Assembly (NCBI GenBank): GCA_903852755.1 | Contig: CAINRS010000134.1 | Location: forward strand, 1 to 52,024 | Source of the DNA: an uncultured Actinomycetes bacterium | GTDB lineage: Bacteria; Actinomycetota; Acidimicrobiia; Acidimicrobiales; Microtrichaceae | Reading direction: 5' to 3' | Length of the DNA: 52,024 nt | Part shown: positions 1 through 52,024 of the stretch, piece after piece | Position numbering within the stretch: position 1 is the first letter of the stretch | Layout: each line of letters begins with the position of its first letter | Program-made: the position numbers and the translations under genes | The notes under the pieces: generated by a model | Told to the model about the DNA's origin: nothing | What the model saw: only the letters and a program-made list of their open reading frames with translations | Databases searched by the model: none

Positions 1-643
1 CGACACCGAGGCGGCGCTCGGTGCGGCGGTGGTGCGGTACGGACGTGACGACCACTACGACTTGATCTCCGCCTTCATCAAGTCGATCAGGGGGTCCGAT
101 CCCGACGCCGCCCTGCACTGGCTCGCCCGCATGCTCGCCGCCGGTGAGGATCCGCGGTTCGTCGCCCGGCGCCTGGTGGTCGCGGCTTCGGAGGACGTCG
201 GGCTCGCCGACCCGACGGCCCTCCTGATCGCGGACGCCGCCGCCAGGGCGGTCGAGTTCGTCGGGCTTCCCGAGGCCCGGATCAACCTGGCGCACGCGAC
301 CGTGCACCTGGCACTCGCTCCGAAGTCGAACACCGCCTACGCGGCGTTCGGCCGCGCTGCGGCCGAGGTCGCGGAGGGCGGGTTCGGGGAGGTCCCTCCG
401 CCGCTCCGGGACGCCTCGACGAGGGGTTCCCGCTCGCTCGGCCACGGGGCCGGATACCGCTACCCGCACGACGAGCCGGGTGGTTGGGTCGACCAGCAGT
501 ACCTCCCGGACCCCCTCGTCGGCCAGCGGTACTACGAGCCCGCACCGCACGGTCGGGAGGCGGCGCTCGCTGCGGAGTGGCGTCGGCGGCGATCCGGCGG
601 CGACCGGGATCCACCTCCGGAGGCGACCACTGGGGGACAATGA
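1..643 (+). CDS. rarA: Replication-associated recombination protein A, C-terminal part (5' end outside window)
   Basis: The frame is already open at base 2 and reads DTEAALGAAVVRYGRDDHYD, so the gene starts upstream of the window. The visible part is the C-terminal half of the MgsA/RarA AAA+ family: the conserved DHYDLISAFIKSIRGSDPDA and ALHWLARMLAAGEDP segments, ASEDVGLADP, and the terminal GYRYPHDEPGGW and QYLPD blocks. RarA is a DNA-dependent ATPase acting at stalled forks with SSB and RecA; the ATPase core itself lies outside the window. It ends 6 bp before a DUF948 gene, as in other actinobacteria. The apparent GTG at 29 is an internal codon. The identity is very secure. Confidence 0.95.
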   Translation, partial: DTEAALGAAVVRYGRDDHYDLISAFIKSIRGSDPDAALHWLARMLAAGEDPRFVARRLVVAASEDVGLADPTALLIADAAARAVEFVGLPEARINLAHATVHLALAPKSNTAYAAFGRAAAEVAEGGFGEVPPPLRDASTRGSRSLGHGAGYRYPHDEPGGWVDQQYLPDPLVGQRYYEPAPHGREAALAAEWRRRRSGGDRDPPPEATTGGQ

Positions 644-649
644 CCCCCG

Positions 650-1027
650 GTGAGTGGAGTCGACCTCGTGGCCCTCGTGTGCGCTGTGCTGGCGCTCGCC
701 GGAGCAGCTTCGCTGGCGGTGGCGACCCAGCGGGCGCTGGCCGCGGCGAGGGCACTCGAGCAGGCCCGTGCGGACTTCGTGGCGCGAGCCGAGCCGGCGC
801 TCGCCGAGCTCAGCGCCGTGTTGGAGCGGGCGGGTGAACAGGTCGACCGGGTGGATGAACTCGTCGGGGTCGCCGCCAGCATCGGCGGCCGGGTCGATGC
901 GGCCACCGAGGTGACCTACCGGGCGCTGACGTCGCCGGTCATCAAGACCGTGGCCCTGGCCTCGGGCACCCGCCGGGCGGCTCGCAGGCTCCGGGGAACC
1001 ACACCGACCGCCGGGACGAGGGAGTAG
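650..1027 (+). CDS. DUF948-type small membrane-anchored protein
   Basis: A 125-residue protein with a GTG start 6 bp after the rarA stop. One N-terminal hydrophobic helix (about residues 4-24, VDLVALVCAVLALAGAASLA) is followed by an amphipathic, probably coiled-coil segment rich in Ala, Glu and Val heptads (about 28-80) and a basic tail. This matches the DUF948 family, which in actinobacteria lies just upstream of alaS; the function is unknown. It is probably co-transcribed with rarA and the next gene. The family call rests on architecture and neighbourhood, not on a catalytic motif. Confidence 0.75.
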   Translation: MSGVDLVALVCAVLALAGAASLAVATQRALAAARALEQARADFVARAEPALAELSAVLERAGEQVDRVDELVGVAASIGGRVDAATEVTYRALTSPVIKTVALASGTRRAARRLRGTTPTAGTRE

Positions 1028-1030
1028 GCC

Positions 1031-1330
1031 GTGTTCAAGCGTGTCGTGTGGTTCGGACTCGGTGCCGCGGCGGGCGCCTCGGGCGTCGTGTGGGCCGAGC
1101 AGCAGGTGCGTCGACGGCTCGAGGAGCTCGGACCCGACCACGTCGTGTCCCTCGCCGGCCGGTCGGCGAGACGGGTCGGGCGGTCGCTGCTCGACGCCGT
1201 CGCCGAGGGCCGCGAGGTCGCCGCGGACACCGAGGACGAGCTCCGCGCCCGGCGAGACCAACGCCTCCGCGCCGGCCGCCCGCCCGGGGAGCGGCCGCCG
1301 GGGCCGGTCCGTCGACCGTCGAGGCCCTGA
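1031..1330 (+). CDS. Small conserved actinobacterial protein upstream of alaS (DUF6167-like)
   Basis: A 99-residue protein with a GTG start 3 bp after the preceding stop. The N-terminus (FKRVVWFGLGAAAGASGVVW, residues 2-21) is a single Gly/Ala-rich membrane helix. It is followed by a charged helix (EQQVRRRLEELGPDHVVSLA) and an Arg/Pro-rich tail. Size, topology and position between a DUF948 gene and alaS match the small DUF6167-type proteins of actinobacteria. No function can be assigned from sequence. The reading frame is supported by the conserved WxxGxxxG-like anchor and close spacing. Confidence 0.65.
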   Translation: MFKRVVWFGLGAAAGASGVVWAEQQVRRRLEELGPDHVVSLAGRSARRVGRSLLDAVAEGREVAADTEDELRARRDQRLRAGRPPGERPPGPVRRPSRP

Positions 1331-1389
1331 GCCACCCCCGCTGCGGGTCCGCCGACGGCCCGCGTCGGTCCGATCTCCGGGGCGGCCGG

Positions 1390-1395
1390 TAGCAT
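1390..1395 (+). promoter_or_regulatory. Candidate -10 element of a leaderless alaS promoter
   Basis: TAGCAT lies 8 nt before the alaS ATG at 1404, the spacing expected if transcription starts at or next to the start codon. No Shine-Dalgarno sequence lies between them and no convincing -35 box is visible. Confidence 0.5.
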
Positions 1396-1403
1396 CACTC
1401 GCC

Positions 1404-3998
1404 ATGGCCGGGAGCATCACCACCGCGGAGGATCTCCGGCGCACGTGGACGAGGTTCTTCGCGGAGCGGGGGCACACGCCGGTCCCGTCGGGGAGCCTCA
1501 TCCCGACGCACCCCTCGGCGCCGATGTTCACCAACTCGGGCATGATGCCCTTCGTCCCGTACTTCCTCGGAGAGGAGCCGGTGCCCTACGACCCGCCCCG
1601 GGCCTCGTCGGTCCAGAAGTGCGTCCGTGCCGGCGGGAAGCACAACGACCTCGACGCCATCGGTCGTTCGCCCCGCCACCTGTCGTTCTTCGAGATGCTG
1701 GGCAACTTCAGCTTCGGTGACTACTTCAAGCACGAGGCGATCACCTGGGCCTGGGAGTTCGTCACCGACGAGCTCGGACTCGACCCCGAGCGCCTCTGGG
1801 TCACGGTGCACGACTCCGACGACGAGGCCGAGGCGATCTGGACCGACTCGGTCGGGATCCCGGCGTCCCGGGTCCAGCGGCTCGGATCCGACAACTTCTG
1901 GGAGATGGGCGAGACCGGTCCGTGCGGGCCCTCCTCGGAGATCTTCTGGGACTACGGGCCCGAGCTCGGCCCCGACGGCGGACCGGCCAACCCGGAGGCC
2001 GACCGGCGGTTCGTCGAGATCTGGAACCTGGTGTTCACCCAGTACTTCCGCCAGGCGGATGGGTCGCTCACGGACCTCCCGTCGCGGAACGTGGACACCG
2101 GGGCGGGGCTCGAGCGGATCCTGGCGGTGCTCGCCGGGAGTCCGTGGCTCTACGCGGCCGACGTGCTCGCCGTGCTCGTCGACGAGGCGCAGTCGGTCAC
2201 CGGTCGCAGGCTCGGTAGCGGGGAGCTCGCCGACGTCGCCCTGCGGCTGCTCGCCGACCACACACGGACGGCGGCGTTCCTCGTCGCCGACGGCGTCGTC
2301 CCGTCCAACGAGGACCGAGGCTACGTGCTGCGGCGCATCATCCGACGTGCCGTCCGGTTCGCCTACATGCTCGGGGTGGACCGGGACGTCCTCGCACCGC
2401 TCGTCGATCGGAACGCGGATGTGATGGGCGTGGCGTACCCGGAACTCGTCCGCGACCGCGACCGCATTCGCTCGACGATCGAACGCGAGGAGCAGCAGTT
2501 CCGCCGCACGCTGGCGCGGGGCTCGGCCCTCCTCGACGCCGAGCTCGACTCGCTGCAGCCGGGGGACCGGCTGGCCGGATCCGTCGCGTTCGAACTGCAC
2601 GACACCTACGGCTTCCCGCTCGAGGTGACCGTCGAGGTGGCCGAGCTCCGTTCCGTCGAGGTGGACCAGGACGGCTTCGAGGCCGCCATGGCCGACCAGC
2701 GGGAGCGCTCCCGCGCCTCAGGCCGGAAGGGAGTGGTGGCGACCGGCTCGGAGGTGGACGCTGAACGGGCGCTCCTCGCCGAGTACGGCCCAACCGAGTT
2801 CGTCGGACGTGACGTGCTGGAGTGCGAGGCGACGGTGCTCGCCGTCGAGGGCGACCTCGTCTACCTGGACCGGACGCCCTGCTACGCCGAGTCGGGTGGA
2901 CAGGTGGGTGACACCGGGACGATCGCCGGGCCGTCGGGCGCAGTCGTGGTGCTCGACACGACCCTCGGCCCGGGGGGTCTCCACCGACACCGGATCGAGG
3001 CCCTCGACGGAGGAATCGCCCCCGGGGACCACGTGGTGGTCTCGGTACCACCCGACCGACGGGCGGCGATCCGGCGGAACCACACCGCGACCCACCTGCT
3101 GCACTGGGCCCTGCGTCGGGTGCTCGGCGACCACGTGGCCCAGCAGGGCTCGCTGGTCGAACCCGACCGGCTGCGCTTCGACTTCTCGCACCACGAGCGG
3201 GTGACCCGTGAGCAGCTCCGTCAGGTCGAGGACCTCGTCAACGCGCAGGTGTTGTCCGACGCAGTGGTCACCCACACCGAGATGGGCATGGACGACGCCA
3301 GGTCGTTGGGGGCGCTCGCGTTCTTCGGTGACAAGTACGGCGAGGTGGTCCGGGTGCTGCAGGCAGGACCGGAGAGCGTGGAACTGTGCGGTGGTACGCA
3401 CGTCGGTGCACTGGGCGAGATCGGTCTGGTGGTCGTCGTCTCGGAGGGGTCGATCGGTTCCAACATCCGCCGCATCGAGGCGGTGAGCGGAACGGGAGCG
3501 GTCGACCGGCTGCGCCTCGAGGAGGACCTCCTCGACCGTGTGGCTGGGACGGTCGGAGTCCCGGTCGAGGATCTCGCCGACGGTCTCGACAAGCGCGTCG
3601 CCGAGCTCTCGGAACTGCGGCGGGAAGTCGCCGAGCTGCGACGGCAGCTCGCCGGCGGACAGGCCGAGGAGCTCGCCGGCACCGCAGTCGACGGGGTCCT
3701 GGTGGCCCGCGTCGAGGCCGACGACCGTGAGCAGGTGCGAGACTTGGCGTTGTCGCTCAGGGACCGGCCCGGGATCGAGGTGGTGGTCCTGGGGGCGAGC
3801 CCCGCCGGCAAGGGCGTGGCGATCGTGGCGGCCGTCGACCCGTCGTCGGGGCTCGACGCAGGGTCCCTCATCGCCGAGGCGGCGGCGATGGTCGGCGGGG
3901 GCGGAGGCCGGGGCGCGGACCTGGCGGTCGCCGGCGGACGGCACCCCGAGCACCTCGACGCCGCGCTCGACCACGTCCGGACCGTGGTGGGCCGGTGA
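1404..3998 (+). CDS. alaS: Alanine--tRNA ligase
   Basis: An 864-residue AlaRS, normal length. It charges tRNA-Ala and clears mischarged Ser/Gly. The N-terminal class II core starts MAGSITTAEDLRRTWTRFFAERG and contains the motif 1 region TNSGMMPFVPYFLG. The editing domain carries the zinc ligands RNHTATHLLH and the later CGGTHV. A coiled-coil and a Gly-rich DHHA1-type C-terminal domain (GGGGGGRGAD) complete the family order. The frame is open upstream to 1041 because of high GC, but that extension would overlap the preceding gene and lacks AlaRS similarity. ATG 1404 gives the canonical N-terminus and is preceded by a leaderless-type -10. The stop overlaps the ruvX start (GTGA). Confidence 0.98.
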   Translation: MAGSITTAEDLRRTWTRFFAERGHTPVPSGSLIPTHPSAPMFTNSGMMPFVPYFLGEEPVPYDPPRASSVQKCVRAGGKHNDLDAIGRSPRHLSFFEMLGNFSFGDYFKHEAITWAWEFVTDELGLDPERLWVTVHDSDDEAEAIWTDSVGIPASRVQRLGSDNFWEMGETGPCGPSSEIFWDYGPELGPDGGPANPEADRRFVEIWNLVFTQYFRQADGSLTDLPSRNVDTGAGLERILAVLAGSPWLYAADVLAVLVDEAQSVTGRRLGSGELADVALRLLADHTRTAAFLVADGVVPSNEDRGYVLRRIIRRAVRFAYMLGVDRDVLAPLVDRNADVMGVAYPELVRDRDRIRSTIEREEQQFRRTLARGSALLDAELDSLQPGDRLAGSVAFELHDTYGFPLEVTVEVAELRSVEVDQDGFEAAMADQRERSRASGRKGVVATGSEVDAERALLAEYGPTEFVGRDVLECEATVLAVEGDLVYLDRTPCYAESGGQVGDTGTIAGPSGAVVVLDTTLGPGGLHRHRIEALDGGIAPGDHVVVSVPPDRRAAIRRNHTATHLLHWALRRVLGDHVAQQGSLVEPDRLRFDFSHHERVTREQLRQVEDLVNAQVLSDAVVTHTEMGMDDARSLGALAFFGDKYGEVVRVLQAGPESVELCGGTHVGALGEIGLVVVVSEGSIGSNIRRIEAVSGTGAVDRLRLEEDLLDRVAGTVGVPVEDLADGLDKRVAELSELRREVAELRRQLAGGQAEELAGTAVDGVLVARVEADDREQVRDLALSLRDRPGIEVVVLGASPAGKGVAIVAAVDPSSGLDAGSLIAEAAAMVGGGGGRGADLAVAGGRHPEHLDAALDHVRTVVGR

Positions 3999-4477
3999 GC
4001 GACGTCGCCGACGAGCCTCCGGCGGAGCGTGACATGCCCCCCGGTCGGGTGGTCGCACTCGACCTGGGGGAGCGTCGCATCGGGGTCGCGTCGAGCGACG
4101 ACCGGAGGCGGGTTGCGGTGCCGTCCGAGGTGCTCGAGCGCACGCCCGACCGTCCGGCGCTGCACCGGCGCATCGCCCAACTGGTCGCCGATCTCGAGGG
4201 GACGGTCGTGGTCGTCGGCGTCCCGCTCAGCCTCGATGGAGCGGTCGGCCCTGCCGCCCGTCGCATCCTGGCCGAGGTCGCCGAGTTGCAGGACCGGCTC
4301 CAGGTCCCGGTCGTGACCTGTGACGAGCGGTTCTCGACCAGCGAGGCCCACTCGAGCCTCCGGGCCACCGGCATGGACGAGCGGTCCCGTCGGGGGGTCG
4401 TCGACGCCGTCGCTGCGGCCGTCATCCTGCAACGTTGGCTCGACGGTCGGTCGAGCCGCGAGGATGTCGCCTCGTGA
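3995..4477 (+). CDS. ruvX: Putative pre-16S rRNA nuclease (YqgF/RuvX family)
   Basis: A 160-residue RNase H-fold protein. The N-terminal VVALDLGERRIGVASSD carries the first catalytic Asp (family pattern DxGxxRIGxA). VVVVGVPLSLDGAVGPAAR corresponds to the VGLPLxxDGxxxxQ region, and CDERFSTSEAH to the conserved DERxST motif. VVDAVAAAVILQRWLD supplies the final Asp. The family matures 16S rRNA 5' ends in Escherichia coli. The usual Gln after DG is replaced by Val-Gly. GTG overlaps the alaS stop by 4 bp and its own stop overlaps mltG, consistent with the alaS-ruvX-mltG operon of actinobacteria. Confidence 0.93.
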   Translation: MSDVADEPPAERDMPPGRVVALDLGERRIGVASSDDRRRVAVPSEVLERTPDRPALHRRIAQLVADLEGTVVVVGVPLSLDGAVGPAARRILAEVAELQDRLQVPVVTCDERFSTSEAHSSLRATGMDERSRRGVVDAVAAAVILQRWLDGRSSREDVAS

Positions 4478-5691
4478 GCGACACCGGTGGTGCGGACGTC
4501 CGGGCAACGGCGGGTCAGGAGCGGGTCGTGCGTCGGCGGCCGGCTGGTTCGGGTGCCCGTTCGGCTGGGCCGGGACCCGCACCTGGTCGCAGACCGCCCC
4601 GGGGGCCGGTCCGTCCAGGTGAGGAGTTCGTGCCGGTGTCCCCTCCCCGGCCTGCCGGTCGGCGCCTCGTCGGTGCCGCAGCGATCGTGGTGGCGATGGT
4701 CGGAGTGTGCCTGCTCCTCGGGATCCTGTGGGTGACCCGTCAGCTCGACCCGAGCGGTCCACAGGGGGATCTGGTCGGCGACGTGGTGATCGAGCCGGGG
4801 ACCTCCCGGGACGGGATTGCTGCGGTGCTCGCCGACCGGGGAGTCATCACGAACGCGAGGATCTTCGCCCTCCAGGCCCAATTGACCGGTGGGGGTCCGT
4901 GGGAGGCCGGGCGTTACGTCGACTTCCGAGCGAACTCGTCGTTCGACGAGGCCGCAGCGGTGCTCGACGAGGGTCCGCTGCCGCCAGATGCGCTCGTGGT
5001 GCGCATCCCTGAGGGGACGAACGCCGCAGGGATCCTCAAGATCATCGAGGAGTCGGTGCCCGGTGTGACAGCGGCCGACCTGCTCAACGCGCTGGCCTCG
5101 GGCCAGGTGACCTCCCGGTACAAGCCACCGGAGGTCAGCAACTGGGAGGGGTTCCTCTTCCCGGACACCTACGAATTCGCTGCGGACGCGACGCCCGTGG
5201 AGATCCTCCAGACGCTGTCCGACCGCAACGACGACATCCTGGATGCTCTCGACTACGACCGGGCTGAGGACCTGCAGGGGCGGTCCGCATACGAGTTGGT
5301 GACCGTCGCCTCGCTCATCGAACGGGAGACGGGCGAGCCACCCGAGGAGCGGGGCAAGATCGCGCGGGTGATCTTCAACCGCCTCGACGACGGCGAGATC
5401 CTCGGCATCGACGCTTCCAACCTCTACGGCCTCGGGAGGACGTCCGGTGAGCTCACCGCATCCGACCTGGAAGTCGACTCCCCGTACAACCTCCGCCGTA
5501 ACCGTGGACTCCCGCCGACGCCCATCGCGTCGCCGGGCAAGGCGTCACTGGAGGCGGCCATCCGAGCACCCGTGGGGGACTGGCGGTACTACGTGCTCGT
5601 GTCGAACGATCCACCATCGCACTTCTTCACTGCCTCGGCAGAGGAGTTCGAGCGGGTCGCCCAGGACTCACGCGACCGGGGCGTGTTCTGA
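4474..5691 (+). CDS. mltG: Endolytic murein transglycosylase MltG
   Basis: A 405-residue YceG/MltG protein that cleaves nascent glycan strands at the membrane and terminates their elongation. A basic, Pro-rich cytoplasmic N-terminus (about 60 residues) precedes one membrane helix, GAAAIVVAMVGVCLLLGIL. A LysM-like region (IEPGTSRDGIAAVLADRGVI) follows, then the catalytic domain. ASLIERETG carries the catalytic Glu of the YceG family, followed by KIARVIFNRL and SPYNLRRNRGLPPTPIASPG. GTG 4474 overlaps the ruvX stop. An upstream in-frame GTG at 4435 would extend the overlap with ruvX and was not chosen. Confidence 0.95.
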   Translation: MSDTGGADVRATAGQERVVRRRPAGSGARSAGPGPAPGRRPPRGPVRPGEEFVPVSPPRPAGRRLVGAAAIVVAMVGVCLLLGILWVTRQLDPSGPQGDLVGDVVIEPGTSRDGIAAVLADRGVITNARIFALQAQLTGGGPWEAGRYVDFRANSSFDEAAAVLDEGPLPPDALVVRIPEGTNAAGILKIIEESVPGVTAADLLNALASGQVTSRYKPPEVSNWEGFLFPDTYEFAADATPVEILQTLSDRNDDILDALDYDRAEDLQGRSAYELVTVASLIERETGEPPEERGKIARVIFNRLDDGEILGIDASNLYGLGRTSGELTASDLEVDSPYNLRRNRGLPPTPIASPGKASLEAAIRAPVGDWRYYVLVSNDPPSHFFTASAEEFERVAQDSRDRGVF

Positions 5692-5708
5692 GCGGCGGCC
5701 CGAACCCG

Positions 5709-6560
5709 GTGACTCCCACTGGATCGACCCGACTCGCCTGCGTGATCGGTGACCCGGTTCGGCACTCGTTGTCGCCCGTGGTCCACAATGCAGCCTTCGT
5801 CGAGCTCGGTCTTGACTGGGTGCTGGTCGCACTCGAGGTCACTCCTGGTCGGCTCGGAGCTGCTGTGGATGGCTGGAGGGCGTTGGGAGTTGCAGGTGCG
5901 TCGGTGACGATGCCGCACAAGGAGACGGTGCTGGGACACCTCGACGAGGTCACCGAGGAGGCCGCAGTACTCGGGGCCGTGAACTGCGTCGTGGTGGACG
6001 GGGATCGGCTCGTGGGCCACAACACCGACGGAGCTGGGTTCACCGCAGCGATGTCGGGGTCGGGAAGTCGCGCGGTTGCGGCCACGGCAGGGCAGGTGGT
6101 CATCCTGGGCACGGGCGGCGCAGCCCGGGCCGTGGCGCGGGCCGTAGCTGTGGCCGGCGCGGCCGGCGTCCGTATCGTGAGCAGGTCGCCCGAACGGGCC
6201 CGTGCCGCTGCCGATGCGCTCGGCACAGGCGTGGAGGCCGGGGTCGCCGACGACGTGGCAGACGCCGACCTGGTGGTGAACGCCACGCCGGTCGGGATGC
6301 CCGACCACCCGGGTCTCCCGTGTCCGGTCGGGATGCTCCGTCCCGAGGCCGTTGCCGTGGATCTCGTGTACCACCCGCTCCGGACCGACTGGCTCACGGC
6401 GTGCGCCGGTCGGGGGCTCGAGGTGGCCAACGGTGTCCCGATGCTGGTGCATCAGGCCGCGATCGCCTTCGAGCTCTGGACCCGGATGACTCCACCCACC
6501 GAGGTCATGATGAGAGCCGCACACCGAGCGCTCCACGCCGACGCACGGTGGGGAAAGTGA
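5709..6560 (+). CDS. aroE: Shikimate dehydrogenase
   Basis: A 283-residue NADPH-dependent shikimate dehydrogenase, step 4 of the shikimate pathway. Shikimate-binding residues are in VIGDPVRHSLSPVVHNAAF (SxS motif). The catalytic Lys is in ASVTMPHKE, and the Asp partner in GHNTDGAGF. The nucleotide-binding loop is ILGTGGAARAVARA, followed by NADP-preferring SRSPERA. NATPVGM and NGVPMLVHQAA are family hallmarks. GTG start 17 bp after mltG. The rest of the shikimate genes (aroK, aroB, aroQ) begin only after a 2.2-kb interruption by two unrelated genes. Confidence 0.97.
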   Translation: MTPTGSTRLACVIGDPVRHSLSPVVHNAAFVELGLDWVLVALEVTPGRLGAAVDGWRALGVAGASVTMPHKETVLGHLDEVTEEAAVLGAVNCVVVDGDRLVGHNTDGAGFTAAMSGSGSRAVAATAGQVVILGTGGAARAVARAVAVAGAAGVRIVSRSPERARAAADALGTGVEAGVADDVADADLVVNATPVGMPDHPGLPCPVGMLRPEAVAVDLVYHPLRTDWLTACAGRGLEVANGVPMLVHQAAIAFELWTRMTPPTEVMMRAAHRALHADARWGK

Positions 6561-6615
6561 AGTCCCGGTCCGGTTGTGCCGATAGAGGGGCAGCGACTCA
6601 GGAGGTGCGCTCCCC

Positions 6616-7473
6616 ATGTCAGTCCACGGCACGCTCGACTCGTTCCCGGTTGAGGAGATGTTTCGGTTCATGTCCGACACCGGGCGGAGCGGGGTGCTTC
6701 GGATCGACGGGGAGGGGGAGTGGGTCCGCCTCTGGATCGAGGATGGTGCGTGCGTCGGCGCCGAGTTGGACGCGGTCCCGCTCGACGAACCCATCCTGGC
6801 GGTAGTCGCAGCGCTGCGGTTCCCCAACGGGAGATTCGAGATCCTCGGCGCCGACGTACCGCCGAGGCGTCTCGAGCGTTCCCGGCTGTCGGAGGTGCTC
6901 GTCGACGCGCGGGAACTCGTCTCCGAGTGGGAGGTGATCGAGGCGGTCATCCCGACCCGGCGTCACGTGGTCCGACCCGTGTCGATCCCTCCAGACGGGA
7001 GGGTGGTGCTCGACCCAGTCGGATGGCGGCTCGTCACGTCCATCGGTGAGTCCGCAACTGTGGGTCGTGTGCTGCCTGTCTCCGGTGCCGGCGAACTCGA
7101 GTCCGCGCGCGCTCTTGCTGCGCTCGTCCGGGGGGGACTGCTCGTCGTCGACGCTCCTCCCGTCGAGGCGCGACGCCCTGAGGCGGAGGAACCGGAGAGC
7201 CTCGACCCCACTACGCAGGCCCTCCGGGACGCTGAAGTGCTGCTCGCCCCTGGTCGGAGCTTCCCGATCGACGACCTGATCGAACCGTCGGTGTCGTTCG
7301 ACCCGCTCGCCGGGGATGGGGTCGATCCCGAACCGTCGGAAGGATCCAGCGCCCCGGCGGCGACTCCGTTCACCCCCGATGCGGCGACCGCGATCGCCGA
7401 GGTGCTCGATCCGGTGCGTTCACCGACCCTCCCCAGTGAGACCTCGAACGGAGGGGATCCGGCGTTTCGGTGA
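6616..7473 (+). CDS. DUF4388 (PATAN-like) domain protein
   Basis: A 285-residue protein. Residues 1-95 (MSVHGTLDSFPVEEMFRFMS, GVLRIDG, RLWIEDGACVGAE, then GRFEI) match the DUF4388/PATAN fold. It is found with gliding, type IV pilus and two-component proteins and is thought to mediate protein contacts. A winged-helix-like middle part (SEWEVIEAVIPTRRHVVRP through LAALVRGGLLVVD) resembles the two-repeat organisation of many DUF4388 proteins. The last 100 residues are Pro/Ser/Asp-rich and probably disordered. A strong RBS (AGGAGG, 6600-6605) precedes ATG. No transmembrane segment is visible. The exact role is unknown; the neighbour downstream is also a likely regulatory or adaptor protein. Confidence 0.75.
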   Translation: MSVHGTLDSFPVEEMFRFMSDTGRSGVLRIDGEGEWVRLWIEDGACVGAELDAVPLDEPILAVVAALRFPNGRFEILGADVPPRRLERSRLSEVLVDARELVSEWEVIEAVIPTRRHVVRPVSIPPDGRVVLDPVGWRLVTSIGESATVGRVLPVSGAGELESARALAALVRGGLLVVDAPPVEARRPEAEEPESLDPTTQALRDAEVLLAPGRSFPIDDLIEPSVSFDPLAGDGVDPEPSEGSSAPAATPFTPDAATAIAEVLDPVRSPTLPSETSNGGDPAFR

Positions 7474-7517
7474 CCTCGGGCTCGCCGGGGTGTCGCCACG
7501 ATCTGCCCTGCGTTCGC

Positions 7518-7523
7518 TACGTT
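7518..7523 (+). promoter_or_regulatory. Candidate -10 element before a short leader ORF
   Basis: TACGTT lies 8 nt before GTG 7532, giving the leaderless geometry seen at other operon heads in this window. An overlapping TAGGGT at 7523-7528 is an alternative -10 that would start transcription inside the leader ORF. Confidence 0.35.
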
Positions 7524-7531
7524 AGGGTTCC

Positions 7532-7576
7532 GTGGGCAGGATTGGCATCGAGCCTCAGGCAGGGGGTGGGGGGTGA
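7532..7576 (+). CDS. Possible 14-residue leader peptide
   Basis: A GTG at 7532 opens a 14-codon frame (MGRIGIEPQAGGGG) whose TGA overlaps the GTG start of the next gene as GTGA (7573-7576). With the -10 candidate at 7518-7523 it would be a leaderless leader peptide translationally coupled to the gene below. The purine-rich GCAGGGGGTGGGG inside it could equally serve as the RBS of the main gene, in which case the frame is accidental. Shown by sequence: frame and overlap. Inferred: that it is translated. Confidence 0.3.
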   Translation: MGRIGIEPQAGGGG

Positions 7577-8775
7577 CTCCCGCCGCTGCGGAACCGGAGT
7601 TCTCGCTCGTCGACGCAGGCGCGACACCGACTCCGGCCGGTGATGACGGTGAGGACCGCCGCGATGATCAACCGGGGGATTTCGTCGCCGGCGTTGCGTC
7701 GATCGACGGCGGTCATCCCGAGTCTGCCTGGTTCGTGAAGGCGTCGTCGTCGTTCGGGGTTGGTCGACCCTCGACCGGTGAGGATCCGATCTTCATTCCG
7801 TTCGACGCCATCGACGCAGTCGACGAACTCGGCGAGCCCGGATCAGACGGGCCGACCGTGGAGATCTCCACGTCGAGTGGTCTCGTGATCGTCGCAACAT
7901 TCCCACAGCGGTTCTGCGATTCGCTCGTCGCCTCCCTGGTCGAGTCCTCCGCGACAGAGTCCTCCCCGGTACGAGCTGCACCGAGCGTCTCGAGCGTCGA
8001 ACTCGATGGACCGGTTGATGAGGTGGTCCGACCGTCGCCCACGCCGGCTGCGAACCCCTTCGCCCCCGCGATGCCAGAGCAGGCTCGGTCCGGGCAAGTG
8101 GGCGTCCCGGGTGCCGGAGTCTCCGGGACGGATCTGCCCAGTGCCACCCCGGGGAATTCCGTCGACGCAGCCTCGATTCCGGAACCCTGGTCGCCACCGG
8201 TCGCCACCTCGGAACAGTCGGCCGCGTTCCGATGGGGAGAGCCTCCTGCCGTCAGTGCAGATCACCTCATCGGCGAGCCTGCACTCGCCCCGACTCCCCC
8301 GCAGGCGGAGTCCGGTGATGAGGAACATCGATCCGGCGGGACGGGGGCGCTCCCTCCCGACGTCGTGCTCCCGGAGTGGCTCGAGGCCCCGGAGGAACGA
8401 GCCGCTCGTCTGGACAGGCCGATCGACGCAGACAGTGCCCTCGTGATCGAGGAGGTGACGTATCTCGGTGGCCACCCGGACATCAAACGGAAGCGCAAGA
8501 AGTGCATCGGTACCGTGACGTGCGATGCCATCGAGGTGTCGGGACGAGGTGTTGCGATCTCGATCCCCTGGGATCAGGTCGTGTCGATCGAGGCGCAGAA
8601 CCCCGATGAGGCGAGGTTCCGGATCAGCACCCGGATCCACTCGGAGTCAACTGCGCTGGTGGTTCAGTTGCGGGACGGATCGACGGTGCTGCTCGAGGCC
8701 CACTCGTGCCCCAAGGTCCCCCTCCAGGGGGCGATTTCCCAACTGGTGAGCGGCGTCGGCGTGGTGGTGGTCTGA
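7573..8775 (+). CDS. Uncharacterised protein with two PH-like domains and a disordered linker
   Basis: A 400-residue soluble protein I do not recognise as a named family. Residues about 35-125 (WFVKASSSFGVGRP, then IFIPFDAIDAVDE and ISTSSGLVIVATFP) and about 285-400 (LVIEEVTYLGGHPD, then AISIPWDQVVSIEAQNP and LVVQLRDGSTVLLEAHS) look like beta-rich PH-like modules. The C-terminal module has a basic strand, KRKRKK (about 306-311). The 150 residues between them are Pro/Ser/Ala-rich. No signal peptide, membrane helix or catalytic motif. It follows the DUF4388 gene, and both split aroE from aroK. Codon use is slightly less GC-biased in the linker, as expected for low complexity. A signalling or adaptor role is only a guess. 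Confidence 0.6.
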   Translation: MTPAAAEPEFSLVDAGATPTPAGDDGEDRRDDQPGDFVAGVASIDGGHPESAWFVKASSSFGVGRPSTGEDPIFIPFDAIDAVDELGEPGSDGPTVEISTSSGLVIVATFPQRFCDSLVASLVESSATESSPVRAAPSVSSVELDGPVDEVVRPSPTPAANPFAPAMPEQARSGQVGVPGAGVSGTDLPSATPGNSVDAASIPEPWSPPVATSEQSAAFRWGEPPAVSADHLIGEPALAPTPPQAESGDEEHRSGGTGALPPDVVLPEWLEAPEERAARLDRPIDADSALVIEEVTYLGGHPDIKRKRKKCIGTVTCDAIEVSGRGVAISIPWDQVVSIEAQNPDEARFRISTRIHSESTALVVQLRDGSTVLLEAHSCPKVPLQGAISQLVSGVGVVVV

Positions 8776-8780
8776 CCCCC

Positions 8781-9305
8781 GTGCAGGACCCCGCCCGCGA
8801 GCACGTCGCGCTCGTGGGACTCTCCGGTTCCGGCAAGTCGGCGGTCGCCCCGCTCGTGGCGGCAGCGCTCGGACTGGTGTCGGTCGACCTGGACGAGCTG
8901 GTGGTGCGACGCGCGGGACGCTCGGTCGCCGAGATCTTCTCCGGGCAGGGCGAACCGGAGTTCCGCCGACTCGAGTCCGCCGCCCTCGGCCACGCGGTCT
9001 CGGGACCTGCCGCCGTGATCGCAACCGGTGGCGGCGTTCTGCTCGACCCCGCCAACCGGGAGCTGCTGCGGGGGCGCTGTCGGGTGGTCTGGCTCCGGAC
9101 CTCGGTCGAGGACCTGGTCGACCGCCTCGGAGCGACCGAGGGTGTCCGGCCCCTGCTGGCGGGTGACCTCCGAACCACCTTGTGCGCGCAGGAGGCGGAG
9201 CGGGAGGCTCTCTACGCCGAGGTGGCGACCTGCGTGGTCGACACCGGAGCGCTCCCGGCGGTGGAGGTCGCCCGCCGCGTGGTCGAGGAGGTGCAGGGTG
9301 GGTGA
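8781..9305 (+). CDS. aroK: Shikimate kinase
   Basis: A 174-residue P-loop kinase phosphorylating shikimate. Walker A is GLSGSGKSAV near the N-terminus, and the shikimate-binding Asp is in SVDLDELV. The Arg of FRRLESAAL and ATGGGVLLDP match the conserved FRxxE and GGG motifs. VRPLLAGD is the lid with its essential Arg. GTG 8781 gives the canonical start 17 residues before the P-loop; the frame is open further upstream only into the preceding gene. The end overlaps aroB by 8 bp, forming aroK-aroB-aroQ. aroC, the usual partner between aroE and aroK, is not present. Confidence 0.96.
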   Translation: MQDPAREHVALVGLSGSGKSAVAPLVAAALGLVSVDLDELVVRRAGRSVAEIFSGQGEPEFRRLESAALGHAVSGPAAVIATGGGVLLDPANRELLRGRCRVVWLRTSVEDLVDRLGATEGVRPLLAGDLRTTLCAQEAEREALYAEVATCVVDTGALPAVEVARRVVEEVQGG

Positions 9306-10341
9306 CGTCGAGTTCGTCCGGGAGGCCGCCGAGCGGTTCCGCGTGACGATCGACCTCGGCGGTGGCCGGTGGAGCACCGTGCTCATCGGCGACGGCGTGG
9401 CGGCGGAGCTCACCGGGCACCTGCCGACTCGAACCCGACGGTGCGCCGTCGTGACCCAGGCGGCCGTCGGCGTGACGGTCGATCCGGGCGTCGAGCACCG
9501 GACGTTCGAGGTCGGTGACGGTGAGCGACACAAGACACTGGCGACGGTCGAGCAGCTGTGCGAGTCCTTCGCCGAGTGGGGGCTCACGCGCTCGGACTGC
9601 GTCGTCGGGGTGGGAGGTGGACTCGTGACCGACGTGGCCGGATTCGCCGCAGCGGTGTACCACCGTGGGGTCGAGGTCGTGCACGTGGCCACGACCCTGC
9701 TCGCCCAGATCGATGCGGCGATCGGTGGCAAGACGGGCGTGAACCTCCCGCAGGGCAAGAACCTCGTGGGCGCCTACTGGCAGCCCCGTGCGGTGCTGTG
9801 CGACACGGCGTCCCTGCGGACGCTCCCGGATCGGGAGTGGCGGTGCGGTCTCGGCGAGCTCGCCAAGTACCACTGGCTGGGTGGCGGGCCCCTCGACGAG
9901 CTGCCCCTCGCCGAGCGGGTGGCCCGGTGCGTCGAGATCAAGGCCCGGGTGGTGGCCGACGACGAGCGGGAGTCGGGTCGTCGTGCGCTGCTCAACTACG
10001 GCCACACGCTCGGGCACGCCGTCGAGATCGCCGGCGGCCACGACCTGCGGCACGGTGAGGCGGTCGCGGTGGGCCTCGTGTTCGCCGCTGAGCTGGCGCA
10101 CGCCCTGGGCCGGATCGATGCCGACGCCGTGGCGGAACATCGTCGCGTGGTCGACGGGTACGGCCTGCCGACCACCGTGCCACCCGGGTTGGATCCCGAT
10201 GCCCTCGTGGTGCTGATGGGTCGCGACAAGAAGGTGCTCGACGGCGGCCTCACGTTCGTCCTGGACGGAGGTGACGGCCTCGAGGTTGTCACCTCCGTCG
10301 ACCCCGAGCTCGTCCGACGGACCCTGGAGGCTGTGTCGTGA
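9298..10341 (+). CDS. aroB: 3-dehydroquinate synthase
   Basis: A 347-residue NAD- and zinc-dependent enzyme converting DAHP to 3-dehydroquinate. Features: VGVGGGLVTDVAGFAAAVYHRG (NAD-binding GGG and the D-x-x-G-F motif), ATTLLAQIDAAIGGKTGVN, the zinc Glu in CGLGELAKY, LNYGHTLGHAVE (metal His) and HGEAVAVG (second His). Start GTG 9298 overlaps the aroK end. The open frame further upstream runs inside aroK and was ignored. Its last codons overlap aroQ (GTGA). Confidence 0.97.
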   Translation: MGDVEFVREAAERFRVTIDLGGGRWSTVLIGDGVAAELTGHLPTRTRRCAVVTQAAVGVTVDPGVEHRTFEVGDGERHKTLATVEQLCESFAEWGLTRSDCVVGVGGGLVTDVAGFAAAVYHRGVEVVHVATTLLAQIDAAIGGKTGVNLPQGKNLVGAYWQPRAVLCDTASLRTLPDREWRCGLGELAKYHWLGGGPLDELPLAERVARCVEIKARVVADDERESGRRALLNYGHTLGHAVEIAGGHDLRHGEAVAVGLVFAAELAHALGRIDADAVAEHRRVVDGYGLPTTVPPGLDPDALVVLMGRDKKVLDGGLTFVLDGGDGLEVVTSVDPELVRRTLEAVS

Positions 10342-10787
10342 CCGAACGGACCGTGTTGCTGCTGTCGGGGCCGAACCTGAACCTGCTCGGCGAGCGCGAA
10401 CCCGAGGTCTACGGGCGGACCACGCTCGACGAGCTGGTGCTCGCGGCCCGAGCGGTGGCCGAGGAGCACGGCTGTGGCCTCGAGCACCTGCAGTCGAACC
10501 ACGAGGGCGTCCTCGTGGACGCCGTCCACGCAGCACGGGGACAGCACGCCGCGATCATCGTGAACGCAGGTGCGCTCACCCACTACGGCTGGAGCCTCCA
10601 CGATGCACTCGCCGCCTTCGACGGTGTGATCGTCGAACTCCACCTCTCGAACCCGCAGCGACGTGAGTCGTGGCGCTCGACCTCGGTGATCGCCCCGGTC
10701 GCCGACGGGGTGATCGCCGGGTTCGGTGCGGACGGCTACCCCATGGCGGTGCGGTCGGCGCTGCGACTGCTCGAGCGTCGGTCCTGA
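10338..10787 (+). CDS. aroQ: Type II 3-dehydroquinate dehydratase
   Basis: A 149-residue type II enzyme, homododecamer in the family. The N-terminal GPNLNLLGEREPEVYGRTT holds the catalytic Arg (GER) and Tyr (VYG). HLQSNHEG and IIVNAGALTHYGWSLHDAL contain the substrate loop and catalytic His; VELHLSNPQRRESWRSTSVI provides the second His and the Arg lid. The substrate loop reads NAGALTHYGW instead of the common NPGAYTHTS, a conservative family variation. The GTG start overlaps aroB. Confidence 0.95.
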   Translation: MTERTVLLLSGPNLNLLGEREPEVYGRTTLDELVLAARAVAEEHGCGLEHLQSNHEGVLVDAVHAARGQHAAIIVNAGALTHYGWSLHDALAAFDGVIVELHLSNPQRRESWRSTSVIAPVADGVIAGFGADGYPMAVRSALRLLERRS

Positions 10788-10798
10788 GCCCGCGGACG

Positions 10799-10804
10799 TA
10801 GGCT
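10799..10804 (+). promoter_or_regulatory. Candidate -10 of a leaderless promoter for the peptidase-efp-nusB genes
   Basis: TAGGCT lies 7 nt before GTG 10812, with no Shine-Dalgarno sequence between. It marks the likely start of a new transcription unit after aroQ. Confidence 0.5.
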
Positions 10805-10811
10805 GCGCACC

Positions 10812-11948
10812 GTGACCGTCACTGAACGATCGACCCCGACTGCATCCGACGGCGCCCTCCCCCCACTCGAGGTGGCCGTCAGGCTGGATCGGCTGCGTGA
10901 GCGGATCACCGATGCCGGTTGCGACGCACTGGTGGTGGCCAACCTCACCAACGTCCGCTACCTGACCGGGTTCACCGGTTCGGCGGGCCTCCTGCTGGTC
11001 GACGCCGGGTCGGCGACCTTCGTGAGCGACGGCCGGTACCGGACGCAGGCGGCAGAACAGTTCGGCGCCGCCGGGGTCGACGCCGAGGTCGTCATCGCCG
11101 AGGGAGATCCCGAGGGTGAGCTCCTGGCCCGCCTCGCCGGCGCGTCCACACGGGTGGGTCTCGAGTCCGAGACGGTCACCTGGGCGGCCCAACGGCGGTG
11201 GGCGGCGGACCTCGGTGGGGAGCGGCTCGTGGCGACCACGGGTCTGGTCGCCGGTCTGCGGTTGGTCAAGGACCCGGGTGAGGCGGCGCGGATCCGGACG
11301 GCCTGTGACATCGCCGACCGGGCGTTCGCCCAGCTGCGTCCGCGGCTCGCCGAGACGCCGACCGAGGTGGAGTTCGCCCTCGAGCTCGACGCCCTCGTGC
11401 GGTCCCTCGGCGCCGAGGACGTCAGCTTCGACACCATCGTCGCCTCGGGTCCGAACGGCGCGAAGCCCCACCACCGTCCGGGGAGCCGGACGATCCGTGA
11501 GGGTGACCTGGTGGTCGTCGACTTCGGGGCGCTCGTCGACGGGTACCACTCCGACATGACGCGGACCGTCGCCATCGGTGCGATCGGCCCCGAGCAGCAG
11601 CGGATGCTCGACGTGGTCCTCGAGTCCCAGGACCTCGGGGTGCGCTCCGTGTCCGACGGCGTGGGGGCGAGCGACGTCGACGCGACCTGTCGGAACCACA
11701 TCGAGTCCGCGGGCCTCGGCGAGGCGTTCGTCCACTCCACGGGTCACGGGGTCGGGCTCGACATCCACGAGGAGCCTCGGTTGTCCGTGCGGTCCGCTGC
11801 TACGTTGGCCAGCGGTTTCGTGGTGACCGTCGAGCCCGGGGTGTACCTCCCGGGAGTCGGCGGCGTCCGGATCGAGGACACCGTGCTCGTCACCGAGGAC
11901 GGTTGCGACCGGCTCACGCTGACCCCGAAGGACCCGGTCCTGTCCTGA
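10812..11948 (+). CDS. Xaa-Pro aminopeptidase (M24 family)
   Basis: A 378-residue creatinase-fold metallopeptidase. N-terminal domain: about 1-145 (NLTNVRYLTGFTGSAG, SDGRYRTQA). The C-terminal pita-bread domain carries all five metal ligands: D237 and D248 (VVVDFGALVDGYHSDMTRT), H312 (STGHGVGLDIHE), E341 (TVEPGVY) and E355 (VRIEDTV). It releases N-terminal residues preceding proline. Usually annotated pepP or pepQ; sequence alone does not separate aminopeptidase from dipeptidase use. It lies directly upstream of efp, a conserved bacterial pairing. Confidence 0.93.
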   Translation: MTVTERSTPTASDGALPPLEVAVRLDRLRERITDAGCDALVVANLTNVRYLTGFTGSAGLLLVDAGSATFVSDGRYRTQAAEQFGAAGVDAEVVIAEGDPEGELLARLAGASTRVGLESETVTWAAQRRWAADLGGERLVATTGLVAGLRLVKDPGEAARIRTACDIADRAFAQLRPRLAETPTEVEFALELDALVRSLGAEDVSFDTIVASGPNGAKPHHRPGSRTIREGDLVVVDFGALVDGYHSDMTRTVAIGAIGPEQQRMLDVVLESQDLGVRSVSDGVGASDVDATCRNHIESAGLGEAFVHSTGHGVGLDIHEEPRLSVRSAATLASGFVVTVEPGVYLPGVGGVRIEDTVLVTEDGCDRLTLTPKDPVLS

Positions 11949-11964
11949 GCCCGTGGCTCCGGCG

Positions 11965-11983
11965 GGTCCGGTGCCGACGGACC
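11965..11983 (+). other. Inverted repeat downstream of the peptidase gene
   Basis: GGTCCG (11965-11970) and CGGACC (11978-11983) form a 6-bp stem with a 7-nt loop, 17 bp after the stop and 58 bp before efp. There is no U-tract, so it may be a weak attenuator or simply chance in GC-rich DNA. Confidence 0.3.
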
Positions 11984-12041
11984 ACGTCGAGTTCGACCGT
12001 CCACCGGGGGATCCCTGCGGTGGGCCAGGACGGAGGAACCC

Positions 12042-12605
12042 ATGGGACAGATCGCCACCTCGGACTTCAAGAACGGCATGACCCTCGACCTCGACGACGG
12101 GTTGTTCTCGCTCGTGGAGTTCCAGCACGTGAAGCCCGGCAAGGGCGGGGCCTTCGTGCGGACGACCCTCAAGAACGTGCGGACGGGAGCGGTCGTCGAG
12201 CGCACGTTCCGGGCCGGCGAGCGGATGGAGCGGGCCATCGTCGACAAGAAGGAGATGCAACTGCTCTACCGGGACGGCGAGGACTACGTCTTCATGGACA
12301 ACTCGACCTACGACCAGCTGACCGTCCCGCCGGGCGTGCTCGGTGACCGCACGGGTTACCTCGTCGACTCCTCCACCGCCCTGATCGTCATGTACGGCGA
12401 CGAGATCATCGGCGTGGACCTGCCGGCGTCGGTCGAGCTCGTGATCGCCGAGACCGAGCCCGGCGTGCAGGGCGACCGCGTCTCCGGTGCCAAGAAGCCG
12501 GCCACGCTCGAGACGGGGCTCGTGGTCCAGGTGCCGCTGTTCATCGAACCGGGTGAACGCATCAAGGTCGACACCCGCACGGCCGAGTTCATCTCCCGGG
12601 CGTGA
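12042..12605 (+). CDS. efp: Elongation factor P
   Basis: A 187-residue EF-P, which relieves ribosome stalling at polyproline. Three domains are intact: KOW-like N-terminal (ATSDFKNGMTLDLDDGLFSLVEFQHVKPGKGG), central OB, and C-terminal OB with GDRVSGAKKPATLETG and VPLFIEPGERIKVDT. The loop-tip Lys is K34 in PGKGG. Some actinobacterial EF-Ps have PGKGP with an unmodified Lys; this one differs, and no modification genes are in the window. A good RBS (GGAGG, 12032-12036) precedes ATG, unlike the leaderless genes around it. The stop overlaps nusB. Confidence 0.98.
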   Translation: MGQIATSDFKNGMTLDLDDGLFSLVEFQHVKPGKGGAFVRTTLKNVRTGAVVERTFRAGERMERAIVDKKEMQLLYRDGEDYVFMDNSTYDQLTVPPGVLGDRTGYLVDSSTALIVMYGDEIIGVDLPASVELVIAETEPGVQGDRVSGAKKPATLETGLVVQVPLFIEPGERIKVDTRTAEFISRA

Positions 12606-13030
12606 GCGATCCGGTCGCCCCCGGGGGCCGGCGCGAGGCGCGCGAACGGGCCGTGCACCTGCTGTACGAGGCCGAGGTCAAGTCGGCGCGGATCGCGTCG
12701 GTGCTCGCGGCCCAACCCATCCCGCCGGACCCGTACGCCGTGGAGCTCGCGACCGGCGTCGACGGGGAGCGAGTGGCGCTCGACGACCTGCTCGCCGAGC
12801 GTTCGCCCGACTGGCCGCTCGATCGGATGCCGAGCCTCGACCGGACGATCCTCCGGGTGGGTGCCTTCGAGCTGGTGCACCGGCCCGACGTCCCGACCGA
12901 GGTGGTGCTGTCCGAGGCGACCGACCTGGCGGGCCGCTACGGGACCGACGACTCGGCCAGGTTCGTCAACGGCGTGCTGGCCGCCATCGCCCGCGAGGTC
13001 CGGGACCACCGACGCGCCGGGGATTCCTGA
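12602..13030 (+). CDS. nusB: Transcription antitermination factor NusB
   Basis: A 142-residue all-helical RNA-binding protein of the rRNA antitermination complex with NusE/S10. RREARERAVHLLYEAEVK is the conserved first helix (family RxxAxxxLYxxE). Further matches are LDRTILRVGAFELVHRPDVPTEVVLSEA, a strongly conserved block, and DSARFVNGVLAAI. GTG overlaps the efp stop. It is the last gene before the pyr promoter. Confidence 0.95.
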   Translation: MSDPVAPGGRREARERAVHLLYEAEVKSARIASVLAAQPIPPDPYAVELATGVDGERVALDDLLAERSPDWPLDRMPSLDRTILRVGAFELVHRPDVPTEVVLSEATDLAGRYGTDDSARFVNGVLAAIAREVRDHRRAGDS

Positions 13031-13046
13031 GCCCCACCGGGCGTGG

Positions 13047-13052
13047 TACGTT
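13047..13052 (+). promoter_or_regulatory. Candidate -10 element of the pyr operon promoter
   Basis: TACGTT lies 17 bp after the nusB stop and 18 nt before the PyrR hairpin. A start about 7 nt downstream would give a leader of roughly 50 nt that contains the whole PyrR-binding stem and the pyrR RBS. No convincing -35 box is seen. Confidence 0.45.
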
Positions 13053-13070
13053 CCTGACCTGACCGTGAAG

Positions 13071-13088
13071 GGGGTCCTGCGAGGCCCC
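13071..13088 (+). promoter_or_regulatory. PyrR-binding RNA hairpin in the pyr leader
   Basis: GGGGTC (13071-13076), hexaloop CTGCGA (13077-13082) and GGCCCC (13083-13088) form a 6-bp stem. The upper stem and loop, UCCUGCGAGG, fit the PyrR-recognition consensus UCCNGNGAGG with a CNGNGA hexaloop. It lies 22 nt before the pyrR GTG and just upstream of its RBS (AGGAAGG, 13096-13102). There is no terminator/antiterminator pair with a U-tract, so control of translation, as described for Mycobacterium smegmatis, is more likely than Bacillus-type attenuation. The loop strand UCCUG could also pair with CAGGA (13095-13099) of the RBS, giving a competing fold. Confidence 0.8.
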
Positions 13089-13109
13089 TACGGACAGGAA
13101 GGACTGCCG

Positions 13110-13694
13110 GTGGCAGAGCGAGAGCGACGCATGACGCGCCCCTACGGCGGCGTGTTCGTCGCCCGGACCCAGGTGATGGGCCCCGAGGAGATCGAGCGGG
13201 CCATTCGCCGGATGGCGCACGAGATCCTGGAACGGAACCTCGGACTCGACGGCCTGGTCATCGTCGGACTGCAGACCGGCGGTGTGGCCCTCGCCCACGC
13301 CCTCGCCGACTCCCTCGCCGAGATCGAGGAGCTCGCAGCCGACGATCCGTCGGTGCCGGTCGGGACGCTGGACGTCGCCCTGTACCGGGACGACATCGGA
13401 ATCCGACCGCTCCTGCCGGAGGAGGTGACCGACATCCCGGTCGACCTCGACGGACAGACCGTGGTGCTGGTCGACGACGTGCTGTTCACCGGGAGGACGA
13501 TCCGCGCCGCACTCGACGCCGTGTGCGACTACGGGCGTCCGCGGGCCGTGCAGCTCGCCGTCATGGTCGACCGGGGTCACCGCGAGCTGCCGATCCGACC
13601 TGACTACGTCGGCAAGAACCTGCCGACACGCCGTGACGAGCTGGTCGACGTGTCCATGTCCGCCGTGCTGCTGGGGGAGCTGCAGAAGCCGTGA
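13110..13694 (+). CDS. pyrR: Bifunctional pyr operon regulator / uracil phosphoribosyltransferase
   Basis: A 194-residue PRTase-fold regulator that binds pyr mRNA when UMP or UTP is high. The PRPP-binding loop is VVLVDDVLFTGRT (residues 118-130). Other family signatures: VIVGLQTGGVALA, DVALYRDDIG, VDRGHRELPIRPDYVGKNLPT. The start is GTG 13110 with an RBS 7 nt upstream; an ATG at codon 8 is an alternative. The PyrR-binding hairpin in its own leader indicates autoregulation. The stop overlaps pyrB (GTGA). Confidence 0.96.
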   Translation: MAERERRMTRPYGGVFVARTQVMGPEEIERAIRRMAHEILERNLGLDGLVIVGLQTGGVALAHALADSLAEIEELAADDPSVPVGTLDVALYRDDIGIRPLLPEEVTDIPVDLDGQTVVLVDDVLFTGRTIRAALDAVCDYGRPRAVQLAVMVDRGHRELPIRPDYVGKNLPTRRDELVDVSMSAVLLGELQKP

Positions 13695-14644
13695 GGCACC
13701 TCCTCGCCATCGACGACCTGAGCCGTGACGAGCTCGAGGAGATCCTCGAGCTCACCGATTCGATGGTCGAGGTGAGCGGCCGCTCCATCCCGAAGGTCCC
13801 GGCGCTGCGGGGTCGCACCGTCGTGTCGCTGTTCTACGAGGACTCCACCCGAACCCGACTCAGCTTCGACTCGGCAGCGAAGCGGCTCTCCGCCGACACC
13901 ATGAGCTTCGCCGTGTCGAGCTCATCGGTGAGCAAGGGGGAGTCGATCCGGGACACCGTCGAGACGATCGAGGCCATGGGGATGGACGCCATCGTGGTCC
14001 GGCACCGGTCCTCCGGCGTGCCGGCGCAGATCGCCCGCTGGACCGATGCGTCAGTGGTCAATGCCGGCGACGGCTGGCACCAGCACCCGACCCAGGCCCT
14101 GCTCGACGCGTACACCATTCGTCGCCACCTCGGGTCGCTCGAGGGGCGTCGCATCGCCATCGTCGGCGACGTGGTCCACAGTCGGGTGGCGCGCTCCGAC
14201 ATCGAGGCGTTCACGCGGCTCGGTGCGAGCGTCGTCCTGGTGGCTCCGCCCACGTTGCTGCCCGCTGACCTGTCGCCGTGGTCCGTCGACGTCGCCGAGG
14301 ACCTCGACTCGGTGCTCGGCGAGGTCGACGTCTGCTACCTGCTCCGGATCCAGCGGGAGCGGGCCTCGGAGTCGCTGTTCCCCTCGGTGCGGGAGTACAC
14401 GGCGCGATTCGGCCTCAGCGCCGCCCGGGCCGCCCGGCTCGGTCCGCACGCGCTGATCATGCACCCCGGCCCGATGAACCGCGGCGTCGAGATCGCAGGT
14501 GACGTGGCCGAGCACCCCAACGCAGTGGTCACCGAGCAGGTCGCCAACGGTGTGGCGGTCCGCATGGCGGTGCTCTTCCTGCTGCTCGGGCCGGGTCGCC
14601 TCGACCCGGCCCCGCAGCGAACGACCGTGGAGGTGGAGGCGTGA
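13691..14644 (+). CDS. pyrB: Aspartate carbamoyltransferase catalytic subunit
   Basis: A 317-residue ATCase forming carbamoyl-aspartate, the committed step of UMP synthesis. The carbamoyl-phosphate motif is YEDSTRTRLSFDSA. Other matches: HRSSGVP, HQHPTQALLD, RIAIVGDVVHSRVA, YLLRIQRER and HPGPMNRGVEI. No pyrI regulatory chain is nearby, as is usual outside enterobacteria. It overlaps pyrR and pyrC by 4 bp each. Confidence 0.97.
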   Translation: MRHLLAIDDLSRDELEEILELTDSMVEVSGRSIPKVPALRGRTVVSLFYEDSTRTRLSFDSAAKRLSADTMSFAVSSSSVSKGESIRDTVETIEAMGMDAIVVRHRSSGVPAQIARWTDASVVNAGDGWHQHPTQALLDAYTIRRHLGSLEGRRIAIVGDVVHSRVARSDIEAFTRLGASVVLVAPPTLLPADLSPWSVDVAEDLDSVLGEVDVCYLLRIQRERASESLFPSVREYTARFGLSAARAARLGPHALIMHPGPMNRGVEIAGDVAEHPNAVVTEQVANGVAVRMAVLFLLLGPGRLDPAPQRTTVEVEA

Positions 14645-15972
14645 GCGAGGTCGTGAGGCTGCCGGAGCGACCCGGAGGTGACGACGGGGTCGACCTGCTC
14701 CTGCGCGGCGGGATCGTCGTGGATGCCACGGGTGAACGCCAGGCGGACGTGGTGGTGCGCGGCCGTGAGGTCGTCGCAGTCGGCCCCGACCTGTCGGGGG
14801 ACGTCGAGCTCGACATCCGTGGCTGCGTCGTGTCACCGGGACTGGTCGACCTGCACACCCACCTGCGCCAGCCGGGACGCGAGGAGGCGGAGACGATCGA
14901 GTCCGGCTCGAGGGCGGCGGCGCTGGGCGGCTACACGGCGGTGCTCGCCATGCCGAACACGACCCCGGCCATCGACTCGGCCGCCGTGGTGCGGGAGGTC
15001 CTCGAGCTCGGACGGGCGGCGTGCTGTGACGTCCACACCGCTGGTGCCATCACCGTGGACCGGGCGGGGGAGCAGCTCGCGCCCATGGCCGAGATGGCCG
15101 CCCTCGGCGTGACGCTGTTCACCGACGACGGCACCGGCGTGCAGGACGACCTCCTCATGCGCCGGGCCATGGAGTACGGCCGGGGGCTCGACGTCACGCT
15201 CGCCCAGCACTGCGAGGTGGCCGCCCTCTCCGCCGGCACCTGCATGCACGAGGGGGAGTGGAGCGCCCGGCTGGGCCTGCCGGGACAGCCCGCCGAGGCG
15301 GAGGAGCTGATGGTCATGCGCGACATCGCCCTCGCCCGGTTGACCGGTGCGCGGCTCCACCTGCTCCACATGTCCACGGCCGGTTCGGTGGCGATGATCG
15401 CCGCTGCCCGCGCCGGGGGTTTGGCCGTCACCGCCGAGTCGGCGCCGCACCACTTCACCCTGACCGATGCCTGCTGCGCCGACTACGACGCCACCTTCAA
15501 GGTGCACCCACCGCTGCGGGGCGAGCGCGACGTCGCAGCCGTGGCCGCCGGGCTCGCCGACAACACGATCTCGGCGATCGCCACCGACCACGCCCCGCAC
15601 TGCCCCGAGGACAAGGAGCTCCCGTTCGACCAGGCGCCACCGGGGATGCTCGGACTGGAGTACGCACTGGCGCTCGCCATCACGCAGCTCGTGGACGGAC
15701 CCGCGGGCATGTCGCTGGCCGGGGTGCTGGCCCGTCTGAGCTGGCAGCCAGCGGCGATCGCCCGCATGGAGCGCCACGGCCGGCCGGTCGCCCCGGGCGA
15801 GCCGGCCAACCTGTGCGTCATCGACCCGGAGGCGACCTGGACGATCGACGCGAGCGGCGGGGCGTCCAGGAGCCGGAACGTGCCCTACGTGGGTCGGGAG
15901 GTCCGGGGGAAGGTTCGACACACGATCTGCGAGGGTGTCCTCGTGGTCCGCGACGGGGAGGCACAGCAGTGA
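14641..15972 (+). CDS. pyrC: Dihydroorotase (class I)
   Basis: A 443-residue zinc amidohydrolase closing carbamoyl-aspartate to dihydroorotate. Metal ligands: DLHTHLRQPG (HxH), Asp of FTDDGTGVQDD, HCE, HMSTAG, and ATDHAPH near the C-terminus. NTTPAIDS and the KVHPPLRGERD substrate motif are typical of the long class I form, which lacks the carboxylated Lys of class II. Both ends overlap its neighbours by 4 bp (GTGA). Confidence 0.97.
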   Translation: MSEVVRLPERPGGDDGVDLLLRGGIVVDATGERQADVVVRGREVVAVGPDLSGDVELDIRGCVVSPGLVDLHTHLRQPGREEAETIESGSRAAALGGYTAVLAMPNTTPAIDSAAVVREVLELGRAACCDVHTAGAITVDRAGEQLAPMAEMAALGVTLFTDDGTGVQDDLLMRRAMEYGRGLDVTLAQHCEVAALSAGTCMHEGEWSARLGLPGQPAEAEELMVMRDIALARLTGARLHLLHMSTAGSVAMIAAARAGGLAVTAESAPHHFTLTDACCADYDATFKVHPPLRGERDVAAVAAGLADNTISAIATDHAPHCPEDKELPFDQAPPGMLGLEYALALAITQLVDGPAGMSLAGVLARLSWQPAAIARMERHGRPVAPGEPANLCVIDPEATWTIDASGGASRSRNVPYVGREVRGKVRHTICEGVLVVRDGEAQQ

Positions 15973-17057
15973 GCACGACCGAGGCGGCGATCGTCCTCGC
16001 CGACGGGACGACCTTCGAGGGCGAGGCGATCGGTGCGGACCTCCCGGGCGGGGTGGCGGTCGGGGAGTTCGTGTTCAACACGGTGATGACCGGGTACCAG
16101 GAGGTCGTCTCGGATCCGTCCTACGCCGGTCAGGTCATCACGTTCACCTCGACCCACATCGGGAACTACGGCGTGACTCCCGCCGACGACGAGGCGCCGA
16201 CGGTCCACTGCGCCGGGGTGGTGGTCCGCGACCTCGCCCGTCGGCGCAGCAACCAGCGCGCCACGGGCGACCTCGACGACTACCTCCGGTCCCACGGGGT
16301 CGGCGGCGTGGCCGGAGTCGACACGCGACGACTCACCCGGCACCTGCGTGATCACGGCGCCATGCCGGGTGCGTTCGGCACCGCTGCCGAGCAGGACCTC
16401 CGTGCGGCGGCGGCCACGGCGCAGGGCACCGACGGCCAGGATCTCGTCGCCCGGGTGACGGCGGTGACGACCACCGTCCACCCGAGCACGACCGGGGCCA
16501 ACCGGAGGATCGTGGCGCTCGACCTGGGGATCAAGTCGACGATCGTCCGCCAGCTCGTCCAGCTCGGCGAGGTCCACGTCGTCCCCGCCTCGACCACGGT
16601 CGAGGACGTCCTGTCGCTCGCGCCCGACGGCGTGTTCCTCTCCAACGGTCCCGGGGACCCCGGCGCCGTGGCGGGGGTGCCCGACACCGTGGCTGGCCTG
16701 CTCGGCGAGGTCCCGATCTTCGGAATCTGCATGGGGCACCAGATGCTGGCCACCGCGCTGGGGGGCACGACCCACAAGCTCCCGTTCGGCCACCACGGCG
16801 GCAACCACCCGGTCCGTGACATCTCGACCGGTCGGGTCGAGATCACGAGCCAGAACCACAACTACTGCGTCGACCCGGAGTCACTCGAGGGGATCGAGGT
16901 CACCCACGAGAACCTGAACGACGGCACGCTCGAGGGCTTCCGGAGCCTCCGGGCACCGGCCTTCGGCATCCAGTACCACCCGGAGGCCGGGCCCGGTCCG
17001 CACGAGAGCCGCTACCTCTTCGCCCGCTTCGCAGAGCTGATGGACGCCGGCCGGTGA
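15969..17057 (+). CDS. carA: Carbamoyl-phosphate synthase small (glutaminase) subunit
   Basis: A 362-residue class I amidotransferase supplying ammonia to CarB. The N-terminal domain begins STTEAAIVLADGTTFEGEAIG and contains VFNTVMTGYQEVVSDPSYAGQ. The nucleophile Cys is in FGICMGHQMLATALGG. The catalytic His/Glu are in IQYHPEAGPGPHES. The start GTG overlaps the pyrC stop; the much longer upstream open frame lies inside pyrC. It is followed only 5 bp later by the convergent DUF2505 gene rather than by carB. Confidence 0.97.
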   Translation: MSTTEAAIVLADGTTFEGEAIGADLPGGVAVGEFVFNTVMTGYQEVVSDPSYAGQVITFTSTHIGNYGVTPADDEAPTVHCAGVVVRDLARRRSNQRATGDLDDYLRSHGVGGVAGVDTRRLTRHLRDHGAMPGAFGTAAEQDLRAAAATAQGTDGQDLVARVTAVTTTVHPSTTGANRRIVALDLGIKSTIVRQLVQLGEVHVVPASTTVEDVLSLAPDGVFLSNGPGDPGAVAGVPDTVAGLLGEVPIFGICMGHQMLATALGGTTHKLPFGHHGGNHPVRDISTGRVEITSQNHNYCVDPESLEGIEVTHENLNDGTLEGFRSLRAPAFGIQYHPEAGPGPHESRYLFARFAELMDAGR

Positions 17058-17062
17058 CCGGT

Positions 17063-17551
17063 TCAGGCCAGCGCCGCGGCCACTGCGTCCGCTTCCTCCT
17101 CGAGGTGGTCGCCGATCCCCTCGACCACCACCTTCTCGACCCGGCCGCCGAGCAGCGGGATCCGCACCCGGAGCTCTCCCCGTACCTGCCGGAGCGTCTC
17201 GGCGTCCCGGGCCAGCAGGACCGCCTCGGCCGAGGCCCGCAGGAGCGACGCAGCCTGGTCGGGGAGGAAGCGCACCAGTGCGTTCCGCGTCCCCAGGTCC
17301 CAGGTGGTCTCCTCCACCCACGTCACGTCGTCGGGGTCGATGAATCGAGCGGCCTCGGACGGCAGGGCGACGCTCAGGATGTAACGCAGGCGCACGGTCG
17401 CCCGGTCCGCAGTCCGCGACACCTCGAGCACCTCGGGGGCACTCGTGGCGGACAGGTGGTCGAGACCCGACCAGAACCCGGCGTCGAGGTACACCTCGAG
17501 CACGTCCGCAGGGTCGGCGGTCCACCGTTGCTCGAATCCGAACTTCACCAC
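17063..17551 (-). CDS. DUF2505 family protein, antisense inside the pyr operon
   Basis: A 162-residue protein, [20 protein letters not shown] onward, matching the actinobacterial DUF2505 family (SRPBCC-like fold, predicted hydrophobic ligand pocket, function unknown). The segments [30 protein letters not shown] and [19 protein letters not shown] fit that family. I chose GTG 17551 (17548 equally possible) because the longer frame to 17665 would run into carB and lacks family similarity. It is convergent with carA (5-bp gap) and divergent from carB (76 bp). No TAnnnT box occurs in the 76-bp gap, so its promoter is unclear. Confidence 0.8.
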
Positions 17552-17627
17552 TCCAGCGTCGCACACGCCGCGGATCCCGGCGGTCACCGCGCGGCGCAGC
17601 GGTCGACCGATCACGACGGGAGGACGC

Positions 17628-21016
<3,389 letters not shown>

Positions 21017-21020
<4 letters not shown>

Positions 21021-21946
21021 GCGGGACGAACGGACCCGACCTGCGGACGTCGGTCGGGTCGGTCGAGCTCGCCAACCCGGTCATGACGGCCTCCGGCACG
21101 GCCGGGTACGGCACCGAGCTGGGCGGGTTCGTCGACCTCGCCCGTCTGGGCGCGGTCGTGGTGAAGTCGCTCGGGGCCGACCCCTGGCCCGGCAACCGAC
21201 CGCCCCGGGTGCACGCCACCACTGCGGGGATGCTCAACAGCGTGGGGCTGCAGGGCCCGGGAGTCGAGGCCTGGCGTCGGGATCAGCTCCCGCTGCTCGA
21301 CGCGGCCGGTGCGACGGTCGTGGCGAGCATCTGGGGTGGGAGCGTGCAGGACTACGCCCGTGCCGCAGCGGCGCTCGCCGGGTGCCCGGAATCGGTCGTC
21401 GCCGTCGAGGTCAACCTGTCGTGTCCGAACCTCGACGGTGGTCAGCATCTGTTCGCCCACGATCCCCTGGCGTCCGCCGAGGTCATCCGTGAGGTGCGCT
21501 CGGCCGGACTGCCGTGCTGGGCGAAGCTGAGCCCGAACACCGACCGTCTCGTCGAGGTCGCCGATGCAGTCGCCGGGGCCGGCGCTGCGGCGGTGACGCT
21601 CGTCAACACCCTGCTCGGCATGGTCATCGACGTCGAACGTCGCCGTCCGGTGCTCGGGGCGGGCGGCGGTGGGCTCTCGGGGCCGGCGATCCACCCCGTG
21701 GCGGTGCGCGCGGTCCACACGGTCCACCGTGCGCTCCCCGAGCTGCCGATCGTCGGGGTCGGGGGAGTGGCCACCGCTGTCGACGCGGTCGAGCTGCTGC
21801 TCGCCGGAGCCTCCGCGGTGCAGGTCGGGACGGCCACCTTCGCCGACCCTCGTGCCGTGGGGCGGGTCCTCGACGGCCTGGGATCGTGGTGCCGGGACCA
21901 CGGCGTGGGTAGCGTGCGGGAGTTGATCGGAGGCGTTCGTGACTGA
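21017..21946 (+). CDS. pyrD: Dihydroorotate dehydrogenase, class 1B-type catalytic subunit
   Basis: A 309-residue FMN TIM-barrel. It resembles class 1B Pyr[54 protein letters not shown], and catalytic Cys in [32 protein letters not shown] and [19 protein letters not shown] complete the barrel. Class 1B enzymes normally pair with the Fe-S/FAD subunit PyrK to pass electrons to NAD; no pyrK is present here, so the partner or acceptor is unclear. It overlaps carB by 4 bp and pyrF by 8 bp. Confidence 0.94.
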
Positions 21947-22700
21947 TGCAGAGGGACAGGTCGGGTCAGGATCCGCCGGGGCGACCGGGCAGGACGGGGT
22001 TCCCGAGGACGTGCGCCGTCGCATGGCGCTCGTGCTCGACGTCGACGACCTGGTCGCGGCGCTGCGGACGGCCGGCACGCTGCGTGACTACTTCGGGGTG
22101 GCCAAGGTCGGCCTCGAGCTGTATAGCGCTGCGGGTCCCGAGGCGATCGGATCGCTCCGCGACCTCGGGTACGAGGTCTTCCTCGACCTGAAGATGTGGG
22201 ACATCCCCACCACCGTGCACCGCGCCTGTCGGGTGCTCGGGGCCCTCGGTGTCGAGTACCTGACCCTGCACGCGATGGGCGGCGTGGACATGCTCCGCGC
22301 CGGCGTCGAGGGGCTCCGCGAGGGTGCGGCCGGGGCGGGGCTCCCCGAGCCGTGTGCGCTCGGCGTCACGGTGCTCACGAGCGACGACTCCGCCCCCGAC
22401 CACGTCGTGCCCAACCGCGTCCGGGTCGCCGTCGAGGGTGGCTGCGGTGGTCTGGTGCTCGCGGCCTCCGACCTGCGGACGGCCTTCGAGCTCGCCCCGC
22501 GGCTCCAGCGGGTGGTCCCGGGGATCCGGCTCCCCGGGAGCGGGACCGACGACCAGGCTCGCTGGGCGACCCCCGGGGATGCCGCGGCCTCCGGGGCGGA
22601 CCTCCTGGTGATCGGGCGGACGGTCACGCACGCCGAGGATCCGGTGGCCGCCGCTGCGGCGGTGGCGGCTGCCATCGCCGAGTCCGGTCGTGACGGCTGA
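21939..22700 (+). CDS. pyrF: Orotidine-5'-phosphate decarboxylase
   Basis: A 253-residue OMP decarboxylase, last step to UMP. The catalytic D-K-D set is in [14 protein letters not shown]. Other matches: [45 protein letters not shown] and [10 protein letters not shown]. It is the short type 1 form, unlike the longer mycobacterial type. RBS GGAGG (21929-21933) lies 5 nt before GTG. The N-terminal 20 residues are Gly/Ser-rich and unconserved, so the true start could be slightly downstream. pyrE is not in the cluster. Confidence 0.95.
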
Positions 22701-23589
22701 CCGCGACCAGGTCCTGGCCTGGGCGGCAGCTGTCCGGGCCGGTCGTGCACTCCTCTGCACCCGTCTGTCGAGCGGGGAGCTCGACCTCGCCACCTGCCTG
22801 CGTGAGGCGCCGGACGCACCGTGGTCGGACACCACGGTGCTCGCCGTCCTCGAGGCGCTCCCCGGTGCCCGGAAGGTCGACACCCGACGCGTGCTCACCC
22901 AGCTCGGCGTCGATGCCACCGGAGCGGTCGGCCGGCTCGGAGCGGCCGACCGGACACGGCTGGAGCGGTGCTTCCCGCTCGCTCCGGTGACCGACGGTCG
23001 ACTCCGTCCCGGGACCGCCGTCCTGGTGGTGTCCGGCCCGGGAGGTGTCGGCAAGGGGACGATCGTGCGCCGCCTGTGCGAACTCGAACCGGCACTGTGG
23101 GTCTCCCGTTCGTGGACCACCCGCGCCCGCCGCCCCGGTGAGGACGCCGAGGCCTACCACTTCGCCACCCGAGCGGAATTCGAGGCCCACGTCGCCGCCG
23201 GAGGGTTCCTCGAATGGGTGGAGTTCCTCGACTACCTGCAGGGCAGTCCGCTGCCGTGCCCGCCTCCGGGCGTGGACGTCCTGTTCGAGATCGACGTCGC
23301 CGGCGCTGCGCTCGTCGCCGATCGGTACCCCGAGGCCGTGCTCGTGTTCGTCGACGCCCCCGACGCTGCCACCCAGGAGGCCAGGCTCCGGGGTCGCGGC
23401 GACGCCGAGGACCGCATCCGGCAGCGGATGGAGCACGCCCGGACCGAACGCGCCGCCGCCTCGGCGCTCGGGGTGGTCCCGGTCGTCAACGACGACCTCG
23501 AGACCGCCGTCGCCGAGGTGCGTGGCATCCTCGCCGGTGCCCGGGCCGGAGCGCGCGAGCGTGCCGGGGTTCCTGCTTCGGGTTCCTGA
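22690..23589 (+). CDS. gmk: Fusion of an mIHF-type H2TH DNA-binding domain with guanylate kinase
   Basis: A 299-residue protein. Residues about 10-95 match actinobacterial integration host factor (mIHF): [20 protein letters not shown], then [20 protein letters not shown] (H2TH segment) and [20 protein letters not shown]. In mycobacteria this is a separate gene directly upstream of gmk. Residues about 105-290 are guanylate kinase (GMP to GDP): P-loop [10 protein letters not shown] (115-124), [29 protein letters not shown], and LFEIDVAGA. No stop or frameshift separates the halves and the linker (about 96-108) is short. The GMP-binding loop is shortened and reads YLQGSP where YGTP is typical. 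GTG overlaps pyrF by 11 bp. Confidence 0.9.
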
Positions 23590-23600
23590 GGGCTGTCTGG

Positions 23601-23606
23601 TAGCCT
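23601..23606 (+). promoter_or_regulatory. Candidate -10 element upstream of rpoZ
   Basis: TAGCCT lies 11 bp after the gmk stop. It would start a transcript about 120 nt before rpoZ whose first bases are the inverted repeat at 23606-23620. Confidence 0.4.
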
Positions 23607-23620
23607 GACGGATCCCGTCA
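23606..23620 (+). other. Inverted repeat at the probable rpoZ transcription start
   Basis: TGACGG and CCGTCA, separated by ATC, form a perfect 6-bp inverted repeat directly after the -10 candidate. It could be an operator, a 5' stabilising hairpin, or the terminator stem of gmk without a U-tract. Sequence alone cannot decide. Confidence 0.4.
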
Positions 23621-23729
23621 GCGACGGCCCCCGAACGGGTGACCGCACCGAACGAACCACGTGGCTCGAACGGAGTGGTCCTCCCGGCCCCCTGAGACCG
23701 ATCCCCGAACCCTGATGACCGGAGTTCCA

Positions 23730-24080
23730 GTGGCAGATTCGACCAACTCGATGATCTCCCCGCCGATCGAGGGCCTCCTCGAGCGTGCGGGCTCCAAGTT
23801 CTCGCTGGTCACCATCAGCGCCCGCCGGGCGAGGGACATCAACAGCTACTACCGGCAGCTCGGTGAGGCACTCGCCCAGTTCGCCGGTCCGCAGGTGACG
23901 TCGACCGCCCGCAAACCACTGTCGATCGCGTTCGAGGAGCTCGACGCGGACAAGGTGGAGGGTGTGGGCGGTGCGACCGGCCGGGAGATCCCGGCGTCCC
24001 TGCTACCCGCGGTCGAGGTGGAGGGTGGCGACGGCTTCGACGCCGTCCTCCCGACCGGTCCGGTCGGGACCGAGGACTGA
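23730..24080 (+). CDS. rpoZ: DNA-directed RNA polymerase omega subunit
   Basis: A 116-residue omega subunit in the usual gmk-rpoZ-coaBC order. MISPPIEGLLERAGSKFSLV and SARRARDINSYYRQLGE are the conserved core; KPLSIAFEELDADKV is the actinobacterial C-terminal match. GTG 23730 has a GGAG 5 nt upstream; ATG 23715 in the same frame is possible but lacks an RBS. Omega assists beta-prime folding and core assembly. The tail is acidic and unconserved. Confidence 0.88.
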   Translation: MADSTNSMISPPIEGLLERAGSKFSLVTISARRARDINSYYRQLGEALAQFAGPQVTSTARKPLSIAFEELDADKVEGVGGATGREIPASLLPAVEVEGGDGFDAVLPTGPVGTED

Positions 24081-24091
24081 GCGGGTCGACC

Positions 24092-25300
24092 GTGCCGGCG
24101 CTCGCCGGTCGCCGTGTGGTGCTCGGCGTCTGCGGGGGGATCGCGGCCTACAAGGCGGTCGAGGTCTGCCGGCGGCTCGTCGACGACGGGGCCCACGTCG
24201 TCCCGGTCATGACCGAGGCCGCCACGCGGTTCGTCGGGGAGGTGACGCTCTCGGCGCTGGCGTCGGAACCGGTCCGGCGGTCGCTGTGGTCCGACACCGA
24301 TCCGATCCCGCACACGACGGTCGGGCAGGGTGCCGACCTGCTGGTCGTCGCCCCCGCCACCGCCAAGCTGCTGTCGGCCTACGCACACGGGTTCTCCCAC
24401 GATCTCCTGACCAACACCCTGATCGCCACCCGGGCCCCGGTGATCCTCTGCCCGGCCATGCACACCGAGATGTGGGAGCACCCGTCGGTGGTCGACAACG
24501 TCGCACTCCTCCGCAGCCGGGGCGTCGTGGTCGTCGACCCCGAGTCCGGCCGCCTCGCCGGTGGTGACGACGGTCCGGGCCGACTCGCCGACCCGGCGAC
24601 GATCCTGGCCGCGATCGAACAGGTGCTCTCGGCGGCCGGCGACATGGTCGGGCTCCGGGTGCTCGTCACGGCCGGGGGCACCCGCGAGCCCATCGACCCG
24701 GTGCGTTTCCTCGGCAACCGGTCGTCGGGCAAGCAGGGTCACGCCCTCGCCAGCGCCGCGCGTCGTCGCGGCGCCGACGTCACGCTCGTGACGACCACCG
24801 GACGGCCCGGTCCGCAGGGAGCCGAGGTGGTCCGCGTGGGGACCGCAGCGGAGATGCTCGGCGCGGTCCGGTCCCACGCCCCGTCGGCCGACGTCGTCGT
24901 GATGGCCGCAGCGGTCGCGGACTTCACCCCGGTCGCTCCTGCGGCACACAAGCTGAAGAAGTGCGACGGCGTCCCCGCCATCGAGCTCGAGCCGACCGTC
25001 GACATCCTCGCCGAGCTCGGGCGGACCCGGTCGGCGGACCAGACGCTCGTCGGGTTCGCGGCCGAGACCGACGACGTGGTCGCCCACGCTGCGTCCAAGC
25101 TCGCCTCCAAGGGCGTGGACCTGATGGTGGTCAACGACGTCGGTGCTCCCGGAGTGGGGTTCGAGCACGACACGAACGAGGTGCGCATCCTCGGTGCGAG
25201 CGGGCAGGTCGCCCACGTCCCGCTCCGCACCAAGGACCAGGTGGCCGACGCCGTCCTCGACGCCGTCGTCGGACTCCGCCGCGGGTCCCACGGCGACTGA
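24092..25300 (+). CDS. coaBC: Bifunctional phosphopantothenoylcysteine decarboxylase / phosphopantothenate--cysteine ligase
   Basis: A 402-residue two-domain enzyme of coenzyme A synthesis. CoaC (about 1-185) is an FMN flavoprotein with GVCGGIAAYKAVEVCRRL, the catalytic His region DPIPHTTVGQGADLLVVAPA and LCPAMHTEMWEHP. The family's PxMNxxMW has His instead of Asn here, a form I recall from other actinobacteria. CoaB (about 188-400) has VTAGGTREPIDPVRFLGNRSSG, AAAVADF, KLKK and VGFAAET. GTG start, 11 bp after rpoZ and 15 bp before metK, suggesting one transcript. Confidence 0.96.
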   Translation: MPALAGRRVVLGVCGGIAAYKAVEVCRRLVDDGAHVVPVMTEAATRFVGEVTLSALASEPVRRSLWSDTDPIPHTTVGQGADLLVVAPATAKLLSAYAHGFSHDLLTNTLIATRAPVILCPAMHTEMWEHPSVVDNVALLRSRGVVVVDPESGRLAGGDDGPGRLADPATILAAIEQVLSAAGDMVGLRVLVTAGGTREPIDPVRFLGNRSSGKQGHALASAARRRGADVTLVTTTGRPGPQGAEVVRVGTAAEMLGAVRSHAPSADVVVMAAAVADFTPVAPAAHKLKKCDGVPAIELEPTVDILAELGRTRSADQTLVGFAAETDDVVAHAASKLASKGVDLMVVNDVGAPGVGFEHDTNEVRILGASGQVAHVPLRTKDQVADAVLDAVVGLRRGSHGD

Positions 25301-25315
25301 GGGCCCGGAACGGTC

Positions 25316-26506
25316 GTGCGTCGCTGGACATTCACCTCGGAGTCGGTCACCGAGGGGCACCCCGACAAGCTCGCGGACCAGATCTCGGACGCCGTGCTCG
25401 ACGGTCTGCTCACCGTCGATCCGCTCGCCCGGGTGGCGTGCGAGACGTTCGTCACGACGGGCCTGGCGATCGTCGGCGGTGAGATCTCGACCAGTGGGTA
25501 CCTCGACATCCCGGCGACGGTGCGACGCACGATCTGTGACGTGGGCTACGACAGCGAGAGCTACGGGTACGACGGTCGCACCTGTGGCGTGCTGGTGGCC
25601 GTGGACCCCCAGTCGACCGACATCGGAGCGGGCGTCGACCGCTCGGAGGAGGAGCGTTCCGGTGAGGTCGGCGAGCTCGACCGTCAGGGTGCAGGGGACC
25701 AGGGGATGGTGTTCGGCTACGCCGTGCGGGAGACCGAGGAGCTCATGCCCCTGCCGATCCACCTCGCCCACCGACTGGCGGAGCGCCTGGCTGCAGTGCG
25801 TCGTGACGGGACCATTCCGTACCTGCGCCCCGACGGGAAGACCCAGGTGACCGTCGAGTACGCCGACGGCCGACCCGTGGCGTTGCGCACGGTGCTCATC
25901 TCGGCGCAGCACAACGATGGTGTGGACCGGGACACCGAGATCCGTCCCGACCTCATCGAGCACGTGGTCCGGCCCGTGGTCCCCGAGGAGTTCGCCGATG
26001 ACGACTACCAGGTGATCGTGAACCCGACCGGGAGGTTCGTCGTCGGGGGACCCGTGGGCGACGCCGGACTGACGGGCCGCAAGGTCATCGTCGACAGCTA
26101 CGGCGGGGCAGCCCGGCACGGTGGCGGTGCCTTCTCCGGGAAGGACCCGTCCAAGGTCGACCGCTCCGCGGCCTACGCCGCCCGCTGGGTGGCCAAGAAC
26201 GTGGTGGCGTGCGGAGCGGCGGAGCGGTGTGAGGTCCAGATCGCCTACGCCATCGGGATGGCGCGCCCCGTGAGCGTGCTGGTGGAGAGCTTCGGGACGG
26301 GGACCGTCTCGCCCGAGTCGCTCGACGACGCAGTGCGGTCGGTGTTCGACCTCCGGCCGGCGGCGATCGTCCGGGACCTGGACCTGCGCCGGCCCGTCTA
26401 CCGGGACACGGCCGCCTACGGGCACTTCGGTCGCACCGGGGAGCAGTTCACTTGGGAGCGGACCGACCGTGCCGGCGCGCTCCGGGACGTCCTCGGGCTC
26501 GGCTGA
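25316..26506 (+). CDS. metK: S-adenosylmethionine synthase
   Basis: A 396-residue MAT making AdoMet from ATP and Met. Motifs: [12 protein letters not shown] (H15, D17), [12 protein letters not shown], the P-loop-like [27 protein letters not shown], and VDSYGG. GTG 25316 gives the standard N-terminus. The short gap to coaBC (15 bp) excludes a SAM or SAH riboswitch directly upstream. priA follows after 30 bp. Confidence 0.97.
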
Positions 26507-26536
26507 TCCCGTGTCCGGATCCAGCGGACCGGCCCG

Positions 26537-28306
26537 GTGAGCGAGCCATCGGTCGTCTCGGTGCTCGTCGACGTCCCGGCGATCGACCGGATCTTCGACT
26601 ACGAGGTCCCCGCAGGCACCCGGGGCCCGCTCGAGATCGGCACGCTGGTGCGGGTCCCGCTGAGCGGTCGTCGGGTCGACGGCTGGGTCGTTGCCGTCGA
26701 CCCCGACCCGCCGACCGGTGTCGCGCTCCAGCCGATCCTGCAGGTGAGCGGCCTCGGGCCGACGGCCGAGGTGATCGACCTGTGCCGCTGGGCGGCGTGG
26801 CGGTGGGCGGGCCGCCTCCCGAGCCTGCTCCGCCACGGCACTCCCGACCGACGGGTCCGGCACCGTCCACCGCTGACGCCGCGTCCACCGGTGCGGGGTT
26901 CCGCCGATCCGGTCGCAACCGAGCTCCTGGCCCGGGGACCGGGCACCTGGGTCCTCGAGTGGCCGGTCGACGTCGATCCCACGCCGGTCGCCCTCGCCGC
27001 TGCGGCGACGGGCCAGGCGATCGTCGTGGCCCCCTCGGCGCGCACGGTCACGACCATCGGCACCAACCTGCGGCGCGCGGGTGCGGCAGCCGCCCGCTGG
27101 AGCCGAGACGCCGAGGCGGTCCTGGGTGGCGCCACGGTCGTGGGTGGGCGGAGCGCCGTGTTCGCCCCGACGCCCGATCTCCGCGCCGTGGTGGTCATCG
27201 ACGAGCACGACGGCCGGCTCCAGCAGGAGGAGTCCCCGACGTGGAACGCCCGGGAGGTCGCGATCGAACGGGCGCGGCGGGCCGGCGTGCCCTGTCTCCT
27301 CGTGGGGCCGATCCCGTCGCTCGAGGCCAGGCTGGCGGCGACCGCGCCGCCCGTGCCCGCGGTGCCCGATCTCGCGGCCTCGTGGCCGCGGGTCGAGGTC
27401 GTCGACCGACGTGAGGAGGACCGGGGGCGCACCGGGCTCTACTCCCCGTCGCTCGTGGAACGCATCCGTTCGGTCCGCGCCCAGGGCCGCCGGGTCGTCT
27501 GCGTGGTCAACCGGAAGGGGCGCGCCCGCCTGCTCGCGTGTCGGGGCTGCGGGACCGTCGCCGACTGCGAACGGTGCGGTGCGGTCGTCCGTCAGGACGA
27601 CTCCGGACAGCTCCGCTGCGAGCGCTGCGCCGCCGTCCGTCCGCTGGTGTGCGCATCGTGCGGCGCCTCGGGGCTGTCCAACCTGCGGCCCGGTGTCACC
27701 ACGGTGCGCGAGCAGCTCGAGGCGCTGGTCCGGGAGCCGGTGACCGCGATCACCGGGGGAGACCGTCGGGCCCCCGGGGACCTGCTCCCGGATGCGGCCG
27801 GTGTCGTGGTGGGAACGGAGGCGGTGCTCCACCGGGTCCCCGACGCAGGACTCGTGGCACTGCTCGACATCGACGCCGAGCTCCTCGCTCCCCGCTACCG
27901 GGCGGCCGAGGAGGCCCTCGGGCTGATCGTGGCGTCGGGCCGGTTGGTGGGCGGTCGACGTCGGGGGGACGGCGTGGTGCTCGTGCAGACCCGGATGCCC
28001 GATCACCCGGTCCTGACGGCCGCCGTCGCTGCCGATCCCGGGTCGCTGGTCGACTCGACGCTGGCCCAACGCCGACTGCTCGGTGACCCTCCGGCGGCGA
28101 CGATCGCCGTCGTCGCCCGAGAGGCGGCGCCCGCGTTCATGGATCGTCTCGGTGAGGTCGCCGGTGTGGAGCGCTCCGGTCCCGACGAGTCGGGGCAGTG
28201 GCTGCTGCGCAGCGAGGACCAGCGCACCCTCCTCGACGCGCTCGCTGCGGTCGAGCGTCCGCCGGGCCGGCTCCGGTTGTGGGTCGATCCGCTCCGGACG
28301 CGCTGA
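26537..28306 (+). CDS. priA: PriA-like primosomal protein N' lacking a functional helicase ATP site
   Basis: A 589-residue protein, shorter than the roughly 730-residue helicase form. The N-terminal DNA-binding domain (VSVLVDVPAIDRIFDYEVPA, GTLVRVPLSGRRVDGWVV) is conserved. The region that should hold Walker A (GxTGSGKTE) reads GQAIVVAPSARTVTTIG (159-175), so ATP binding is probably lost; a relic of motif II remains (VVVIDEHD, 218-225). All eight zinc Cys are present: C335, C338, C344, C347, C361, C364, C372, C375. Actinobacterial PriA is known to be helicase-degenerate and is thought to act as a replisome-loading scaffold. GTG start. It is convergent with the next gene. Confidence 0.9.
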   Translation: MSEPSVVSVLVDVPAIDRIFDYEVPAGTRGPLEIGTLVRVPLSGRRVDGWVVAVDPDPPTGVALQPILQVSGLGPTAEVIDLCRWAAWRWAGRLPSLLRHGTPDRRVRHRPPLTPRPPVRGSADPVATELLARGPGTWVLEWPVDVDPTPVALAAAATGQAIVVAPSARTVTTIGTNLRRAGAAAARWSRDAEAVLGGATVVGGRSAVFAPTPDLRAVVVIDEHDGRLQQEESPTWNAREVAIERARRAGVPCLLVGPIPSLEARLAATAPPVPAVPDLAASWPRVEVVDRREEDRGRTGLYSPSLVERIRSVRAQGRRVVCVVNRKGRARLLACRGCGTVADCERCGAVVRQDDSGQLRCERCAAVRPLVCASCGASGLSNLRPGVTTVREQLEALVREPVTAITGGDRRAPGDLLPDAAGVVVGTEAVLHRVPDAGLVALLDIDAELLAPRYRAAEEALGLIVASGRLVGGRRRGDGVVLVQTRMPDHPVLTAAVAADPGSLVDSTLAQRRLLGDPPAATIAVVAREAAPAFMDRLGEVAGVERSGPDESGQWLLRSEDQRTLLDALAAVERPPGRLRLWVDPLRTR

Positions 28307-28321
28307 GTCCGCTCGGCCGGC

Positions 28322-28921
28322 TCAGTGCACCCGGAGGACCCGGTAGCCACGCCGGGAGCGGACCCGCTCCACGTTGCGGCCCAGGCTGGTGATCCAGGTG
28401 CCCAGGGAGTCGGCTCCGAGGTGCCGCGAGACGACCAGCCAGGCCTCGCCGTCCGGCTGCAGGCGTCCGAGCCAGTGCTCGAGCAGGTCGTGCAGTGCGT
28501 CCTTGCCGATCCTGATCGGCGGGTTGGACACGACTGCGGCGAACCGGAGGTCGGCCGGCGCCTCGTCGGGCGCGACCACCGAGACCTCAGCCCCGAGGTT
28601 CGCGGCGTTGTGGCGACAGTCGGCCCGGGCCCGGGGGTTGACGTCGACGGCCCAGACCTCGCGCGCTGGGTCGCGGAGGGCGACCGCCACGGCCAGCGCG
28701 CCGGCACCGCACCCGAGGTCCAGCACGGGCCCGGTCGGCCAGATGGCGGGGTCCGGCAGGCTCGAGAGCAGGAGCGCCGTTCCGGGGTCGAGTCGGTGTG
28801 GCGAGAAGGTGCCGCCGGTGGTCCGGAGCTCGACCGTCCGACCGTCCAGTTCGACGGGGACCAGGCGTGAACGAGGGGTGGAGCCCGGGTCCTCCGAGAA
28901 GTAGTGGTCGGTGCCCGGCAC
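28322..28921 (-). CDS. RsmC-like class I SAM methyltransferase
   Basis: A 199-residue protein with TGGTFSPHRLDPGTALLLSSLP, AdoMet motif I VLDLGCGAG (66-74), the acidic post-II strand VWAVDVNPRA, and the amino-methylating SNPP motif (132-135). This combination is that of the RsmC/RlmG N2-guanine rRNA methyltransferases, but only the catalytic half is present, as in many actinobacterial homologues. The substrate is inferred as rRNA. The start GTG 28921 lies 7 nt after a minus-strand TACCGT box, so the mRNA is probably leaderless and shares a bidirectional promoter with def. Confidence 0.85.
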   Translation of the reverse strand: MPGTDHYFSEDPGSTPRSRLVPVELDGRTVELRTTGGTFSPHRLDPGTALLLSSLPDPAIWPTGPVLDLGCGAGALAVAVALRDPAREVWAVDVNPRARADCRHNAANLGAEVSVVAPDEAPADLRFAAVVSNPPIRIGKDALHDLLEHWLGRLQPDGEAWLVVSRHLGADSLGTWITSLGRNVERVRSRRGYRVLRVH

Positions 28922-28928
28922 GTCGGTG

Positions 28929-28938
28929 ACGGTAGCCT
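28929..28938. promoter_or_regulatory. Bidirectional leaderless promoter with overlapping -10 elements
   Basis: On the plus strand TAGCCT (28933-28938) lies 6 nt before the def GTG (28945). On the minus strand TACCGT (28934 to 28929) lies 7 nt before the methyltransferase GTG (28921). The two -10 elements share the TA at 28933-28934, and only 23 bp separate the two start codons. No RBS fits on either side. Confidence 0.65.
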
Positions 28939-28944
28939 CACGGT

Positions 28945-29487
28945 GTGGACAGTCCGCACACGATCCGCATCATCGGCGATCCGGTGCTGCGCGAGCGCGC
29001 CGCCGAGGTGACCGACATCGACGGTCGACTGGCGCGGCTCTGCGAGGACATGTTCTCGACCATGTACGCCGCTCCGGGAGTCGGCCTGGCTGCTCCGCAG
29101 GTCGGGGTGGCCAAGCGTTTCTTCGTCTACGACGTCGAGGACCACGTGGGCCCCCAGGTCCTGATCAACCCCGTGATCGAGGAGTCGGAGGGGGAGTGGG
29201 AGTTCACCGAGGGGTGCCTGAGCATCCCCGGCCTGCACTTCGACATCGTCCGCCCCAGGGTCGTCCACGTGACCGGGAGGAACCTCGACGGTGACGAGGT
29301 GAGCCTGACCGCCGAGGACTTCCTGGCCCGGGTGATCCAGCACGAGCTCGACCACCTCGACGGCGTGCTCATGGTCGAGCGTCTCGACGAGGACCAGCGG
29401 AAGGCGGCCCGTCGGGCGGTCCGGAAGCTGCAGCTCGAGGCGACCGAACCGCCGACCGGTCTCGCCGCCCGGTTCGGGCTGCGGTGA
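28945..29487 (+). CDS. def: Peptide deformylase
   Basis: A 180-residue metalloenzyme removing the N-formyl group from nascent proteins. All three motifs are intact: GVGLAAPQ (45-52), EGCLSIP (89-95, metal Cys 91) and HELDH (133-137, metal His 133/137 and catalytic Glu). It is followed by fmt with a 4-bp overlap, the classic def-fmt-rsmB operon. GTG 28945 is chosen over GTG 28943, which is out of frame. Confidence 0.97.
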   Translation: MDSPHTIRIIGDPVLRERAAEVTDIDGRLARLCEDMFSTMYAAPGVGLAAPQVGVAKRFFVYDVEDHVGPQVLINPVIEESEGEWEFTEGCLSIPGLHFDIVRPRVVHVTGRNLDGDEVSLTAEDFLARVIQHELDHLDGVLMVERLDEDQRKAARRAVRKLQLEATEPPTGLAARFGLR

Positions 29488-30365
29488 GGCTCGCGTACCT
29501 CGGCTCGCCGCAGATCGCCTGTCCGCCGCTCCGGGCGCTCGTCGACGCCGGTCACGAGGTCGCCGTCGTCGTGACCAACCCCGACCGTCGCCGGGGCCGG
29601 GGAGGATCCCGGACTCCGACTCCCGTGAAGCAGCTCGCGCTCGAACTCGGGCTCCCCGTGGACGAGGATCCGCTCGCAGTGACCCGCGTCGGCGCCGAGC
29701 TGGGGGTCGTGGTCGCCTACGGTCGCATCCTCGCCACCGAGGTGCTCGACGCGCTCCCCGTGGTCAACCTGCACTTCTCGCTGCTGCCCCGGTGGCGCGG
29801 GGCCGCACCGGTGGAACGCGCGATCCTCGCCGGTGACGACCGGACGGGCGTGTGCCTCATGGAGGTCGAGCCGACGCTCGACACCGGTGCGGTGTTCGCC
29901 TGCCTCGAGCACGGCATCGGCCCCCGGACGACGGCCGCGGAGCTGTCGGACGAGCTCAGCCGGCTCGGAGCCGACCTGCTCGTCGCCGAGCTGGGGCGGG
30001 GACTGGGGAGCCCGTCGCCGCAGTCGGCCGACGGTGTCACGTACGCCGCCAAGCTGACCTCGGCGGACCGTCGACTGGACTGGTCGGGGTCGGCCACCGA
30101 GCTCGACCGTGTCGTGCGGGTCGGTGGCGCGTGGACGGAGTTCCGCGGTCGCCGGCTCCGGGTGCAGGCCGCTGCCCCCGACACGGGGAGCGCGCCCGGC
30201 ACCCGGCCCGGGGCGTTGCTCGGGCCGCCGGGCCTGCGGGTCGCCTGCGGCGACGGCAGCGTCCTCGAGCTGCTGGTGGTTCGCCCCGAGGGCCGGGGCG
30301 ACCAGGTGGCTGCCGACTTCCTGAGCGGCTACCGCCCCCGCACCGGGGAGGCACTCGGTGCCTGA
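29484..30365 (+). CDS. fmt: Methionyl-tRNA formyltransferase
   Basis: A 293-residue enzyme formylating initiator Met-tRNA. The catalytic motif NLHFSLLPRWRGAAPVERAIL contains the Asn-His pair and SLLPxxRG signature. EVEPTLDTGAVF supplies the catalytic Asp. A C-terminal OB-like domain (about 200-290) is present. The insertion loop between the first strands is RRRGRGGSRTPTPVK. GTG overlaps def; the C-terminus overlaps rsmB by 8 bp. Confidence 0.96.
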   Translation: MRLAYLGSPQIACPPLRALVDAGHEVAVVVTNPDRRRGRGGSRTPTPVKQLALELGLPVDEDPLAVTRVGAELGVVVAYGRILATEVLDALPVVNLHFSLLPRWRGAAPVERAILAGDDRTGVCLMEVEPTLDTGAVFACLEHGIGPRTTAAELSDELSRLGADLLVAELGRGLGSPSPQSADGVTYAAKLTSADRRLDWSGSATELDRVVRVGGAWTEFRGRRLRVQAAAPDTGSAPGTRPGALLGPPGLRVACGDGSVLELLVVRPEGRGDQVAADFLSGYRPRTGEALGA

Positions 30366-31506
30366 ACCGGGGCCGGGGGTCGCCGCCCGGCGGCTGGCGG
30401 TCCGGGTGCTCGAGCGGGTGGAGGACGACGGTGCGTACACCAACCTGGCGCTCCGTCACGCACTCGACGAATCGGACCTCGACGATGCCGACCGTCGGCT
30501 CGTGACCGATCTGGTCGCGGGCACCGTCCGTCGTCGACGGTCCCTCGACGCCCTGCTCGACCCGCACCTGCGGCGCACGCCACCGCCTGCGGCGCGCCGC
30601 CCCCTGCGGCTCGGGGCCTACCAGCTCGCCCACCGGTCCGACCTGCCCGACTACGCCGTGGTCTCCACGACCGTTGCGGCTGCCCCGCAGCGCTTCCGCG
30701 GGCTCGTCAACGCCGTCCTCCGCCGGGTCGGCGCCGACCTCGCCGCCGGTCGTCGGCCGGAGGTGTCGCGAGCGGTCGAACTCAGCTACCCGGACTGGAT
30801 CCACGACCTCCTGGTGGCCGACCTCGGGGAGTCGGCTGCGTCGTCGGCCATGTCGGCCATGAACGAGCCTCCACCGGTCAGCACCCGGGCCGACGGGTAC
30901 GTGCAGGACCTGGCCTCGCAGTGGGTCGCCGCCCTGGTGGGGGCGGGTCCGGACGACCTGGTGCTCGACGTCTGCGGGGCGCCCGGAGGCAAGGCCACGG
31001 CGCTGGCCGGCACCGGGGCCACGGTCGTGGCGTGCGAGCCCGGAGGCACGCGGCTCGGACTGCTCGCCGCTGCGGCCCGCCGAACGGGTCCCGGCCGCGT
31101 GCTCGTCGTCGCCGCCGACGGGCGGGCCCTGCCGGTGCTCGACGGCCGTGTCGACCGGGTGCTGGTGGACGCACCGTGTTCAGGTCTCGGGGTCCTGGGC
31201 CGTCGGGCGGATGCGCGATGGAGGATCGACGCCGGCGCTCCGGAACGGCTCGCCGACCTCCAGGTCGAGCTGTTGCGTTCCGCCGTCGAGGTGTTGCGGC
31301 CGGGGGGCGAGCTGACCTACAGCGTGTGCACGCTCACCCGGGCCGAGACCATCGGGGTCGACCTCCGCCTCGGGGAACTCGAACCCCGCCTCGAGGTGCT
31401 CGCACCTCCCGGTCCACCGTGGACGCCGCACGGCCGGGGGGCGTTGCTGCTCCCGGTGGGTGGCGCGCACGACGGAATGGCGGTGTTCCGGTACCGCCGC
31501 ACCTGA
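30358..31506 (+). CDS. rsmB: 16S rRNA m5C methyltransferase RsmB (Sun/Fmu)
   Basis: A 382-residue two-domain protein. The N-terminal NusB-like RNA-binding domain (about 8-140) contains LAVRVLERVEDDGAYTNLAL and RPLRLGAYQLAHRSDLPDYAV. The Rossmann methyltransferase domain has VLDVCGAPGGKATALA, catalytic DAPCSGLG and YSVCTLTRAE with the two Cys used for m5C release. It targets C967-type positions of 16S rRNA. GTG start overlapping fmt. Confidence 0.95.
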   Translation: MPEPGPGVAARRLAVRVLERVEDDGAYTNLALRHALDESDLDDADRRLVTDLVAGTVRRRRSLDALLDPHLRRTPPPAARRPLRLGAYQLAHRSDLPDYAVVSTTVAAAPQRFRGLVNAVLRRVGADLAAGRRPEVSRAVELSYPDWIHDLLVADLGESAASSAMSAMNEPPPVSTRADGYVQDLASQWVAALVGAGPDDLVLDVCGAPGGKATALAGTGATVVACEPGGTRLGLLAAAARRTGPGRVLVVAADGRALPVLDGRVDRVLVDAPCSGLGVLGRRADARWRIDAGAPERLADLQVELLRSAVEVLRPGGELTYSVCTLTRAETIGVDLRLGELEPRLEVLAPPGPPWTPHGRGALLLPVGGAHDGMAVFRYRRT

Positions 31507-31514
31507 GTCGACGG

Positions 31515-31520
31515 TACGCT
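31515..31520 (+). promoter_or_regulatory. Candidate -10 of a leaderless promoter for the Mog/MoaB gene
   Basis: TACGCT lies 6 nt before GTG 31527, in the 20-bp gap after rsmB. No RBS is present. Confidence 0.45.
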
Positions 31521-31526
31521 GCCGAC

Positions 31527-32021
31527 GTGGTCCAACCCGGTGAAGGTCGACGTCGGCTCGCCAAGGTGCTCACCGTCTCGGACAGCGTCGACGCCGGCGA
31601 CCGGGAGGATCTGGGCGGCTCGGCCGTGGTCGACCGACTGGACCGGGCCGGCCTCGAGGTGATCGAGCACCGGGTGGTCTCGGACTCGGTCGAGGAGGTC
31701 GCCAACGCCCTCAGCTACATGGCCTACGGCTTCAACGGGCTCATCGTGACGACCGGGGGCACGGGCTTCGGCCCGCGTGACGTGACCCCGGAGGGCACGG
31801 CGAGGGTCCTCGACCGGTCGGCCCCGGGTCTGGCCGAGGCGATGCGGGCGGTCAACCCCCTCGGGCGGTTGAGCCGGGGGACCGCAGGGATCCGGGGTGC
31901 GTCCCTGATCGTCAACACGCCGGGGAGTCCCTCCGGTGCGATCGAGATGCTCGAGGCGATCCTCGACGTGGTCGACCACGCGCTCGACCTGCTCGGCGGG
32001 GTCCAGGGCCACCACGACTGA
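31527..32021 (+). CDS. MoaB/Mog family molybdopterin adenylyltransferase-like protein
   Basis: A 164-residue MoCF-fold protein. LTVSDSVDAGDREDLGGSAV, IVTTGGTGFGPRDVTPEGT, and VNTPGSPSGAIEMLEAILDV match MoaB/MogA, which adenylylates molybdopterin before molybdenum insertion. GTG 31527 is preferred because a -10 element sits just upstream; the frame is open further up only within rsmB. No other molybdenum-cofactor gene is in the window, so the physiological role (Moco synthesis or a paralogue) is inferred. It probably forms a single-gene transcript. Confidence 0.9.
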   Translation: MVQPGEGRRRLAKVLTVSDSVDAGDREDLGGSAVVDRLDRAGLEVIEHRVVSDSVEEVANALSYMAYGFNGLIVTTGGTGFGPRDVTPEGTARVLDRSAPGLAEAMRAVNPLGRLSRGTAGIRGASLIVNTPGSPSGAIEMLEAILDVVDHALDLLGGVQGHHD

Positions 32022-32059
32022 ACGGTCCCGCCGGGGTGGGTCGCCGCCCCGGACGGGTC

Positions 32060-32065
32060 TAGGCT
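32060..32065 (+). promoter_or_regulatory. Candidate -10 of the rib operon promoter
   Basis: TAGGCT ends 9 nt before the ribD ATG (32075). With only 53 bp between genes there is no room for an FMN riboswitch. Confidence 0.45.
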
Positions 32066-32074
32066 TGGCGCTCC

Positions 32075-33154
32075 ATGTCCTCCATCGAGCCCGCGGGCGA
32101 CGCTGTCGATCGGCAGTGCATGGCCCGGGCGATCGCGGCCGCTGCCCGATCGCGTTGCGTCGCACCCCCGAACCCGTGGGTCGGAGCCGTCGTCCGGACG
32201 CCGGACGGCCGCACCTACGAGGGCTCGACCGAGCGGGTCGGGGGTCGTCACGCCGAGGTCGTTGCGCTCGACGCCGCCGGCGCGGATGCCCTCGGCGCCA
32301 CCCTCTACGTGACGCTCGAACCCTGCGCCCACCACGGTCGGACCCCGCCCTGTGCCGACGCAGTCGTCGCTGCCGGGATCACCCGGGTCGTCGTGGGGAT
32401 CGAGGATCCGGACCCGGCGGTGTCGGGCAGGGGAGTGGCGGCGCTGCGGGCTGCGGGTGTCACCGTCGACGTGGGCGTCCAGGCGGCCCAGGTCGCCAAC
32501 CAGCTGCGTCCCTACCTCAAGCACCGCCGGACCGGCCGACCCTGGGTGGTGCTCAAGCTGGCGGCCTCGACCGACGGCAGGACCGCCGCCCCCAACGGGA
32601 CCAGTCAGTGGATCACGTCACCGGAGGCGAGGGCGGACGGGCACCGGCTGCGGGCCGAGTCGGATGCGATCCTGGTCGGTGCGGGGACGGTCCGCAGGGA
32701 CGATCCATCCCTCACGGTGCGCGACCACCACGATCCGATGGTCCCGGAGCGCGGAGGACTCGATCCCCGGCGGATCGTGCTCGGCACGGCGCCGCTCGAC
32801 GCAGCGGTGCACCCGTGCACCGAGGTCAAGGGTGAGCTCACCGACGTGCTCGACCAGCTCGGCGAGGAGGGCGTGGTGCAGCTGCTCGTCGAGGGTGGTG
32901 CCCGGGTGGCGGGCGAGTTCCACCGGGCCGGGCTCGTCGACCGCTACGTGGTGTACCTCGCCCCGGCCCTGTTCGGCGGGAGTGACGCACCGGGGCTGTT
33001 CGCAGGCGCGGGCGCGTTCGACATCTCGGAGGTCTGGCGTGGCCGGTTCTCCAGCGTCGAGCGGGTGGGTGACGACCTCCGGATCGAGCTCGCGCCTCCG
33101 GACCGGGACGACGACCACGACGCCGGTCGCCCCGACGACCGCGAGCCATCCTGA
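32075..33154 (+). CDS. ribD: Bifunctional diaminohydroxyphosphoribosylaminopyrimidine deaminase / reductase
   Basis: A 359-residue enzyme for two steps of riboflavin synthesis. Deaminase domain (about 10-150): PNPWVGAVV, GRHAEVVAL and the zinc motif TLEPCAHHGRTPPC. Reductase domain (about 155-350): VVLKLAASTDGRTA, SQWITSPEARADGHRLRAESDAILVGAGTV as separate conserved blocks, LLVEGGARVAGEF and LAPALFGG. The C-terminal 15 residues are Asp-rich and unconserved. It is followed after 1 bp by ribE. Confidence 0.96.
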   Translation: MSSIEPAGDAVDRQCMARAIAAAARSRCVAPPNPWVGAVVRTPDGRTYEGSTERVGGRHAEVVALDAAGADALGATLYVTLEPCAHHGRTPPCADAVVAAGITRVVVGIEDPDPAVSGRGVAALRAAGVTVDVGVQAAQVANQLRPYLKHRRTGRPWVVLKLAASTDGRTAAPNGTSQWITSPEARADGHRLRAESDAILVGAGTVRRDDPSLTVRDHHDPMVPERGGLDPRRIVLGTAPLDAAVHPCTEVKGELTDVLDQLGEEGVVQLLVEGGARVAGEFHRAGLVDRYVVYLAPALFGGSDAPGLFAGAGAFDISEVWRGRFSSVERVGDDLRIELAPPDRDDDHDAGRPDDREPS

Positions 33155-33155
33155 C

Positions 33156-33782
33156 GTGTTCACCGGAATCGTCGAGGAACTCGGCCGCGTCGAGCGGAGC
33201 GAGGGGCCGGACCTCGTGGTCGCCGCGTCCGTCGTGCTCGAGGACGTGACCATGGGTGCGTCCATCGCCGTGAACGGGTGCTGCCTGACGGTGGTCGAGT
33301 GGTCCGACGGCTGGTGGCGGGCAGAGCTCAGCCCCGAGACCCTGTCCCGGACCTCGCTCGGTGCCCTGTCCCCGGGTGACCCGGTCAACCTGGAGCGACC
33401 GGTGCGGCTGTCGGACCGTCTGGGCGGGCACCTCGTCCAGGGGCACGTGGACGCCGTCGGCCGGATCGTCAAGCCGGCGCCCGACCTGGCGGTCAGCGTG
33501 CCGGACCGACTCCTCCGCTACCTGGTCGAGAAGGGCTCGGTGACGATCGACGGCGTGAGCCTGACGGTCGTCGAGGTGCTCGCCGACGGGTGCACCGTCG
33601 CCGTGATCCCCCACACGATGGAGGTGACCACGCTCGGTGTGCGTCGGGAGGGTGATCCGGTCAATCTGGAGGTCGACGTGATGGCCAAGTACGCCGAGCG
33701 ACTGCTCGTCGGGTACACCGGAGCGTCGGAGCCCGGCCAGGTGGACGGGCCGGTCGGAGACGAGGAGACCCCCCGTGCGTGA
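33156..33782 (+). CDS. ribE: Riboflavin synthase alpha chain
   Basis: A 208-residue enzyme dismutating two lumazines to riboflavin. Starts MFTGIVEELG, the nearly invariant family N-terminus, fixing GTG 33156. Two repeated beta-barrels: first with SIAVNGCCLTVVEW and GGHLVQGHVDAVG, second with SVTIDGVSLTVVEV and VNLEVDVMAKYAERLL. The C-terminal 20 residues are variable. It overlaps ribBA by 8 bp. Confidence 0.96.
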   Translation: MFTGIVEELGRVERSEGPDLVVAASVVLEDVTMGASIAVNGCCLTVVEWSDGWWRAELSPETLSRTSLGALSPGDPVNLERPVRLSDRLGGHLVQGHVDAVGRIVKPAPDLAVSVPDRLLRYLVEKGSVTIDGVSLTVVEVLADGCTVAVIPHTMEVTTLGVRREGDPVNLEVDVMAKYAERLLVGYTGASEPGQVDGPVGDEETPRA

Positions 33783-35022
33783 GTCGGTCGAGGAGCAGGA
33801 GGCCGGCGACTCGCCGTTCGCCACCATCGCCGAGGCCGTGGACGCCGTGTCCCGCGGTGAGATCGTCGTGGTCGTCGACGACGAGGACCGTGAGAACGAG
33901 GGCGACCTCATCATGGCGGCCGACGCCGCGACGCCCGAGAAGATCGCATTCTTCGTCCGCCACACGTCGGGGGTGATCTGTGCGCCACTGACGGGTGAGC
34001 GGCTCGACGAGCTCCAGATCCCGCTCATGGTGCGGGACAACACCGAGTCCCACCGCACGGCCTTCACGTACTCGGTGGACCTGGTCCACGGGACGTCGAC
34101 CGGGATCTCTGCGGCCGACCGGGCCGCGACCCTGGTGGCGCTGACCGATCCCGCCACCCGGCCCGGCGACCTGGCGCGGCCCGGGCACATCTTCCCCCTG
34201 CGGTACGCGACCGGAGGAGTGCTCAAGCGGGCCGGTCACACCGAGGCTGCGGTCGACCTGGCCCGTCTCGCCGGGAGGGCCCCCGCCGGTGTGCTCTGCG
34301 AGATCGTCAACGACGACGGCACGATGGCGCGGGTCCCCGACCTGGTCGAGTTCTGCGCCGAGCACGGCCTGCTGCTCATCAGCATCGCCCAGCTGATCCG
34401 GTACCGACGCCAGACCGAGAAGCTGGTGCGCCGGATCGCCGAGGCCCGGATCCCGACCGACTGGGGCGACTTCACGTGCTACGTCTACGAGTCGGTCCTC
34501 GACGGTGAGCAGCACGTCGCACTCGTGCGGGGAGCGGTGCAGGGAGAGGAGGACGTGCTCGTCCGTGTGCACTCCGAGTGCCTGACCGGGGACGTGTTCG
34601 GGTCGCTCCGCTGCGACTGTGGTGTGCAGCTCGACAAGGCGATGCAGCGGATCGCGGCCGAGGGCCTCGGTGTGCTCGTCTACCTGCGGGGGCACGAGGG
34701 TCGGGGCATCGGACTCGGCCACAAGATCCGGGCCTACAGCCTCCAGGAACAGGGACGGGACACCGTCGAGGCGAACGTCGAGCTCGGCCTGCCCGTGGAC
34801 TCACGCGAGTACGGGATCGGCGCCCAGATCCTGAACGACCTCGGGATCACGACAATGCGCCTGATGACGAACAACCCTGCGAAGTACGGCGGTCTCGAGG
34901 GGTTCGGACTGGCGATCACGGGCCGGGAGCCGGTCGTGACCACACCGAACCCCGAGAACGCCGAGTACCTCCGGACCAAGCGCGAGCGGATGGGCCACCT
35001 CATCGACGAGGCCGACTCGTGA
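33775..35022 (+). CDS. ribBA: Bifunctional 3,4-dihydroxy-2-butanone-4-phosphate synthase / GTP cyclohydrolase II
   Basis: A 415-residue fusion typical of actinobacteria. RibB part (about 1-215): DDEDRENEGDLIMAA, RHTSGVIC, ESHRTAFTYSVD and CEIVNDDG. RibA part (about 220-405): zinc site CLTGDVFGSLRCDCG (three Cys), YLRGHEGRGIGL with catalytic Arg/Asp neighbours, and LMTNNPAKYGGLEGFG. Both active sites look complete. It supplies both riboflavin precursors from Ru5P and GTP. GTG 33775 overlaps ribE. Confidence 0.97.
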   Translation: MRESVEEQEAGDSPFATIAEAVDAVSRGEIVVVVDDEDRENEGDLIMAADAATPEKIAFFVRHTSGVICAPLTGERLDELQIPLMVRDNTESHRTAFTYSVDLVHGTSTGISAADRAATLVALTDPATRPGDLARPGHIFPLRYATGGVLKRAGHTEAAVDLARLAGRAPAGVLCEIVNDDGTMARVPDLVEFCAEHGLLLISIAQLIRYRRQTEKLVRRIAEARIPTDWGDFTCYVYESVLDGEQHVALVRGAVQGEEDVLVRVHSECLTGDVFGSLRCDCGVQLDKAMQRIAAEGLGVLVYLRGHEGRGIGLGHKIRAYSLQEQGRDTVEANVELGLPVDSREYGIGAQILNDLGITTMRLMTNNPAKYGGLEGFGLAITGREPVVTTPNPENAEYLRTKRERMGHLIDEADS

Positions 35023-35041
35023 GCCGATCCGTCGGGGTGCG

Positions 35042-35066
35042 CACCGGGGGAGTCGCTCCCGGGGTG
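35042..35066 (+). other. Hairpin between ribBA and ribH
   Basis: GGGAG (35048-35052) pairs with CTCCC (35056-35060) across a TCG loop, extended after a small internal loop by CACC/GGTG. It lies 17 nt before the ribH RBS. It may tune ribH expression or processing; weak evidence. Confidence 0.3.
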
Positions 35067-35094
35067 GTCGGACAGCGCGGACAGGAGGGTCGAC

Positions 35095-35598
35095 GTGGGA
35101 CGTGACTTCGTGGCGGTGGGAGCCGACCTGCCGGAGCTCGACGGCACCGGGGTCCGCATCGGTGTGGCCTGCGCGCGCTGGAACCGGGCGATCACCGACC
35201 GGCTCCTCGCCGGCTTCTCGGCCCGGGCGGAGGCCCTCGGTGTCCGCCCCGACGACGTCGACGTGGCCTGGGTCCCGGGCGCCTTCGAGCTCCCCCTCGC
35301 GGCGTCGGCACTGGCACGGACAGGCCGCTACGACGCCGTCGTCGCCATCGGTGCGGTCATCCGGGGGGACACCGCGCACTTCGACTTCGTCGCCGGCGGC
35401 GCGGCGGAGGGGCTCCTGCGGGTCCAGCTCGACACCGGCGTGCCCGTGGTCTTCGGGGTGCTCACCACCGAGAACCGCCGGCAGGCGCTGGTGCGGTCGT
35501 CGGTCGACGGGGACGTCGAGGGCGACGACAAGGGCGCCGAGGCGGCCGAGGTCGCCCTCGAGATGGTCGCCGTCCTCCGGGCGATCGCGTCGGGGTGA
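35095..35598 (+). CDS. ribH: 6,7-dimethyl-8-ribityllumazine synthase
   Basis: A 167-residue enzyme that assembles the lumazine in icosahedral or pentameric capsids. IGVACARWNRAITDRLL is the N-terminal strand and helix. WVPGAFELPLAA binds substrate. IRGDTAHFDFVA holds the catalytic His. GVPVVFGVLTTEN and DDKGAEAAEVALEMV are conserved. A strong RBS (AGGAGG, 35083-35088) precedes GTG. It ends the plus-strand rib operon, 18 bp from a convergent gene. In many actinobacteria hisE-hisG follow directly; here a three-gene minus-strand block intervenes. Confidence 0.96.
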   Translation: MGRDFVAVGADLPELDGTGVRIGVACARWNRAITDRLLAGFSARAEALGVRPDDVDVAWVPGAFELPLAASALARTGRYDAVVAIGAVIRGDTAHFDFVAGGAAEGLLRVQLDTGVPVVFGVLTTENRRQALVRSSVDGDVEGDDKGAEAAEVALEMVAVLRAIASG

Positions 35599-35616
35599 CG
35601 CCCCGGTCGCAGTGCC

Positions 35617-38600
35617 TCAGGTGAGGTCGATGCGCTGGGCCCCGAGCAGGTGGCCGATGGCCTCTGCGGGCACGGGGCGGGAGTAGAGGAACCCCTGGCC
35701 GAGCTCGATCCCGAGTTGGCCGAGCGTGGACTCCTGCTCGACGGTCTCGATCCCCTCGGCCACGACCGAGGCCCGCAGCTGGGCGGCGAGGTCGGTCACC
35801 GACGTGATGATCTGGCGGTTCGTCGCGCTCTCGAGCGCGCTCACGAACGAGCGGTCGATCTTGAGGATGTCGAAGTTGAAGCGGTGGATGTAGCCGAGTG
35901 AGGAGTACCCCGTGCCGAAGTCGTCGATGGCGAGCCGCAGTCCGAGCGAGCGGAGCGCCTCCATACGGGACCGAACCAGCTCCGTCTCGGTCATCAGCGA
36001 CGACTCCGTGACCTCCAGGGTCAGGCAGTCCGGCGGCAGGTCGAACTCATCGAGCAGGGCGGCGACCGAGGGAACGAGCCGCTCGTCGTGCAGCTCGGCA
36101 GCTGCGACGTTGACTGCGACGGTCAGGTGGGCTGCCGTGTCGGGTTGGGTTCGTCGCCAGTGGGCGAGGTCCCGGCACGCTCGACGTCGCATCCACCGAC
36201 CGAGCTCGAGGACCAGTCCGTGCTCCTCGGCGATGGGGACGAAGACACCGGGGCTCAGGCTCCCCCGGGTCGGGTGGTTCCACCGGACGAGGGCCTCGAG
36301 CCCCACGATCCGTTGGGTGCACAGGTCGACGACCGGCTGGTAGTGCGCCTCGATCCCATCGACGGCGATCGCCTCCGCCAGGTCGGCGCGCAGCTCGAAC
36401 CGGGTCATGCTGTCGGCGTGCATCGAGGGCTCGAAGGTGGTGATCCGGTGCCGGCCCGTGCCCCTTCCCTCGGACTTCGACCGGTACATCGCAGTGTCCG
36501 CAGCGCGCAGGAGGTCCTCCGCCGAGTGGCTCCGGTCCTGGTCGACGGCGACTCCCGCCGAGGCGGTCACGGTGATGGTCCGGTCGTCCACCTCGACCGG
36601 CCGGCCGATCAGGTCGAGCAGGGTCCCGGTCAGCTCGACGACGCGATCCTCCCCGTGTGCCCGCTCCACGACGAGCAGGAACTCGTCGCCGCTGCTCCGG
36701 GCGGCGGTGTCGTCGTCCTCGGCGAGCCGGGCGACTCGCTGGGCGATCGTGGTCAGCACCCGATCGCCGACGGCGTGGCCCAGGCTGTCGTTGATGCTCT
36801 TGAAGTCGTCGAGGTCGACCGAGATGACCGCCACGGTGCTGCGACCGGGATTCCGTCCGAGCATCGTGGTCAGCGATGAACTGGCGAGTGCCCGGTTGGG
36901 GAGTCCGGTCAGGCCGTCGTGGGTCGCCTGGTACTCGAGTCGTTCGACCATCGCGGTCCGCTCGGTCACGTCGCGACCGTTCAGGACGAACGCCCCGAGC
37001 GCCGGCTCCGCCCGGAGGTCGCGCACCGTCGCCTCGATGTGCCGCCGTCGGCCGGTGACGTCGTCGAACCAGAAGGTCAGCAGCGCCGCAGGGTCAGCGC
37101 CGGTCGACCGCAGCGCCTCGCTCCAGTCCAGGCCGCTGTTGGGGAAGAGCTCCTCGAGTCGCAGCGCCCCGGGCTGTTCGACCGGGCGCCCGGTCAGGGC
37201 CCCCACCGACGGGCTGGCGTAGCGCAGCTCACCGTCGGGGAGCACCGCCACCACCAGGTCGCTGGAGTGCTGGACCAGCGCCTTGAACCGTGACTCCGAG
37301 AGGACGAGCCGTTCCTCGGCCGACTTCCGGTCGCCGATCTCCCGTGCCGTCAGGACGACCCCCCGGACGTTCGGATCGTGCGACAGGTCGGTGCCCACGA
37401 TCTCGAACCAGTGGTAGGTGCCGGCCACGTGGCGGAGCCGGACCTCGTGCCGCTGCCGCCGTCCGGCGAGGATCGACGCCTCGAACCCGGCGACGACCTC
37501 GGCGTCGCCCGGGTGCACCAGGTCCGTGAACTCGAGTCCGCCCAGGTAGTCGAGGGGGTAGCCGAGGAGCCGGGTGGCGACGGGGGAGACGTAGACCGGT
37601 CGACGGTCGGGACCGAGTACCACCACGATGTCCGAGGAGTTGTCGATCAGCGAGCCGAACCGCTCCTCGGAACGCCGGCGCACCGTCAGTTCCGTCCGGT
37701 CGACCGAACGCAGCGCCAGGGCGGCGTCCCGACACACGGTCTGCACGGCCTGCACCTGCTCCACCGACAGGTTGGCGGGCTCGAGCAGGGCGGCACCCCG
37801 CACGCGTCCGTCGACGACCACGACCGCGGCCACCCAGCCGGGGACCCCGAGCTCGACGAGCTCACCCGATGCCGGCGACGCCCCGGCCTGCTGCCGTGCC
37901 GTGACGGCGGCCCGGACGAGCGGAGCGGTGGCCGGATGGGACCTGGCGCCGCTGCCTCCCGCTGCGCCGGCGTCGGTTGCGTCCAGCAGGACGAACTCCG
38001 GCCGACTGTCGGGCGCGCCGGTGACGGCGGCGACGCCGCACTCGGTGATCGCGGCGATCTCCTCGACCGAGGCGGCGCCCACCAGGTCCTCGCTCACGAC
38101 CCGCACGGCGGACTCGATGTCGGCGACGATCGTGTTGCGCTGGACCAACCTTCCGAGGCGGAGCACCACGAGCGGCGCGAGGACGATCGACGCGGCCACG
38201 GGCAACCAGAGCGACGAGGTGTCACCGACCCGCAGCGCCACGGCGACGAGCGCCGGTGGGATGACGAGCGCCAGTCCCAGCACGCCGATGCGGACGTAGG
38301 TCAGCCGGCGCAGGTGCGACCGGCTCGAGGGTCGGGCCATGAGCCCCGTCACGCTGGGGTGGACCAGTCCCGCGGCGCCCAGCACGAACACGGCGGCAGC
38401 GGGGACGAGCCGGATCTCCGCAGCGAGCCGGCCGGTCGTGACCAGGGTGGCGGTCAGGTCGAGCAGGACGACGCCGGTGAGGCTCGCCGCCAGCAGCCGG
38501 TTGCTGGTCGAGCGGTGGCCACCGGCGAGCGAGATGCCGATCGCGGCGGCGACCAGCAGGATCGACAGTCCTGCGTAGGCGATGTTGAGGGCTGCTCCGA

Positions 38601-39159
38601 TGCCGGCCGTGGGCCCCACACCGAGCGAGGGGAGCAGGACGACCTGCCACTGGAGGACGGCGACGGCGATGGCGCCGACGAGGGCGTCGATGCTCAGGTC
38701 GGCGTCCGGTCGACCGATCCGGCCCCGCACCACGAGGGCCATGGCGACGACGAACATCGGGTACGACACGATGCTGAGTCCGTCGGCGATGCTGGGGAAC
38801 GGGTAGGTCGCACCGGTGAGCGCCGCCTCGACGCCACGGACGAGCGCTCCGCCGAGCGAGCAGGACCCCGCCAGGACCATCCAGGTGGCGGCCCTCCGGA
38901 TCGGCGGGTCGAGGCCCCGCAACCGGATCGCAGCCGTCACGAGCATCCCGGTGCCGAGCAGCAGGTAGACCACTCCGGCCACGGAGGCGGGAGCGAGCGC
39001 GACGACGCAGGTGCCGAGGACGCCGACCGCGACCACCCTCCGGAATCGGCGGGTGCCGCCGTCCGGGTCCGGTGTTCCTGGAGATGCGCCGCTGATCGGC
39101 GCTCGTGGATCCATGTCGAGCGGGCGAGGTCGCGCCCCAGTCACCTTCCGTCGCTCCAT
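35617..39159 (-). CDS. Membrane-bound PAS-GGDEF-EAL cyclic-di-GMP signalling protein
   Basis: A 1180-residue protein. Residues about 40-335 form roughly eight membrane helices with short loops. A GAF-like segment (about 345-480) follows, then PAS 1 (about 497-612) and PAS 2 (about 620-735). The GGDEF domain (about 740-910) reads SGDEF at 823-827, and no RxxD inhibitory site precedes it. The EAL domain (about 920-1175) looks catalytically complete: EAL 955-957, NV 1017-1018, E1052 region EVTESS, DDFGTG 1079-1084, K1100 (LKIDRSF), E1135 (VAEGIE). Phosphodiesterase activity is therefore likely and cyclase activity uncertain. Its ATG abuts a perfect inverted repeat. It is convergent with ribH. 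Confidence 0.93.
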   Translation of the reverse strand: MERRKVTGARPRPLDMDPRAPISGASPGTPDPDGGTRRFRRVVAVGVLGTCVVALAPASVAGVVYLLLGTGMLVTAAIRLRGLDPPIRRAATWMVLAGSCSLGGALVRGVEAALTGATYPFPSIADGLSIVSYPMFVVAMALVVRGRIGRPDADLSIDALVGAIAVAVLQWQVVLLPSLGVGPTAGIGAALNIAYAGLSILLVAAAIGISLAGGHRSTSNRLLAASLTGVVLLDLTATLVTTGRLAAEIRLVPAAAVFVLGAAGLVHPSVTGLMARPSSRSHLRRLTYVRIGVLGLALVIPPALVAVALRVGDTSSLWLPVAASIVLAPLVVLRLGRLVQRNTIVADIESAVRVVSEDLVGAASVEEIAAITECGVAAVTGAPDSRPEFVLLDATDAGAAGGSGARSHPATAPLVRAAVTARQQAGASPASGELVELGVPGWVAAVVVVDGRVRGAALLEPANLSVEQVQAVQTVCRDAALALRSVDRTELTVRRRSEERFGSLIDNSSDIVVVLGPDRRPVYVSPVATRLLGYPLDYLGGLEFTDLVHPGDAEVVAGFEASILAGRRQRHEVRLRHVAGTYHWFEIVGTDLSHDPNVRGVVLTAREIGDRKSAEERLVLSESRFKALVQHSSDLVVAVLPDGELRYASPSVGALTGRPVEQPGALRLEELFPNSGLDWSEALRSTGADPAALLTFWFDDVTGRRRHIEATVRDLRAEPALGAFVLNGRDVTERTAMVERLEYQATHDGLTGLPNRALASSSLTTMLGRNPGRSTVAVISVDLDDFKSINDSLGHAVGDRVLTTIAQRVARLAEDDDTAARSSGDEFLLVVERAHGEDRVVELTGTLLDLIGRPVEVDDRTITVTASAGVAVDQDRSHSAEDLLRAADTAMYRSKSEGRGTGRHRITTFEPSMHADSMTRFELRADLAEAIAVDGIEAHYQPVVDLCTQRIVGLEALVRWNHPTRGSLSPGVFVPIAEEHGLVLELGRWMRRRACRDLAHWRRTQPDTAAHLTVAVNVAAAELHDERLVPSVAALLDEFDLPPDCLTLEVTESSLMTETELVRSRMEALRSLGLRLAIDDFGTGYSSLGYIHRFNFDILKIDRSFVSALESATNRQIITSVTDLAAQLRASVVAEGIETVEQESTLGQLGIELGQGFLYSRPVPAEAIGHLLGAQRIDLT

Positions 39160-39178
39160 CGGACCCCGACGGGGTCCG
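39160..39178 (-). promoter_or_regulatory. Inverted repeat abutting the start codon of the EAL gene
   Basis: CGGACCCC and GGGGTCCG (8-bp arms, 3-nt loop) end exactly one base before the ATG at 39159-39157. In the mRNA the stem would bury the only Shine-Dalgarno-like sequence (GGGG) and restrict translation, or it could be a protein-binding site. Confidence 0.5.
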
Positions 39179-39232
39179 CCGTCGGCAGTACCGTCGGCAC
39201 CCCGTCACCGGGTGTGAGGAGAACGCGAGGAT

Positions 39233-39277
39233 CGGAGGCCCGGTGCTCGGAGGCCCGGTGCTCGGATGCCCTGCGCT
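39233..39277. repeat. 15-bp tandem repeat, three copies
   Basis: CGGAGGCCCGGTGCT occurs twice exactly (39233-39247, 39248-39262), followed by CGGATGCCCTGCGCT (39263-39277), with a more degenerate fourth unit running into the stop codon of the minus-strand membrane-protein gene. It occupies the 125-bp interval between that gene and the EAL gene. Confidence 0.8.
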
Positions 39278-39284
39278 CGGGTGC

Positions 39285-39761
39285 TCAGGGGTTCGACGAG
39301 CGTCCGGCGCGCACCTGCCGGACGGTGCGCCACAGGGCGATGCCGCCGAACACGAGCATCCAGACGACCACACCGGCCGTCGCGCCTGCGGGCAGTGACC
39401 CGGAGGCGGCGAAGATGTAGGCGTACGGGGCGAGGAAGGTGACGACCACCACGACGGCCCAACCGGCCGCGTCCCGCCACGAGCGGTCGGTCCGGCACAG
39501 GAGCTTCACGGTCACGGCCTGGGCGATCCCGTACGGGGGCGCGGTGATCAGGTCGATGGCGAGGAAGGCCCACGGGTCGACGCCGAACCGTCCGAGCGTC
39601 GGCCACGCCAGTAGGGCCCTCGCTGCCGAGAACAGCACGACCCCGACCGCCCACGACCGTCCGAGCAACCCGAGCGAGCGGATGTCGTCGGACCAACGAC
39701 GGTCGCCGACGGCTGGCGCGGCACCTCCGTCGGTCGGTCGGGGTTGCGCCGTCGAGGTCAC
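39285..39761 (-). CDS. Four-helix integral membrane protein of unknown function
   Basis: A 158-residue protein with four predicted membrane helices: LLGRSWAVGVVLFSAARALL, PWAFLAIDLITAPPYGIAQA, GWAVVVVVTFLAPYAYIFAA and TAGVVVWMLVFGGIALW. A hydrophilic 40-residue N-terminus precedes them. GTG 39761 overlaps the stop of the upstream acyltransferase gene (GTGA on the minus strand), implying coupled translation. The longer open frame lies inside that gene and was rejected. I do not recognise the family. The coupling suggests a function linked to the acyltransferase product, perhaps transport or membrane tethering, but that is inference. Confidence 0.75.
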   Translation of the reverse strand: MTSTAQPRPTDGGAAPAVGDRRWSDDIRSLGLLGRSWAVGVVLFSAARALLAWPTLGRFGVDPWAFLAIDLITAPPYGIAQAVTVKLLCRTDRSWRDAAGWAVVVVVTFLAPYAYIFAASGSLPAGATAGVVVWMLVFGGIALWRTVRQVRAGRSSNP

Positions 39762-40522
39762 GTGGTCCCCGTCGGCAGGTGCAGCCGCCGGTGGAGGCTT
39801 TCCTCGAGGTCCTCGACGGCCCACGCGTACACCGCCGGCCGGCTGACGGCGATCACGTCGAGCATCTCGGGCAGCCACATGGCCACCGGGACGACGTCGC
39901 CTCCCATGTAGTGCCTCGCCGGAGCGAGCGGGTGCACCGGTAGTCCGTAGACGTCGGAGAAGAACTCGACCATCCACTGCTCGACGAGGAAGCAGAAGCC
40001 CCGGACACCGGCCCGGAACCCGGCGAGGAACGCCGCCCGGTGGAGTTCGTTCGCCACGCCGAGGCCCCGCTGACTGGCGTGCACGGCGAGCGACCCGATC
40101 TCGCAGACCCGACGCTCCGTGTGTCCGGGAGCGATCCCCGGGACGTGCGCGGCGGTGGGGAGGTCCCCGAGGCGTCCGAGGATGGTGCGGACGACTCCGA
40201 CGATGCGGTCGTCGGACGCATCGTCGGTGACCACGTGCAGGGTGCTCCCCGGTCGCCAGGGATCGGTCTCCTCGACGTGTCGCCGGGGCGACTCAGCGCA
40301 GAATCCGCTCGTCCGGTAGACCTCGTAGACGAACTGCTCCGCCCGGACACCGAGGTCGGACGTGGGGTCGACCGACTGGATCCGGAGCCCGGTCTCGAGA
40401 CGTTCCGGCTCGAAGTCGCGGCGCGGGTCGTGCGCAGCGACGAGCCCGGGGACGGCGGTCAGGTCGACCGTCGACGGAAGCTCTGCCGACCGGTTCCGGT
40501 CGGATCGGAGTTGGAGTGCCAC
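39758..40522 (-). CDS. FeeM/LuxI-like GNAT-fold acyltransferase
   Basis: A 254-residue protein (GTG 40522). FVYEVYRTSGFCAESPRRHV and EETDPWRPGSTLHVVTDD, IVGVVRTIL, then EIGSLAVHASQRGLG (141-155) and GFCFLVEQWMVEFFSDVYGL follow the order of N-acyl amino acid synthases, exosortase-associated acyltransferases and, more remotely, LuxI-type autoinducer synthases. The QRGLGVANEL segment corresponds to the GNAT acyl-CoA loop. No exosortase or LuxR gene is in the window. The GAGGTGG upstream of codon 40522 decides the start; GTG 40591 would add 23 unconvincing residues. It is coupled to the downstream membrane protein gene. The product could be an acylated amino acid or signal; substrate unknown. Confidence 0.7.
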   Translation of the reverse strand: MALQLRSDRNRSAELPSTVDLTAVPGLVAAHDPRRDFEPERLETGLRIQSVDPTSDLGVRAEQFVYEVYRTSGFCAESPRRHVEETDPWRPGSTLHVVTDDASDDRIVGVVRTILGRLGDLPTAAHVPGIAPGHTERRVCEIGSLAVHASQRGLGVANELHRAAFLAGFRAGVRGFCFLVEQWMVEFFSDVYGLPVHPLAPARHYMGGDVVPVAMWLPEMLDVIAVSRPAVYAWAVEDLEESLHRRLHLPTGTT

Positions 40523-40653
40523 GTGTCCCACCTCGGCGACACGCCCCCCCAGCGGTGCCTCCTCGGCACCGGGCAGACCGATAGGCCACACCCTCGGGCG
40601 CCCACGTCACAAGGCGGAGCGGTGCAATTGAGGAGATCTTGAGGTTCACCGAC

Positions 40654-40678
40654 GGCCCGGGAACCGGATTCCCGGGCC
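40654..40678. promoter_or_regulatory. Perfect 10-bp-arm palindrome in the hisG upstream region (candidate operator)
   Basis: GGCCCGGGAA (40654-40663) and TTCCCGGGCC (40669-40678) flank a 5-bp centre. Its right arm overlaps the expected -35 position of the hisG promoter (-10 at 40693-40698). Flanking genes diverge from it, so it is not downstream of any visible gene and is unlikely to be a terminator. An operator serving hisG and possibly the minus-strand genes is the simplest reading. Confidence 0.55.
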
Positions 40679-40692
40679 CGCCGGTCGGCGGC

Positions 40693-40698
40693 TAGCTT
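40693..40698 (+). promoter_or_regulatory. Candidate -10 of a leaderless hisG promoter
   Basis: TAGCTT lies 7 nt before GTG 40706 with no RBS between. Confidence 0.5.
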
Positions 40699-40705
40699 CG
40701 GCGCC

Positions 40706-41581
40706 GTGCTGCGACTGGTCCTGCCCAAGGGTTCCCTCGAGGCGGCGACCCTCGCGTTGTTCTCGGACGCCGACCTGCCCGTCCTCCGATCGTCGTCGGT
40801 TGCCTACCGGGCCACGATCGAGGACCCCCGGATCGACTCCGTGCGGATCCTCCGGCCCCAGGAGATCCCGCACTACGTGGCCGACGGCGTGTTCGACCTG
40901 GGCATCACCGGCAGGGACTGGGTGGAGGAGACGTCCTCCGAGGTCGTGTCGCTCGGTGAGCTCCGGTACTCCAAGGTCACCTCGAACCCGATCCGGGTCG
41001 TCGTCGCCGTGCCGGAGGAGTCGCCGGTCCAGCAGGTCGCGGACCTGCCCGACGGTGTCAGGGTCTCCACCGAGTACCTCGAGCTCACCCGACGCTTCTT
41101 CGAGTCACGAGGCGTCCGAGCCGATCTCCGCCTGTCGTACGGAGCGACCGAGGCCAAGGTTCCCGACATCGTGGACTGCGTCGTCGACATCACGGAGACC
41201 GGCTCGGCGCTCCGGGCCGCCGGTCTCCGGATCATCGACGAGGTCCTCGTGTCCTACACCGAACTGGTGGCCAACCCCACCGCCTACGCGGACCCCGAGC
41301 GTCGCCACGCCATGGAGCAGCTCCTCACGCTCCTGCAGGGGGTGCTCGAGGCGCGAGGGCAGGTGCTCGTGAAGCTCAACGTGGACCGGGATCACCTCGA
41401 CGAGGTGATCGGCGTGCTGCCGGCCATGAAGACGCCCACGGTCAACGAGCTCTACGGAGGTGCGGGCTACGCCGTCGAGACGGTGGTCTCGAAGTCCCGG
41501 ATCAACGTGCTGGTCCCGGCGCTCAAGGACGCCGGTGCCACCGACATCATCGAGCTCCCGCTGTCGAAGATCGTGCACTGA
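40706..41581 (+). CDS. hisG: ATP phosphoribosyltransferase, long form
   Basis: A 291-residue first enzyme of histidine synthesis. LRLVLPKGSLEAATLALF starts the catalytic part. DLGITGRDWVEE and VRVSTEYLELTRRFFESRG follow, and the PRPP site is PDIVDCVVDITETGSALRA. The last about 75 residues (VLVKLNVDRDHLDEVIGVLP, GGAGYAVETVV) form the ACT-like regulatory domain that binds histidine, so no HisZ is needed. hisE, the usual upstream neighbour in actinobacteria, is absent. Probably leaderless. Confidence 0.96.
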   Translation: MLRLVLPKGSLEAATLALFSDADLPVLRSSSVAYRATIEDPRIDSVRILRPQEIPHYVADGVFDLGITGRDWVEETSSEVVSLGELRYSKVTSNPIRVVVAVPEESPVQQVADLPDGVRVSTEYLELTRRFFESRGVRADLRLSYGATEAKVPDIVDCVVDITETGSALRAAGLRIIDEVLVSYTELVANPTAYADPERRHAMEQLLTLLQGVLEARGQVLVKLNVDRDHLDEVIGVLPAMKTPTVNELYGGAGYAVETVVSKSRINVLVPALKDAGATDIIELPLSKIVH

Positions 41582-41591
41582 GGCCGTCGGC

Positions 41592-41807
41592 GTGGCAGCA
41601 CTGCGTCCCGAAGCCGGGGTGGTCGCACGGTTCGACGACGCCTCCGGGATCGGTCAGGTCGCCGACCGTGCAGGGGTCCTCGTGGACTTCCACTGCGTCT
41701 CCATCGCCGATGGTTCCCGTCGGATCGCCGAGGGGGCCCCGGTGACCTTCCTGCGTCGCACCGGGCCGACGGGCCGCTCGGAGGCAGTGGCCGTGACCCC
41801 GAGCTGA
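41592..41807 (+). CDS. Small divergent cold-shock-domain protein
   Basis: A 71-residue protein starting 10 bp after hisG (GTG 41592). AGVVARFDDASGIGQVADRA, VLVDFHCVSIADGSRRIAEG and PVTFLRRTGPTGRSEAVAV align to a five-strand cold-shock OB-fold. RNP1, normally KGFGFI, reads SGIGQV, and RNP2, normally VFVHFS, reads VDFHCVSI. Most of the RNA-stacking aromatic residues are therefore lost; nucleic-acid binding may be altered. It is probably co-transcribed with hisG. Homology is inferred from pattern, not from a search. Confidence 0.72.
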   Translation: MAALRPEAGVVARFDDASGIGQVADRAGVLVDFHCVSIADGSRRIAEGAPVTFLRRTGPTGRSEAVAVTPS

Positions 41808-41815
41808 TCACGTCC

Positions 41816-41830
41816 CGGGGTCGGCCCCCG
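41816..41830. terminator. Weak stem between convergent genes
   Basis: CGGGG (41816-41820) and CCCCG (41826-41830) form a 5-bp stem between the convergent CSD and DUF1844 genes. There is no U-tract on either strand; only position suggests a terminator. Confidence 0.25.
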
Positions 41831-41835
41831 CCGGC

Positions 41836-42321
41836 TCACTCCGCCGCAGTCGCCGCCTGCTCGCCTGCCTCCCGGACCTTCACGAAGACCATCTGCGCCT
41901 GGGCCAGCGCCTGGCGCAGGACGGGCTCGTTGTCGCCCAGCTCGTCACCGACCGCATCGAGCACCGCCCGGAACGACTCGATCACGACGGCGGCGTCGTT
42001 GAACTTCGGGGGTGTGGCGTCGAGGTAGATCAGGGCCAGGTCGAAGAACCGGGTGAGGTACGAGGTGAGGACCTCGGCGACGGGGGTCGCGGCGACCTCG
42101 GCCCGCACCCGCGCCATCTCCTCGAGCTCGGCCGCCAGCTGGGCGCGCTCCTCGTCGGACATGCTCGCCAGGTCCAGGCCGAGGGCCTGGGCCGCCTGGG
42201 CCAGCGCTGCATCACCGGGATCGGACCCCGTCCCGGTGCTGCCGGCTCCCCCGGACGGTCCGTCGGTCCCGCCCGCCGGGTCGACCCGGTGCTCGCCGTC
42301 CGGTGTCCACAGTGATCCCAC
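41836..42321 (-). CDS. DUF1844 family protein
   Basis: A 161-residue mostly helical acidic protein. The N-terminus, GSLWTPDGEHRVDPAGG, precedes a Gly-rich linker. The C-terminal half (about 75-160: VLTSYLTRFFDLALIYLD, then FNDAAVVIESFRAVLDAVGD and EPVLRQALAQAQMVFVKVRE) matches DUF1844, which sits next to infC in many actinobacteria. Function is unknown. GTG 42321 is chosen because the N-terminal motif begins there and AGAGGA lies upstream; the frame remains open to 42447. Its promoter probably overlaps that of infC. Confidence 0.82.
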   Translation of the reverse strand: MGSLWTPDGEHRVDPAGGTDGPSGGAGSTGTGSDPGDAALAQAAQALGLDLASMSDEERAQLAAELEEMARVRAEVAATPVAEVLTSYLTRFFDLALIYLDATPPKFNDAAVVIESFRAVLDAVGDELGDNEPVLRQALAQAQMVFVKVREAGEQAATAAE

Positions 42322-42376
42322 GGGCTGTCGTCCTCTGCTGTCGTGCTCCGATGCGGCCACCGGAGGTCGGTGCTGG

Positions 42377-42383
42377 TACGGTA
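42377..42383. promoter_or_regulatory. Overlapping divergent -10 elements for infC and the DUF1844 gene
   Basis: The palindromic GTACGGTAC region contains TACGGT on the plus strand (42377-42382) and TACCGT on the minus strand (42383 to 42378). Transcripts would start near 42389 (infC, leader about 205 nt) and near 42371 (DUF1844, leader about 50 nt). Confidence 0.5.
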
Positions 42384-42389
42384 CTCCGG

Positions 42390-42594
42390 TCACAACAAGT
42401 GGGTTGCCGCCCCTCCTCCGACCCGGGTCGTCCCGGCGGGGGACCATCGTGTTCGACGCACGTCGACCTCGCGGCGGACGCCCCTGTGGTGTCCGCCGTC
42501 TGCGTTCTGGGACGGTGTCACGAGCAACGCCGCCGAGGGCGGCACGAGTCGAGGAGCATCACGAAGAGGATGAGCTGTTGAGGAGTGATCGGCC
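42390..42594 (+). promoter_or_regulatory. Structured leader of the infC-rpmI-rplT operon
   Basis: About 205 nt without a conventional gene on the plus strand. Hairpins: a 9-bp stem, 42471-42479 with 42491-42499 (core GGCGGAC/GTCCGCC), and a 6-bp stem, GCCGCC (42529-42534) with GGCGGC (42538-42543). A frame from GTG 42449 (49 codons) ends at TAG 42596-42598, overlapping the ATA start of infC as ATAG. L20 or IF3 autoregulation is expected for this operon, but I cannot match a known RNA family. Confidence 0.5.
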
Positions 42595-43278
42595 ATAGCT
42601 GCGTCATCGGGAGACGACACCCGGGTCAACGAGCAGATCCGGGCCCGTGAGGTCCGACTGATCGGGCCCACCGGTGAACAGCTCGGCATCGTGCCCGTGC
42701 CCGAGGCACTGTCGACCGCGCGGTCGATGGATCTCGACCTGGTCGAGGTGGCCGCCGGCGCCAACCCGCCGGTGTGCCGGATCATGAACTTCACGAAGTT
42801 CAAGTACGAGGCACAGCAGCGGGCCAAGGAGTCGAGGAAGAAGGCCACCAACATCGTGGTCAAGGAGATGAAGTACCGGCCCAAGATCGGGGACGGCGAC
42901 TTCAACACCAAGACCAAGAAGGTGGAGCAGTTCCTCGGCGAGGGCTCGAAGGTCAAGGTGACCATCATGTTCCGGGGTCGTGAGATGCAGCACCCGGAGC
43001 TCGGTCGCCGGATCCTCGACCGGGTGGCCGACGCCGTGGCCCACGTGGGTCGGGTGGAGGTCATGCCCAAACAGGACGGACGCAACATGACGATGGTGCT
43101 CGGGCCCGACAAGAAGGCCCAGGCGGCGCACGCCAAGGCCCAGGAGACCGCCGGGACGGAGCCGGTGATCACCGACCCCGGGACGGAGCCGGTGACCGAG
43201 GACGCCGGGACCGACCCGGCACCCGAGGTGACCACGACCGGACCCGCACCGACCGACGCCGGCGCCACCGGGCGCTGA
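42595..43278 (+). CDS. infC: Translation initiation factor IF-3 (ATA start codon)
   Basis: A 227-residue IF-3. The N-terminal domain begins [20 protein letters not shown], and the C-terminal domain includes [19 protein letters not shown] and [20 protein letters not shown] Thr/Pro/Glu-rich 50-residue tail follows. The frame upstream of the conserved N-terminus reads only TCG-GCC-ATA after a TGA at 42586, so no ATG, GTG or TTG is available. ATA 42595, with AGGAG (42581-42585) 9 nt upstream, is the best start. Non-canonical infC starts are known and make IF-3 autoregulate by start-codon discrimination. Confidence 0.92.
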
Positions 43279-43326
43279 GCAAACGAACCGACGGCCCGAG
43301 GGCCGACCCACCGTGAGGTGAACGAC

Positions 43327-43521
43327 ATGCCGAAGATGAAGACACACCGAGGCGCTGCCAAGCGGTACAAGGTGACCGGGACCGGCAAGATCCTCCGCCG
43401 CAAGGCGAACCGCAACCACATCCTGGAGAAGAAGCCCTCCAAGCGGACCCGTCGACTCGCCGGGACCACGGAGGTCACGGGCGGCGACCGCAAGCGGGCA
43501 CGCCGCCAGCTCGGCATCTGA
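43327..43521 (+). CDS. rpmI: 50S ribosomal protein L35
   Basis: A 64-residue highly basic protein: [20 protein letters not shown] and the conserved [17 protein letters not shown] 43327 is chosen because [10 protein letters not shown] is the universal N-terminus; GTG 43318 is a 3-residue extension. RBS GAGG 43315-43318. Between infC and rplT as in nearly all bacteria. Confidence 0.97.
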
Positions 43522-43573
43522 GCACGCCGGGTCCGACCGACACGACACCAGACGAGACGAGAGGAGCGCCGAG

Positions 43574-43951
43574 ATGGCACGGGTGAAGCGCAGCGTCCAC
43601 TCAAAGAAGAAGCGCCGGGCAGTCCTGACCAGGGCGAAGGGCTACTACGGGAACCGCAGCCGGTCCTTCCGGTCCGCCAACGAAGCGGTCATGCACGCAG
43701 GGCAGTACGCCTTCCGGGACCGCCGCGCCCGCAAGGGGGAGATGCGCAAGCTCTGGATCCAGCGCATCAACGCCGCCTGTCGCATCAACGGGACGAGCTA
43801 CAACCGGTTCATCAACGGCCTGAAGCTCGCGGGTGTGGAGGTCGACCGCAAGGTCCTCGCCGACCTCGCCGTGTCCCAGCCCGAGGCCTTCGCGTCGCTG
43901 GTGGCCGTCGCCGACGACGCGCTCGCCGGGGCCGCCGCGTCGACCAACTGA
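43574..43951 (+). CDS. rplT: 50S ribosomal protein L20
   Basis: A 125-residue 23S rRNA-binding assembly protein: [69 protein letters not shown] 10-15 nt upstream of ATG. In other bacteria L20 represses its own operon. An Ala-rich C-terminal extension is present. Confidence 0.98.
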
Positions 43952-43961
43952 GGTCGCACCG

Positions 43962-44837
43962 GTGGCGGCTGCGCCACCCGGCGGCACGGATCCGGCACCG
44001 CTGCGCCGGTCCAGCGGTGCGCTCGGTCACCTGCGGCGGCTGAGCCGGCGTCCGGAGGTCCGACGGGAGGAGTCCCTCCTGCTCGTCGACGGGCCGGTGC
44101 TGCTCGGTGACGCCGTGGCCGCTGGTGCGGACATCGTGGAGGTCTTCGCCGAGGTCGGGGCCGAGGTGCCCTCGGGGGTTCCCTCCCACGTTCCGGTCCG
44201 GCCCGTGGCGCCGGGTGAGCTCGCCAAGGTGCTCGACGTCGTCACCCCGCGCGGCGTGGTGGCCGTCGTCCGCCGGCCGCGAGCCGACCTCGGCGCTCTC
44301 CTCGACGCCGGCGCCGATGCCGGTCGTCCGGTGGTGCTCCTGGTGGGCATCGGCGACCCCGGCAACGCCGGGACACTGGTCCGGGTGGCCGAGGCGGCCG
44401 GCGCCGTCGGTGTCGTGCTGACCGCAGGTTCGGTCGACGTGTGGGGGCCCAAGGCCGTGCGGGCCGCCGCCGGTTCGTCGCTCCGGCTCCCGGTCGTGAG
44501 CGGGGCGGAGTGGCCGGCGGTGTTCGAGGCGGCCCGGGAGCGTGGCGTCCCGACCGTGGCCACGGTGCCCAGCGACGGTGATCCCCCCGAGGCGGTGGGG
44601 CTCGGCTCGGCGCACCTGCTGTGCCTCGGGAACGAGGCGAACGGCCTGCCACCCGAGCTCGTCGAGGGGGCCGACCTCCGTGTCCGGATCCCGATGGCCG
44701 GTGGGGTCGAGTCGGTGAACGCCGCGGTGGCCGGTGCGGTCCTGCTCTTCGAGTCGGCGCGACGGCGTCGTGTGGACGGCGGAGGCCCGACCGGGAGCGA
44801 AACGGGTGGAGGGCCGGGACCCGGCGGTGGGTCATGA
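43962..44837 (+). CDS. TrmH-family (SPOUT) rRNA methyltransferase
   Basis: A 291-residue protein. The N-terminal substrate-binding domain (LRRLSRRPEVRREESLLLVDGPVLL in two blocks) precedes the SPOUT knot. Motif 1 is GIGDPGNAGTLVRVAEAAGA, motif 2 LLCLGNEANGLPPELV, and motif 3 RIPMAGGVESVNAAVAGAVL, with the AdoMet-binding Asn/Arg and Gly residues. Orthologues at this place (rplT to pheS) are annotated TsnR-like 2'-O-ribose 23S rRNA methyltransferases; the exact nucleotide is unknown. GTG 43962 starts 10 bp after rplT. The last 20 residues are Gly-rich. Confidence 0.9.
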   Translation: MAAAPPGGTDPAPLRRSSGALGHLRRLSRRPEVRREESLLLVDGPVLLGDAVAAGADIVEVFAEVGAEVPSGVPSHVPVRPVAPGELAKVLDVVTPRGVVAVVRRPRADLGALLDAGADAGRPVVLLVGIGDPGNAGTLVRVAEAAGAVGVVLTAGSVDVWGPKAVRAAAGSSLRLPVVSGAEWPAVFEAARERGVPTVATVPSDGDPPEAVGLGSAHLLCLGNEANGLPPELVEGADLRVRIPMAGGVESVNAAVAGAVLLFESARRRRVDGGGPTGSETGGGPGPGGGS

Positions 44838-44893
44838 TGGGGTCGATGCAGGGAGCGACGAGCACGGTGCGGCCCGGGGGTACGGTCGCGTGA
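44834..44893 (+). CDS. Possible 19-residue linker peptide between trmH and pheS
   Basis: ATG 44834 overlaps the methyltransferase stop as ATGA, and the frame (MMGSMQGATSTVRPGGTVA) ends in a TGA overlapping the pheS GTG as GTGA. It contains no Phe codons, so it is not a PheM-type attenuator peptide. It may carry ribosomes across the 52-bp gap, or be accidental. Confidence 0.3.
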   Translation: MMGSMQGATSTVRPGGTVA

Positions 44894-45939
44894 GCGGGGG
44901 TCACGACGAGATCCTGGAGGAGCTCGTCACGCTGGCGGCCGACGGCCTCGAGGAGCTCGCGTCGATCGACGACGTGTCCGAGCTCGGGCCGGCGGCGTCG
45001 AGGTTCCTGGGCAAGCACTCGAGACTGGCGCAGCTGAAGGCCGGGTTGCGCGATGTCGCCGCCGAGCACCGGGCGCAGGTCGGCGAGGCGCTCAACCACG
45101 CCCGAACGCAGATCGAGTCCGCGGTCGAGGTCCGTCGGGCCACGCTCGGTGAGGCCGCGGTCCGGGCCCGCCTCGAGGCGGAGCGACTCGACCTGACCGA
45201 GGAACTCGGTCGTGACCGTCACGGTCACCTCCACGTCATCACCCAGACGTGGGAGGAGCTCGAGGACGTCTTCGTGGGCATGGGGTTCACCGTCGCCGAC
45301 GGTCCCGAGGTCGAGACCGACTGGTTCAACTTCGAGGCGCTCAACCTGCCGCCGTCGCACCCGGCACGGTCGTTGTGGGACACCCTCTACCTCGACGATT
45401 CCGGGATCGAGGGAGTCGCTGCGGAGCAGCTCCTGCTGCGCACCCACACCTCACCGGTGCAGATCCGTTCGATGCTCGACGCGGTGCGCCGTGGCGACGG
45501 CCCGCCGATCCACGTCGTGTGCCCGGGTCGCGTCTACCGACGCGACACTGCGGACGCCACCCACCTCCCCGTGTTCCACCAGATCGAGATGCTGGTGGTG
45601 GACCGCGCAGTCTCCATGGCGGATCTCGCGGGGACCATCGAGGCGTTCACCAAGGCGTACTTCGGTGAGGACCTCACGAGTCGACTGCGTCCGTCGTACT
45701 TCCCCTTCACCGAGCCGTCGGCCGAGGTCGACATCTCCCAGCCCGACGGATCGTGGCTCGAGGTCGGTGGCTGCGGGATGGTCCACCCCAACGTCCTGCG
45801 CGCGTGCGGCCTCGATCCCGAGGAGTGGTCGGGGTTCGCATTCGGGTTCGGGATCGACCGTCTGGCGAAGATCCGCCACGGGGTCGACGACCTGCGCGAC
45901 TTCGTGACCAACGACATCCGGTTCCTGGAGCAGTTGTGA
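44890..45939 (+). CDS. pheS: Phenylalanine--tRNA ligase alpha subunit
   Basis: A 349-residue catalytic subunit of the alpha2-beta2 enzyme. An N-terminal coiled-coil (about 1-85) binds tRNA. The class II core has FNFEALNLPPSHPARSLWDT, motif 2 VCPGRVYRRDTADATHLPVF, PFTEPSAEVDI, and motif 3 region GFAFGFGIDRLAKIRHGV. GTG 44890 gives the standard N-terminus; the upstream open frame belongs to the preceding gene. It overlaps pheT by 4 bp. Confidence 0.97.
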   Translation: MSGGHDEILEELVTLAADGLEELASIDDVSELGPAASRFLGKHSRLAQLKAGLRDVAAEHRAQVGEALNHARTQIESAVEVRRATLGEAAVRARLEAERLDLTEELGRDRHGHLHVITQTWEELEDVFVGMGFTVADGPEVETDWFNFEALNLPPSHPARSLWDTLYLDDSGIEGVAAEQLLLRTHTSPVQIRSMLDAVRRGDGPPIHVVCPGRVYRRDTADATHLPVFHQIEMLVVDRAVSMADLAGTIEAFTKAYFGEDLTSRLRPSYFPFTEPSAEVDISQPDGSWLEVGGCGMVHPNVLRACGLDPEEWSGFAFGFGIDRLAKIRHGVDDLRDFVTNDIRFLEQL

Positions 45940-48347
45940 GGCTCACCCGATCGTGGCTCCGGGACTTCGTCCCCGTCGACCTCCCGGCCGACGAGCTCGC
46001 GGAGATGCTGAGCGACCTCGGTCTCGAGGTCGAGGACGTCCGTGCCACCGGCGTCGTTCCGCCCGAGGTGGTCGTGGCGCGGGTGGTGGAGGTGCGCCCG
46101 CACCCCGATGCCGACCGGATCCGACTGGTCGACGTGGACCCCGGCGACGGTTCCGTCCTGCAGGTCTGCTGCGGTGCCGACAACATGTCCGCCGGTGACC
46201 TGGTCGCCCTGGCCCCGGTCGGCACGGTCATGCCGGACGGCCTCGAGATCGCCAGCCGTCGCATGCGCGGGCAGGTGAGCGACGGGATGCTGTGCTCGGA
46301 GCGCGAGCTCGGTCTGGGCGACGGCCACGCAGGGATCCTCGTGCTGGACCGACCCGCCACACCCGGCACTCCGCTGGTCGAGGAACTCGGTGTCCTCCCC
46401 GACGTGGTGGTCGAGGTCGACGTCCTGCCCAACCGACCCGATGCGCTGTCGATCCTCGGGATCGCCCGGGACGTCGCGGCCCGGACCGGTCTCCCGCTCG
46501 ACGGGTCGTCCGGACCGTCGCCCATCCCGGACGGTGCGCCCGAGGGTGCGTCGGTCAGCGTCGAGGACCCGGGGCTGTGCGGTCGGTTCGCCGTGTGCGT
46601 GCTCGACGACGTCGCGGTCGGACCGTCGCCGCCGTGGATCGCGGACCGCCTCGTGGCCGCCGGCATGCGGCCGATCAACGTCGTGGTCGACGTGACCAAC
46701 TACGTGATGCTCGAGCTGGGCCAACCGAGCCACGCCTTCGACGCCGCACTCGTCCCGGGCGGTCACCTGGGTGTGCGTCGGGCCAGGCCGGGCGAGCGGC
46801 TGGTCACCCTCGACGGGGTGGAGCGTGAACTCGCGCCCGTCGACGGTGTCGTCGTGGACCGGGACGACAGGATCCTGGCCCTCGCGGGGGTCATGGGTGG
46901 TGCCGCCACGGAGATCTCCGGGTCGACCACGAGCGTCCTGCTCGAGGTCGCCTGGTGGGACCCGGCCACCATCGCTGCCACCTCGGCGCGTCTGGGCGTG
47001 CACTCCGAGGCGTCCCTGCGTTTCAAGCGGGGGGTGGACACGGCGATGGGACGCCGCGCCCTCGACCGCATCGTCGCCCTGCTCGCTGAGCACGCCGGCG
47101 CCACGGTCCGGCCCGGTGTCGCGGAGTTCGTCGGCGAACTGCCACAGGCTCCGACGGTGGACCTGCGACCCGATCGGGTTCGTCGAACGCTCGGTCGGGA
47201 GTTCCCGGTCGAGGAGATCCGGCAGATCCTCGAGCCGATCGGTTTCGCGGTCGGAGCGGTCACCGGTGAGGGACCCGATGCGTCCTGTCCGGTGGAGGTG
47301 CCCACCTGGAGGCCCGACTGTGCCGCCGAGGTCGACCTGGTCGAGGAGGTCGGCCGTATGTACGGCCTGTCCCGACTGCCGAGGACGCTGCCCAGCATCA
47401 CCCAACGTGGCCGGCTCTCGCAGGCCCAGGTGCGCCGACGTGCGATCCGCAGGACCCTGGTGGGCGCAGGTCTGAGCGAGGCCATGCCGCTCCCGTTCCT
47501 GGCTCCCGGCGACCTGGAGCGCTGCGAACTGCCGGTGACCGGGTTGCTCCTCGCCAATCCGCTCGCCGCCGAGGAGTCGGTCCTGCGACCCTCCCTGCTC
47601 CCGGGTCTCGTCGCCGCAGTCGCCTACAACGCCGCACACCGGTCGACCGAGGTCCGCCTGTTCGAGATCGGCCGGGTCTTCGAGGTCGGCCCCGGAGTGC
47701 TGACCGAGGTCGAGGCGTCGGTCGCCGCCGGTCGGGTCCTCGGGGGGGAGCGGGAGCGGCTCGCTGCGGTGCTGGGCGGCCGACAGGCCGGGAGCGCCGT
47801 CCGGTTGCTCGAGGCCGTCCTCGGTTCGATCGGTGTCGGGGTCCCCGAACTCCGCAACGGTGCGGTTCCGGGTCTGCACCCCGGTCGTTCCGCCCGGGTG
47901 TTCCTCGGTGCCGACGGTGGTGTCGAGGTCGGGGCGGTGGGCGAGGTGCACCCCGTCGTACTCGAACGGCACGGCATCACCGAGACCGTGGCCTGGCTCG
48001 ACCTCGACCTGGGAACCCTGCTCGCCATGCGGGTCCCGAGCCGGCAGGCCAGGGCGGTGAGTCGCTACCCCTCGGCCGATGTGGACCTGGCGTTCGTCGT
48101 CGACGACGAGGTGCCGGCATCGACGCTGCGGAACGCGATCGTCGCCGCCGGCGCACCGCTCGTCGTCTCCGTCACGCTGTTCGACGTCTTCCGGTCCGAC
48201 GCGCTCGGCCCCGGACGTCGGAGCATCGCCTACACGGTGCGCTTCCAGGCGCCGGACCGCACGCTGCGCGACGCCGAGGTGGCCGAGGTCCGGGGACGGA
48301 TCATCTCGGCGGTCGAGTCGCTGTCCGGCGTCGCCCTCCGTGCCTGA
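45936..48347 (+). CDS. pheT: Phenylalanine--tRNA ligase beta subunit
   Basis: An 803-residue subunit with the full domain set. It starts VRLTRSWLRDFVPVDLPADE, followed by the EMAP-like tRNA-binding domain (VVEVRPHPDADRIRLVDVDP), B3/B4 editing domain (VVVDVTNYVMLELGQPSHAF), B5 (KRGVDTAMG region), and the inactive class II core. The C-terminal ferredoxin-like anticodon domain has SRYPSADVDLAFVVDDEVPA. GTG 45936 overlaps pheS. The stop codon lies in the first of three 13-bp tandem repeats. Confidence 0.97.
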   Translation: MRLTRSWLRDFVPVDLPADELAEMLSDLGLEVEDVRATGVVPPEVVVARVVEVRPHPDADRIRLVDVDPGDGSVLQVCCGADNMSAGDLVALAPVGTVMPDGLEIASRRMRGQVSDGMLCSERELGLGDGHAGILVLDRPATPGTPLVEELGVLPDVVVEVDVLPNRPDALSILGIARDVAARTGLPLDGSSGPSPIPDGAPEGASVSVEDPGLCGRFAVCVLDDVAVGPSPPWIADRLVAAGMRPINVVVDVTNYVMLELGQPSHAFDAALVPGGHLGVRRARPGERLVTLDGVERELAPVDGVVVDRDDRILALAGVMGGAATEISGSTTSVLLEVAWWDPATIAATSARLGVHSEASLRFKRGVDTAMGRRALDRIVALLAEHAGATVRPGVAEFVGELPQAPTVDLRPDRVRRTLGREFPVEEIRQILEPIGFAVGAVTGEGPDASCPVEVPTWRPDCAAEVDLVEEVGRMYGLSRLPRTLPSITQRGRLSQAQVRRRAIRRTLVGAGLSEAMPLPFLAPGDLERCELPVTGLLLANPLAAEESVLRPSLLPGLVAAVAYNAAHRSTEVRLFEIGRVFEVGPGVLTEVEASVAAGRVLGGERERLAAVLGGRQAGSAVRLLEAVLGSIGVGVPELRNGAVPGLHPGRSARVFLGADGGVEVGAVGEVHPVVLERHGITETVAWLDLDLGTLLAMRVPSRQARAVSRYPSADVDLAFVVDDEVPASTLRNAIVAAGAPLVVSVTLFDVFRSDALGPGRRSIAYTVRFQAPDRTLRDAEVAEVRGRIISAVESLSGVALRA

Positions 48348-48373
48348 CCTCCGTGCCTGACCTCGGTACCTGA
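48335..48373 (+). repeat. 13-bp tandem repeat carrying stops in all three frames
   Basis: CCTCCGTGCCTGA at 48335-48347 and 48348-48360 (identical) and CCTCGGTACCTGA at 48361-48373. The first copy contains the pheT stop. Because the unit is 13 bp, the three TGAs fall in the three plus-strand frames. Confidence 0.8.
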
Positions 48374-48414
48374 CCGGATTGCGAAAAGTTGCACCGCGCT
48401 GCACTCACATGCGC

Positions 48415-48420
48415 TACGGT
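48415..48420 (+). promoter_or_regulatory. Candidate -10 of a leaderless argC promoter
   Basis: TACGGT lies 6 nt before GTG 48427. Upstream, at 48390-48403, TGCA-CCGCGC-TGCA is a small dyad that might be part of an ArgR site, but it does not match a consensus I can verify. Confidence 0.5.
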
Positions 48421-48426
48421 GGCGGG

Positions 48427-49479
48427 GTGAGCACACCGACGGCACCGTCCCCCCGGGCTCCTCGTCGCCTGGGCATCGTCGGGGCGTCGGGCTTCACCGG
48501 TGCCGAGCTCCTCCGACTGCTCGCCGGGCACCCGGACATCGAGGTCGTGTTCACCACCGCCGACAGCCAGGCCTCGACCTCCGTGGGCGAGTTGTACCCG
48601 GGACTCGCCCCGGCCTACCCGGACCTGTCGTACGTCCCGTGGTCGACGGACCTCGTCGAGGGGGTCGACGCCGTCGTGGTGGCCCTGCCCCACGGCGTCA
48701 GCCAGCACCTGATGGGCGAGCTCGTGGACCGTGTCCCCGTGGTGGTCGACCTGGGAGCGGACTTCCGGCTCGGCGACGTGGCGCTCTACGAGCAGTGGTA
48801 CCACGAGCGGCACGCCGCCCCGCACCTGCTCGAACGATTCGTGTACGGACTTCCGGAGCTCCACCGGGAGCGACTCCGCGGCGCCGGCGCCGTGGCCGTG
48901 CCCGGGTGCTACCCGACGGCCGCGACCCTGGCCCTGTGGCCCCTGGTCTCGGCGGGTCTGGTCGAGCGCGTCGGTGTGGTGGTCGATGCGGTGTCGGGGG
49001 TCTCCGGCGCCGGTCGGCCACCCAAGCCCACCACCACGTTCTGTGCGGTCGACTCCGACGTGACCGCCTACGGGTTGCTCGACCACCGGCACACCGTCGA
49101 GATGGAGGTCAACCTCGGCGCGTCGGTGCTGTTCACCCCGCACCTCGTCCCCATGAGTCGCGGCATCCTGGCGACCTGCTACGCCCGGCCCGCTGTGGGG
49201 GACCTGACGACCGAGACGGTGCTCGGTGCCCTGCGTGACGCCTACCGGGACGAGCCCTTCGTCACCGTCACCGACGCCGCTCCGTCGACCAAGGCCACAC
49301 TGGGCTCCAACTCGGCCCACGTGACCGCGCGGTTCGACGAGCGCACCGGCACGGTGCTGGCCCTGGCGGCGATCGACAACCTCGGCAAGGGTGCGTCGGG
49401 CCAGGCGCTGCAGTGCCTCAACCTCGCCCTCGGGCTGCCCGAGACGGCGGGTCTGCCCGTCTGCGGGGTGACACCGTGA
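48427..49479 (+). CDS. argC: N-acetyl-gamma-glutamyl-phosphate reductase
   Basis: A 350-residue NADPH reductase, third step of arginine synthesis. The dinucleotide loop is GIVGASGFTGAELLRLLAGH. Other matches: VALPHGVSQHLM, VDLGADFRL, VYGLPELHR, catalytic Cys in VPGCYPTAATLAL, and the C-terminal AIDNLGKGASGQALQCLNL. GTG 48427 is preferred over the open frame from 48379 because of the adjacent -10. The stop overlaps argB, not argJ. Confidence 0.96.
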   Translation: MSTPTAPSPRAPRRLGIVGASGFTGAELLRLLAGHPDIEVVFTTADSQASTSVGELYPGLAPAYPDLSYVPWSTDLVEGVDAVVVALPHGVSQHLMGELVDRVPVVVDLGADFRLGDVALYEQWYHERHAAPHLLERFVYGLPELHRERLRGAGAVAVPGCYPTAATLALWPLVSAGLVERVGVVVDAVSGVSGAGRPPKPTTTFCAVDSDVTAYGLLDHRHTVEMEVNLGASVLFTPHLVPMSRGILATCYARPAVGDLTTETVLGALRDAYRDEPFVTVTDAAPSTKATLGSNSAHVTARFDERTGTVLALAAIDNLGKGASGQALQCLNLALGLPETAGLPVCGVTP

Positions 49480-50369
49480 ACCGCGGTCCCGAACCCGCTG
49501 TCGCGGTCGAGGTCCTGCTCCAGGCCCTGCCGTACATCGAACGGTTCCGGGGAGCGGTGGTCGTGGTGAAGTTCGGCGGGAACGCGATGGTGCGCCCCGA
49601 GCTCGCTGCGGAGTTCGCGCGCGACGTGGTCCTCATGCACCGGATCGGGATGCGACCGGTCGTGGTCCACGGCGGAGGCCCCCAGATCGGCGAGTGGCTC
49701 GTGCGGATGGGCAAGGAGACCGAGTTCGTCGACGGTCGTCGGGTCACCGACGCCGAGACCCTCGAGGTGGCCCAGATGGTCCTGATGGGCAAGGTCAACG
49801 CCGAGATCGTCACGGCGCTCAACACGTTCGGGCCGGTGGCGATGGGGCTCGCCGGGACCGACGCCCGGCTGCTCGTCGCCGAGCCACACGATCCCGAGCT
49901 CGGCTACGTGGGCTCGATCACGGAGGTCAACCCGGAGCTGATCGAGCGGGCGCTCGACATCAACCTGATTCCCGTGATCGCCACCATCGGGGTCGACCGG
50001 GAGGGGCAGACCTACAACATCAACGCGGACGACGCGGCGACGGCGATCGCCGTCGAGCTCGCGGCGGACAAGCTCGTGTTCCTCTCCGACGTCCCCGGGT
50101 TGCTCACGCAGGTCGACCGTCCGGAGACGTTGGTCGCCGAGGTGACGCCCGCCCGTATCGCCGAGCTCATCGGTGACGGCACGATCAGTGGCGGCATGGT
50201 GCCCAAGATGGCCGGGTGCGCCCGGGCCGTGGAGCAGGGAGTGGGTTCGGTCCACATCATCGACGGCCGGCTTCCCCACGTGCTCCTGCTCGAACTGCTC
50301 ACCGATGCCGGCGTGGGGACGATGGTCCGACCGGACGGCTCGGTACCGGACGAGGGACCGTCCTCGTGA
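49476..50369 (+). CDS. argB: N-acetylglutamate kinase
   Basis: A 297-residue amino-acid kinase. VVVVKFGGNAM binds ATP phosphates. PVVVHGGGPQIGEWL binds substrate. Also NINADDAATAIAVELAADKL, FLSDVPGLL and GTISGGMVPKM. The N-terminal extension of about 25 residues (VAVEVLLQALPYIERFRG) is the helix found in arginine-inhibited hexameric NAGKs, so feedback inhibition is likely. GTG overlaps argC; the stop overlaps argD. Confidence 0.96.
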   Translation: MNRGPEPAVAVEVLLQALPYIERFRGAVVVVKFGGNAMVRPELAAEFARDVVLMHRIGMRPVVVHGGGPQIGEWLVRMGKETEFVDGRRVTDAETLEVAQMVLMGKVNAEIVTALNTFGPVAMGLAGTDARLLVAEPHDPELGYVGSITEVNPELIERALDINLIPVIATIGVDREGQTYNINADDAATAIAVELAADKLVFLSDVPGLLTQVDRPETLVAEVTPARIAELIGDGTISGGMVPKMAGCARAVEQGVGSVHIIDGRLPHVLLLELLTDAGVGTMVRPDGSVPDEGPSS

Positions 50370-51595
50370 CCTCCGTCGACGCGCTCCGGGCCCACCGGTC
50401 CGCGGTCGGTGCGGAGGACCCGGGGGCCGCGACCTGTCCGATCATGGGGACCTACGCGGCGCCCGGGGTGATGTTCACCCGCGGAGAGGGCTCCTGGCTC
50501 GTCGACCGGGAGGGTCGCCGGTACCTCGACCTGCTCAGCGGACTGGCCGTGACCTCACTCGGTCACGCCCACCCGGAGGTCGCCGAGGCGATCGCGGTCC
50601 AGGCGCGCACGCTCCTGCACGTGTCCAACCTGTTCGCGACCGAGCACGCACCGGTGGTCGCGGCGCAGCTCGACGAGCTGCTCGGCGGCGGTGGCCAGGT
50701 GTTCTTCTGCAACTCCGGTGCCGAGGCGGTCGAGGCCGCGCTCAAGCTCGCCCGTCGGTGGGGCCCGGCGCCGGCCGGCCGCTTCGCCGTGGTCTCGGCG
50801 CTCGGGAGCTTCCACGGACGCACCCTGGCAGCGCTCACCGCGACCGGGCAACCGGCCAAGCACGAGCCGTTCCAGCCGTTGCCCGAGGGCTTCCGCCACG
50901 TGCCCTTCGACGACGTCGACGCGCTCGACGCCGCCGTCACCCCCGACGTCGCCGCCGTGCTGCTCGAGGCCGTCCAGGGTGAGGGCGGGGTGCAGCCTGC
51001 GTCGGTCGAGTACCTCCGCGCCGCCAGGGAGATCTGCGACGAGCGCGGTGCGCTCCTGATGATCGACGAGGTCCAGACGGGACTGGGTCGGTGCGGGGAG
51101 TGGTTCGCCCACCAGGCGGCGGGGATCCGCCCCGACGTCGTGTCGATGGCCAAGGCGCTCGGCAACGGCGTGCCGATCGGGGCGTGCTGGGCCACGCTCG
51201 ACGCTGCGGCCGCCTTCCGCCCGGGTGACCACGCCACCACCTACGGGGGACAGCCGCTCGCCACGGCCGCAGCGCGGACCGTGCTCGAGGTGATGCGGCG
51301 CGAGGACGTGCCGGCCCGTGCGCGGCGGGCGGGGGCCCGGTTCGTCGGAGGGCTCGAGGGCCGACCCGGGGTCGTCGGGGTCCGGGGTCGCGGACTGCTG
51401 CTCGCCGTCGAGCTGTCGGTGCCCGCTGCCGAGGTCGTGGCCGACCTGCTGGCCCACGGCGTCGTGGCGAACGCAGTCACCCCGTCGGCCGTCCGTCTGG
51501 CTCCGAGCCTGCTGATCACCGACGACGAGATCGACACCGGGACGGCGGCGCTCCTCGAGTCCGTCGCGCGCGTCGCAGCGAGCGGGGTGCACTGA
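50366..51595 (+). CDS. argD: Acetylornithine aminotransferase
   Basis: A 409-residue class III PLP transaminase. It begins near [21 protein letters not shown]; phosphate-binding is [27 protein letters not shown] and [14 protein letters not shown] follow. [18 protein letters not shown] holds the PLP Asp, and [14 protein letters not shown] the Schiff-base Lys. TTYGGQPLA is also conserved. It converts N-acetylglutamate semialdehyde to N-acetylornithine. It overlaps argB (GTGA) and argF (ATGA). Confidence 0.96.
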
Positions 51596-52024
51596 TGGGA
51601 ACGCCGCGCCACCTGCTCGAGGTCGACGACCTCTCGGCCTCCGAGGTGCTCAGGGTGCTCGACCTGTCCGAGGTCACCGACCCGTCCCCGGTGCTGGCCG
51701 GACGGGGTGTCGTGCTGTTGTTCGAGAAGCCCTCGGCCCGCACCCGGACCTCCATGGAGATGGCCACGTTCCAGCTCGGCGGCCACCCGGTGACGTTGCG
51801 CCACGAGGAGGTCGGGATCGACTCCCGGGAGCGCGCCGAGGACCTGGCGCGTCTCTTCTCGGGGTACGGCGCGGCCATCGGGGCGCGGGTGTTCGAGCAC
51901 CACAAGGTCGAGCGTCTCGCCGCGGCCGCCACCGTCCCCGTGGTCAACCTGCTCTCCGACGACGCACACCCGGTCCAGACCCTGGCCGACCTCCTGACCA
52001 TCCGTCAGTCGCTCGGCCGACTCG
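51595..52024 (+). CDS. argF: Ornithine carbamoyltransferase, N-terminal part (cut by window end)
   Basis: 143 codons are visible, open to the last base. [20 protein letters not shown] begins the carbamoyl-phosphate domain; [15 protein letters not shown] is the signature STRTR-type loop (here SARTRT, as typical for OTC). [17 protein letters not shown] corresponds to HPCQxLADLxT, with Val for the usual Cys. It produces citrulline. ATG overlaps the argD stop. argR, argG and argH may lie beyond the window. Confidence 0.95.

Follow-up and report, generated by a model that had tools for sequence, protein, structure and literature searches.

Why should a domain of a nucleoid protein stand at the head of a nucleotide kinase? 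The question is raised by a 52,024-nucleotide contig from an uncultured actinobacterium of the family Microtrichaceae (this whole stretch of DNA is hereafter called the window), in which an mIHF-type H2TH domain and a guanylate kinase (GMK) share one open frame. The initial annotation, which recognized the fusion, stated that the two are separate adjacent genes in mycobacteria, and the sections of PMC6155035 consulted do place gmk and rpoZ downstream of mihF in M. tuberculosis. According to the same sections, mIHF is essential in M. tuberculosis and is among the ten most abundant proteins of that organism, and both gmk and rpoZ had to be supplied for mihF to be deleted. Excerpts of PMC3724605 and PMC10028186 describe mIHF as bending and compacting DNA and sIHF as binding it. 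Our search of open-licence PubMed Central found no paper on an mIHF-guanylate kinase fusion, which may have been reported elsewhere.

The fused gene and its domains

The fused gene starts at GTG 22690, overlapping the last 11 nt of pyrF, and stops at TGA 23587-23589, giving a product of 299 amino acids. It lies in a plus-strand run of carB, pyrD, pyrF, the fused gene, rpoZ, coaBC, metK and a priA-like gene. The features that matter here are as follows.

21939..22700, plus strand: pyrF, orotidine-5'-phosphate decarboxylase, upstream neighbor (PF00215, E 2e-39)
22690..23589, plus strand: mIHF-type H2TH / guanylate kinase fused gene, 299 codons plus TGA in one open frame
22699..22968, plus strand: degenerate mIHF / H2TH domain, residues 4-93 (NF041260, 6tob, fold match)
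22849..22890, plus strand: retained hairpin of 14 residues, 54-67 (alignment)
22975..23016, plus strand: linker between the domains, residues 96-109, gap-free in all three genomes of the genus that carry the fusion
22987..22989, plus strand: inner GTG, residue 100, in alignment with the GTG at which gmk starts in the unfused relative L045
23017..23532, plus strand: guanylate kinase domain, residues 110-281 (PF00625, TIGR03263)
23035..23058, plus strand: P-loop GPGGVGKG, residues 116-123 (read from the sequence)
23718..24080, plus strand: rpoZ, RNA polymerase omega, downstream neighbor (TIGR00690, E 3.6e-13; start codon uncertain)

The rpoZ product scores 49.4 bits against a TIGR00690 cut-off of 23.6. 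At the far end of the run, the PriA-like ORF (26537-28306, 589 aa) yields in Pfam the 3' DNA-binding domain alone, at E up to 1, and no helicase family, while NCBIfam PriA models match it under their cut-offs.

An H2TH domain had been placed at about residues 10-95, and the NCBIfam profile NF041260 (actino_IHF) matches residues 4-93 with an E-value of 1e-9, which bears out an mIHF similarity within the first 100 residues. The score of 38.8 bits is under the 60-bit family cut-off, as are those of the four other fused proteins described below (30.4-42 bits). Searched alone, the first 108 residues retrieved two structure chains, 6tob of mIHF (E 3.2e-6) and 4itq of sIHF (E 3.2e-5), and Pfam H2TH_5 gave a sub-threshold match (16.4 versus 27 bits). 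An AlphaFold2 model of residues 1-99 reached a pLDDT of 92.6, and a fold search with it put the sIHF-DNA structures 6bek and 4itq at the top (E 2.2e-5 to 7.4e-5, TM 0.78-0.86) with 6tob next (E 1.2e-3), so that the domain is by fold a member of the H2TH group of 4itq, 6bek and 6tob. Compared with mIHF (Rv1388) and sIHF (SCO1480), the fused protein has this fold in common, a like place before gmk, and the hairpin LPGxxKVxxRR, whose residues 54-67 are the core motif quoted in the initial annotation. It differs in its low family score, in the loss of many conserved basic residues, in a tryptophan that replaces K11 and in being joined to GMK.

The C-terminal half matches TIGR03263 over residues 110-281 (E 2.7e-39) at 134.7 bits, under the equivalog cut-off of 160.45, which is likewise not reached by the four other fused proteins (127.2-151.9 bits), and it exceeds the curated cut-off of PF00625 (61.6 versus 25.2 bits). 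The intact P-loop claimed at residues 115-124 is present at 116-123. Relative to known Gmk proteins (TIGR03263, PF00625; Rv1389, PDB 1s4q) the P-loop and overall fold are shared, with a phmmer E-value of 6.5e-28 to 1s4q, and the differences are a short FLDYLQGSP loop, common to the Acidimicrobiia rows listed, and the N-terminal H2TH domain. The motifs SxTTR and LEW, which we take to be those of the Gmk substrate site, look kept when read by eye. A model of the whole protein (pLDDT 93.0, pTM 0.74) leaves the relative placement of the two domains uncertain, and confidence is lower around the linker (pLDDT 69 for residues 91-100 and 83 for 101-110); all 50 matches listed in its fold search are guanylate kinases. 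In these models both domains look well formed.

Further, no second mIHF was found in the window's own genome, a 168-contig draft that is 96.5% complete (next best match E 0.08), and no second convincing gmk either, the next best match being a P-loop stretch at E 0.004. Judged by Pfam, by predicted fold and by the lack of another gmk in the genome, the C-terminal half is a guanylate kinase; that it phosphorylates GMP is an assumption based on the conservation of the domain and on that same lack.

Recurrence of the fusion

The ungapped 299-residue fusion also occurs in G095 (L071) and G222 (L072), two other species of the window's genus, and the three fused proteins form one clade (support 100/98). 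The dN/dS ratio of the H2TH half is 0.30 (own-G095), 0.40 (own-G222) and 0.29 (G095-G222), rough values given a dS of 1.0-1.3 in that half, against 0.17, 0.21 and 0.23 for the kinase half in the same pairs. These ratios indicate that the H2TH half is under purifying selection, hence translated and kept. Because the same fusion stands in two other species and its H2TH half appears to be so constrained, we regard the gene as a genuine, fixed fusion and no artefact. An assembly or sequencing error joining two genes might be suspected where the window's genome is a draft in 168 contigs and the records behind the two others are MAGs, but the same ungapped junction in three assemblies, where the other two proteins share 75% and 63% identity with that of the window, makes such an error barely conceivable.

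How widespread the fusion is was addressed at several taxonomic depths. Among 33 genomes of the family searched, a single stop-free match over both domains was found in 4: the window's own, G095, G222 and G218, the last from another genus. In the order survey of 397 genomes (359 with a match), the rows stop-free over both domains among the matches listed were these same four. In the phylum survey of 396 genomes (347 with a match), at least 59 rows began at or before query residue 10 and ended at or after 274, and among the 59 such matches listed 57 contained an in-frame stop, the remaining two being the window's own and G095. Tandem mIHF-gmk rows with the mIHF gene directly upstream of gmk recur in both the order and the phylum searches. 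One further fusion, J010 (L079), lies outside the window's family on the trees and has about 35 residues between its domains. The fused set thus comprises nine rows from five genomes among 153 loci that hold duplicates. A class-wide profile built from a mixed mIHF-kinase alignment dropped most H2TH columns and scored the kinase only, so open-frame lengths were used instead; none of 19 cases (16 with long frames picked in this way from the class surveys, plus three family members with weak mIHF) was a fusion, some other long frames having been dismissed by comparing coordinates. The genome survey that had been called for shows the fusion to recur in G095, G222, G218 and J010.

On the trees the label 'fused' needs three changes; well-supported branches force three in the tree without the window's row and two in the tree that includes it. 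The fusions in G218 and J010 are most simply explained by independent origins.

A degenerate class of mIHF

To describe the domain we aligned 126 distinct mIHF domains from loci fetched by similarity, a sample weighted towards the window's family, and sorted them by motif into 93 canonical and 33 degenerate domains, with L053 counted as degenerate and the truncated L011 as canonical. Net charge is +3 to +11 in the canonical class (median +7) and -5 to +4 in the degenerate class (median -2); the window's domain has +1, and that of G222 has +4, within the canonical range. There are 16 columns that hold a basic residue in 85% or more of the 93 canonical domains. Of these, nine are not basic in the protein of the window (11, 17, 23, 27, 47, 49, 64, 78 and 79) and seven still are (5, 16, 19, 62, 66, 67 and 88). 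Across the degenerate set, nine columns (11, 17, 23, 27, 47, 64, 78, 79 and 88) are basic in at most 34%, columns 5 and 49 in about half, and columns 16, 19, 62, 66 and 67 in 94-100%. The basic shares in canonical and degenerate domains are as follows.

Column 5: 1.00 and 0.52
Column 11: 1.00 and 0.03
Column 17: 0.90 and 0.03
Column 23: 1.00 and 0.27
Column 27: 0.98 and 0.21
Column 47: 0.89 and 0.18
Column 49: 0.99 and 0.55
Column 64: 0.98 and 0.12
Column 78: 1.00 and 0.09
Column 79: 0.99 and 0.18
Column 88: 0.98 and 0.34

The degenerate class keeps the LPGxxKVxxRR hairpin, in which positions 62, 66 and 67 are basic in 97-100% of domains and E55 is present in 94%, and has acquired a consensus of its own: W11 in 29/33, T65 in 25/33 and L69 in 31/33. 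Since the loss of basic residues is mixed with new conserved residues, the pattern speaks against simple decay.

Almost all aligned members of the window's family (29 of 30) are degenerate, including unfused ones, which suggests that in this family degeneration preceded fusion. The exception, G198, has a canonical mIHF (131.3 bits), and on both trees its kinase is separate from those of the other family members. Conversely, 29 of the 33 degenerate domains come from loci of the window's family, as does that of L134 by its contig coordinates, so these counts represent few events. Each of the five fused domains found belongs to the degenerate class. Among loci with gmk in view, which leaves out three canonical and one degenerate domain, fusion occurs in 5/32 degenerate and 0/90 canonical mIHF-gmk pairs (Fisher test on the motif-defined classes, p 0.001, given as description only as rows share ancestry). 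J010 has A in place of the tryptophan and offers no degenerate unfused sister from which to order fusion and degeneration.

Other degenerate or weak mIHF genes were also observed. L096 and L111, which the tree places apart from the window's family, carry a further degenerate mIHF upstream of and separate from gmk, most simply another origin of degeneration. In the class survey, genomes of about 1 Mb from family f21, genus g40, gave weak best mIHF matches (E about 1e-7 to 7e-3) and two more gave no mIHF match; this is possibly another lineage with degenerate mIHF. The mIHF of the window's family also occurs in L091 and L134, two records titled Bifidobacterium breve MAGs, and L091 has the family's gmk as well, so these bins look mislabelled. 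L098, L105 and L112 have no recognizable mIHF before gmk and were set aside as cases of mIHF loss, pyrF also not being found on these loci.

The degenerate class bears directly on two readings of the fused domain. The first, the main rival to the interpretation we favor, holds that mIHF became dispensable, the overlapping frame slipped and the domain now rides on gmk, doing little and gradually decaying. The H2TH half does change faster than the kinase half (dN 0.30-0.48 versus 0.13-0.22), and mIHF is far weaker in the relatives G217, G220 and G225 (30-38 bits with a custom profile). However, its dN/dS is well under 1, the domain is gap-free across three species and confidently modelled, and its class has new consensus residues such as W11; we consider idle carriage unlikely on balance. 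The second reading is that of the initial annotation, in which a nucleoid protein is tethered to the enzyme, the domain still binding DNA and either holding GDP synthesis at the nucleoid or sensing the state of the nucleoid. The H2TH fold is kept, its best matches are DNA-bound sIHF, and the hairpin residues R61, K62, R66 and R67 are present along with R5, R16, R19 and R88. Yet the nine basic positions lost include both members of the R78-R79 pair, the net charge is small, all five fused domains are degenerate, and one domain per GMK copy fits poorly with an abundant nucleoid protein such as the M. tuberculosis mIHF of the PMC6155035 sections cited above. The tether is not supported by this comparison and now seems improbable.

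Joining of the two genes

The unfused relatives offer a model for how the genes joined. In the genus members G221, G223 and G224 the stop codon of mIHF and the start codon of gmk overlap within GTGA; the corresponding sequence in G199 is ATGA. The pairs of L044, L045 and L047 have the same degenerate mIHF and the same order pyrF-mihF-gmk as the window, but they are two genes with a GTGA overlap where the window has one frame: at the junction the mIHF frame of L045 runs CCG-TGA, letters that contain the GTG of gmk, and the window reads CCG-GTG-ACC in a single frame. The gmk start lies within a four-base NTGA overlap in 19/27 unfused degenerate loci versus 15/80 canonical loci, counts that include related rows and some near-duplicates. 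Given these overlaps in unfused relatives, a series from separate to overlapping to fused genes is a natural one, and it fits the suggestion, made alongside the tether, of read-through fixed by evolution.

The junction also raises the prospect of two products, in which GTG 22987 would still serve gmk as a start of its own and the long protein would be the minor one. This GTG aligns with the gmk start of the unfused L045, and G095 has a GTG one codon earlier, at residue 99. No Shine-Dalgarno-like sequence was seen by eye before the inner GTG of the window or of G095, however, and a separately started GMK is for that reason unlikely. In addition, G222 has no start codon at the junction, its nearest being a GTG at 94, in the last H2TH helix, and an ATG at 112, in the first kinase strand, and with the mIHF stop gone a stop-restart coupling presumably cannot work. 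Taken together, we give internal initiation very little chance.

Proposed role of the fused domain

We lean, with some reserve, towards a history in which a degenerate mIHF left its nucleoid role and then became an N-terminal structural or regulatory domain of GMP kinase. In this scenario, the neighbors mihF and gmk acquired a four-base overlap (NTGA). Before any joining, the mIHF of the family would have lost much of its canonical basic surface, as judged by conservation, and would then probably no longer have been an abundant nucleoid protein. A small frame change at the overlap, suggested by the comparison of junctions, would have joined the genes in the ancestor of the three sampled species of one genus. 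A cell requires its nucleoid protein in large quantity, so tying that protein one-to-one to a metabolic enzyme makes most sense if the nucleoid role had already gone. HU was found in 14 of the 15 genomes checked, the window's own included, and Lsr2 in none of the 15.

The domain appears to have stayed folded and conserved and is now a small N-terminal part of what is apparently the sole GMP kinase in the cell. Its role would most likely be structural or regulatory, in stabilizing, oligomerizing or partner binding rather than in DNA anchoring, while the C-terminal domain presumably makes GDP like other guanylate kinases. We deduce both the new role and the loss of DNA binding from sequence comparison, and some points count against them: with seven of the 16 basic positions and the hairpin residues remaining, the domain may still hold nucleic acid. 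In our ranking a structural or regulatory part of GMK comes first and idle carriage is its main rival, with a DNA tether less likely.

More tentatively, we hypothesize that mIHF was repurposed as a dedicated guanylate kinase subunit. The degenerate mIHF would bind and control GMK, or a nucleotide, instead of DNA, the new conserved tryptophan would lie in the contact, and the separate fusions would betray the partnership. This is a possibility that we put well short of even. A degenerate domain that overlaps gmk and has been fused to it more than once makes a possible mIHF-GMK partnership a testable claim. An mIHF gene stands before gmk in many actinobacteria, and the case described here would show an essential DNA-binding protein drifting out of its role, such that a protein essential in a related bacterium may here be doing a different job.
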